From Nitrospinota bacterium (GTDB lineage Bacteria; Nitrospirota; Nitrospiria; Nitrospirales; UBA8639): a DNA stretch of 43,705 bases. The translations under genes were made by a program, and so were the position numbers. The first letter of the stretch is position 1; each line of letters starts with the position of its first letter. Below, piece after piece: positions 1 through 43,705 of this stretch. The notes beneath the pieces were generated by a model. That model saw only the letters and a list, made by a program, of their open reading frames with translations, was not told the DNA's origin and searched no databases. The DNA lies in assembly GCA_022572725.1 (NCBI GenBank), contig JACZVJ010000010.1:1-43705 (forward strand), written 5' to 3'.

Positions 1-126
1 TATTTTTCCACCACCCTTGGCGAGCAAGTCCAAAACGAGCGGTACACACTTCGACGGATTAACGGCCAGTGGCTGATTGATGACGTGAACGTGGTGGCGG
101 AGCGGTTTCTAGGGGAGGTGATGTGA
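1..126 (+). CDS. C-terminal fragment of an unidentified protein
   Basis: An open frame enters from the left edge and runs 41 codons to TGA at 124-126. The end of the product contains the stretch YTLRRINGQWLIDDVNV. The alternation of an arginine-rich strand with W-L-I-D-D-V is typical of the last strands of NTF2-like or SnoaL-like cone folds, but the fragment is too short to assign a family. The start lies outside the window. Confidence 0.55.
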   Translation, partial: YFSTTLGEQVQNERYTLRRINGQWLIDDVNVVAERFLGEVM

Positions 127-216
127 GGGAAAGGGTAGCTGCCAAAAGAAAAGGACCCCTCATCTTTTGCCGTCTCTGCTTCTGCGTGTTATTGTGCTTG
201 TAATAATCTTGACCTA

Positions 217-416
217 GCAGGATGTTGAAAAAGTCCGCCAGCAGCGTTCTCGTCGCTCGTAGGCCTCAACGTACTCTCTTGTACGCCTCGGCCTCCTCGC
301 TTCCTGTGGCCTTGCTGGACGGGCCTTTTTGAACATCCTGCCTCGCATTTGATATGCAGGAACTCTTTGCTTCTAGGTCACCTATTGGGGAAATATTGAG
401 TTTTTCAACACCCTGC
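217..416. repeat. Palindromic repeat with TGTTGAAAAA ends
   Basis: The stretch 218-340 is an imperfect palindrome: CAGGATGTTGAAAAAG at its left end matches the reverse complement of its right end (CAGGATGTTCAAAAAGG), and inner blocks around GTACGCC also pair. A second copy of the right-hand end, TTTTTCAACACCCTGC at 401-416, is complementary to GCAGGATGTTGAAAAA at 217-232 with one mismatch. The whole could be an element with a nested palindrome. It fills the gap before the cytochrome gene and carries no convincing reading frame. The ends resemble those of the repeats at 4304 and 14719. Confidence 0.65.
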
Positions 417-469
417 CATGGAATTGGTGAGGGAAAGTTGACGCGACCCACAACGTAAGGATGTTCAAA

Positions 470-823
470 ATGAAATTATCGATCATTCTAGCCGTGAACG
501 GGGTTTTCGCCATGATGCTAGGATTAGGCCCAGGTCATGGTTTGGCTGAAACAGGGTCGGCGGCGAACGGAAAAACCATATATGGAACCCATTGCCTGCC
601 GTGTCACGGGTCAACAGGAGAGGGGAATGGCCCTGCGGCTCCCATGCTGGACAAGCCACCAGCCAATCTTGTTGGTGAAGATGTTCGGGGGGATTCTGAC
701 AAAGAATTACTCCAGATAATCCGAAACGGCGTGCCTGGCACCCCCATGCCACCTTGGAAAGAAAACCTGTCTGCTCAACACATTCGGGATGTTCTTGCGT
801 ACATTCGAAGCTTAGCTCAATAG
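470..823 (+). CDS. Small secreted monoheme c-type cytochrome
   Basis: The product is a single-domain class I cytochrome c of 117 residues, expected to be exported to the periplasm and to carry electrons. It has an N-terminal hydrophobic signal sequence (about residues 1-26), one heme-attachment motif CLPCH at 42-46 and a likely axial methionine in the motif GTPMPPW (Met93). An in-frame ATG lies 9 bases upstream at 461, but AAGG at 457-460 is 9 bases before the ATG at 470, so I prefer the inner start. The gene is monocistronic in this window. The electron partner cannot be read from the context. Confidence 0.88.
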   Translation: MKLSIILAVNGVFAMMLGLGPGHGLAETGSAANGKTIYGTHCLPCHGSTGEGNGPAAPMLDKPPANLVGEDVRGDSDKELLQIIRNGVPGTPMPPWKENLSAQHIRDVLAYIRSLAQ

Positions 824-966
824 CTTCTCTAGGAAATTTGCACCTGGGCTCTCTTGATTGGGCAGCTTGTTCTCTCCCAGCCCCCTCCGTTGTTCCCCCC
901 ATCGGCTTCTGCTATCGTCTGCCCCCCATTGCGTAATCCCACCAGTCTTGTATCCTATTCCTCCTT

Positions 967-1098
967 ATGACCGAGCAACTTGACCCCAAAGACATTGTCA
1001 CACTCGAAGAACTGGCTATCTCGAATATGTGGGAAATGACCGCCCTGGTCGAGGTGTTGGAGAAAAAAGGCCTCCTCACCAAACAGGGACAGCGCTAA
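967..1098 (+). CDS. Small acidic protein of 43 residues, unknown function
   Basis: A short ATG-TAA frame encodes 43 residues beginning MTEQLDPKDIVTLEELAI. The product has no cysteines or membrane segment. It looks like a short two-helix protein (LEELAISNMWEMTALVEVLEKKGLLTK), with the pattern of a coiled or helical-hairpin peptide. Codon use looks like real coding sequence, and I recall similar short proteins from Nitrospira, but this cannot be confirmed here. There is no clear Shine-Dalgarno sequence, and the C-terminus may be shorter than in relatives. The decayed transposase follows. Confidence 0.5.
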   Translation: MTEQLDPKDIVTLEELAISNMWEMTALVEVLEKKGLLTKQGQR

Positions 1099-1187
1099 GG
1101 ATTTAGAAGTTGTGGTCTCAGTCGGTTTCACAGGGGTTCAATGACCAAATGACCCTGGTGTCAATCGAACAGGAAGGAGGATCCAAG

Positions 1188-1215
1188 TCGAGATGGGGTC
1201 ATCGAGATGGGGTCA
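1188..1215. repeat. Perfect 14-bp tandem direct repeat
   Basis: The unit TCGAGATGGGGTCA occurs twice without a gap, at 1188-1201 and 1202-1215, just upstream of the transposase remnant. GGGGTCAGG-type motifs commonly precede REP-associated transposases, so this may be a leftover of that element's end. Confidence 0.6.
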
Positions 1216-1260
1216 GGCATGAGTATTGACTTATTGGTGAAGCCGGACTAGGCTGGGTGC

Positions 1261-1518
1261 ATGGCACGGAAGCCGCGGGTGGAATTCGCTGGAGCCTGCT
1301 ATCACGTGATCGCCCGAGGAAACCGCCGGGCGACCCTCTTTCATAACGAGGCCGATTAGGCCGCTTTTCTTGAACGATTTCGCCACTACCAAGAGCGGGA
1401 TCACCTCACATGCTATGCCTTTGTCTTGATGGCCAATCACCTCCTTCTGCTGGTGGAAAGCGGAGACGTCCCGCTGTCGCGTACCATGCAGCGGCTCCAG
1501 CTCACTCGAAGGTGCGCA
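1261..1518 (+). pseudogene. Remnant of a REP-associated tyrosine transposase (Y1_Tnp, IS200-like)
   Basis: Reading from ATG 1261, the frame gives MARKPRVEFAGACYHV, then RGNRR, then CYAFVLMANH, which match in order the N-terminal half of RAYT/Y1 transposases (YHV..RGN..; A.-L-M-.NH.HLL). The gene is dead. A TAG interrupts the frame at 1357-1359, the second histidine of the catalytic H-x-H pair is lost (NHLLLLV instead of NHYHLL), and similarity ends near 1515, where further stops follow. The C-terminal half with the rest of the fold is missing. Functional relatives are single-strand transposases thought to move or maintain REP sequences. A hairpin of REP type lies downstream at 2103-2126. Confidence 0.8.
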
Positions 1519-2102
1519 TCGAAAACTTGCGGGGTATGATGATTTAAAACCACGCGAAGAGGAACTGGGGGCGTATTCAAAAGCAACTTCCTGTTCAATA
1601 GGGCACCGAATGGCTCGTCACGGGGTTAGGTATGTTGTAAGGTACCCCAGTGAAGGACGCTAAAGATGCTCTTGCGTTTTCCGGAACATTCCGGCCGCCC
1701 GCTCTCTAATTCGGAAAATCGGGACCGCTTCCTGACTTGACACAGGCATTTGGCTGCTCGTGGCTCATGGGGTTGACCTAGGAGCACAGAAGAAGCAACC
1801 CTCTGATTTTCTTCTCTCCGTTTGGGCCTCTTGGTCATAACCTTTGCCTCACCTTTGTCAGGTTTCTCCGTTTTAATCATCGTTCTCTTATTTATGTCCA
1901 TTCCCTGAGTTTCTTAGCCTCCCCTCCAAATTCTTTCAAGCGGGTTGATCATCTCGCCGTTGTCGGCGACAACACTTGATTGCCCAGCACCCGTACTTCA
2001 ATCGGCGTATTTACCCATGGGTCCTTGAGGGCGTATGAATGACCATTGGAGTATTCCTGATGGCTCCGGAATGAATGTTCTACTTGCATCCCCTTACCCT
2101 TC

Positions 2103-2126
2103 CCTCTCCCCTCGAAGGGGGAGAGG
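2103..2126. repeat. REP-like hairpin CCTCTCCCC/GGGGAGAGG
   Basis: The perfect 9-bp arms CCTCTCCCC (2103-2111) and GGGGAGAGG (2118-2126) enclose a 6-base loop. The surrounding text (CCCTTACCCTTCCCTCTCC) is typical of dispersed REP palindromes. A related but weaker palindrome (TCCTCT...AGAGGA) occurs near 41218-41239. No T-run follows, so it is not an obvious terminator. Confidence 0.5.
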
Positions 2127-2210
2127 AGGTTGGACCAGGGGAGAATATTTAAAATGGAGGGTTTACTAGTTTGGCCTTAGGGTCACGATAATTAACGATT
2201 CAAATCAAAC

Positions 2211-2220
2211 AAGGAGGTGG
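2211..2220 (+). promoter_or_regulatory. Strong Shine-Dalgarno sequence for the GTG at 2225
   Basis: AAGGAGGTGG lies 4 bases before the GTG at 2225. It is one of the best anti-16S matches in the window and fixes a non-ATG start. Confidence 0.8.
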
Positions 2221-2224
2221 AACC

Positions 2225-2455
2225 GTGTCTATGCTTATGCGGCAATTTTTGACTTTCTCTGCTGTGGTGGCTGGTGGCGTCCTTATCGGGGCCGGGTTGG
2301 GTCTGCTGTATGCCCCGCAATCTGGGCGGGTGACACGAGGTCAACTTCAGGTGTATGCCCATCGCGCTCAGGATGAAATGACGCATATGGGGGGACGAGT
2401 GAGCCAGACCATGAATGGTCTTGTGGACAAAGGCCGCATGGTCTTTTCAAAGTAG
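2225..2455 (+). CDS. YtxH-like small membrane-anchored protein
   Basis: The product has 76 residues. An N-terminal hydrophobic helix rich in glycine (about residues 10-30, AGGVLIGAGLGLLYAPQSG) is followed by an amphipathic, charged tail. The motif GLLYAPQSG..TR matches the YtxH family ('G.LLAP.SGE.TR'), whose members are stress-associated envelope proteins of unclear biochemical role. The start is GTG, chosen because of the strong AAGGAGG 4 bases upstream. Another small membrane protein gene follows 68 bases later on the same strand. Confidence 0.75.
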   Translation: MSMLMRQFLTFSAVVAGGVLIGAGLGLLYAPQSGRVTRGQLQVYAHRAQDEMTHMGGRVSQTMNGLVDKGRMVFSK

Positions 2456-2523
2456 TCTCGCGATCTCCAGAATGGTCAGCACTTTCAACATGAAACACAA
2501 GAGGGTAGAAGTCGGAGATAACC

Positions 2524-2814
2524 ATGGGGCCCTTGAAACGATTCCTAGGTGGAGTGGTCATCGGAACGGCGATGACTATTCCACTATTTCTTAGCCCACT
2601 CCCTGCTCAGGATCTCACCTCTCAAGCAGGGGAGCAGGAAATGGTCCAGGAGACACAGTCGGCTCCCTTTGTCACTATCACCATTCTCATTCTCGGCTTG
2701 ACCCTGGCTGGCCTTGGAGTATTGGGAACGGTAAAAAACAAACGGAAGCGGGCCTCGGTGACGACTTTGGAAGATTTTCGCCGTCTCCGGGCAAGGAGAA
2801 AATATTATATATAA
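2524..2814 (+). CDS. Small membrane protein, unknown function
   Basis: The product has 96 residues. It has an N-terminal hydrophobic segment that may be a signal sequence (about 8-26), a short polar loop, a second membrane helix (about 49-70, VTITILILGLTLAGLGVLG) and a strongly basic C-terminus (KNKRKR..RRLRARRK) that should face the cytoplasm. GGAG at 2514-2517 supports the ATG. I do not recognise a family. It sits just downstream of the YtxH-like gene and may be transcribed with it. Confidence 0.65.
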   Translation: MGPLKRFLGGVVIGTAMTIPLFLSPLPAQDLTSQAGEQEMVQETQSAPFVTITILILGLTLAGLGVLGTVKNKRKRASVTTLEDFRRLRARRKYYI

Positions 2815-2977
2815 GAGTCAGGTGCTTCGGGGTTGAATGTTGTGTGCACGGAATTTTCCGTACGAGGGGAAAAAAGAAAGTGCCTCTTTCCCGTTCCTTT
2901 GATACTGCATGATTTCTCCACACACTTTTTCCCCAACAGCCCCACTCTTACTCTGAAACCAAGGTCCAGGATTTGCG

Positions 2978-3006
2978 TTGACACGTTATAGGATCAGGCG
3001 TAGCAT
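2978..3006 (+). promoter_or_regulatory. Sigma70-type promoter TTGACA-N17-TAGCAT
   Basis: A consensus -35 box TTGACA (2978-2983) is separated by exactly 17 bases from TAGCAT (3001-3006; four of six match TATAAT). Transcription would start near 3012. There is no plausible protein start with a ribosome site in the next 100 bases. Confidence 0.6.
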
Positions 3007-3011
3007 GAAGT

Positions 3012-3185
3012 TCCCACTCCTTAGAGAACCACGAGCGGGGAAGAAAGGGGTTGCGCGCACCCGAACACACTGTTTGTGACCAGAACCAGGGAGGGTCTTC
3101 TGATGCAAGACTTTACTCCACCTGACTAAGCTGGCCCGCTTTTGGCGGTGGGTGCCTCCCCGTCACGGCGGGCCTTCTGCTTTTT
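3012..3185 (+). ncRNA. Candidate small RNA
   Basis: The interval lies between a good promoter and a terminator-like hairpin with a T5 run. Several short hairpins can be drawn, for example GGGT/ACCC around TGCGCGCA, CACA/TGTG, and GTCTT/AAGAC near 3092-3108. It does not match 6S RNA, RNase P RNA, SRP RNA or tmRNA by eye. The call is an inference from promoter and terminator placement only. Confidence 0.3.
3133..3185 (+). terminator. Candidate intrinsic terminator
   Basis: GGCCCGC (3133-3139) pairs with GCGGGCC (3168-3174), with extra G-C-rich pairing in the loop. A T5 run follows at 3181-3185 after a six-base gap. Confidence 0.45.
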
Positions 3186-3333
3186 ACCGGACGCCTCGTT
3201 CTCCGTCCAAGTAAGAGTTGTGCTCTTGGCACAGGGTTCCTTGATTGAACCGAAATCTTGGGACGGGATTCTCCGGACTGGCAAAAAAGCTGGTTGTTGG
3301 GTTTTGGCGATTCGGTTCCTAATTCAGCAGAAG

Positions 3334-3370
3334 GACCTTGTCGGCCGCTTACCGGCGGGTCTCTTTTTTT
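3334..3370 (+). terminator. Candidate intrinsic terminator
   Basis: GACC (3334-3337) pairs with GGTC (3358-3361) and inner CGG (3342-3344) with CCG (3352-3354). A T7 run follows at 3364-3370. The stem is interrupted, so it is weaker than the next one. Confidence 0.4.
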
Positions 3371-3404
3371 ACGAGGCAAATGAAGTTGGCGTCCTAAGCG
3401 CTAC

Positions 3405-3443
3405 AAACAGGCTGCCTTCCCTAGGGAAGGCAGCCTGTTTTTT
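3405..3443. terminator. Strong bidirectional intrinsic terminator
   Basis: A perfect palindrome covers 3405-3440: the arm CAGGCTGCCTTCCC (3408-3421), a 2-base centre, its exact complement (3424-3437), then TTTTTT (3438-3443). AAA precedes the left arm, so it can work on both strands. The nearest annotated gene upstream ends 590 bases away, which suggests another transcript ends here. Confidence 0.85.
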
Positions 3444-3725
3444 GTTCATGGGTTTTTTAATAGACGAGAAAGGGAGCAGGTGGACGAAGGAAGTTCATTC
3501 GAGTTTCAACTTTCCCTCGTCGTGCGCGGGTCCTGCTTTGGAGTGGAAAAATGTCCTGGCTTGGGTGTTCGTGGCGGGCTTGGGTTGGGGGAAATGCGGT
3601 TAGGTCTTGGTTCTTTTGCTGTATAAGGAGTATCCTTATTTTGGGGAGTTGAGGGCCGGCTATACGATGTCCAGTTCTATTACCTAATAGAAAATGCGTG
3701 TATATTTTACTCTGGAAAAAGGGGA

Positions 3726-4301
3726 ATGCAAGTCTTCAAAGTTGTCCTCGAATTGCCCGAATGGGTGGGTAAGGTTCTCGAGAACGCTCCTTCAATGTAT
3801 CCCACCATCGAAGCGCGGATGCAGTTGGTGGTCGAGTTATCGCGGCGGAATGTGCAATACGAAACCGGTGGCCCCTTCGGGGCCGCCATTTTTAATGTTC
3901 AGACGAATCAGCTTGTGGCCCCGGGCGTCAACCTGGTGGTTTCCGCCAACTGTTCCATTGCCCATGCTGAGGTCCTGGCGATCATGCTGGCACAGCAACG
4001 AGTCGGTCATTGGATGTTGGGCTCATCCGGAATGTCTCCCTATCAACTCGTGACCAGTGCCGAGCCCTGTGCCATGTGTCTTGGAGCGGTCCAGTGGGCG
4101 GGGGTTGGTAGCCTTGTGTGTGGGGCGCGAGAAGAGGATGCCCGGCGGATTGGATTGGACGAGGGGTTGAAGCCCACCCACTGGGTGGAAGGCCTTCAGG
4201 GACGAGGCATTGGGGTGATACAGGATATTGGTCGCGAGGAAGCTTCCTCAATTCTTTTTCAGTATCATGAACGTGGAGGGATCATTTATAACGGGCGCTA
4301 G
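3726..4301 (+). CDS. Nucleoside/cytidine-type deaminase (zinc-dependent)
   Basis: The product has 191 residues of the CMP/dCMP deaminase superfamily, closest in pattern to guanine deaminase/TadA-like proteins. The zinc and catalytic motifs are intact: H80-A-E82 (in HAEVLAI, with Glu82 as proton shuttle) and P114-C115-A-M-C118. The family hydrolytically deaminates a nucleobase or nucleoside, or the wobble adenosine of tRNA in the case of TadA. The substrate cannot be told from sequence alone. The start is uncertain: ATG 3726 has GGGG almost touching it, and an in-frame ATG at 3795 would remove 23 residues of weak similarity. A repeat element begins at the stop codon. Confidence 0.85.
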   Translation: MQVFKVVLELPEWVGKVLENAPSMYPTIEARMQLVVELSRRNVQYETGGPFGAAIFNVQTNQLVAPGVNLVVSANCSIAHAEVLAIMLAQQRVGHWMLGSSGMSPYQLVTSAEPCAMCLGAVQWAGVGSLVCGAREEDARRIGLDEGLKPTHWVEGLQGRGIGVIQDIGREEASSILFQYHERGGIIYNGR

Positions 4302-4303
4302 CA

Positions 4304-4519
4304 AGCTGTTGAAAAAACCTGCGTGGGAAATGCTCGAAGAGAGCCAGGTGCGAAGAGCGGCTTCCTCACCCTTCGATCTGTCTGCCGCGTCGCGGAAATC
4401 GGCGCAGGCAGAGGGGTTAAAGGCCCCGTCTTTTGGGCCTGTCCTAGGGCGTACGCTCCTGGGAAAGTAGGGTGGTGGGGTTTCCCTCCATACGCTCGGG
4501 GCAAGCTTCAACGCCCTGC
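4304..4519. repeat. Dispersed inverted-repeat element, copy A
   Basis: The element starts AGCTGTTGAAAAAACC directly after the deaminase stop codon and ends near AGCTTCAACGCCCTGCT (4504-4520). It aligns along its length with the element at 14719-14937. Shared blocks include GTCGCGGAA, GCAGGCAG, GGCCC.GT.TTTTGGG, TGGGAAAG and GGTG.TGGGGTTT. It has no open reading frame of its own worth calling and is probably a non-autonomous mobile element or REP-type repeat. Confidence 0.7.
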
Positions 4520-4587
4520 TAGAGGGCTCTGCTAGGGGAAGGTCATTTTTTGATGTTGAAAAGCCATCAGGGATGAGGGAGAAGACT

Positions 4588-5373
4588 ATGAAAGGAAACC
4601 AGTCGAAGACTCAGGCCGACACAGATTCCATCAAAACTCTGGCGGTGGATATTGGGGGCACTGGCATTAAGGTGATCGTTCTTGATGAAAAAGGAACTCC
4701 TATGACAGAGCGAGACCGATTACCGACCCCCAAGCCTGCCACGCCCAAGGCGATTATTGACGTGATAGGGGTGCTTGCAAAAAGACAAGGGACCTTCCAC
4801 CGGGTGTCCGTTGGATTCCCCGGGGTTATCCGCCATGGCGTGGTGTCTACGGCTCCTAATTTAGATCCATCCTGGAAGGGCTGTAATTTAACTGATGCGC
4901 TGACGAAACGTTTGGGTAAACCGGTACGGGCGGCCAATGATGCCGATGTCCAAGGGTTCGGAGCCATTCAAGGCCGTGATATTGAGCTTGTGGTCACCTT
5001 GGGCACGGGGTTCGGGTCGGCTCTGTTTGTTGACGGCAAGCTCGTTCCCAATTTAGAGGTGGCACATCACCCGTTGCGGGGAAACAAGACCTATGAAGAT
5101 GACCTCGGAAGTGCGGCCCTTCGAAAGGTCGGGAAAAAAAAGTGGAATCGTCGGTTGGCTCATGCCATTGAGTCGCTGGAAGCGCTGTTTAATTATGATA
5201 GGTTGTACGTCGGTGGAGGCAACGCCCAAAAAGTGACCATCCCTTTAAAATCCAATGTGAAGACTGTTTCCAACGTGGCCGGGCTGCTGGGGGGCATTGC
5301 CTTTTGGCGTGAGGATGATGAGGGTTCGAGGAATCCAAAGTCTCGGCCCAGGAGGAACCCTAACCCGGCATAG
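4588..5373 (+). CDS. ppgK: ROK-family kinase, polyphosphate glucokinase-like
   Basis: The product has 261 residues. The N-terminal phosphate-binding motif DIGGTGIK (residues 21-28), the segment GFPGVIRHGVV, the catalytic NDAD, the phosphate-2 motif TLGTGFGSALF and the adenosine loop VGGGNA follow the order and spacing of actinobacterial polyphosphate/ATP glucokinases (about 265 residues). The expected reaction is phosphorylation of glucose to glucose 6-phosphate, using polyphosphate or ATP, in the cytoplasm. ATG 4573 is in frame, but AGGGAG at 4576-4581 is ideally placed for ATG 4588, which I prefer. The phosphoryl donor is inferred from family resemblance only. Confidence 0.8.
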   Translation: MKGNQSKTQADTDSIKTLAVDIGGTGIKVIVLDEKGTPMTERDRLPTPKPATPKAIIDVIGVLAKRQGTFHRVSVGFPGVIRHGVVSTAPNLDPSWKGCNLTDALTKRLGKPVRAANDADVQGFGAIQGRDIELVVTLGTGFGSALFVDGKLVPNLEVAHHPLRGNKTYEDDLGSAALRKVGKKKWNRRLAHAIESLEALFNYDRLYVGGGNAQKVTIPLKSNVKTVSNVAGLLGGIAFWREDDEGSRNPKSRPRRNPNPA

Positions 5374-5747
5374 CCGGAACCGAGCAAGGCAAGAGAAACG
5401 TGAGGTGTGAAGTGTCAGGTGTGAGGGGGAACATCCAAGGGATAATGCAAATGGAAAAATGTAAAATGGTGGAGACATGACGAGTTCTCCAAAAAGTTGG
5501 ATGTGTCCGGAAGGGCCTCCAACCCCTTGACAGTCAAGGTTTGTGGAATATCACCAAAAAGATCTTTGCCGAGAAACACGGAATGTTGTCCCTCAGCGCC
5601 TACGGCCGATCACCTGAACCTCCTTTCCGCCCATCCCACTGAAATTCTCTCTCCTTTGATTCTTCCTTTGAAATTTTTCAGAGAAAGTTTGTAAAGATGC
5701 GGAAGGTTGGCATGAGAAGAGGTCATGCCTGGTAAGACCGGAGCCGT
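5374..5747. other. Intergenic region of 374 bases
   Basis: No gene is visible. A short imperfect tandem of GTGAGGTGTGAAGTGTCAGGTGTGAG type lies at about 5400-5428. The short frame at 5497-5694 has no recognisable product. The region should hold the promoter of the UvrA-like gene, but I see no clear -35/-10 pair. Confidence 0.45.
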
Positions 5748-8657
5748 TTGGGGTCAGTCCTCGTGGTCGACCAACACAAAGCCGGTGACCTAATCATTCA
5801 AGGTGCCCGGCAGAATAACCTTCGTAACATCACCGTCAGCATACCTCACAATGCCGTCACGGTTATCACGGGCGTGTCCGGGTCGGGGAAATCCTCTCTG
5901 GCCTTCGACACGCTTTACGCCGAGGGCCAGTGGCGCTACGTGGAATCCCTGTCCACGTACACGAGAATGTTCGTGGAACGCCTGGACCGTCCCGATGTAG
6001 ATCAATTGATTAACATCAGGCCGGCCATTGCCATTGAACAGAAAAACTCCGTTCGCACTGCCCGTTCCACGGTTGGGACGGCGACCGAGGTTGCTGATCA
6101 CCTGCGCTTGCTCTTTGCCACAATTGGCCATTCCCTTTGCCCCCACTGCCAACAAGAAGCTCGTGCGGATTCTCCCGATTCCGTGGTGGAAGGGCTGTTG
6201 AGTCGATTTCCCCAAGCCCGCGCCATGGTGCTGTTTCCCATTCCTGACCCTGCTCCAGGGGATGACTCGGCGCTGGTGGCGTCCTTGCTTCGCCGTGGGT
6301 TCGTTCGTCTCCTTTGCGGAGAAAAACTGGTCCAGTTAGATTTCGAGTCTGGACTCCCCTCCTATCACCCTGGCTCCCTGCATGTCGTCCTGGATCGCCT
6401 CGTGCTTGGGTCCGCCAATCGTCGCCGTCTCATGGAAGCGGTTGAAACGGCCTTTCTGGAGGGCGGCGGGTTCTGCAGAGTGGATGTCATGGGCCAAGGC
6501 GGGTTTGTGTACAGTGCTGAGATTCGTTGCCCGGGATGTGGGTTCATGTTCGGTCCGATTCGGCCCGTCCTGTTCTCTTTTAATCACCCCTTGGGCGCGT
6601 GTCCGGAGTGCAAGGGGTTTGGGAACGTCCTGCGGTACGACGAAGACCTTGTCGTTCCAGATAAAACCCGGTCGTTGGCGGAAGGAGCCATTGAACCGTG
6701 GACCAAGCCTGCCACAGCCCGGTGGCAGGGCCAGATGCTGCGCGGTTTGAAACGGCGGAATTTCGATGTCACCACCCCGTACGCCCACCTTTCGGAGCGG
6801 GAACGTCGGCTCGTCTGGCACGGAACCCGTGGCGTCAAAGGAGTTGAGGAATTTTTTCAAACCCTTGAGGGAAAGCGATATAAGCTCCATGTGCGGGTGT
6901 TTTTGAGCCGGTACCGCAGCCCCGTCCCCTGCACGGTTTGTGGAGGAAGCCGTCTTCAGCCGAAAGCCCGTTATGTGAAAATCTGCGGTCGTGATATTCA
7001 TGAGGTGTCCCAATTGACCTTAGGCCACCTTGATGAATGGCTGGCCACTCTGAACCTGTCGAGGTTCGAAGCGAAGGTGGCTGGGGATATTCTCAAACGC
7101 CTACGAGTCAAACTGGATTTCCTCCTTCGGGTTCGACTTGATTATCTGACCTTATCGCGGGAAACCCGTACTCTTTCCGGAGGTGAAGCGCAACGGATCT
7201 CCTTAGCGAACCAACTGGGTGCTCAGCTCGTTGGAACGCTCTATGTCCTGGATGAGCCGACGATTGGATTACATGCGCGGGATACGGCCACGTTGGCCGG
7301 TATTTTGCGAGATTTAGCCCGGCAGGGGAACACGGTTGTCGTGGTCGAGCATGACCGCCAGATTATTGAACAGGCTGATCATGTCATCGAGTTGGGTCCG
7401 TGGGCTGGTGAGAAAGGTGGCGAAGTGGTGTTGTCCGCCCCGCGGCGGCAATTTTTGGCTGACCCTCGTTCCCTGACGGCTCGCTTTCTTCGGGGTGATG
7501 AAAGCATTCCTCTTCCCCAAACCCGTCGGTCGGGCAATGGGCGATTTCTCATTCTCCATGGGGCGTGTGAACATAATCTTCAGAACCTGACCGTGCGCTT
7601 TCCTTTGGGTGTGTTTATTTGTGTAACGGGTGTGTCGGGTTCAGGAAAAAGTACTCTTGTAGAACACACCCTGTACCGGGCTGCAGCGAGAGCGTTTGAT
7701 GTTGCCTTTCTGCCCGTGGGTCGCTTTTCCAGGATTCGAGGTCTCGAACACTTGCGAACGACTCGCTTGATCGATCAGAAACCCATTGGACGCACGCCGC
7801 GATCGAACCCGATCACGTATTTGAAAGGCTACCAGGGCATCCGAGAGCTGTTTGCCTCCACGCCGTTCGCGAAACGTCTGGGGCTTACCCCATCTCATTT
7901 TTCCTTTAACTCCGGGCAGGGCCGATGTCAGCGGTGCGGGGGTAATGGGTTTGAAAAGCTGGACATGTTCTTTTTTGAAGATCTGTATGTGACCTGTGAG
8001 GATTGTGAGGGACGTCGGTTTCGACCCGAGGTTTTGGGGGTGCGTTTTCAGGGGTTCCCTATTGACGGGATTTTGAAAATGACGGTTCAGGAGGCCGAGA
8101 GCTTCTTTGGGGATGCCGTGCCTTCGTTGCGCCAAATACTCCGGCTCCTCATGGACCTGGGCTTGGGGTACCTCCGACTCGGCCAGCCTGCCACCAGTCT
8201 TTCAGGCGGGGAGGCTCAGCGCTTAAAAATCGCTTCAGAGTTGGTTGCGGCTTGGTCGCGACCGAGGGGCCCTCTCCGCCGCCATCACATTCCTTCTCCT
8301 GGTTCTTCTGTCGATGATTCTCGAAGCCTCGCAACCAAGCGAGAAGTCGAGAAGGTCTCGGGTCAGGGTGGGGTGCTCTACATTCTGGATGAACCGACCA
8401 CGGGTCTCCATTTAGCCGATGTGAAAAACCTGCTCCTTGTCCTTAATCGCCTAGTGGATTCAGGGAACACGGTTATCGTCGTGGAGCACCATCTCGACAT
8501 CATTAAAATGGCGGATTGGGTTATTGACTTGGGCCCGGAAGGAGGGGACAAGGGAGGGTGCCTGGTGGCTGAGGGGCGACCCGAGGACATTGCTGAAATC
8601 CCCCAGTCTCATACTGGCCGGTTTTTGCGCCCTTTCTTGATGGCGTCACCAGGGTAG
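5748..8657 (+). CDS. uvrA: UvrA-family excision-repair ATPase (paralogue type)
   Basis: The product has 969 residues and two ABC ATPase halves. Each half has a Walker A (GVSGSGKSS, about residues 42-50; GVSGSGKST in the second half), an LSGGEAQR signature and a Walker B (LYVLDEPT, YILDEPTT). Zinc-binding CxxC pairs are present (CPHC; CPGC..CPEC; CQRC..CEDC). UvrA recognises bulky DNA lesions with UvrB. The early segment VERLDRPDVD..IRPAIAIEQKN..ARSTVGT resembles the second UvrA class rather than the canonical one (ARQFL..EKPDVD..SPAISIEQK), so this is probably a paralogue. About 35 extra residues, rich in R, P and S, separate the second signature from its Walker B. The start is TTG 5748 (GGAG 4 bases before) or GTG 5763. 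Confidence 0.9.
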   Translation: MGSVLVVDQHKAGDLIIQGARQNNLRNITVSIPHNAVTVITGVSGSGKSSLAFDTLYAEGQWRYVESLSTYTRMFVERLDRPDVDQLINIRPAIAIEQKNSVRTARSTVGTATEVADHLRLLFATIGHSLCPHCQQEARADSPDSVVEGLLSRFPQARAMVLFPIPDPAPGDDSALVASLLRRGFVRLLCGEKLVQLDFESGLPSYHPGSLHVVLDRLVLGSANRRRLMEAVETAFLEGGGFCRVDVMGQGGFVYSAEIRCPGCGFMFGPIRPVLFSFNHPLGACPECKGFGNVLRYDEDLVVPDKTRSLAEGAIEPWTKPATARWQGQMLRGLKRRNFDVTTPYAHLSERERRLVWHGTRGVKGVEEFFQTLEGKRYKLHVRVFLSRYRSPVPCTVCGGSRLQPKARYVKICGRDIHEVSQLTLGHLDEWLATLNLSRFEAKVAGDILKRLRVKLDFLLRVRLDYLTLSRETRTLSGGEAQRISLANQLGAQLVGTLYVLDEPTIGLHARDTATLAGILRDLARQGNTVVVVEHDRQIIEQADHVIELGPWAGEKGGEVVLSAPRRQFLADPRSLTARFLRGDESIPLPQTRRSGNGRFLILHGACEHNLQNLTVRFPLGVFICVTGVSGSGKSTLVEHTLYRAAARAFDVAFLPVGRFSRIRGLEHLRTTRLIDQKPIGRTPRSNPITYLKGYQGIRELFASTPFAKRLGLTPSHFSFNSGQGRCQRCGGNGFEKLDMFFFEDLYVTCEDCEGRRFRPEVLGVRFQGFPIDGILKMTVQEAESFFGDAVPSLRQILRLLMDLGLGYLRLGQPATSLSGGEAQRLKIASELVAAWSRPRGPLRRHHIPSPGSSVDDSRSLATKREVEKVSGQGGVLYILDEPTTGLHLADVKNLLLVLNRLVDSGNTVIVVEHHLDIIKMADWVIDLGPEGGDKGGCLVAEGRPEDIAEIPQSHTGRFLRPFLMASPG

Positions 8658-8758
8658 TTCACCATAAGAAGCTGTTACCCATGGCCCATTTAGGGAGAGG
8701 CTGAGGATTTATGAGACAGGCCGCACGGAGGGAATAAGGGGAAATCCAATAAGGCTGG

Positions 8759-9319
8759 TCAGTTCATGTTGGGATCTACCGGCATATCAGCATACATCGC
8801 GAAGGCGTCCCCTAGGGAGCGGAGTATATCCGACCAAAGCCGGGCTTGATCTCTTTCAAACATCGATGCCGAGTCCGCTGGAAGGGTGAGCCACGAGCCA
8901 GTTTTCATCTCATTCTCAAGCTGTCCAGGCGCCCATCCCGAATAGCCCATAAACGCTCGAAAATTGGCGTTGGGTTCCGGGGCCTTAAGGATTTCCTCAA
9001 TGGCTTGGACATTTCCACCCAAGTACACCCCATCAAACACGTGGTGAGTGTCATCTGGCCCCTGGGGTAACTGGTACAAAATCAATAGGTGATTACGCTG
9101 CACGGGACCTCCGGTATACACCTTGTGGTGTTGTCCCTCCAACACGGGCACTTGGGGGAGCACCTCCGCAATGCTAATTTCCGTCGGGCGATTCACGACC
9201 ACTCCAAGGGCTCCATCAGGCCCATGCTCGCAGAGAAGGATGACCGTCTGGCAAAAATTGGGATCCCGGAGAGACGGTTTGGCAACGAGAAAGATCCCTT
9301 TCCCCAATGGTATGTCCAT
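8759..9319 (-). CDS. AlgH/YqgE family protein (DUF179)
   Basis: The product has 186 residues, the usual length of the family. Typical features in order are GIFLVAKPSLRDPNF at the N-terminus, GALGVVVNRPT, YTGGPVQ, and GYSGWAPGQLENE near the C-terminus. The family's biochemical function is unsettled; it has been linked to transcriptional control of alginate in Pseudomonas. The open frame extends 30 codons further upstream, but AGGA lies 8 bases before the ATG at 9319 and family alignment begins there. It lies upstream of no obvious partner; the broken gene to its right is on the same strand. Confidence 0.88.
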   Translation of the reverse strand: MDIPLGKGIFLVAKPSLRDPNFCQTVILLCEHGPDGALGVVVNRPTEISIAEVLPQVPVLEGQHHKVYTGGPVQRNHLLILYQLPQGPDDTHHVFDGVYLGGNVQAIEEILKAPEPNANFRAFMGYSGWAPGQLENEMKTGSWLTLPADSASMFERDQARLWSDILRSLGDAFAMYADMPVDPNMN

Positions 9320-9440
9320 GACATTAATCCTACAAGGAGAGGCGGTTTCTATACAAGGGCCTCTTTTATCCAAAGCCTCCCAATGAATTGAGGCCCCCTG
9401 TAAAACCAATCACTGCCTGGTTCAAATGGGAGGGGCCGCC

Positions 9441-10315
9441 TTATTCCTCCGTGGTGAAAAAGCCTTCTATTTCCCCTTGATTTGTCTCTCCTGCATCTTC
9501 TCCATCGAGCTCCTGTTGAAGCCTTTCAAGGAATTGATGCTCAAGCTGACGTAAAAGGGATCGCTGGGGGTGGTTGATTCTAGGGTCTTCAATAAAGGGT
9601 TGAAACAGCTTTGTCAGTAAATGGGGGAGCCGTTTACCAAGTTTGGCTGAATCAATCTGTAGATCCCGTACGGCTTGAAGCATGGCTTCAATGGTCCGAT
9701 TGACAACCGAATGTGAATGCCCTACCTGGCTGTTGATGGGATCAGGAAACTTTTCTGGAAGATCAAGAAAGCCCTCCTGAACGGTCTGTTGTTCCACCAA
9801 AAGTGAGGAAATATACACCACCTCGAGATCGGCACTGGTAAGAGAATCGAGATTCCCTAGCCCAGCGGTTTGCGCTACGGCCTCATCGATCTCACCTCTT
9901 AAGAGGCTGGAGACAATATTCTTCGTCAGAGGCTGGAGACAATATTCTTCGTCGCAACCAGAAACCTTTCAATATCCGCAACCTCTTGTTCGCTTAATTC
10001 GCCCTCCACCGAGATTTGGAATTCACTGGTTGAAAAGGCAGAAAATTCCTCGGCACGGACCTGGATAGGAAGGCCTGCAGCACCACCTTGAGCAGTATAT
10101 TGCTGAAACAACACTCCCTGGATAGAGTTGGCTGAAAGGGTCACTTTGTCTCCTTCGGCTGTCACGATCGTGAAATCGGCCGATGTGAGTGAGCCAGCCT
10201 CGATTCTGGTCACTCTTTGGGAACTATGGGAGCTAGTGAATAGTCTGGGGGTGAATTGATTTTCAAACCTCTGAAAATTCGGCAGGGAAGACAAGGCCTG
10301 GTCCAGCAGATTCAT
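9441..10315 (-). pseudogene. Hypothetical protein gene broken by a 26-bp tandem duplication
   Basis: Two consecutive minus-strand frames, 10315-9926 (129 codons, ATG with GGAG upstream) and a downstream part ending at 9441, are halves of one gene. A perfect 26-bp tandem duplication (9902-9927 and 9928-9953) shifts the frame and creates a TGA directly after NIVSSL. Removing one copy gives a continuous frame of 282 residues that joins ATKNIVSSL to LRGEIDEAV and on to FFTTEE. The N-terminal half has beta-rich segments (SADFTIVTAEGDKVTLSANS) and the C-terminal half is helical and polar. I do not recognise the family. It has no signal peptide. It could be a true mutation, a reversible length switch, or an assembly artefact. 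Confidence 0.8.
9902..9953. repeat. Perfect 26-bp tandem duplication
   Basis: The unit begins AGAGGCTGGAGACAAT and ends ATTCTTCGTC. It occurs at 9902-9927 and 9928-9953 with no mismatch and no gap. Since 26 is not a multiple of 3, it breaks the surrounding frame. Confidence 0.95.
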
Positions 10316-10723
10316 GGGTGCTCCAAAGTAGAGCTCCTTTATAAAGCCTTGAGGGCTTGCCTTAAGGTATCGGTTTTACGGAGAACAGGCTAAAGGATAT
10401 TAGGCCAATTCCCTCTCGGTGCGAGATTATGACTGGAGGGAGATTTGCCCGAGAATGAAAAGGTGTTCCTTTGAACAATACTCTTAGAAGGGAATGGCCC
10501 CAAGGGAGTTTAAATAAGGCCATCAACTCCCAAAGGGGGTCAGACGGACAGGACTCCCCCGGTCAAAGTGGGAAGCCCTTGATTCAGGTGCCCCGATAGG
10601 TTTGGAGGGGCTCAGGGGGGAAACCGGTTAGGGGAGAACGGGTGAGGGTTACAGGACGAGGTTGAAAGACTCGAAAGCCAAAGTGACCAATTCGGATGGG
10701 TTTAAGTTTTGCCCGCTGATGTT
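10316..10723. other. Intergenic region of about 400 bases
   Basis: No gene is seen. A hairpin GGGAGTT/AACTCCC occurs near 10505-10532 without a T-run. The part next to 10316 should contain the promoter of the leftward broken gene, but no clear boxes are visible. Confidence 0.4.
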
Positions 10724-10996
10724 TTAGTGGCGGTAGTCTTTGAATTCCACGTCCGTATCGGGGAGCATAAAAAATGCCCGCATTTGCTTTTTGAGGGTTT
10801 CCCGCCCGCCTTCATCGCCAAGATTAAGCTGGTACTCGTTGATGACCATGGTTTTTGCCCCCCCAGGGCGTGTCCATTCATTCCAGCAGGCGGGGCACAC
10901 GTTTTTCTTGACTTCCTTTTCCAGCTTTCCCAAAAAAAGGTTTTCTGCGATCATTTCCGCTGTTTTTCCGCATTTGGCGCACTGAATTTCCGACAT
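10724..10996 (-). CDS. YggX-like Fe(II)-trafficking protein with zinc-ribbon cysteines
   Basis: The product has 90 residues, the length of YggX. The central and C-terminal pattern CWNEW....TMVINEYQLNL......LKKQMRAFF closely follows YggX (W..W...QTMLINE..LN......L...M..FLF), a protein that protects iron-sulfur clusters and handles Fe(II). Unlike E. coli YggX it carries two CxxC pairs, C6-x2-C9 and C34-x2-C37, which look like a zinc ribbon or rubredoxin-type metal site. The frame is open for 26 more codons upstream, but AGGAG lies about 10 bases before ATG 10996 and the cysteine motif begins there. Confidence 0.75.
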   Translation of the reverse strand: MSEIQCAKCGKTAEMIAENLFLGKLEKEVKKNVCPACWNEWTRPGGAKTMVINEYQLNLGDEGGRETLKKQMRAFFMLPDTDVEFKDYRH

Positions 10997-11179
10997 GGGT
11001 GAGATTCTCCTGGTATAAATACCTAAAACGAAATTGGTTGGGAGAGAATTTTCTCCAAGGCTGCTTTTAAGCAAGAATAGGGCTGGATCTTATCATGCTT
11101 AAGGAAGCAATGAAAAGAACGGGTTTGTCATTTGACCCCCTACGGGGATCGTGTTAGAAAGTTAAGACTATTGAGAGTG

Positions 11180-11266
11180 GCCCGGATGGCGGAACTGGCA
11201 GACGCGCCAGACTCAAAATCTGGTTCTCGCAAGAGAGTCCGAGTTCGACCCTCGGTCCGGGCACCA
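11180..11266 (+). tRNA. tRNA-Leu (anticodon CAA)
   Basis: The acceptor arm GCCCGGA (11180-11186) pairs with TCCGGGC (11256-11262), followed by discriminator A and an encoded CCA (11264-11266). The anticodon stem CCAGA/TCTGG encloses the loop CTCAAAA with anticodon CAA. A long variable arm and the TTCGA T-loop are present, as expected for a class II leucine tRNA. Total length is 87 bases. Confidence 0.95.
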
Positions 11267-11406
11267 ATAGGGTCCAACCATCTAAGCCGGTCCTTTTAAG
11301 ATCATCTTGAGAAACGCCCAGGGTCATGGGGCAGTTTAGGGGATTGGGAAACTTCTTGAAAATGAATTTTGGGTGAAAAAGGTGGGGGGAATTGGGAGGA
11401 ATAGGC

Positions 11407-11435
11407 TTGACAGCTAAGAAGGAGATGACTATAGT
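11407..11435 (+). promoter_or_regulatory. Sigma70 promoter TTGACA-N17-TATAGT
   Basis: Consensus -35 TTGACA (11407-11412), a 17-base spacer and TATAGT (11430-11435; five of six match) make this the best promoter in the window. It should start a transcript near 11442, giving a leader of about 86 bases before the secreted-protein gene at 11528. Confidence 0.8.
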
Positions 11436-11527
11436 GAGCCGGTCCAGGGGGCTGGCAAAGGAAAAACTGTTTCGAAGGCATTCATTTTTTCGTGATTATT
11501 AACTCATACTTCCGAAGGAGGAGCCAC

Positions 11528-12277
11528 ATGAGGAAGTTAGGCTATTTTGGAGCAGCAATTATTCTAGCGAGCTCAGTGAGCGTGGCAGTGGCGCAAGAGC
11601 GTGCGCCTCAACACGTAGGGTTCGGGACCGGAGTTGGAGAGTCCCAAGGTGTGGGCGATAGGTCTCGGGTGATGGATGCAGATGACTTTAAGGCGTACAT
11701 CGACATTTTCCTTCAGACCGCAACCATTCAAGGAGAAGTCATTGCGATTAATAACGCAATGGGGGAACTGCTCATCGATATGGGGGGGAGCTCCCAAGAT
11801 GTGCGGGGGGGACGCAATCTCATGACCCTCTATTTTGATAATAAAACCAATATGGAGAATCTGAAAGCCCTGAATGCCGGTGATTTTGTCGCCGTTGCAG
11901 TTGCGGATGAAACCACCGAAGCTCAGCAATTTGGCACGGGACGCAAGATGGTCCGAACCGTTTACGTTATGGACGGGACCCAATTGTTGGGTGGTTTGGA
12001 CAACACGGATTTTGGTGGGGGTCTTGGACAAAAGCCGAATCCCATGAAGTTTAGGGGCATTCATACCCCGACTGCTGGCTATAGTGGAGTGCCGGACGGT
12101 GGGATTCAGGAGGGGGCGGTTATGTCCGGGTGGACCTCGAGCATTGGAGTGGTAACCGGTGCGGCGCCCTGTTGGAATTGTGCACCTCAGCCCGACACGG
12201 TGAATGGTCGGACCAGTAAGACCATTCAGACCGATTACGGTGATAGCCGGACAAACCTTAACAAGGGAACCAGGTAA
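11528..12277 (+). CDS. Secreted protein, unknown function
   Basis: The product has 249 residues. A typical signal peptide (MRKLGYFGAAIILASSVSVAVA) is followed by a mature part with a beta-rich segment, GEVIAINNAMGELLIDMGG to NAGDFVAVAVADE (about residues 70-130). This resembles small OB- or SH3-like repeats (DUF5666-type) in pattern, but I do not claim the family. The C-terminal third is glycine-rich and includes a CWNC pair. Start 11528 is fixed by AAGGAGG about 9 bases upstream. The gene has its own strong promoter and a terminator directly behind, so it is probably a well-expressed single-gene unit. Confidence 0.8.
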   Translation: MRKLGYFGAAIILASSVSVAVAQERAPQHVGFGTGVGESQGVGDRSRVMDADDFKAYIDIFLQTATIQGEVIAINNAMGELLIDMGGSSQDVRGGRNLMTLYFDNKTNMENLKALNAGDFVAVAVADETTEAQQFGTGRKMVRTVYVMDGTQLLGGLDNTDFGGGLGQKPNPMKFRGIHTPTAGYSGVPDGGIQEGAVMSGWTSSIGVVTGAAPCWNCAPQPDTVNGRTSKTIQTDYGDSRTNLNKGTR

Positions 12278-12298
12278 ATAAGTATCCATTTTCTTAAC

Positions 12299-12338
12299 AA
12301 AGGAGCGTGCTGGCGAGTTTGCTGGTACGCTCCTTTTT
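12299..12338 (+). terminator. Intrinsic terminator of the secreted-protein gene
   Basis: AAAGGAGCGT (12299-12308) pairs with ACGCTCCTTT (12327-12336), an 18-base loop lies between them, and the T-run extends to 12338. It lies 22 bases after the stop codon at 12277. Confidence 0.8.
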
Positions 12339-12415
12339 CATGTGAAGGGTCAACTTTCGTCGTCCAGGAAAAGAACGTGGCGACGAGTTGAGGTGAAAAA
12401 AGCTTAAAGGCGAAC

Positions 12416-12706
12416 TTGGGCTTACAACCAATGAATGTGGATTACCAGGAATTCCCTGTTCAGCCTGAGCCTCAAGCCGAGCTGGACCTCCGAGGGGTCA
12501 TTTGCCCTTACAATTTTGTAAAGACCAAGCTGAAGTTGGACACCATGCTTCCCGGAGATATTTTGGCGGTTATTCTGGACGAGGGTGAGCCGATTCGGAA
12601 TGTACCCCAAAGCGTGAAAAATGAGGGCCATACGATTCTAGCCCAAGAATCTTTTGGGGAAGGTCATCGGATTCTCATCCGCAAGGGGGATCACGATTTT
12701 TCCTGA
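12416..12706 (+). CDS. TusA-family sulfur-carrier protein
   Basis: The product has 96 residues with the TusA/SirA signature LDLRGVICPYNFVKTKLKL, in which Cys30 of the CP motif is the expected persulfide-carrying residue. The rest follows the family alpha/beta pattern (GDILAVILDEGEPIRNVPQSVKNEGH). Members relay sulfur for tRNA thiolation, molybdenum cofactor or sulfur oxidation; which of these applies is not clear here. TTG 12416 has AAAGG 5 bases before it; the alternative ATG at 12431 removes five residues but lacks a ribosome site. Its 3' end overlaps that of the convergent rsmI by 16 bases. Confidence 0.85.
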   Translation: MGLQPMNVDYQEFPVQPEPQAELDLRGVICPYNFVKTKLKLDTMLPGDILAVILDEGEPIRNVPQSVKNEGHTILAQESFGEGHRILIRKGDHDFS

Positions 12707-13413
12707 GTTGGCCCCTGGTTTGCCTCTTTGCTTTTCCTCCTGCTTTTTCCTTCGATAATCAGCGTCATTTCTCCTTTTAATCCTCTTTCTCGATAACCCG
12801 CAAGAATGTCCTTCGCGGTTCCTCGAATGATTTCTTCATGGATTTTAGTGAGTTCCCGGGCAAGGACCACTTTCCGATCACCGAAAGCTTCCTGGATAGC
12901 TTTCAGAGTTCGTTCAATCCGGTGGGGTGTTTCAAACACGATGAGCGTCCGTGGCTCATTGGCCAGGTGTTCCAGCAACCGAGACCTTTTCCCTGATTGC
13001 CTGGGGAGAAAGCCCTGGAAAATAAAGGTATCGGTGGGGAGCGCAGATGAGGCCAAGGCTGCCAAAACCGCTGAAGCCCCTGGGATGGGAACTACGGGAA
13101 TGTTGTGAGCCGCAGCCCGAGTCACAAGATAGTAACCTGGGTCCGAGATTAAGGGTGTGCCTGCATCGGATACAAGAGCGATTGAATCTCCTTCCAGCAT
13201 TCGTTTGAGAAGGACGGGGGTTTTCCCCTCTTTATTAAAATCATGATAACTCGTCAGTGGAGTGGTGATCCCATAATGCGCACAGAGCTTCTGGGTATGT
13301 CTCGTGTCTTCCGCAGCAATCACTGTCACTTCCCGAAGAACCCGAAGGGCGCGAAAAGTTAGATCCTCCAGATTTCCGATTGGCGTACTGATGAGGTAGA
13401 GCATTCCGGCCAC
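12691..13413 (-). CDS. rsmI: 16S rRNA (cytidine(1402)-2'-O)-methyltransferase RsmI
   Basis: The product has 240 residues of the tetrapyrrole methylase (SAM-dependent) superfamily. The RsmI hallmarks are present in order: LYLISTPIGNLEDLTFRAL, IAAEDTRHT, SYHDFNKEGK, ALVSDAGTPLISDPGY, PIPGASAVLAALASSALPTD, FQGFLP and FETPHRIERTL. It methylates the 2'-OH of C1402 in the ribosomal decoding site. The start is either GTG 13413 or ATG 13404; neither has a strong ribosome site. The C-terminus is basic and polar and overlaps the 3' end of the TusA-like gene. Confidence 0.95.
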   Translation of the reverse strand: MAGMLYLISTPIGNLEDLTFRALRVLREVTVIAAEDTRHTQKLCAHYGITTPLTSYHDFNKEGKTPVLLKRMLEGDSIALVSDAGTPLISDPGYYLVTRAAAHNIPVVPIPGASAVLAALASSALPTDTFIFQGFLPRQSGKRSRLLEHLANEPRTLIVFETPHRIERTLKAIQEAFGDRKVVLARELTKIHEEIIRGTAKDILAGYRERGLKGEMTLIIEGKSRRKSKEANQGPTQEKS

Positions 13414-13816
13414 AATTCACCCATTTCAAGCTAACAGATAGGGTTATCCTACTGGCAGGCTTGGTGAAAGTCACCTAAGAATCGGCAGAATCTATCACGT
13501 GAATGGACAAGATCTTGGCTATAGATGATCCCTGGAAAGGCATGATAAGATCCCCGCCGGTTGCCGCTTGAATAGAAGTATAATTGGGTGAATGAACCAT
13601 CTTGGTTCGGGAGCCGGTCCCCCTGATTATTCGATGCGGGTAGGTCTTCGCGAATAAATGGATCCTTGTGCAAGGGTGATGAAAGCGACCATCCTGGAGA
13701 ATTTGGAAGTGAGGCGCTGGAACTGGATTGTAAGAAACCCTACAGGTTTCCTAAATAGAAGGTGGGGTTCCCGGTACATGCTGGCCCTCGGTGGTTGTTT
13801 AAGAGAACGATAATCC
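13414..13816. other. Intergenic region of about 400 bases
   Basis: The region lies between the divergent rsmI and SDR genes and should hold both promoters. I see no clear promoter boxes, repeats or small genes. The minus-strand frames here lack ribosome sites and recognisable products. Confidence 0.4.
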
Positions 13817-14599
13817 ATGCTGAATGGTCGTGTGGCGATTGTAACCGGAGGAGGTGTTGGCATTGGCCGGGGGATAGCTCAGGCGTTGGGCGCAGAGGGA
13901 GTTCGAGTTGCCATTTGTGGTCGACGCAGCCAAGTCCTGGATGAGACTACCGAAGAATTGCAACGTGCTGGGGGAATGGTCATGGGCATTACTGGTGACG
14001 TGACCCGTCGAAGTGATGTGGAGCGAGTGGTGGCGACCGTGGCAAATGAATGGGGTCAGATTGACATACTTGTGAATAACGCAGGGGCCTCTGGCCGGAC
14101 CCCGATTGACCATCCCGATGATTCGCGTTGGTTAGATATTCTCCAAGTGAGTCTCGCAGGGAGCTACCTTTGCTCGAAGATCGTCCTTCCGCACATGAAG
14201 GGGCCAGAGTATGGACGGATAATTAATATGTCCTCAGTGTTGGGACGATTTGGGGTCCCCGGGTATTCTGCGTACTGTACTGCAAAGCATGGCATTCTCG
14301 GCTTTACCAAAGCTCTTGCCCTTGAGTTGGCTGACAAGGGCATTACCGTCAATGCTATCTGCCCCACGTGGGTGGATACCGCGATGGCCCGACAGGGCAT
14401 TGAGGAAACGGCTTCGGTTTTGGGTATGTCTCAGGAAGAATTCCGAGCCCAGGCCATTGCCGCCATCCCGATTAAGCGGATGGCTGAAGTGGAGGAGGTA
14501 GCTGCCCTTGCAGTCTATCTCTGCTCCCCGGCTGCAGCCTCAATTACCGGTCAGGCCATCAATGTGTGCGGTGGCGCTACGGCCGGATCCGGAGGGTAG
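13817..14599 (+). CDS. Short-chain dehydrogenase/reductase (FabG-like)
   Basis: The product has 260 residues of the classical SDR type. It has the dinucleotide motif TGGGVGIG (10-17), NNAG (87-90), the catalytic serine in INMSS (139/140), Y153 and K157 in YSAYCTAKHG, and the helix-stabilising GITVNAICPTWVDT. The C-terminal GQAINVCGG matches 3-oxoacyl-ACP reductases and 3-hydroxyacyl-CoA dehydrogenases. It should use NAD(P)H for a ketone/alcohol conversion in the cytoplasm; the substrate is not determinable. It is a single-gene unit, followed by a repeat element. Confidence 0.9.
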   Translation: MLNGRVAIVTGGGVGIGRGIAQALGAEGVRVAICGRRSQVLDETTEELQRAGGMVMGITGDVTRRSDVERVVATVANEWGQIDILVNNAGASGRTPIDHPDDSRWLDILQVSLAGSYLCSKIVLPHMKGPEYGRIINMSSVLGRFGVPGYSAYCTAKHGILGFTKALALELADKGITVNAICPTWVDTAMARQGIEETASVLGMSQEEFRAQAIAAIPIKRMAEVEEVAALAVYLCSPAAASITGQAINVCGGATAGSGG

Positions 14600-14960
14600 T
14601 CCACCCGCATCCCATTCTCTCCTTTCCCTCTTCATGCAGATCCGTCTTCTCCTTCCTTGACCTCTCCAGGACCCCAGACTATACTTCGAGTCCGATGAAT
14701 TAGGCTTATACCTAAGTAGGCTGTTGAAAAAAAGCCGGCGTGGGGAAGGCCTATTTCTAAAACATGGGGGGTGTTCCCACTTTGATTTGGCTACCGCCTG
14801 TCTGCGGGCGGGCCCGCCCAGGCAGGTGTCGCGGAAGGCGTTGCAGGCAGGGGCTCATAAGGCCCTGTATTTTGGGGCCGTTCTGGAGGCGTGAACCCAT
14901 GGGAAAGCGGGGTGTTGGGGTTTTTCAACACCCTCCCAGGGTGTAGAGAAGAGCAAAAAC
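14600..14960. other. Intergenic region before the heme cluster
   Basis: About 120 bases without visible features are followed by the repeat at 14719-14937, which leaves only 23 bases before the hemX-like gene. The promoter of the large co-directional block must lie within or upstream of the repeat. Confidence 0.45.
14719..14937. repeat. Dispersed inverted-repeat element, copy B
   Basis: The left end GGCTGTTGAAAAA and right end TTTTTCAACACCCTCC are inverted relative to each other. Internally it contains a GC-rich hairpin (CTGTCTGCGGGCGGGCC / CCCGCCCAGGCAGG) and aligns with the element at 4304-4519 over most of its length. It lies directly in front of the hemX-hemA block. Confidence 0.7.
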
Positions 14961-15767
14961 ATGGCGGTCAATTTATATCAAGTCACAATGGGCTTGTATT
15001 TCGTGGGGACTGTGGTGTTCCTCATCCATCTTTTGAGGCGTTCTGAAGCGTTGTCCAAAGTGGGCCTGGCGATTGCTGCCTTGGGGTTCCTGACTCATAC
15101 CGTGGCCCTTGTCCTTCAAATCATTGCAGTCGAGAAGGTCCCCTTGGTCAGTTTTCACAAGGCGATGTCGTTTTTTTCCTGGTCTTTGATGTTGGTCTTT
15201 CTGGGAGTCGTCCTTCGATATCAGCTTTCCGTCCTTGGCACCTTTATTCTTCCCCTTGCATTCCTTTCTCTCCTCTCCACAGCCGTCATTCCGGTGGAAA
15301 ACCCCGTGCTGCACCCCGTATTTGATGCAGTCTGGATTCACGTCACACTCAGTATGTTGGGCACCGTGGGGTTTGCGATAGCCTTCGTCGCAGGCCTTAT
15401 GTACGTGATGCAGGACCGGCTGCTGAAATCAAAACAGTTTAATGTGTTGTATTTTAAGCTTCCCCCTTTGGATTTTCTGGACACCTTGAATCAGCGATCG
15501 ATTCTTTTAGGTTTTCCTTTTCTGACGCTTGGGATTCTCACCGGGGCCATTTCCGCCCAAGTCACCTGGGGATCCTACTTAAGCTGGAACCCTGAGCAAA
15601 CGTGGGCACTCGTCACCTGGGTGTTCTATCTGATTGTGCTCATGGGGCGAATGACGGTGGGATGGCGTGCCAAAAAGGCTGCTTATCTGACCATTGTTGG
15701 CTTTGCCGGAGTCCTGCTCACGTTTTTGGGAGTTGTCCTTAAGGGGCATGGTCCCCCAGTAAGCTGA
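14961..15767 (+). CDS. HemX/CcsA-like cytochrome c assembly membrane protein
   Basis: The product has 268 residues with about eight membrane segments and the tryptophan-rich heme-handling motif WGSYLSWNPEQTWALVTW (about residues 200-217), which marks the CcmC/CcsA/HemX superfamily. Members bind heme for cytochrome c maturation, or in HemX influence glutamyl-tRNA reductase levels. Its stop codon overlaps the hemA start by one base, which favours the HemX-type role, but sequence does not separate the two. It is the first gene of the tetrapyrrole block. Confidence 0.9.
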   Translation: MAVNLYQVTMGLYFVGTVVFLIHLLRRSEALSKVGLAIAALGFLTHTVALVLQIIAVEKVPLVSFHKAMSFFSWSLMLVFLGVVLRYQLSVLGTFILPLAFLSLLSTAVIPVENPVLHPVFDAVWIHVTLSMLGTVGFAIAFVAGLMYVMQDRLLKSKQFNVLYFKLPPLDFLDTLNQRSILLGFPFLTLGILTGAISAQVTWGSYLSWNPEQTWALVTWVFYLIVLMGRMTVGWRAKKAAYLTIVGFAGVLLTFLGVVLKGHGPPVS

Positions 15768-17188
15768 TGAACACCGTTGCGGTTGGACTGAGTCACAAAA
15801 CGGCGCCGGTTGAGCTTCGCGAGTTGCTGGCTGTGCCGGAAAGTCGGATGGGCGAGGCCCTCCACCGGCTGGTGGCTTACCCTCATGTCAAGGAAGCGAT
15901 GCTCTTGCAGACCTGCAACCGTGTTGAGGTCTATGCAATTGTTGATCAGGTAGAAAGTGGTTTTTCGGCTATTCAAGAGTTTTTTGTGGAGACGCACCTT
16001 TCTCTTTCACCGGACTGGCTTATTCCTCACCTTTACTGGCATGAGGGGGACCGAGCGATCACCCACCTGTTTCGAGTGGCATCCAGTTTGGATTCCATGG
16101 TGGTGGGAGAACCCCAGATCCTTGGCCAGGTCAAAGACGCCTTTCGGATTGCCCTAACGCATAATACCAGCGGGGTTATTTTGAATAAGCTCGTCCAAAA
16201 GGCAATTTCGGTGGCCAAGCGGGTGCGGACGGAGAGCCGGATTGCCGAGAATGCCGTCTCGGTCAGTTATGCAGCGGTTGAGTTGGCGAAAAAGGTATTT
16301 TCCAATTTATCCGCGAAAACCGTGCTGCTTGTTGGTGCTGGTGAAATGGCTAAATTAGCAGCTCAGCATTTGATCAATCACGGTGTCCATCAGGTCCTCA
16401 TTACCACCCGGGACGTGAGTCGAGGGAGTGCTTTGGCTGAGCGATTCAACGGGGTTCCGATTCCCTTTGAGGGATTTCGCGGAGAGTTATGGAAGGCGGA
16501 TATTGTGTTGTGCTCCACGGGGGCTTCCCATTATTTAATCAGGAGCGAAGATGTGCAACGAGCGGTGCGTGAACGGATGAATCGCCCCATCTTTTTAATT
16601 GATGTGTCAGTTCCCCGCAATATCGACCCCACCGTCCGCGATGTCGATAACGCCTTTCTGTTTGATATTGATGACCTTGAAATGCATGTGGAACAGAATC
16701 GAGAAGAACGGCGGCAGGAGGCTGTCAAAGCCGAAGAGATTGTCAGGGAAGAGGTTGGAGTTTTCCTGAAATGGGTCCGGTCGCTGGAAGCGACTCCTAC
16801 CATCGTAGCCTTGCGGAGGCGGGCGGAGCAGATTAAGGAGGCTGAGCTGGAAAAAGTCTTAGGCCGTCTCGTGAATCTTTCGTCCCAGGAGCGTTCCGCC
16901 GTTGAGGGACTTGCTTCAGCCATTGTCAATAAGCTGTTGCATGGCTCACTCGTGGCTTTGAAGTCGGCCGCTCAATCCTCGAATGGGTCTATCTACATTG
17001 AAGCCGCCCGGCAGTTTTATCACTTGGAGGAATTGGAGGTGTCGAAAGAGGTGAGCCCCACTGACGGGACTCCTAGGGCCGTGGGCAAGGTAGAAGGCTT
17101 GGATGGGGGAAATGACTCACAAGGGGTTAGCGCTCCTACCGAATCGGGATCGGACAAACATCCACGTGAAATGGCGGAAGGCCAGTGA
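15767..17188 (+). CDS. hemA: Glutamyl-tRNA reductase
   Basis: The product has 473 residues. It has the N-terminal GLSHKTAPVELRE, the catalytic Cys50 in LQTCNRVEVYA, the segment VASSLDSMVVGEPQILGQVK, the NADPH-binding VLLVGAGEMAKLAAQHL, and the C-terminal dimerisation helices. It reduces glutamyl-tRNA(Glu) to glutamate-1-semialdehyde, the committed step of the C5 heme pathway. The last 45 or so residues form a polar, low-complexity extension not needed for the fold. The start overlaps the upstream stop (TGATG), and the end overlaps a GTG start of the next gene (GTGA). Confidence 0.97.
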   Translation: MNTVAVGLSHKTAPVELRELLAVPESRMGEALHRLVAYPHVKEAMLLQTCNRVEVYAIVDQVESGFSAIQEFFVETHLSLSPDWLIPHLYWHEGDRAITHLFRVASSLDSMVVGEPQILGQVKDAFRIALTHNTSGVILNKLVQKAISVAKRVRTESRIAENAVSVSYAAVELAKKVFSNLSAKTVLLVGAGEMAKLAAQHLINHGVHQVLITTRDVSRGSALAERFNGVPIPFEGFRGELWKADIVLCSTGASHYLIRSEDVQRAVRERMNRPIFLIDVSVPRNIDPTVRDVDNAFLFDIDDLEMHVEQNREERRQEAVKAEEIVREEVGVFLKWVRSLEATPTIVALRRRAEQIKEAELEKVLGRLVNLSSQERSAVEGLASAIVNKLLHGSLVALKSAAQSSNGSIYIEAARQFYHLEELEVSKEVSPTDGTPRAVGKVEGLDGGNDSQGVSAPTESGSDKHPREMAEGQ

Positions 17189-17494
17189 GTCAATCTACGG
17201 TATCCACCATGCAAAACGGCCCGAAGTTGTTGACCTGTCCTCGCTGTCGCGATACCTATTCTTGGGTATGGCCCTCTGCCCGACTGTCCGCACTGTGGGT
17301 ATGACTATAAGGAAAGTAAGGGTAGTGGGTGGAGCGGACTTGTGTATTTGCCGGTCATTTTGGGAATTCTCACCTTCTTCATGACTGCTTCCTATTATCC
17401 GGGAATCCTCGGTGGGGGAGAGGTCCCATCGATTGCTTCTCAGCCGGGCCAGGGGCAACCCTACGAAAAATTGCCCGCGTCTCGCACGCCCTAA
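17185..17494 (+). pseudogene. Zinc-ribbon membrane protein gene with a +1 frameshift
   Basis: From GTG 17185 (overlapping the hemA stop, GGAAGG upstream) the frame gives LLTCPRCRDTYSW and then stops at TGA 17302. The next frame, open from 17234, gives GYGPLPDCPHCGYDYKES, then a membrane segment (VYLPVILGILTFFM) and a polar tail ending at TAA 17492. Joined, the two parts make one zinc ribbon CPRC-x(n)-CPHC plus a membrane helix, about 102 residues. One surplus base near 17255-17270 (for example in the run TTCTTGGG) explains the break. The CPRC and CPHC codons lie at 17236-17247 and 17285-17296. The gene lies exactly between hemA and hemC. Confidence 0.7.
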
Positions 17495-17546
17495 TCTTCT
17501 CTGCCTTTGCCATCATGAGGTTGAACAAGCCGAGAGAGGTCTCCTT

Positions 17547-18494
17547 GTGGGGATAGAGAATGGTCCTCGCTCATCGCTGGTGATTGGAACGCGTGGAAGT
17601 CGTCTGGCCACTTTGCAGGCTGAATGGGTTCAATCCCGCCTGAGAGAGCTGGCTCCTCACTTGTCAATCCGACTTCAGCGGATTCGAACCAGCGGGGATA
17701 AGATTGTCGATGTGCCCTTGGCCAAAATTGGCGGGAAAGGTCTGTTTGTCAAGGAAATTGAAGAAGCGCTTCTTCGGGGCGAAATCGACCTGGCAGTTCA
17801 TAGCATGAAGGATGTTCCTTCGGCATTACCCCAGGGGCTGGTGATTGTGTGCATTCCTGAGCGAGAAGATCCTCGTGACGTGCTCCTCAGCCGTGATGGC
17901 CTGGTTTTGGAAAAACTCAGGCTAGGGGCGGAGGTGGGGACCAGTAGTCTCCGCCGTCAGGCGCAGCTCCTTTCCTATCGTTCGGATCTTTCCATCCACA
18001 TGCTGCGGGGGAATCTTGATACCAGGCTGCGAAAACTGCAGGATGGAGAGTATGATGCGATTGTTCTGGCCGCGGCTGGCCTGAGGCGATTAGGGTGGAA
18101 TGGTCAGGTGACCGAATATTTGTCCCCTCAAGTCAGTCTGCCAGCGATTGGTCAGGGCGCCCTGGCTCTTGAAGGCCGGCAGGATGATTCCTTTGTCCAG
18201 GAATTGATTGGCCCCCTGGATCATCCCCACACTAGGGTGGCGGTAACGGCTGAACGAGCCTTTCTCGCACGGCTGGAGGGGGGGTGTCAGGTCCCTATTG
18301 GTGGGTATGCGGTCGTTCACGATCACACCCTGAGCTTAGACGGTTTAGTCGCCAGTGTGGACGGGAAACGGATGGTGCGTGATACCATCCGCGGTCCTGT
18401 ACAGGAAGCCCGTCAATTGGGACTGCAGTTGGCGGAGCGGCTGCTCGGAGCAGGGGGAGATTCCATTCTCAACGACATATACGGTCAAGCGTGA
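17547..18494 (+). CDS. hemC: Porphobilinogen deaminase (hydroxymethylbilane synthase)
   Basis: The product has 315 residues, the usual length. It has IGTRGSRLATLQA at the N-terminus, KIGGKGLFVKEIEEAL, HSMKDVPS, GTSSLRRQAQL, RGNLDTRL and the cofactor-attachment cysteine Cys247 in LEGGCQVPIG. It joins four porphobilinogen molecules into hydroxymethylbilane. The open frame extends 45 codons upstream, but those residues are unlike the family; GTG 17547 with GAGAGG about 8 bases before it fits. Its TGA overlaps the GTG start of the next gene. Confidence 0.95.
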   Translation: MGIENGPRSSLVIGTRGSRLATLQAEWVQSRLRELAPHLSIRLQRIRTSGDKIVDVPLAKIGGKGLFVKEIEEALLRGEIDLAVHSMKDVPSALPQGLVIVCIPEREDPRDVLLSRDGLVLEKLRLGAEVGTSSLRRQAQLLSYRSDLSIHMLRGNLDTRLRKLQDGEYDAIVLAAAGLRRLGWNGQVTEYLSPQVSLPAIGQGALALEGRQDDSFVQELIGPLDHPHTRVAVTAERAFLARLEGGCQVPIGGYAVVHDHTLSLDGLVASVDGKRMVRDTIRGPVQEARQLGLQLAERLLGAGGDSILNDIYGQA

Positions 18495-20035
18495 GCAAAG
18501 GTCCAGTGCGGGAAGGAAAGGTGTTTTTAGTTGGAGCGGGCCCTGGCGACCCTGGCCTGTTGACGCTTCGAGGCAAAGCCTGCCTTGAACAGGCCGATGT
18601 CGTTCTGTATGACAATTTGGCCAATCCTGTGTTGTTGGACTATGCGCCTCCTGAAGCCGAGCGTATTTATGTGGGCCGGTGCGGGCGAGGGGCCTATGTG
18701 CCGCAGGCGGAAATCAATCACCTCATCCTTGAAAAGGTTCGACAAGGAAAGCGAGTGGTTCGACTGAAGGGGGGGGATCCCTTTATCTTTGGACGAGGGG
18801 GGGAAGAAGCTGAAGTCGTGGCGGAACACGGCTTGGCTTTTGAGGTGGTGCCGGGTGTCACTTCCGCTATCGCGGTTCCGGCCTATGCAGGGATACCGGT
18901 GACTCATCGAACAATGGCATCCACCGTGGCCTTTGTCACGGGCCACGAGGATCCCGCTAAGGACGGGACCGTCCTTGAATGGCCCCGTTTAGCCTCAGCG
19001 GATGGGACGCTGGTTTTCTTGATGGGCCTGAAGAATCTCCCCACCATTGTCCATCGGCTCTTGGCTGAGGGCAAGCCGGAAGATACCCCCGTGGCCCTCA
19101 TTCGGTGGGGCAGTTACCCTCGCCAGCGCACGGTGGTCGGGACCTTGGCGGATATTGTGGAGCGGGGAGAAACAGAGCAAGTGGAACCCCCTACCGTGAT
19201 TGTCATTGGAAATGTCGTGCGGTTGCGGGAACGACTCAATTGGTTCGAGTCTCGGCCCTTGTTTGGGAAACGGATTCTTGTGACCAGAGCCCGCGACCAG
19301 GCTTCTGCTTTATCTGACCTTTTGGTGACGTATGGGGGTGAGCCGGTTGAGTGTCCTACTCTTGAAATCGTCCCACCTGCAAATTGGCAGGATTTGGATC
19401 ATGCCATTGATCATTTACACGAGTATCAATGGTTGGTTTTGACGAGTGTGAATGGAGTGCAAGCGTTCATGGTTCGACTTCAACGCAAGGGTCTGGACTT
19501 GCGCGCCCTCCATGGCTTGCGGGTATGTTGTATTGGACCAAGGACGGCAGGGGAAGTGGAGAAGTACGGGGTAAAACCAGACCTGGTCCCTTCAGAATTC
19601 CAGGCCGAAGGCCTTATTGAGGCGATGAAAATGGAAGGTGTGGCTGGTCAACGGGTTCTCATTCCTCGTGCGGCCCAAGCCCGGGAATTGTTGCCTGAGC
19701 AGTTGGCGGCCTTAGGAATGTCTGTTCACGTCGTCACGGCCTATCGATCAGTCGCACCTCAAGGGAAAGGCGAGAATATTAAAGAGTGGCTACGGCGTGG
19801 AGAGATTCATATCATTACTTTTGCCAGCTCCTCCACGGTTCGAAATTTTCGTCGTTTTTTTAAGAGCGGTGGGGAACTGAAGAAATTGACTCATGGGACT
19901 CTCATCGCCTGCATCGGGCCCATTACCGCTCAGACAGTCCAAGATATGGGCTTAACCGTGGATGTGGTTGCTTCAGAAAATACCATTCCCGCTCTAGTCG
20001 AAACCCTTGCCCAGTATATGCAACAATCTATATAG
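18491..20035 (+). CDS. cobA-hemD: Fused uroporphyrinogen-III C-methyltransferase / uroporphyrinogen-III synthase
   Basis: The product has 514 residues. Residues 1-250 or so are a SUMT-type methylase (VFLVGAGPGDPGLLT, RLKGGDPFIFGRGGEEAE, VVPGVTSAIAVPAYAGIPVTHR, LMGLKNL, PTVIVIGNVVRLR). Residues 255-514 are a uroporphyrinogen-III synthase domain (KRILVTRARDQASALSDLL, LVLTSVNGVQAF, CIGPRTAGEVEKYG, LIPRAAQARELLPEQL, ITFASSSTVRNF, IACIGPITAQT). The first domain methylates uroporphyrinogen III towards precorrin-2 and siroheme or heme d1; the second closes hydroxymethylbilane. The fusion is common in Nitrospirota, clostridia and others. The GTG start overlaps the hemC stop. Confidence 0.96.
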   Translation: MSKGPVREGKVFLVGAGPGDPGLLTLRGKACLEQADVVLYDNLANPVLLDYAPPEAERIYVGRCGRGAYVPQAEINHLILEKVRQGKRVVRLKGGDPFIFGRGGEEAEVVAEHGLAFEVVPGVTSAIAVPAYAGIPVTHRTMASTVAFVTGHEDPAKDGTVLEWPRLASADGTLVFLMGLKNLPTIVHRLLAEGKPEDTPVALIRWGSYPRQRTVVGTLADIVERGETEQVEPPTVIVIGNVVRLRERLNWFESRPLFGKRILVTRARDQASALSDLLVTYGGEPVECPTLEIVPPANWQDLDHAIDHLHEYQWLVLTSVNGVQAFMVRLQRKGLDLRALHGLRVCCIGPRTAGEVEKYGVKPDLVPSEFQAEGLIEAMKMEGVAGQRVLIPRAAQARELLPEQLAALGMSVHVVTAYRSVAPQGKGENIKEWLRRGEIHIITFASSSTVRNFRRFFKSGGELKKLTHGTLIACIGPITAQTVQDMGLTVDVVASENTIPALVETLAQYMQQSI

Positions 20036-20148
20036 ATGGGTGGGAGGGGAAGAATGATTTGGGTCAGGCACATTTTCCCAAGGGTGAGTAAGCCAAAGGC
20101 TCGCTCGCAGGGGTGTGTGCCTTTACATTGTGAGCGGAGGAGACAAGC

Positions 20149-20541
20149 ATGGTCCCGGTAAAGTCTTTTATGGTTCCCGCTGAGAAATTTGTGAAGGTGG
20201 ATCGTGATGTCAACGTTCGGACCGCTGCGGAGGCCATGCGTGAAAATGGGGTCGGCAGCGTGTTCGTGACCAGAGAAGGATCTATCATTGGAATCTTGAC
20301 CGATACGGATTTGGTCCGCCGGCTTGTGGCGGTGGGGTCTGACCCGAACCAAACCACGGTGGAACAAATCATGTCGGCTCCTATCCTGATGATTGAGGAG
20401 AACAAGACCCTTCTTGATGCGAACGACCTGATGGCCAGGGAACACATCCGACATCTGGGCATCTCCAAGGATGGGAAATTGGTAGGAATGATTTCCGTGC
20501 GAGACCTTGTGGTTTTTTTGACGAACCTTCCCAGGAAATAA
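20149..20541 (+). CDS. Stand-alone CBS-domain pair protein
   Basis: The product has 130 residues consisting of two CBS motifs (about 1-65 and 66-130) and nothing else. The characteristic strings AAEAMRENGVGSVFVT..G..IGILTDTDLVRRLV and LMAREHIRHLGISKDGKLVGMISVRDLV are clear. Such proteins bind adenine nucleotides and act as energy sensors or regulators of partner enzymes. It lies between cobA-hemD and hemB, so a link to tetrapyrrole synthesis is possible but unproven. GGAGG lies 8 bases before the ATG. Confidence 0.9.
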   Translation: MVPVKSFMVPAEKFVKVDRDVNVRTAAEAMRENGVGSVFVTREGSIIGILTDTDLVRRLVAVGSDPNQTTVEQIMSAPILMIEENKTLLDANDLMAREHIRHLGISKDGKLVGMISVRDLVVFLTNLPRK

Positions 20542-20675
20542 TTCAGGTAACGGTGTACGGCGAGGCTTCCCCCACCGACGGATCCTGTGCGATTTCTTGA
20601 TCGCCTCCACCCGACAATCACGATGGATACCCCGACCACAATGGTGGACATGCAAGAAAGGGCCGTGTAGGAGGT

Positions 20676-21659
20676 ATGGCATTCCCGCGTCATAGAATGC
20701 GGCGCCTGCGCCAAGAGGAGTCTCTCCGTCGAATGATGCGGGAAACGGAGCTTTCTCCTGCCGATCTCATCTATCCCCTGTTTGTCATGGAAGGGGAAGA
20801 TCGGAAGGAGCCTATCCTTTCCATGCCCGGGCAATTTCGATGGTCGATCGACCTCCTGGTGAAAGAGGCTGCTGAAGCTCATTTATTGGGAATCCCCGCG
20901 GTAATTTTGTTTGGAATTCCCGACCGTAAAGATGAACGGGGGACTCCCGCGTATGATCCTGATGGGGTTGTTCAGCGGGCTGTTCGAACCATCAAGGATC
21001 GAGTGCCGGACCTCCTCGTGATCACCGATGTCTGTATTGATGAATATACCACCCACGGTCATTGTGGGATTGTCAAGGACGGTCGCATTCACAACGATGA
21101 GACCCTTGACTGTCTTCGGCTGATGGCACGGACACATGCTCAGGCCGGGGCTAATATGGTTGCACCCTCCGATATGATGGACGGTCGCGTGGCGGCGATT
21201 CGGGATGAACTTGATCAAGCGGGCTTTTCCGACATCCCGATCATGGCCTATGCGGCGAAATACGCCTCCTCCCTCTACGCGCCCTTCCGAGAGGCGGTCG
21301 CCTCGAGTCCAGCCTTCGGCGATCGCCGATCCTATCAAATGGATCCGGCCAATGCCCGTGAAGCCTTACGGGAAATAGAATTGGATATTGAGGAGGGCGC
21401 CGACATCGTGATGGTCAAGCCCGCCTTGCCGTACTTGGATATCATTGCCCGATCACGGTCGCAGGTATCAATCCCGATCGCTGCGTATCAAGTGAGTGGT
21501 GAGTACAGCATGATTAAAGCCGCTGCACAACTCGGCTGGCTTGATGAGCCGAAGGTCATGATGGAAACCTTACTTTCCATCAAACGAGCAGGGGCTGATG
21601 TTGTTTTGACCTATTTTGCCAAGGAGGCCGCCAAGCTTTTAATTAACTCATACCCATGA
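20676..21659 (+). CDS. hemB: Delta-aminolevulinic acid dehydratase (porphobilinogen synthase)
   Basis: The product has 327 residues. It has the N-terminal [16 protein letters not shown], the catalytic lysines in [13 protein letters not shown] and [11 protein letters not shown], and the metal-site loop [14 protein letters not shown]. In that loop Cys120 and Cys130 are kept but the middle ligand is Asp122 in place of cysteine, a mixed site. The enzyme condenses two 5-aminolevulinate molecules to porphobilinogen. AGGAGG at 20669-20674 is only one base from the ATG at 20676, which is unusually close; the next in-frame ATG is 20697. The stop overlaps the ribF start (ATGA). Confidence 0.96.
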
Positions 21660-22633
21660 AGATCACTCGAGGTCTCTCCAATACTTCATTGGCTCACCAT
21701 CCGGTATTGACCATTGGAAATTTTGATGGTCAGCACCTTGGTCACCTCGCGTTGCTGAGCGTCGTAGTGGAATCGGCTCGATCGCGAGGCGGAATTCCCA
21801 TGGTGTTGACCTTCGATCCCCATCCGACCCAGATCCTCAAGCCCGAAATCGATCTCCAGTTCCTCACAACCCTTGACCAAAAGCTGGTCTGGTTTGAGGA
21901 AGTGGGGATTGAGCACGTGGTGATTTTGGAGTTTACCCGAGCGTTTGCTGAGTTCACCCCTGAGCAATTTGTGTTGAAGATCCTGCGAGATGGAATTGGC
22001 GTTCGGGATCTGTATGTTGGAGAGCATTTCGTATTCGGGAAGGGGCGAGCTGGGCGCATGAGCGATCTCGTTCGGCTTGGATCACAAGCTCATTTTCGCG
22101 TCCACGCGGTTTCTCCACTTTCTCTTGACGGTGAAGTGGTGAGTTCAACCCGTATTCGAAGATTGCTCCAAGCAGGAAAAGTGAAAGAGGCATCACAATA
22201 TCTGGGACGATTTTACTCGCTAACTGGAACGGTGGTTGAAGGAAACCATCGGGGGAAAAAGCTGGGGTATCCAACTGCCAATCTCCGGCTTCCCCTAGGT
22301 CGGGCTATACCGGCTGATGGAGTGTATGTCACCACCGCTCGGTTGAAGCAAAAGGCCTTCGACTCGATTTCCTATATTGGCACGAGGCCTACTTTTGGGC
22401 CCGGGGAAAGACTCCTCGAGGTGCATTTTCTCGATGAAGCCTGCTCACTCTACGGGGAGGAAATCCAGGTGAGCTTCCACGAACGCCTTCGGGGTGACCA
22501 GACATTCGCTACGCCGGAAGAACTTGCTGCCAGGATAACGTTAGACGTGGATCTAGCCCGTAAAACGCTGAGGGCTGGTCCATCTCTTTCCCAACAAGGC
22601 CGGGTGGAGGTTTCGACCAAGGCCGCTGGATAA
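21656..22633 (+). CDS. ribF: Bifunctional riboflavin kinase / FAD synthetase
   Basis: The product has 325 residues. The N-terminal nucleotidyltransferase domain has [10 protein letters not shown] (21-30), LTFDPHP and [13 protein letters not shown]. The C-terminal flavokinase domain, from about residue 190, has [18 protein letters not shown] and YIGTRPTFG....LEVHFLD. It converts riboflavin to FMN and then FAD. The ATG overlaps the hemB stop by four bases. It is followed after 4 bases by tilS. Confidence 0.96.
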
Positions 22634-22637
22634 CACC

Positions 22638-24068
22638 GTGAATTCTCCTGCCTTGTTTGAACGAAAGGTGCTGAAATGGGCCCGGGACCGGAGCCTGATT
22701 GTGCCCGGGGACCACGTGGTGGTCGCCGTATCAGGTGGTCCGGACTCTGTCGCACTCCTTCTGCTATTTCAATCCTGGCGGAAAGCGTTGAATCTCACTC
22801 TTTGGGTGGGTCACATCAACCATGGGTTAAGAGGAAAGGAGTCGGAGGAGGATGCCGAGTTTGTCGCTGAACTATGCGACCAGATTGAAGTGCCATTCAT
22901 CCAAAAGCGGCTGGCGTTAGGCCGTTCCCATAGCCAGCAAAAGGGGTTGTCTTTGCAAGCCCTGGCCCGCGAGGGACGGTATAAGGCTCTGATGGAGACT
23001 GGGAAGGAATGTAGAGCAACAAAAATTGCGCTAGGGCACACCAGGGATGATCAGGCCGAAACGGTCATGATGTGGATGCTTCGGGGATGTGGTGCAGCCG
23101 GATTGGCCGGGATGCAGCCACTTCGCTCCCCACATTTCATTCGCCCTCTATTGCAGGTTAGCCGCCCCGAGATTTTGTCGTACCTGACGGCAAAGGGTTG
23201 GGGGTACCGAGAGGACTCAAGCAATCTTTCGCCAGTTTACCTTCGAAATCGAATCCGTCAGGAGTTGCTCCCGGTACTCAAGCGATTTAATCCGGGTATT
23301 GTGCGGGTGCTTTCGCGACAAGCCGAGATCCTACGAGAGGAAACGGAATATCTGGATCTGTTGGCTCGGGAAGCACGAATCTCAGTGACCCAGGATGAGA
23401 CCGAGCAGAGGATTATCTTGAGCAGTTCCGGCCTTCTCGGGTTGCCACTGTCTCTTCGGCGGCGAGTCATCTTAATGACCATCCAACAAGTGGCTCAGAA
23501 GTCTACCAGGCCAAGGTTTGATATGGTGGAAACGGTGGTGGAACGGATTGTCAAGGGACAGTCGGGGTCATCCGTTCAGGTAGGGGGGGTCATCGTTGCT
23601 CGAGAATATGAAGAGATTCGTTTCCAATCGTTAAGTAGCGGCCAGGAAGCGGCTGAACCCGTCAGAAGGCCGGAATTGGCTTTTCCGATTCCTTCCATCC
23701 TGACCTGGCCTCCAACCGGCCAAACCATTGAAGGTCACACTATGCTTTCTGCTAAGGTTTCCTTTTCCCACACCCCTGATATTGAGTATTTTGATGCATC
23801 ATCATTTACGAAAGAACTCATAGTTCGATCTTGGAAAGCCGGTGATTATTTTTTTCCATTAGGCTTAGAGGGTAAACGGAAAAAAATCCAAGATTTTTTT
23901 TCCGATATCAAACTGAGTCAGTCTAAGCGAAAAATGGTCCCGTTGCTGGTCGCCCCTGAGGGGATCCTTTGGGTGGGAGGCTATCGGGCTGATCATCGGT
24001 TTCGGGTGAGGAGGTCAACCCAAGAGGTCTTGATGACTCGGATTAGCCAAAATCCCCACTCGAAGTAA
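22638..24068 (+). CDS. tilS: tRNA(Ile)-lysidine synthase
   Basis: The product has 476 residues. The ATP pyrophosphatase loop SGGPDS lies at 32-37; HINHGLRG, GHTRDDQAETVMM, RPLLQVSRPEI and the tRNA-recognition segment LRNRIRQELLP follow. The C-terminal domain has RSWKAGDYFFPLG..GKRKKIQDFFSD. The enzyme modifies C34 of tRNA(Ile) with lysine so that it reads AUA; it is essential in most bacteria. The start is GTG, 4 bases after the ribF stop, so translation is probably coupled. Confidence 0.96.
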   Translation: MNSPALFERKVLKWARDRSLIVPGDHVVVAVSGGPDSVALLLLFQSWRKALNLTLWVGHINHGLRGKESEEDAEFVAELCDQIEVPFIQKRLALGRSHSQQKGLSLQALAREGRYKALMETGKECRATKIALGHTRDDQAETVMMWMLRGCGAAGLAGMQPLRSPHFIRPLLQVSRPEILSYLTAKGWGYREDSSNLSPVYLRNRIRQELLPVLKRFNPGIVRVLSRQAEILREETEYLDLLAREARISVTQDETEQRIILSSSGLLGLPLSLRRRVILMTIQQVAQKSTRPRFDMVETVVERIVKGQSGSSVQVGGVIVAREYEEIRFQSLSSGQEAAEPVRRPELAFPIPSILTWPPTGQTIEGHTMLSAKVSFSHTPDIEYFDASSFTKELIVRSWKAGDYFFPLGLEGKRKKIQDFFSDIKLSQSKRKMVPLLVAPEGILWVGGYRADHRFRVRRSTQEVLMTRISQNPHSK

Positions 24069-24309
24069 GGTGGAGGGTCAGGTCTGTCAGGCCGTGGCGT
24101 TCCAATTGTCGTGGGATACCCTCTTGATTGCCGGCAAAGGTACCGAAATATGCCCTATTTTAGCGTTTCATGGTGGAGGGTTGGACGCACAGCCGTGAGG
24201 ATAGGGGTTTTGGTTGTCAGAATTGATGTGCACATGGTAAGATTCCTTTACAGTTTTATACCTTTGTGGTAGGTCAAGAGGGTAAAAGAGGAGGTCGAGG
24301 AGGAACCGG

Positions 24310-26127
24310 ATGAATTCTCGGGCAAAAAACTTGCTCTTCTGGGTGGTTGTGGGGTTATTCATGATTTTGTTGTTTAATCTTTTTCAGGTCCCTAACCAAC
24401 CCCAGGAAGAAGAGGTCATGTTTAGTGACTTTATGACTGACTTGGACCGGGGGGAAATTTCGAAAGTCACCATTAGGGATAGCTACATTAGTGCCATTAA
24501 ACGGGATGGTACGCGGATACGAACGTATACTGTTGAATACCCGGATCTCGTCAAGGTCCTGAGAGAGCGGAAGGTTCAGATTGAAGGCAAACCTCCTGAT
24601 GAAAATCCCTGGTATATCACCTTTCTCGTGACCTGGGGGCCATTCATTTTATTCTTGGGCCTGTGGTTCTTCCTCATGCGCCAAATGCAAATCGGGGGTA
24701 ACCGCGCTCTTTCGTTTGGGAAGAGTCGAGCCCGCATGCTCACGGAAGATAAAAAGAAGGTGACGTTCGAGGATGTGGCAGGTATAGATGAGGCCAAGGC
24801 GGAAGTTGTTGAAATTATTGAATTTTTGAAAGATCCACAGAAGTTTCAAAAGCTCGGCGGTCGGATACCGAAAGGAGTCCTTATTATCGGTCCGCCTGGA
24901 ACCGGGAAAACCCTGTTGGCCAGGGCCATTGCGGGGGAAGCCTCAGTTCCATTCTTTAACATCAGCGGCTCGGACTTCGTGGAAATGTTTGTTGGAGTGG
25001 GGGCCTCGCGGGTTCGCGACTTATTTGAGCAAGGGAGAAAGCACGCACCCTGCATTATTTTTATTGATGAAATCGACGCGGTTGGCCGGTTGCGAGGTGC
25101 TGGCTTGGGTGGAGGTCATGATGAGCGGGAACAGACCCTCAACCAACTCCTCGTCGAAATGGATGGATTTGAAACCTCGGAAGGGGTGATCCTCGTGGCG
25201 GCCACCAACAGGCCTGACGTCTTGGACCCGGCGCTTTTGCGGCCCGGTCGATTTGACCGGCAGGTGATGGTGAGTCGTCCGGATATACGGGGACGGGTGG
25301 AAATTTTAAAGGTTCATACAAAAAAGGTACCCATAGACTCGGATGTAAAGCTTGAACTAATTGCCAGAGGGACTCCCGGTTTTTCCGGAGCGGACTTGGA
25401 AAATTTGGTTAACGAAGCTGCACTGTGGGCTGCGCGGTTAGATAAAAAAGTGGTCGAATTAGTTGACTTTGAAAATGCAAAGGATAAGGTGTTGATGGGA
25501 ACCGAGCGCAAGAGCCTGGTCATCAGTGAAGAAGAAAAACGGACCACTGCGTATCATGAAGCTGGTCATGCCCTGATGGCCAAGCTCCTTCCCGGTGCGG
25601 ATCCGGTGCATAAGGTGACGATTATTCCACGGGGAAGCGCGATGGGGATGACCATGCAGCTTCCACTTGATGATCGTCATAGCTACTCAAGGGAGTTCTT
25701 GTATACCACGTTGTCTATTTTGCTGGGGGGTCGGGTCGCCGAAGAGTTGATTTTAAAGCACATTACAACCGGCGCGGGGAATGACCTTGAACGCGCCACG
25801 GATTTAGCCAGGAAAATGGTTTGTGAGTGGGGAATGAGCGAAAAATTAGGGCCTCTCACATTTGGAAAGAAGGTTGAGGAAATATTCCTCGGGCGCGACA
25901 TCGCGACTCGTCGTGATTTTAGTGACCAAGTGGCCCTTGAAATCGACCATGAAGTAAAACGGCTTGTGGTGGATAGCTACGAGCGGACAAAACGAATGCT
26001 CACGGAACATATCCATACTCTGAAGGCTTTGGCTGAGGCTCTCCTGGAAAAGGAAGTGCTTGACTCATTGGAAATTGACCGGATTATTAACCAGAGTTCC
26101 CTGGTCGGGGAACCGGCACAGGTTTGA
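24310..26127 (+). CDS. ftsH: ATP-dependent zinc metalloprotease FtsH
   Basis: The product has 605 residues. Two membrane segments (about 8-26 and 104-123) flank a short periplasmic domain. The AAA module has Walker A GPPGTGKT (194-201), Walker B IIFIDE (249-254) and the second region of homology [20 protein letters not shown]. The protease motif is H416-E417-A-G-H420. It degrades membrane and soluble proteins, including regulatory enzymes. AGGAGG about 6 bases upstream fixes the start. The pairing tilS-ftsH is widely conserved. Confidence 0.97.
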
Positions 26128-26339
26128 GCCCAAGAGGGATTGGAACTCCATTTCCAAAAGCCTTGCCATTTGCAACCAGGTTGGTCCGGTCGTTTCAATT
26201 AGGCTGAGGTTGATAAAACCAGGAGCCGGGGCTTCTTTCTGAAATCGTCGTTCTTTCCTTTCCCCAACCGCCCTATCTCAAGGAACTCTCTCACGTTTCC
26301 GAATGTGTCCGTGACTACCTGCACCAGGGGGGCAGTGTG

Positions 26340-27212
26340 ATGGAGGGCTCTGCTCCTGAGTCAAATCAAGAGTGGATCTACGCTGGTGATAAACGAATCC
26401 CTCTCCATGCTCATGTCTTGCTGATGGGGATTGTAAATGTCACCCCTGATTCCTTTTCCGATGGAGGCCAATACCTTGATCCCCAAGCGGCCGTTGACCA
26501 TGCGCAGGCCATGGTCGACGAAGGGGCGGACATTATTGACGTGGGGGGAGAATCAACGCGGCCTGGGGCCGACTTGGTTGATGAAGAGGAGGAAGTCAGG
26601 CGGTTACGGCCAGTGCTCCACATGCTGAGTCACCGTGTATCCGTCCCTGTTTCTGTAGATACCAGGAAGGCCGCTGTCGCCAAAATGGCCATAGACTTGG
26701 GAGCCGTGATGATCAACGACATCAGCGCGTTGCAATGTGATCCCGCCATGGGTCAGGTGGTGGCAGAGGCGAAGGCAGGTCTGGTTCTCATGCACATGCC
26801 GGGGACCCCTCAAACGATGCAACAGAACTGTTCCTATCGCCATGTGGTTCAAGAGGTCACAGAATTTTTGTCTCAAAGAGTGCAAAAGGCTCAGGAATTC
26901 GGAATTACCAAGGAGCAGATTATTGTCGACCCAGGTATTGGGTTTGGCAAGAACGTCGAACAGAACTTGGCTTTGTTACGGGGAATCCACAAGTTACGGA
27001 GTATTGGTCGTCCTGTCCTTGTTGGAGTCTCCAATAAATCATTTTTGGGTCATATCGTGGATAAACAGGTTGGGGAACGGGTGATGGGAACAGCGGCGGC
27101 GGTTGCTGCGGTTGTCCTAAACGGGGCTCACCTCGTTCGGGTGCATGACGTAGGTCTCATGCGGGATGTGGTCAAAACGTCGCAAGCGATTAGGGGTGGA
27201 TCATTGAATTAA
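26340..27212 (+). CDS. folP: Dihydropteroate synthase
   Basis: The product has 290 residues with LMGIVNVTPDSFSDGG, DVGGESTRPGA, SVDTRKAAVA, INDISAL, LMHMPGTPQTMQ, DPGIGFGK, and SNKSFLG. It joins 4-aminobenzoate to dihydropterin pyrophosphate in folate synthesis. A GTG lies one codon upstream (26337), but AGGGGGG at 26326-26332 is 7 bases before ATG 26340. The order ftsH-folP-glmM is common across bacteria. Confidence 0.95.
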   Translation: MEGSAPESNQEWIYAGDKRIPLHAHVLLMGIVNVTPDSFSDGGQYLDPQAAVDHAQAMVDEGADIIDVGGESTRPGADLVDEEEEVRRLRPVLHMLSHRVSVPVSVDTRKAAVAKMAIDLGAVMINDISALQCDPAMGQVVAEAKAGLVLMHMPGTPQTMQQNCSYRHVVQEVTEFLSQRVQKAQEFGITKEQIIVDPGIGFGKNVEQNLALLRGIHKLRSIGRPVLVGVSNKSFLGHIVDKQVGERVMGTAAAVAAVVLNGAHLVRVHDVGLMRDVVKTSQAIRGGSLN

Positions 27213-27229
27213 GGGGCCAAGGAGGGGAC

Positions 27230-28579
27230 ATGCGGAAATTGTTCGGTACTGATGGAGTTCGAGGCATTGCCAATTTAGAGCCCATGACGAGCGAAACCGC
27301 CCTGAAGCTAGGGCGGGCCGTGGCCCACATGTTCAAGCGCAGGAAGGGCCGCCATAAAATCGTCATTGGTAAGGACACGCGGCTCTCGGGGTATATGCTG
27401 GAATCTGCCTTGACTTCTGGGATTTGCTCCATGGGCGTCGATGTTCTATTGGTTGGGCCTATGCCCACTCCCGGGGTGGCCTTTTTGACCCGCAGCCTGC
27501 GAGCCGATGCCGGTGTCATGATTTCAGCCTCGCATAATCCTTACCAAGATAATGGGATAAAGTTTTTTTCCAACGATGGCTTTAAGCTGCCTGATGACCT
27601 CGAAAATCGCATGGAAGACCTCATCGTTTCCAATGAAATTGAACATCTCCGTCCGACCGCCGACGAGGTCGGAAAGGCGTACCGCATCGATGACGCCGAG
27701 GGTCGGTATATTGAATTTGTGAAACGCTCCTTACCCAGAGAAATGGATTTTCAGGGATGCAAGGTGGTGTTGGATTGTGCCCATGGGGCTGCCTATTCTG
27801 TCTTCCCTAAGGTAATTCGGGAGTTAGGGGCCGAGGTTCAGGTGATTGGTGATGAACCCGATGGGACCAACATCAACGCCGGATATGGGGCAGTGTCTCC
27901 AGAACGCCTTCAGGAGGCGGTACGGACTTCTGGGGCGAATATTGGCATTGGTGTGGATGGAGACGCCGATCGGTCGGTGTTCGTCTGTGAACGAGGCCAG
28001 GTGGTGGATGGAGATCACGCCTTGGCCGCCTTTGCTCTTGAATTAAAAGAACGTGGCCGGCTCAGGCACCATACCGTGGTGGGCACCGTGATGAGTAATT
28101 TCGGCTTTGAGCTGGCCATGAAAAAGGCGGGCATTACCCTTGTTCGGACTCCTGTTGGGGATCGCTCTATCCTCGAACGTATGGTCTCCGGGGGCTTTAG
28201 CCTAGGCGGTGAGCAGTCCGGGCATTTAATTTTCCTTGATTATCACACCACCGGGGATGGGGTGATCTCAGCCATTCAGATCCTCAAGCTGATGAAACGG
28301 TCGGGCCGTCCCCTTTCGGAACTCGTGCAGTGCATGCAAGCGGTACCACAAGTTCTTCTGGGGGTGGAAGTCAAGCGGAAACTGGACCTCAATTCGGTGC
28401 CTGAACTGCAGCGTGCCATTCGGGCTTGCGAAGAGCAATTGAATGCAACCGGTCGTGTCCTTGTTCGGTATTCAGGGACAGAACCTTTGGTCCGGGTCAT
28501 GGTTGAGGGGCAGGATAGCTCAGCAATCCACCAAATGGCTGAAGAACTCGCGGGTGTTATTCGTAGCTCAATCGGCTAA
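27230..28579 (+). CDS. glmM: Phosphoglucosamine mutase
   Basis: The product has 449 residues, the family length. It has FGTDGVRG (5-12), the phosphorylated Ser101 in MISASHNPYQDNGIKFF, the magnesium loop D243-G-D245-A-D247-R, GGEQSGH, and the C-terminal RYSGTEPLVRVMVEG. It converts glucosamine 6-phosphate to glucosamine 1-phosphate for UDP-GlcNAc. AAGGAGG is 6 bases upstream of the ATG. It lies 17 bases after folP. Confidence 0.97.
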   Translation: MRKLFGTDGVRGIANLEPMTSETALKLGRAVAHMFKRRKGRHKIVIGKDTRLSGYMLESALTSGICSMGVDVLLVGPMPTPGVAFLTRSLRADAGVMISASHNPYQDNGIKFFSNDGFKLPDDLENRMEDLIVSNEIEHLRPTADEVGKAYRIDDAEGRYIEFVKRSLPREMDFQGCKVVLDCAHGAAYSVFPKVIRELGAEVQVIGDEPDGTNINAGYGAVSPERLQEAVRTSGANIGIGVDGDADRSVFVCERGQVVDGDHALAAFALELKERGRLRHHTVVGTVMSNFGFELAMKKAGITLVRTPVGDRSILERMVSGGFSLGGEQSGHLIFLDYHTTGDGVISAIQILKLMKRSGRPLSELVQCMQAVPQVLLGVEVKRKLDLNSVPELQRAIRACEEQLNATGRVLVRYSGTEPLVRVMVEGQDSSAIHQMAEELAGVIRSSIG

Positions 28580-28609
28580 GTATCTTCTCCCCGAATTGTC
28601 TCCTTTGCA

Positions 28610-31159
28610 GTGCTGCTCTTCTACATTCCTGCCTTCCTCTTTGGACTTCTGCTGGGTTCCTTCCTGCCTTTTGTGCCCTGCTCGATTTTCCTCCTCCTCA
28701 TAACTGGGGCAATTGTCCTAGCCTGGTTTGAACGCACCCTCTGGCTCACAAAGGCTCAAGGTCTGATGCTCTATGCCGCCCTGCTGAGTGGGGTAGGGTA
28801 CTGGTCCGCCTTTGAATGGGCTCAGGGTCAACCGAATCTTTTGGAGCTGGCTGGAACGGGGCCGGTCCAGGTTACGGGAACGGTGGTTGAACCTGTGCAG
28901 CATGCCCCTAATCGCGTGGTTATGGTACTGGAGGTGTTGGCGATAGGAGAAGGAGCTGATTTGCATCCTGCTTGGGGCCGACTTCGTTTGACCTGGCGAG
29001 AACCGGATCGCAAGGTTGTTCGGGGAGACCACCTCTCGGTGACGGCACGAATCCGCCCTCCTTTTGGAACCATCAACCCCGGTGGGTTTGATTATGGCGA
29101 TTACCTCAGGAGACAAGGAATCCATGCGGTTGCGACGGTATCGGATTCCGATCGAATTCGTGTGATCAAGCCAGGGAATATTGAATTCTTCTCTTCTCCA
29201 TGGCGCTTGGTAGATCAGTGGCGAGACCGCGTTCGGCAAGCAGCCTTAAAAACCTTGGAGGCTCCTGCCCTAGGGTTGTATCTGGGAATGATTATCGGAG
29301 AGCAGAGTTTTATTTCCCCGGAACTCCGTGATGATTTTATGGCCACGGGGACGGTCCATATCATCTCCATTTCGGGGTCTCACCTTGGGCTCCTCGCGTT
29401 TCTCTCCTTCTTTCTGGTGAAAGCTCTTTCACGTCACATGCCCCCTAGGTGGTTAGAGACACTCTCACGCCGAATGACACCCACGCGATTGGCGGTAGTT
29501 GCAACGATTCCATTGGTCATCTTTTACACCTTGCTGGCCGGATCCCCTGTTGCAACGGTGCGTTCGCTGATGATGGTGTTGCTTTTTTTGTTAGCGGTTT
29601 GGCTTGGACATGAGCGAAAGATCCTTGTCGCGCTGGCGGTGGCAGCCATGGTCGTGACGGTTCATGACCCGCATGCCATCTTTGATATTTCCTTTCAGCT
29701 TTCTTATGTCTCGGTGCTGGCCATAGCCCTTGCATTCCGTTGGATGGAGAAAACTCAGAACGACGTTGAGTTGGCTGAATCTAAAACATCAAAACTACGC
29801 CACTGGCTTGGTCAATATTTTTTGATGACGGTGGCTGCAACCCTCGGGGCACTCCCGTTGGTGGCCTACTACTTTAATCAGGTGGCCTGGCTTGGGCTCA
29901 TGGCCAATCTGGTGGTGGTACCATTGGTCGGGTTTCTTGTCGTGCCCTTAGGGTTACTTTCGGCAGTTTGGGTATTGGTGATGGGAGCAGAGAGTCTCCC
30001 CTTGGGGTGGCTCAACCAAATGGTCCTGGAATTCTTGGTGGACATGGTCTCACTTCTGGCCCAAATCCCTGGAGGTGAATGGCATGTGGCATCCCCGTCG
30101 ATTCTTGGCATCGTCGTGTTTTATGTCTTGCTCGTCATCACGATCGGGTGGTGGAGAGGCAGTCCTTGGCAATGGGCCAGCGTGGCCGCTCTTATCCTGG
30201 TCGTGGCTTGGTGGGCATGGTCTCCTCGCGCAATCTGGAATGATGAAGAGATGCGTGTCACCTTTTTGGATGTTGGGCAAGGCGATGCTACGGTGATTGA
30301 GCTGCCTGGGGGGGAAACCATTTTAATTGACGGTGGAGCTGCCTACGAGCGATGGGATTTCGGCCGTGCCGTGGTGGGACCGTATTTGTGGGATCGAGGC
30401 ATTAGGCGAATCGATCATGTCATTGCCACTCATCCCCAATTGGACCATATTGGAGGGCTTGCTTGGGTGGTGAGGAAATTTGGAGTTGGTGAATTCTGGA
30501 GCAATGGTATCATACGGACGGAGCCTTTTTACCAGAAATTGCGTGAAGCTGTGAAGGAAAGAGGTTTGAACGAACAAATTGGATGGAAGGGCCGGGACAT
30601 TGTAAGAGGAGGTTCTTGTCGAATGCAGGTCCTCAACCCGTCAAGGGGGGGAAGCTCCGAAGTCCATGCCCAACCGATGAGTCGTGGTGGTACCCTGTTG
30701 AACAATCTCTCAATCGTGGTCGACTTAACCTGTGGCCGGCACTCGTTTCTGTTAACGGCTGATGCGGAAATAGAGGCGCTGGGAAACCTGATTGGAGATC
30801 CCGATGGCCAGCCTGCAAGAGTTGTGAAGATCCCTCATCATGGTGCCAAAAGTTCTTTGAACCGTCGGTGGATCAGCCAATTGGAAGCTGAAGTCGCTGT
30901 TGTCTCCGCCGGTCGAGGAAATCGCTACGGGCATCCAGCGCCAGCGGTCCTTAAGGTCTATGAGCAAAAAGGCATCAAGATATTTCGGACTGATCGGGAT
31001 GGAGCGGTGTGGATCACTGCCAACCCTTCTTGGCCAACCTTCACCATCCATACAGCGAGGGAACAATTGCTTCGGCCCGTTCATTTCGATGCTTCCTTGC
31101 TGAACCATGAAAGGAAAAACTTGATTCGAATCTGGAACAAGTGGAGTGGTGCACTCTGA
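28610..31159 (+). CDS. comEC: ComEC/Rec2 DNA-uptake channel protein
   Basis: The product has 849 residues. An N-terminal DUF4131-type region with membrane helices (about 1-200) and the multi-helix Competence domain (about 215-520, including GTVHIISISGSHLGLLAF and AGSPVATVRSLMM) are followed by a metallo-beta-lactamase-like domain from about 549. That domain shows TFLDVGQGDATVIELPGG, ILIDGG, THPQLDHIGGL and KIPHHGAKSS. The protein carries single-stranded DNA across the inner membrane during transformation. The GTG start has no clear ribosome site and lies 30 bases after glmM. No comEA or type IV pilus genes are in the window. Confidence 0.93.
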   Translation: MLLFYIPAFLFGLLLGSFLPFVPCSIFLLLITGAIVLAWFERTLWLTKAQGLMLYAALLSGVGYWSAFEWAQGQPNLLELAGTGPVQVTGTVVEPVQHAPNRVVMVLEVLAIGEGADLHPAWGRLRLTWREPDRKVVRGDHLSVTARIRPPFGTINPGGFDYGDYLRRQGIHAVATVSDSDRIRVIKPGNIEFFSSPWRLVDQWRDRVRQAALKTLEAPALGLYLGMIIGEQSFISPELRDDFMATGTVHIISISGSHLGLLAFLSFFLVKALSRHMPPRWLETLSRRMTPTRLAVVATIPLVIFYTLLAGSPVATVRSLMMVLLFLLAVWLGHERKILVALAVAAMVVTVHDPHAIFDISFQLSYVSVLAIALAFRWMEKTQNDVELAESKTSKLRHWLGQYFLMTVAATLGALPLVAYYFNQVAWLGLMANLVVVPLVGFLVVPLGLLSAVWVLVMGAESLPLGWLNQMVLEFLVDMVSLLAQIPGGEWHVASPSILGIVVFYVLLVITIGWWRGSPWQWASVAALILVVAWWAWSPRAIWNDEEMRVTFLDVGQGDATVIELPGGETILIDGGAAYERWDFGRAVVGPYLWDRGIRRIDHVIATHPQLDHIGGLAWVVRKFGVGEFWSNGIIRTEPFYQKLREAVKERGLNEQIGWKGRDIVRGGSCRMQVLNPSRGGSSEVHAQPMSRGGTLLNNLSIVVDLTCGRHSFLLTADAEIEALGNLIGDPDGQPARVVKIPHHGAKSSLNRRWISQLEAEVAVVSAGRGNRYGHPAPAVLKVYEQKGIKIFRTDRDGAVWITANPSWPTFTIHTAREQLLRPVHFDASLLNHERKNLIRIWNKWSGAL

Positions 31160-31287
31160 GATCGGTACATCACCGGAAGTTGCCTGGGAATGGAAGAATT
31201 TTCGGCCTTACGATTTTCGCCTGATCGGTTAGAGCAACTTTTGTGGTATGGCATTCGAAGAGGGAAACTTCTAAGCGACCGACATAG

Positions 31288-31312
31288 TGAACGTGCTTGT
31301 TTGCCACGTTCA
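31288..31312. other. Hairpin between convergent genes
   Basis: TGAACGTG (31288-31295) pairs with CACGTTCA (31305-31312) around a 9-base loop. It sits between the convergent comEC and YyaL-AKR genes and touches the latter's stop codon. There is no T-run, so a terminator role is only possible. Confidence 0.35.
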
Positions 31313-34300
31313 AGGCATCGTCAACTCATTGATAGCTGCATAGATTTGAGGGACGTCGGGAGCTGGCTCCCAAGATAAAACCGTTAATGAGTCCTCTACA
31401 TAATCCGGTTTTCTCATGCCGTTCAGTACAACGGTCACCCCGGGTGTGCTGGTGAGGACCCAGAGGGCTTTTCTGGAGAGGGGGGCGTTTCGATGGGTCT
31501 CAGGAAGCAAAGGGTCGATAAGATTATTGATGGCTTTGGTGGTTGTTCGGCTTTTCTCACCGGCTTCGCTTCGCATGACCCCAAGCAAGGTCAGCAATTC
31601 GGGAAGGTACCGGTCCATCCAGCTTTGCCAGCTCTCGGCCTTGTCACTGGTGAAGTGCCTGGTGAGGACTTGGGTGATCTGGTTCAGGTGTGGGGCGACC
31701 ATCTGGGATTCGATTTGATCCCAATGCTCCAGGCTTTGAATCTGGGACCGAATACGGAGTAATTCATCGGCCCAGGAGAAATAATCCTTGGGGGGAAGGT
31801 CCTGGCCCGAGTGGGGGATGGAAGGGGCAAATTCCCTCCGATACTCCTCTTCCAAGGTTGCCACTTTTTTCTGCTGAGGTTCAAAGGTTGTTCCCACCGG
31901 TTTGGCCTGTGGGTCAGCGAGCCGGATGATTCCGCCACGGTTGGCCGGAATGGCATTCAGAGGTCGGTTCACCAGGACAGCGATGTTCTCTTGTTGAGCA
32001 AGTTCCAAAATGGTTTGCCCATAATCTTTTCCCGTATTCGGGGTGAGGAGGGCCCCTGCTTCATATAGATTCATGGGCAATTGCAGAGCTCGGAAATGAT
32101 GAGTTAGTTGGCCAGCTTCTTTGGCCGCCGCGTGAGCTGCTTCCAGCATGCGAGATAGGGAGGTGGCTTCCGGATCGTCAGGCTTGGCTGTACAAGTATT
32201 GGAGGATACCCCGTAGTACTGAATCCGGCCTGCCGAGACCTGCGACTCAAAATAAGTAAAGGCCTGTTGGAGGCGACGGTAAAATTCCCTCCGCAGATCT
32301 TCTAGGGCTGCTGCGTCGGAAGAGAGTTTTCTGTTTTTGGCGTTGGAGAGAAAATATTCTGGGTTGTGAAGTAAACACACGTCCAGTGTGGCTAAGCCGA
32401 GTCGATCAAGGGACAAGGTCAGTTGGTCCGCGAGAAAGTCCGGGTGCAAGCAATGCCAAATACCTTCGCCATATTTAACCATTTCGGGAAAGGCCTGGCC
32501 GGATTTCTCATGGGCCTCGGCCCGCTTGAGGTTTTGTCCTTGCACATACCCAATTTTTGAAATCACGATGACTTCTTCTCGTGTGATCTCTTGATTTTTT
32601 ATGAGTTCACCCAGGACGCTTCCTATTAGCCGCTCGCTCCCACCATCTCCGTAGTTGGTTGAGGTATCGATAAGGTTGCAGCCTTGTCGAAGGGCTTTAA
32701 GCAAGGCTTGCCGGTATTCCTCGTTTCCAATATCCACTCGATAGCCGCCAAAGCCGATCCGTGATGTCGTGAACCCCGTGGATCCGAATGGAGTGTATCC
32801 ATGGCCAGTGGGCCGGGAAGGGAGAGGGCTGCCGAGGGACCGTCCGGCATATGCTCCTGTCCCCCCTGGAGTGGCGTGCCCGCCAATTCCTCCCGCGGTG
32901 AGGGTTTGGGGATCGGATGAGGGCTCCTCCAAAGCCTGAGTCTGTTGATGGCTGAGGGCTGATTGAACAGCCTCAGGATTGGTAATTGGTGATTCACAGG
33001 CAAAATTCCGGCACAGGTACAAGGTGGCCTTCCCATTCACGAGTGCCTTACCCTTCAACAGCGGATGATGAGTTTCCGGGGCTTGGGGGTTCCGGTACGC
33101 AATGATACGATTCGGCACGAAATGCCGATTGGTCTCATGGCAGAGTTTCTCATAACCATCTTCACCTGGAAGGCCGACCAAAGCCAGTTCCACGGGTCCC
33201 CTGAGGAGCAGATCCACAGCCATGAGGCTTTTGGAAAAAGCACGGGGAATTTTGGCGATTTGCTGACCGTAGGCGCGAATAGCCTTGGTGGCGGCTTCTC
33301 GAAAGTCCTCGCGACTAAAATGAAAGGCCAGCCGGGCTAGTGCCATGGCCGCCACAGCATTGCCACTGGGGATGGCCCCATCCGGACCCTCACGGCTCCG
33401 GAGAATCAAAGATTCATGGTCTCTGGCGGTGGTGAAGAAACCTCCCTGGTCCGGGTCTACGAAATCGGTGATTAAGCGCTCGGCTAGCCGTTCCGCCTCT
33501 CTTAAAAATCTTTCTTGGCCGCCTGCTTCATAGAGGTCGATGAGCGCTTCAGCGAGATAGGCGTAGTCCTCTAAATAGCCATTCAGATGGGCTTTTCCCT
33601 CACGGTAGGTCCGGTACAAACCGCCATCGGGTCGGGACACGGTGCGAAGAAGAAATTCAGCGGCTTGGGTTGCCCCGATGAGATACCGTGGTTCCCCGAG
33701 AACGCGTGCCGCTTCGGCCATTGCTCCAATCATCATCCCGTTCCAAGCGGTGATGATTTTATCATCCAGGCCGGGGGGCACCCGCTTAAGCCGGGCTTGA
33801 TACACCAGGGGGCGTACCCGATCAATGGTCTCTCGGAGTTCTTCGGGTGAACAGTTCACTTCACCGGCAACTTGCTCAAAAGACCGTGGGGTATTGGGAA
33901 TACTCTTATGTTCCCAATTCCCCCCGGCAGAGATGTCATAGTAAGCGCAAAAGTAAGTCGTATCCTTTTCGGATGGCACGACCTCTCGGATTTCCTCAGG
34001 CGTCCACACGAAAAATTTTCCCTCGACGCCCTCGGAGTCGGCATCGGTGGCGGAGTAAAACCCACCTTCCGGCGAAGTCATTTCCCGCAGAATATAATCC
34101 AGGACCTCTGTCGTGACCCGCTTGTAATTGGCCTCTCCTGTGATTTGATAGGCTTCAACGTAAGTCCTGGTCAGAAGAGCATTGTCGTACAACATTTTTT
34201 CAAAGTGTGGAACCAGCCAATGATCATCGGTGGAGTAGCGGGAGAACCCACCGCCGATTTGGTCATACATCCCGCCGCCGGCCATGGCATCGAGGGTTTT

Positions 34301-35017
34301 GCGCACCATGTGGAGGGTGTGCTCATCTTTCGTGCCGTGAAATTGGCGTAGAAGGAAGGAAAGGCCTGTGGCCGGAGGAAATTTTGGTGCGCCACCGAAA
34401 CCCCCATATTTGGGATCAAAGTCCTCCGTCAATTGGGCGACAGCTGCATCAATCTCCGCTTGCCCTACCGTCATGGGGGAGGCCACCCGTATGGATTGTT
34501 GCAGTCGTGTGGTAAACCGAGAGGCGCTCTTGATGATGTCGTCCCGATCCTTGCCCCACCCTTCGGCAATTTTTTGGAGCACGGTGGTAAAGCCGGGGCG
34601 CCCCCATCGGTCGGTTGGGGGGAAATACGTGCCAGCAAAAATTGGGTGCTGGTCGGGGGTAAGAAAAACCGTCATTGGCCATCCACCATGGCCTTGGTTC
34701 ATGGTGAGGGTAGCCTGCATATAGATTTCATCCAGATCCGGCCGCTCTTCTCGGTCCACTTTTACACACACGAAATGCTCGTTCATGAGCCTGGCAATCT
34801 CCTCGTTTTCAAACGATTCATGCTCCATGACATGGCACCAGTGGCATGCCGAATACCCAATCGACAGCAGGATTGGTTTGTTCTCGACCTTTGAGCAGTT
34901 CAGGGCCTCTTCCCCCCAAGGGTACCAATCTACCGGATTATAGGCATGCTGGAGCAAATAGGGACTGGTTTCGTGGATTAGCCGATTGGGTTTGCGATGA
35001 GCTTGCGGTTCCGACAT
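31310..35017 (-). CDS. Fusion of YyaL/DUF255 thioredoxin-like protein and aldo/keto reductase
   Basis: The product has 1235 residues. Residues 1 to about 680 match the YyaL/spermatogenesis-associated protein 20 family: [23 protein letters not shown], a thioredoxin-like C58-H-W-C61 in [37 protein letters not shown], then an alpha/alpha barrel ([27 protein letters not shown]). A Gly/Ser/Pro-rich linker (about 680-740) leads to an aldo/keto reductase ([16 protein letters not shown], then the tetrad residues in [17 protein letters not shown] and CLLHNPEYF) with a long helical C-terminus. No internal start lies between the parts. The open frame extends to TTG 35041; ATG 35017 is preferred. The substrate is unknown. 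Confidence 0.88.
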
Positions 35018-35154
35018 AGAGCTGACGGTACCATTGCACAAGAAAGGTGGTCAACACCCAAAAAACCACCGGGGGAAATGATCCGGACTTTTTGAATCCA
35101 CTCCCATTTGGCCGGTGGTGCCAGGAGGCGACCCGGATCGACTATCGAGCCTAG

Positions 35155-35315
35155 GAGCCTGCCCGAGATTAGATTGATCTCCTGCGGTTGCGCCGGATTT
35201 GGCCAGATTCTCCGATCCTTTTCGTTCAATAGACCCTACTATTCGCCTCAAACGATCGAAAAACCTGACTCAAACCAGCACATCCTCGTGACGATCACTA
35301 ATCTCGGACAGCCTC
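35155..35315. mobile_element. MITE-like element with 18-bp terminal inverted repeats and CTAG duplication
   Basis: The left end GAGCCTGCCCGAGATTAG (35155-35172) and the reverse complement of the right end (35298-35315, GAGGCTGTCCGAGATTAG) match at 16 of 18 positions. Both ends are flanked by CTAG (35151-35154 and 35316-35319), as expected for a 4-bp target duplication. The 161-bp interior has no reading frame, so the element would be non-autonomous. Terminal GAGGCTGTC-type ends occur in several DDE insertion-sequence families; which one would mobilise it cannot be told here. Confidence 0.7.
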
Positions 35316-35488
35316 CTAGGTGAACCACAATAGGGCAAAAGTCAGGGACCATTTACTACCCAATTCTATCGCTCTTTTTTCGTTGTTTTTCGTTACGGGA
35401 TGGGGAATGAGGGATTGAAGGTGAAAATCCAAATCAGCGAAGTTGAGAACGAGAATCATGAATAAGTTTAAATACCTAAAGAATAATA

Positions 35489-35517
35489 TTGACTGTGTCG
35501 ACAAGTGGGGGTAGGAT
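35489..35517 (+). promoter_or_regulatory. Sigma70-type promoter TTGACT-N17-TAGGAT
   Basis: TTGACT (35489-35494) is spaced 17 bases from TAGGAT (35512-35517). It would start a transcript near 35524 with a leader of about 77 bases ahead of the bacterioferritin gene. No obvious Fur box is seen. Confidence 0.6.
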
Positions 35518-35600
35518 GAAAAAGTGCCTGATGTCCTAGGGCCGAAGAGGAAAAGAAGCAGAAGACTGGCGAACAGACAAAAAATAAGAAGGAGGCCGGC

Positions 35601-36074
35601 ATGAAAGCCAAGGAAGGTATCGTGAATCTGTTAAATAAAATTTTGATGGAGGAACTCACCGTCGTTAACCAGTATTTTTTGCATGCCAAGATATGTAAAA
35701 ACTGGGGGTATGACCGCCTTCATCACCATGTCCTTCAGCGGAGCTTGGGAGAAATGAAAGACGCGCAGAAGGTTATTGATCACATTCTCTATTTGGAAGG
35801 GTTGCCCAACATGCAAAGGTTGGGCACGGTGAAAGTTGGGGAGACTGTTCCAGAACAATTGAAGGTAGATTTGGATAAAGAGAAGGCCATGGTCAAAATG
35901 TTGACCGAGGGCATTCAACATTGTGTCAAGGTTGGGGACTTCACCACCCGACACATGTTGGAAGATATGGTAAAAGAGGAAGAAGAACACATCGATTGGA
36001 TTGAAACCCAAATGGACACGGTCAAGCAGGTCGGTTTACAAAACTATCTCAGCGAACAAATCAAGGAAAGCTAA
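35601..36074 (+). CDS. bfr: Bacterioferritin
   Basis: The product has 157 residues, the exact family length. It has the four-helix ferritin pattern and the heme-ligand Met52 (GEMKDAQ). Ferroxidase residues E18, E51, E94, E127 and H130 are present, but position 54, normally histidine (EMKHA), is aspartate. It should store iron as ferric oxide in a 24-mer. AAGGAGG lies upstream of the ATG. The gene has its own promoter (35489-35517) and terminator (36097-36150), so it is monocistronic. Confidence 0.93.
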   Translation: MKAKEGIVNLLNKILMEELTVVNQYFLHAKICKNWGYDRLHHHVLQRSLGEMKDAQKVIDHILYLEGLPNMQRLGTVKVGETVPEQLKVDLDKEKAMVKMLTEGIQHCVKVGDFTTRHMLEDMVKEEEEHIDWIETQMDTVKQVGLQNYLSEQIKES

Positions 36075-36096
36075 GTTCTCGCTCTTCCCTCCATCT

Positions 36097-36150
36097 AAGG
36101 CCCCTAAGGCCGCCGCCCCGTTGGGTGGGCGCCGGCTCTGGGGGCCTTTT
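36097..36150 (+). terminator. Intrinsic terminator of bfr
   Basis: AAGGCCCC (36097-36104) pairs with GGGGCCTT (36141-36148), and an inner GC-rich stem (GCCGCCGCCC / GGGCGCCGGC) stacks inside. A TTTT run follows. It lies 23 bases after the bfr stop and between convergent genes. Confidence 0.75.
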
Positions 36151-36200
36151 ACTTTTTGTTTTGACAAAGAAGGCATGACAAAGAAGAACTGGTTCCATTC

Positions 36201-37106
36201 TTAAGAGGTTTGGCTTTCCTGAGGCGTGTGGCTTTTGCCCATCCGTAGAATCAAAATCCCTGCCAGCCCCACCGTAAGAGCCCCGACCAGGGAAAAACCG
36301 TCAAGCCTTTCTCCCCAAACAATCCCTCCAATAGCCGACCCGAATACCACGGAACTGTAAGAAAAAGGGCTGATTTGGCCGGCGGGCCCAAGCGCATACC
36401 CCCTCGTTAAGAACAGTTGGCCTAGGTGGGCGAGAATCCCAATTGCCAACAAGGCGCCCCATTCCGCTGGAGCGGGAGTTTGCCAATGCCACAGGAGTGG
36501 AAGGCTGGAAATCAGGGTCGCCATTGCACCGAAGTAAAATACAATCCGCTCCGGGGGTTCCGTATGGGACAAGCTTCGAATACTGACCATCGCGACCGCA
36601 GCAAACATTCCCGAAGCCAACCCGATGAGGGCCACCGGTGCGAAGACGCTTTCTGTCGGGTGCAGGATCAATATGATTCCTGCAAAACCAAGTCCCACGG
36701 CCCACCACATTTTCTTGGGGAGTGTTTCGCCCAGCCAGAATAAGGCAATGATTGGAACGAAAAGGGGTGTCGTAAAGTTGAGCAGGATAGCCTCGCCGAG
36801 ATGCAGATGGCCAAGTGTAAAGAAAAAGCAATACATGGCGGCCAGACCCGTAAGAGTACGGATGCCGTGAAGGTGAAGCCGGTGGGTGTGAAGCCCTACT
36901 TTCCCTGTGTGCCAGAGCCAGAGTGAAAGGAGGAGAAGACCAAAAAAATTCCGAAAAAAGACAATGACCACCAAAGGAAGGTGGCCGGACACCGCCTTAA
37001 TAAGACCGCCCATCATTGCGAACATCAAAGAGGAGGCGATGACGAAGCATGCTCCTCGAATGAGGTGGTCCGGATGCCGGTGGAAGTTCCTGGATGTCTC
37101 CATCAT
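36201..37106 (-). CDS. DMT-superfamily (EamA) transporter
   Basis: The product has 301 residues with ten predicted membrane helices in two EamA halves (about 20-145 and 165-290). Typical segments are FFRNFFGLLLL, RTLTGLAAMYCFFFTLGHLHLGEAILLNFTTPLFVPIIA, WLGETL in the first half and GYALGPAGQISPFSYSSVVFGSAIGGIVWGE in the second. The family exports or imports small metabolites; the substrate cannot be inferred. The open frame extends 50 codons further upstream, but similarity starts near the double ATG at 37106/37103, neither of which has a good ribosome site. Confidence 0.88.
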   Translation of the reverse strand: MMETSRNFHRHPDHLIRGACFVIASSLMFAMMGGLIKAVSGHLPLVVIVFFRNFFGLLLLSLWLWHTGKVGLHTHRLHLHGIRTLTGLAAMYCFFFTLGHLHLGEAILLNFTTPLFVPIIALFWLGETLPKKMWWAVGLGFAGIILILHPTESVFAPVALIGLASGMFAAVAMVSIRSLSHTEPPERIVFYFGAMATLISSLPLLWHWQTPAPAEWGALLAIGILAHLGQLFLTRGYALGPAGQISPFSYSSVVFGSAIGGIVWGERLDGFSLVGALTVGLAGILILRMGKSHTPQESQTS

Positions 37107-37630
37107 CAAGGATTCGTTTTGTTGTGTAACTTTGTAGCGAATCGTTGTTCCTTGTGGGCGATGTTCATCAGGCCCTGGTTGGGTGGTCACGCTCCATTGT
37201 GGATAGGCAAGGGATAGGTTCTGTGGGCATTCTAGCTCGCAAAAAGTCCAGGGCACCTGGAAGGTAAGGTTAAAGGGCCTGACGTCGAATGATGTTGGTT
37301 TGCCAGGCCCGCCTATAAACGGGTACGCATTCTAACCTAGGAGGGTACGGATGGAAAGTTTCACCGGAGGTCTGCCGAAGGAGTGAGAAATGAAAGGAAA
37401 GAGCTTGACCTTAAGAATCGTCGTATCACGACCGAAAAAAGTCACAAGATGTATGGGATTTGGCGTCCGAGGGTCAAGGAGTGTGTTGACTCTAGTTTGG
37501 GTTGGTGAATGATCCCATCGCCAGGAGTCCGATTGAGTAGGGAGAAATTCACCGATTGGATTCCATGAGGTTTCCAAAACCGTTTGACCCTTCGTAGGTG
37601 TCCAGGAGACCTAAGAGGTAGTACGTCGTA
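37107..37630. other. Intergenic region of about 520 bases
   Basis: No recognisable gene is present between the divergent transporter and regulator genes. A 40-codon plus-strand frame at 37390-37512 has AAGGAG 6 bases before its ATG, but its basic product (MKGKSLTLRIVVSRPKKVTR) has no family and I do not call it. Confidence 0.4.
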
Positions 37631-38266
37631 ATGAGACCAACAGGGCTTCTAGAGAGAATTGCCGAGAAACGATCCATACCTGGGGTATTGTCGTTCACCG
37701 CCTCGATGCAACTTCTCTATATGAACTCTGTCGCCGAGGAATTGTGCCAGGAATTGCTTCGCACGCGGCTGGCGAAGGGTGAAACTCTTGAGGGGAATGG
37801 TGGAACTCTTGAGGGTACAGGTGACCACTCCAATGGAGTGCTTCCTTGTGAGGTTGAGGAGTTGTGTCAGGCGCTCCAGAAAGAAATGGGAAACCACGCC
37901 GATGCCACGGATGGAGATGGCGTGCAGTTACGCCGCGTCATTGGGGAAGCCAATTTTGCCGTGCTCCTCAGAGGATTTCTCATTCCCGGACCTGAGGACG
38001 ATCAAGAGACTCGGTTCTTGATTTTAATGGAGAAACTTGGCCGGCGCACTCAGGTGCCGACGAGGGAGGCCAAGAGGCATTTTCATCTGACCAATCGTGA
38101 GCATGAGATTGTCAAGCATGTGGCAGACGGCCGGACCAATAAAGAGATCGCAGAGGCCTTGGAGATCAGTGAGCATACAGTGAAGGAGCATATCAAGCAC
38201 ATTTTGCGGAAAACCAATAGCGCTACGCGAACAGGAATCCTCGCTCAAGTCCTTCGGCATTCCTAG
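37631..38266 (+). CDS. LuxR-family transcriptional regulator
   Basis: The product has 211 residues. The C-terminal 60 residues (about 148-208) are a clear LuxR/GerE helix-turn-helix: LTNREHEIVKHVADGRTNKEIAEALEISEHTVKEHIKHILRK, with N-terminal PAS-like residues (VLSFTASMQLLYMNSVAEELC). There is no receiver domain with a phosphorylatable aspartate, so it is not a standard response regulator. An in-frame 21-bp imperfect duplication (37781-37801 and 37802-37822) encodes ETLEGNG and GTLEGTG. The ligand and targets are unknown; AGAGG is 12 bases before the ATG, so the start is uncertain. Confidence 0.88.
   Translation: MRPTGLLERIAEKRSIPGVLSFTASMQLLYMNSVAEELCQELLRTRLAKGETLEGNGGTLEGTGDHSNGVLPCEVEELCQALQKEMGNHADATDGDGVQLRRVIGEANFAVLLRGFLIPGPEDDQETRFLILMEKLGRRTQVPTREAKRHFHLTNREHEIVKHVADGRTNKEIAEALEISEHTVKEHIKHILRKTNSATRTGILAQVLRHS
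37781..37822 (+). repeat. In-frame 21-bp imperfect tandem repeat
   Basis: Two 21-base units (17 of 21 identical) share the block AACTCTTGAGGG. They add seven residues to the linker of the LuxR-type regulator without breaking the frame. Confidence 0.7.
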
Positions 38267-38634
38267 CAGTTCCCAAATTTCCCCACATCACCAAGGCGAC
38301 CCGCCCCCCGTCGATCCTCTTCGTTTTTAGTAAAAGACTCTTAACCCGCCTTCCCGGAAAGCCACAGGTGCCCGTCCTTCTCGGTAATCCGCTACGGAGG
38401 TGGATAAAGCCATGGGGCTCCACACTCGAAACAGCTGGCTCATTCCTCGTGGTTTTTCACATCCTGGCTGCCTTGAATTTAAGAAAAGAATAAAAGGATA
38501 ATTCTTACATTCCTTATCCAGACAATGCTCCTGCATGGCATCGTTCTGAATGAGGGAAGGGGTCAGTTCCTGTCACTGATGAACTGAGAAAGTAAGCACG
38601 CACGGGGAATCTGGAAGCTTAGAAAGGAAGAAAG
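38267..38634. other. Intergenic region of 368 bases
   Basis: The region lies upstream of the sigma factor gene. I see no gene, repeat or sure promoter. If the sigma factor is autoregulated, its own promoter should be here. Confidence 0.4.
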
Positions 38635-39297
38635 ATGGCGGAGGAGCGCGTGACATCATCTGATGATTTGGAACAGCTTGAAGCCCTTCGTAACGGGGAT
38701 GAGAGGGCTTTTGCCTCACTGGTTGATCGGTACTATGGCTCTCTCCTTCGGTTGGCCATGGCCTATGTCCCCAGCCGGGCCGTGGCCGAGGAAGTCGTCC
38801 AAGAAACCTGGGTAGGGGTTTTGGAGGGCCTGTCGCGCTTTGAAGGCCGCTCATCTTTGAAAACCTGGATTTTCCGAATCCTCACCAATCGGGCGAAGAC
38901 CCGGGGCCAACGGGAAAGGCGGTACGAACCCATGGGGCTTGGCGGGGACTCGGGAGATAACCTAGACGGCCCCGCTGTCGATCCAGATCGGTTTCTCAAA
39001 AGCGGGTATTTTGTCGATCACTGGGTATCGCAGCCGAATGCCTGGGAAGACGAGACCCCTGAACGGCTTCTTCTCTCTAAAGAAACCCGTGCCCAGATTG
39101 AGAAAGCCATAGAAGCCTTGCCTCCCACCCAGCGTCAGGTCATCACATTGCGAGACATTGAAGAGGTAAGTTCCCAAGAAGTCTGTAACATTTTGGATAT
39201 CACCGAGACCAATCAACGGGTCCTGCTCCATAGGGCACGATCCAAGGTACGCCGGACCTTGGAGCCATATATGGAAGGACAAACGGGACGGACCTGA
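38635..39297 (+). CDS. ECF-type RNA polymerase sigma factor
   Basis: The product has 220 residues. Region 2 is seen in AFASLVDRYYGSLLRLAMAYV....AEEVVQETWVGVLEGLSRFEGRSSLKTWIFRILTNRAK, and region 4 in IEALPPTQRQVITLRDIEEVSSQEVCNILDITETNQRVLLHRARSKVR. A polar linker of about 60 residues separates them. Regions 1.1 and 3 are missing, as in group IV sigma factors. Its stop overlaps by one base the start of a zinc-type anti-sigma gene, so the two are co-translated. The target promoters are unknown. Confidence 0.93.
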   Translation: MAEERVTSSDDLEQLEALRNGDERAFASLVDRYYGSLLRLAMAYVPSRAVAEEVVQETWVGVLEGLSRFEGRSSLKTWIFRILTNRAKTRGQRERRYEPMGLGGDSGDNLDGPAVDPDRFLKSGYFVDHWVSQPNAWEDETPERLLLSKETRAQIEKAIEALPPTQRQVITLRDIEEVSSQEVCNILDITETNQRVLLHRARSKVRRTLEPYMEGQTGRT

Positions 39298-39575
39298 TGG
39301 ACGGAACAGTAAAAGAAAAGATCATGGATTACCTGGCTGGAAAGCTAACCTGCAAGGAGGTCACCGAGGCTGTGACGGAGTACTTGGAAGGAACCTTCAC
39401 CTTTTGGGAACGGGTTCGATTCCAAATGCACCTGGGGATGTGTGTCGGGTGCCGGAATTATTTGCGCCAGATAAAGCAGACCATTCGAACCTTGGGCAAG
39501 TTGCCAACGGAGCCCATCCCACCCGATGTGAGAGAAGAACTCCTTCGGCGTTTTAGGAATTGGAAGAAAGGGTAA
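39297..39575 (+). CDS. Zinc-type (zf-HC2) anti-sigma factor
   Basis: The product has 92 residues without a membrane segment. The motif C19...H45-x3-C49-x2-C52 (KLTCKEVTEAVTEYLEG, then FQMHLGMCVGCRNYL) is the zinc-binding anti-sigma domain that binds ECF sigma factors. Soluble HC2 proteins often sense redox state through the zinc cysteines. It overlaps the sigma gene by one base. The gene immediately downstream encodes a thioredoxin-like protein, in agreement with a redox role, but this is inference. Confidence 0.9.
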   Translation: MDGTVKEKIMDYLAGKLTCKEVTEAVTEYLEGTFTFWERVRFQMHLGMCVGCRNYLRQIKQTIRTLGKLPTEPIPPDVREELLRRFRNWKKG

Positions 39576-39723
39576 AAACCCCCAAGTAAAGTCCTCTCGC
39601 ACGCTAAAAGATTTGATTGGTAAGCCCCTCCCCTTATCCTCTCCCGGAACAATTCAGTAGGAGGGATTCCCACCGGGGCAAATATATGCTATTGCGCCTT
39701 CTTGGATGAAAGGAGCCGAGGAT

Positions 39724-40302
39724 ATGTCACTGACGAATTCGACGATGCTGAAGCTGAACACTCTGTTGCCCCACTTTAATTTACCTGATGTGGTCTCCGG
39801 AGACATGATTTCGCCTGACACGTTTTCGGGGAAGAAAGGCCTTTTGGTGATGTTCATTTGCCGGCATTGCCCGTATGTGGTTCACGTCAAAGAAGAGTTG
39901 GCGCGGATTGGCCAGGATTATTCTGCCAAGGATTTTGGCATCGTGGCCATCAGCAGCAATGACGCGAAAAACTATCGGGACGATAGCCCTGACCAGCTCA
40001 AGGCTATGGCTCATGAGTTAGGGTTCACGTTCCCCTTTTGCCATGACGAAAGCCAAGAAGTGGCGAAGGCGTTTACCGCCGCGTGCACACCGGACTTTTT
40101 TCTCTTCGATCAGGAGCGAAGGCTGGTGTATCGAGGGCAGTTGGATGATAGCCGGCCCGGGAACAACAAACCCGTGACGGGGAAAGATTTGCGGGCGGCT
40201 CTCGATGCGGTCTTAAGCGGGCAGCCGGTGAATCCAGACCAGCGCCCCAGCGCGGGCTGTAATATCAAGTGGAAGCCCGGCAATGAACCATCTTATTCCT
40301 GA
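39724..40302 (+). CDS. Thioredoxin/peroxiredoxin-fold protein
   Basis: The product has 192 residues of the AhpC/TSA/redoxin type. It has an N-terminal LPHFNLPDVVSGD, the active-site C46-R-H-C49 in VMFICRHCPYVVHVKEEL, and the cis-proline region TPDFFLFDQERRLVYRGQLDDSRPGN. No signal peptide is seen, so it should be cytoplasmic. Its exact activity (disulfide reductase or peroxidase) is unknown. ATG 39706 is in frame, but AAAGGAG at 39709-39715 is 8 bases before ATG 39724. Confidence 0.88.
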   Translation: MSLTNSTMLKLNTLLPHFNLPDVVSGDMISPDTFSGKKGLLVMFICRHCPYVVHVKEELARIGQDYSAKDFGIVAISSNDAKNYRDDSPDQLKAMAHELGFTFPFCHDESQEVAKAFTAACTPDFFLFDQERRLVYRGQLDDSRPGNNKPVTGKDLRAALDAVLSGQPVNPDQRPSAGCNIKWKPGNEPSYS

Positions 40303-40405
40303 TTGACTGCAAAGAATTTTGCCTATGGCCAAGTGGATGGCCTCTACATGCATGGGCCGTGGAAGCGATCAGGAGGCTGGATCATGCGGTACGAGTGAAT
40401 AGCGC

Positions 40406-41176
40406 TTATTGGGTTGGTGCCTTTTTAAATACGATGTCTCCAAAGTAGGCGACCGCTGACTCCTGAGTATTGTCTGTGTCGGTCATGATGGCCACCCCGG
40501 AGATGTTCGGAGGCTCTTCACCGAAGGCCTTCTTGTAATCTTCGAAGACGTTGTGTTCTTCCGTGACCCATTGGTTGAGCTTTTCCCCACCGCTTTGGGT
40601 CACGATCATTTGGACCCGATCAGTGTACGGGTTGGGCACGACGGTGCCAACCGGGCTTTTGGATTCCCAAATGTAATTGATGGCCCCAATCGGTGGATAT
40701 TGGCCATAGGCGAATTTGATCAACTCAAACTTCACCTTTTCAAAAAACCCGACGCTGCTGCTGTCGTATTCAAAGGTGATGTAGATGCGGGCGGGGTAGT
40801 CGTCTCCGTCTTTGCTGCTGACATCACCGTTTTTCAGAATATTTTCCACCTTCCACCGCCACTGAATGATGGGATACTCCTTGGGATCAATCGTGATCTC
40901 CCGTGTCAAGCCCGAGGAGGACTGATTGCTCACGGCCTTCACCACCACGGCCTCGCCGTTCTCTACTAAGGCGTACTGAGTGTGCTCCTTGATCTTTTCA
41001 AAGATTAAGGGCTTCCAGCCATCGGGAAATGGCCCGCCGGGCTGGGCTGCTGAAAATTTCCCCACCTCTAAAATGGTTTCGGGCATGGCAAGAACCAGCC
41101 AAGGCAGGCTCAGAAGGCCGAGCAGCAGTCCACCTGTCAGGACCGTTTTATACATTGTCGCTCTCTTCCGTTTCAT
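40406..41176 (-). CDS. Secreted DUF3047 protein
   Basis: The product has 256 residues. A signal peptide (about 1-30, GGLLLGLLSLPWLVLA) precedes a domain with the DUF3047 features LTREITIDPKEYPIIQWRWKVENILKNGDVSSKDGDDYPARIYITFE and GAINYIWESK. The function of the family is unknown; its fold is predicted to be a beta-sandwich. GGAGG lies 7 bases before ATG 41176, which is chosen over an upstream in-frame start. It is on the same strand as the flavoprotein gene to its right, with about 100 bases between them. Confidence 0.88.
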   Translation of the reverse strand: MKRKRATMYKTVLTGGLLLGLLSLPWLVLAMPETILEVGKFSAAQPGGPFPDGWKPLIFEKIKEHTQYALVENGEAVVVKAVSNQSSSGLTREITIDPKEYPIIQWRWKVENILKNGDVSSKDGDDYPARIYITFEYDSSSVGFFEKVKFELIKFAYGQYPPIGAINYIWESKSPVGTVVPNPYTDRVQMIVTQSGGEKLNQWVTEEHNVFEDYKKAFGEEPPNISGVAIMTDTDNTQESAVAYFGDIVFKKAPTQ

Positions 41177-41279
41177 AGTGCGTCCTCCAGTTTTCTGATT
41201 CCGCAATTTTGTTTTCTCCTCTTACAAAAGGGAGAGGAAGGATTGAGGAATTCCTGTATTATTTCGGTGATTGGGTCCG

Positions 41280-42833
41280 CTATCGTGCCCATGCAAAAAG
41301 TTTACGCAGAAATTTTTTCTTGCCCTCGGTAAAAGTCGTTTTCCGCCAGGCATTGGCGACCCTTTTGATAACCTCGGCTTGGGTAGGATAGGGATGGATG
41401 GTGCCGGTGATGGTACTTAACCCCAATCCCCCTTTCATGGCCAAGGTGAACTCGCTGATCATATCCCCGGCATGAGCCGCCACGATCGTGGCCCCCAGGA
41501 TTTGGTCCGTGCCCTTCTTCACATGAACCCGGGCAAACCCTTCATCCTCGCCATCCAAAATAGCGCGGTCCACTTCATCCAGCTTGAAGGTGAACGTGTC
41601 TATTTCGATCCCCTTTTCCTTCGCCTGCGTTTCATACAGACCCACATGAGCGATCTCGGGTTCCGTAAAGGTGCACCAGGGAATAATTAAGGAGTCCGTG
41701 CTTGCGTAACCCAGCCCTAATGGATGTGGGAATAAGGCATTTTGGATGATGATCTGGGCCATGGCGTCGGCGGTATGAGTGAACTTGAAGGGAAAGCAAA
41801 TATCCCCACCCGCAAAGATCCGCGGGTTGGTGGTCTGTAGTCTCGTGTTCACCTTCACCCCAGACTGTGGATTGTACTCCACCCCAACCGTCTCTAATCC
41901 CAACCCCTCGACGTTGGGAGCCCGGCCGATGCCGACCAGGATTTCATCGACCACCAATTCCATTTTCCCGCCATTCATGTCGTAGTGGACGACCTTTTCT
42001 TTTCCTCGTGTTTCTACGCGGGTGACCCTGGAGTCGAATACGAAGCAGACCCCATCTTTCGCCATCTGCGCTTGCACGATCTCCGCGGCATCGGCATCTT
42101 CGCGGGGAAGAATGTGGTCGGTTTTCTCAAAGAGACAGACTTGACTTCCAAACCGGCTAAAGGATTGAGCCATTTCACAACCAATCGGGCCTGCGCCAAC
42201 CACGGCCAGTCTCGGAGGTAGCTCGGTGAGAGTGAAAATGGTTTCGTTCGTGAGGTACCCGGTTTCTTCCAACCCCGGAATAGGGGGAGCCGCGGCACGG
42301 GCACCGGTGCAAATCGCGGCCTTCGCAAATTTCAGGGTTTTTCCATTCACTTGGACGGTGTCGGATCCGGTAAATCGGCCCGACCCCACAAAGACATCCA
42401 CGCCAAGTTTTTTGAATCGGTGGGCGGAGTCGGTATGACTGATTCGGGCTCGCAGTTTGCGCATGCGAGCCATGGCAGCACCAAAATCTCTTGTAATTCC
42501 ATCAGGAATGTGGAGGCCAAACTCGCTGGCTCCACGGACCTCCGCCCAGGCCCGGGAGGCCCGAATGATACCCTTGGACGGGACGCACCCCACGTTCAAG
42601 CAATCCCCGCCCAAGAGATGCCGTTCAATCAAGGCGACCTTCGCCCCGAGAGCCGAGGCGACCGCAGCAGTGACAAGCCCAGCGGTGCCGGCCCCGATGA
42701 CCACGATATTGTACCGACCGGAAGGCTCTGGGTTGACCCAAGTGGGCGGATGCACGTTATTCACCAACTCCCGGTTAAATTCATCCATGGGAAGAACTTC
42801 CACTGGTGAACCGGTGTGGCTTGATGTCTCCAT
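41280..42833 (-). CDS. Mercuric-reductase-like FAD/NAD(P) disulfide oxidoreductase
   Basis: The product has 517 residues. It has the FAD motif IGAGTAG (46-52), the redox disulfide C78-x4-C83 in GGDCLNVGCVPSK, the NAD(P) motif VVGAGPIGCEMAQ, the second FAD motif IFAGGDI, and the dimerisation domain ending in TIHPYPTQAEVIKR. It lacks the N-terminal NmerA domain and the C-terminal vicinal cysteine pair of true MerA, so mercury reduction is unlikely. Similar proteins are often found next to TVP38/TMEM64 genes, as here. ATG 42833 has AAGGGA 7 bases before it; the longer frame is less likely. Confidence 0.9.
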   Translation of the reverse strand: METSSHTGSPVEVLPMDEFNRELVNNVHPPTWVNPEPSGRYNIVVIGAGTAGLVTAAVASALGAKVALIERHLLGGDCLNVGCVPSKGIIRASRAWAEVRGASEFGLHIPDGITRDFGAAMARMRKLRARISHTDSAHRFKKLGVDVFVGSGRFTGSDTVQVNGKTLKFAKAAICTGARAAAPPIPGLEETGYLTNETIFTLTELPPRLAVVGAGPIGCEMAQSFSRFGSQVCLFEKTDHILPREDADAAEIVQAQMAKDGVCFVFDSRVTRVETRGKEKVVHYDMNGGKMELVVDEILVGIGRAPNVEGLGLETVGVEYNPQSGVKVNTRLQTTNPRIFAGGDICFPFKFTHTADAMAQIIIQNALFPHPLGLGYASTDSLIIPWCTFTEPEIAHVGLYETQAKEKGIEIDTFTFKLDEVDRAILDGEDEGFARVHVKKGTDQILGATIVAAHAGDMISEFTLAMKGGLGLSTITGTIHPYPTQAEVIKRVANAWRKTTFTEGKKKFLRKLFAWAR

Positions 42834-42912
42834 AGTTTGTCCCTTGCTCAAGAGGTTAGCTTGTTCTTGATGGATAGTAGAGTGTGGCAGAGTCGAGACC
42901 GGAGGTCCAATT

Positions 42913-43632
42913 TTACGCTGTCTTCCTTCCGGAAAACTTGCGATAGGCAATCGGCAACAAGGCCAACAGGCCTAACAGGCTGAAAGCCAGGAGAACGGGA
43001 GGCGAAGCAATTTCTCCCAGAGAATTAATGGTGCCGAGTTGGCGGCCGGCAAAGGCAAAGACGAAGCTGCCCGGGATGATCCCAATTGAGGTGGCGACGA
43101 CGTAGGTGCCCAAGTTCACGCGGGTCAACCCCGAGACGAGGTTCACTAAAAAGAAGGGGAAAGCTGGAATCAGCCGCAACGTCATCAAGTAACTAAAGGC
43201 ATTTTTGGCGAACCCTGCTTGAATGGGCTCAAGGCGATTTCCGAATTTTTGCTCCACCCAATCCCGGAGTAGGTACCGTGCAACGAGAAATGCCAGGGTC
43301 GCTCCGGTTGTGGCTCCAATGTTGACGAAGAGAGTACCCAGTAAACTGCCGAACAGGAACCCTCCGGCTAATGTCATGAGTGCCCCGCCAGGCAACGAAA
43401 AGGCCGTTTGGACTATGTAGACCAAAATAAAGATGGCGACTGCGGCACCGAAATTGGCCTCCGTATAGGCCAGGAGGTTATCCCGGTTTGCCTTAAGGGC
43501 GTCGAGTGATAAATATTGGCCCAGATCAAAATAAAAAAATGCGGCGATGCCCGCTCCCAAGATGAGCGCCAGGACAATCTTTCCCACGGGGCTGGATGGG
43601 GTTTCAGTTGTAGGTGCCGGTGTGTTAGTCAT
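42913..43632 (-). CDS. TVP38/TMEM64 family (VTT domain) membrane protein
   Basis: The product has 239 residues with about six hydrophobic segments. The VTT/SNARE-associated domain is seen in LPGGALMTLAGGFLFGSLLGTLFVNIGATTGATLAFLVARYLLRDWV and LRLIPAFPFFLVNLVSGLTRVNLGTYVVATSIGIIPGSFVFAFAG. Related proteins act in lipid scrambling or membrane homeostasis. GGAG is 7 bases before ATG 43632; other in-frame ATGs at 43659 and 43671 are less well supported. It lies 79 bases upstream of the flavoprotein gene and is probably transcribed with it. Confidence 0.9.
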   Translation of the reverse strand: MTNTPAPTTETPSSPVGKIVLALILGAGIAAFFYFDLGQYLSLDALKANRDNLLAYTEANFGAAVAIFILVYIVQTAFSLPGGALMTLAGGFLFGSLLGTLFVNIGATTGATLAFLVARYLLRDWVEQKFGNRLEPIQAGFAKNAFSYLMTLRLIPAFPFFLVNLVSGLTRVNLGTYVVATSIGIIPGSFVFAFAGRQLGTINSLGEIASPPVLLAFSLLGLLALLPIAYRKFSGRKTA

Positions 43633-43705
43633 GGTGGACTCCGTCACGTGTGTGCTCATAAATTTGCTCATTATTCATAATTCATATCTTTTTGGTTTGG
43701 GTTGT

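Follow-up and report, generated by a model that had tools for sequence, protein, structure and literature searches.

The hemAXCDBL operon of Bacillus and Staphylococcus encodes a membrane protein, HemX, together with HemA and HemC, and in heme-proficient S. aureus this protein keeps glutamyl-tRNA reductase low (PMC5801465). A membrane protein is likewise encoded with hemA and hemC at the locus described here, which lies in a window of 43,705 nucleotides, the whole stretch of DNA that was analyzed. Other described families share parts of its architecture. DUF983 (PF06170) also combines a small zinc-ribbon-like motif with a membrane segment after it, and the TIGR04104 (cxxc_20_cxxc) and FmdB-type zinc ribbon families are short CxxC...CxxC proteins too. 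A literature search found work on HemX and no paper on the zinc-ribbon gene.

A zinc-ribbon membrane gene in two frames

The interval between hemA and hemC in the window carries a CPRC half of a zinc ribbon in one frame and a CPHC half with a membrane helix in the next (Table 1). A GTG at 17185-17187 overlaps the TGA stop of hemA (17186-17188), as the first-pass annotation had described, and opens a frame with MQNGPKLLTCPRCRDTYSW that runs to a stop near 17303; the second frame reads LGYGPLPDCPHCGYDYKESKGSGWSGLVYLPVILGILTFFMTASYY...EKLPASRTP up to a stop at 17494. The ATG at 17209 is the better-conserved start, since the proteins of relatives open with M-x(n)-GPKLFTCP. The Kyte-Doolittle maximum of the window copy is 1.89, at GLVYLPVILGILTFFMTAS. 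Across both frames, the two CxxC pairs, CGYDY, the helix and EKLP are all present, with the G of the EKLPG tail replaced by A. The second-frame piece on its own matches the profile of relatives with E = 7.0e-20, and this match, together with intact relatives at the same place in the operon, argues for a broken gene over chance. These relatives bear out the hidden zinc-ribbon membrane protein gene that had been proposed, and the two-frame gene is confirmed as a real observation. The window copy lacks the uninterrupted frame by which the family is recognized and, as assembled, is not a working member.

Table 1. Features of the heme locus in the window.
Feature	Position	Strand	Basis or remark
HemX-like Cytochrom_C_asm membrane protein gene	14961..15767	+	PF01578, E 5e-34
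hemA, glutamyl-tRNA reductase	15767..17188	+	PF05201, PF01488, PF00745
Broken gene, part 1, with GPKLLTCPRCRDTY	17185..17259	+	Possible starts: GTG 17185, ATG 17209
Frame break, net +1 base	17257..17263	+	Spacing 37 vs 36 nt; codon comparison
Broken gene, part 2: LGYGPLPDCPHCGYDY, membrane helix, EKLP tail, stop	17261..17494	+	Profile match, hydropathy
Predicted membrane helix (limits approximate)	17336..17401	+	Kyte-Doolittle; AF2 helix in an intact relative
hemC, porphobilinogen deaminase	17547..18494	+	PF01379, PF03900; start GTG 17547 assumed
cobA/hemD fusion	18491..20035	+	PF00590, PF02602

Codon comparison gives 37 nt between the CxxC pairs in the window vs 36 in relatives from f1, the window's own family within the order, and from f3. 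On the 5′ side of the break the window reads TGT CCT CGC TGT and CGC GAT ACC TAT, followed by one extra base; on the 3′ side it reads CTT GGG TAT GGC CCT CTG CCC GAC and TGT CCG CAC TGT. Relatives typically have Y-L-G-x-x-P-L-P-D here, which places the break between 17257 and 17263, with the net +1 bounded by TAT (17257-17259) and CTT (17261-17263). This falls inside the 17255-17270 stretch first indicated for the frameshift. A 5-nt deletion, inferred from f2 relatives (spacing 14), was dropped because nearer relatives have a spacing of 12. No decay is visible past the break: with its halves joined for comparison, the window copy keeps 20 of the 25 positions with 95% or higher conservation among other copies, as does the intact copy of G005, another f1 genome.

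The surroundings were read for 44 of the 49 family copies, and the gene lies directly before hemC in all 44 and after hemA in 43, so that the proposed link to a heme operon proves strict. At loci with enough flank, the block runs HemX-like gene, hemA, zinc-ribbon gene, hemC, cobA/hemD, CBS-domain gene, hemB. In several genomes the zinc-ribbon gene takes its start inside the stop codon of hemA; annotation easily overlooks small genes with this kind of overlap. In the one copy that departs from this order, L047/L073 (G136; Nitrospirae B7D1T1), the gene precedes hemC and no hemA or hemX was found upstream, which points to either rearrangement or misassembly. The window also has the small CBS-domain gene between cobA/hemD and hemB (20149-20541), as in relatives. 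Its HemB (20676-21659) is a candidate for a mixed metal site, presumably retaining two cysteines out of the three in the zinc-type ALAD site, with an Asp between them.

The family in relatives and its predicted protein

A reading frame between hemA and hemC was looked for in relatives and found: the family profile hits 49 of the 236 genomes surveyed from the order. Within the order the gene turned up in f2, part of f3, and two f1 genomes, namely that of the window and G005; most f1 members have no gene upstream of hemC. In f2 the gene is an intact 91-aa frame upstream of hemC, and in several genomes it overlaps hemA by ATGA. Across 296 genomes searched from the phylum, just two marginal matches fell outside the order. 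Scans for matches to PDB sequences and solved folds, and for plasmid copies of the gene, gave nothing above threshold, and an Rfam scan of window positions 16900-17800 was empty.

Intact members have about 90-114 aa and consist of a zinc ribbon, a single membrane helix and a short EKLPG-containing tail. The ribbon follows the pattern CPxC-x12-CPxCG or CPxC-x14-CPxCG, with 12 residues between the CxxC pairs in f1 and f3 and 14 in f2. Both CxxC pairs are conserved, as had been anticipated: across 18 members the four Cys, G, D and EKLPG do not vary, and the full set of invariant residues includes CPxC, Y, CPxCG, D, G, R, L, S, Y and EKLPG. Between close intact pairs dN/dS is 0.00-0.15, which marks the intact gene as a genuine protein-coding gene under constraint; the overall median, 0.13, takes in distant pairs compared ungapped and serves as an indication only. 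The intact copies are thus under strong purifying selection. This small family is so far unnamed and restricted to the order; its general type, a zinc ribbon joined to a helix, is a familiar one. It adds a strongly selected gene family, for which no named family was found, to the heme operon of an order that, going by organism titles, includes Nitrospira-type bacteria. A very similar ribbon, CPKC...YPDCPRCG, begins a planctomycete ankyrin-repeat protein (L079, 2611-2706).

The AF2 model of an intact relative (mean pLDDT 67) features hairpins, with strands around the first CxxC pair, followed by a single helix spanning residues 44-74; the strands at the CxxC pairs are of moderate confidence. 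Zinc binding by the four cysteines is predicted. Two to four K/R residues adjoin the helix on the ribbon side vs none to two after it, and this charge bias suggests that the ribbon is cytoplasmic.

Inactivation or assembly error

A sequencing error had been suggested as a possible cause of the break, with the gene otherwise intact. The copy is indeed well preserved apart from the break, which also fits an assembly error, but error alone is not favored. For the gene to be intact in the organism, the extra base would have to come from assembly or sequencing, and a single-base-type discrepancy is indeed all that separates the window copy from a full frame. Control hem genes in the assemblies of relatives also show frame disruption at a low rate, with 4-5 cases in 238 genes (212 kb), some of them in incomplete assemblies; apparently disrupted in their assemblies are hemC of L037 (G055) and L054 (G190) and cobA/hemD of L022 (G041). 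The assembly that includes the window has 3.17 Mb in 221 contigs and is 99% complete. Against an error, a survey of non-overlapping best matches, with about 519 kb sampled from this genome, gave 120 conserved matches (117.6 kb), none of which continued in a second frame. Internal stops occurred in four single matches and are taken to be overextended query ORFs.

The family also breaks more often per base than the neighboring hem genes. G075 and G174 each have a frameshifted copy whose break lies elsewhere than in the window, and in G428 (L209, about 2000-2300) the ribbon is missing and a remnant of helix and tail is recognizable. Four broken copies of 49, against 4 disruptions in 212 kb of hem genes, give P about 0.001, and the three that remain when the window is left out, having been picked for being broken, give P about 0.008; both are rough binomial values based on few events. 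On the HemA+HemC tree, presence or absence of the gene changes at least 6 times. Several clades are without the gene, and most genomes of the order live without it. With f1, f2 and f3 all carrying the gene, this pattern is most simply read as the result of repeated losses, which appear to recur within the order. The independently and differently broken copies, the clades without the gene and the frameshift-free 117.6 kb make real inactivation at least as likely as error. An error that hides an intact gene is therefore a possible but somewhat doubtful explanation, and the window copy has probably undergone a recent, real inactivation, which would have occurred in a lineage able to do without the gene. 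With intact, frameshifted, truncated and absent copies all at a single fixed position, the locus also documents in compact form how an operon loses a dispensable gene.

Programmed +1 frameshifting could in principle yield the full protein from the two frames, both halves being well conserved and the frames overlapping where a shift could happen. However, 45 of the 49 copies give an uninterrupted match in a single frame, and the four broken ones break at differing places. Conservation also sets the shift at TAT-T-CTT, which corresponds to no slippery site known to us; a shift at the later CCC would cost the conserved LG. Such recoding is highly improbable here.

Possible role and comparison with known families

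The position of the gene and its stop-start overlap suggest co-production with HemA. From gene position, a role in tetrapyrrole metabolism, as the first-pass annotation proposed, may be inferred, and the best guess is an auxiliary role related to HemA. On this proposal the zinc ribbon, anchored to the membrane on the cytoplasmic side and produced along with HemA, might hold or tune glutamyl-tRNA reductase at the membrane. Heme supply would then be adjusted through it, in an operon where a HemX-like protein is encoded as well. If glutamyl-tRNA reductase is controlled in this way, the protein would be an added regulator of heme supply in cytochrome-dependent organisms. The joint reading, in which the unnamed family is real, the window copy frameshifted and recently inactivated, and the role an auxiliary tuning of HemA, stands about even. 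More speculative, and rather unlikely, is that an order-specific single-span zinc ribbon couples metal status or membrane localization to the first committed tetrapyrrole step, and that lineages dropping the gene have rewired HemA control; the window genome, caught early in the loss, would count among them.

The protein might instead act with the HemX/CcsA-like protein, handling heme for the assembly of cytochrome c or of oxidase. A cytochrome c assembly-type membrane protein is indeed encoded at the head of the block, and the family weakly resembles DUF983, below the cut-off of that profile; DUF983 occurs in oxidase operons. However, the gene lies between hemA and hemC and adjoins neither hemX nor oxidase genes, and none of the 58 genomes of the order that were searched has a DUF983 protein. 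Such a role is unlikely, and HemA tuning remains the preferred proposal.

No named Pfam or NCBIfam family matches the intact copies above threshold. Among the matches listed, the closest approach is DUF983, whose profile gives a weak match in all 5 members scanned (best E 5e-4), covers the second CxxC and the helix only, and misses its cut-off (17.8 vs 22.6 bits in the first member); compared with DUF983, the zinc-ribbon family has one predicted helix. TIGR04104 and the FmdB-type family were rejected as far under their cut-offs (13.1 vs 45 bits and 10.1 vs 31.3). PF01578 is not among the 25 families listed as matches across all members, nor among the matches given for a single member, but the neighboring HemX-like gene does match it. 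HemX is of the multi-span Cytochrom_C_asm type, whereas the zinc-ribbon protein combines its ribbon with one helix only, and the same operon contains a HemX-like gene of its own. HemX is proposed as an analogue of the zinc-ribbon protein in role only.
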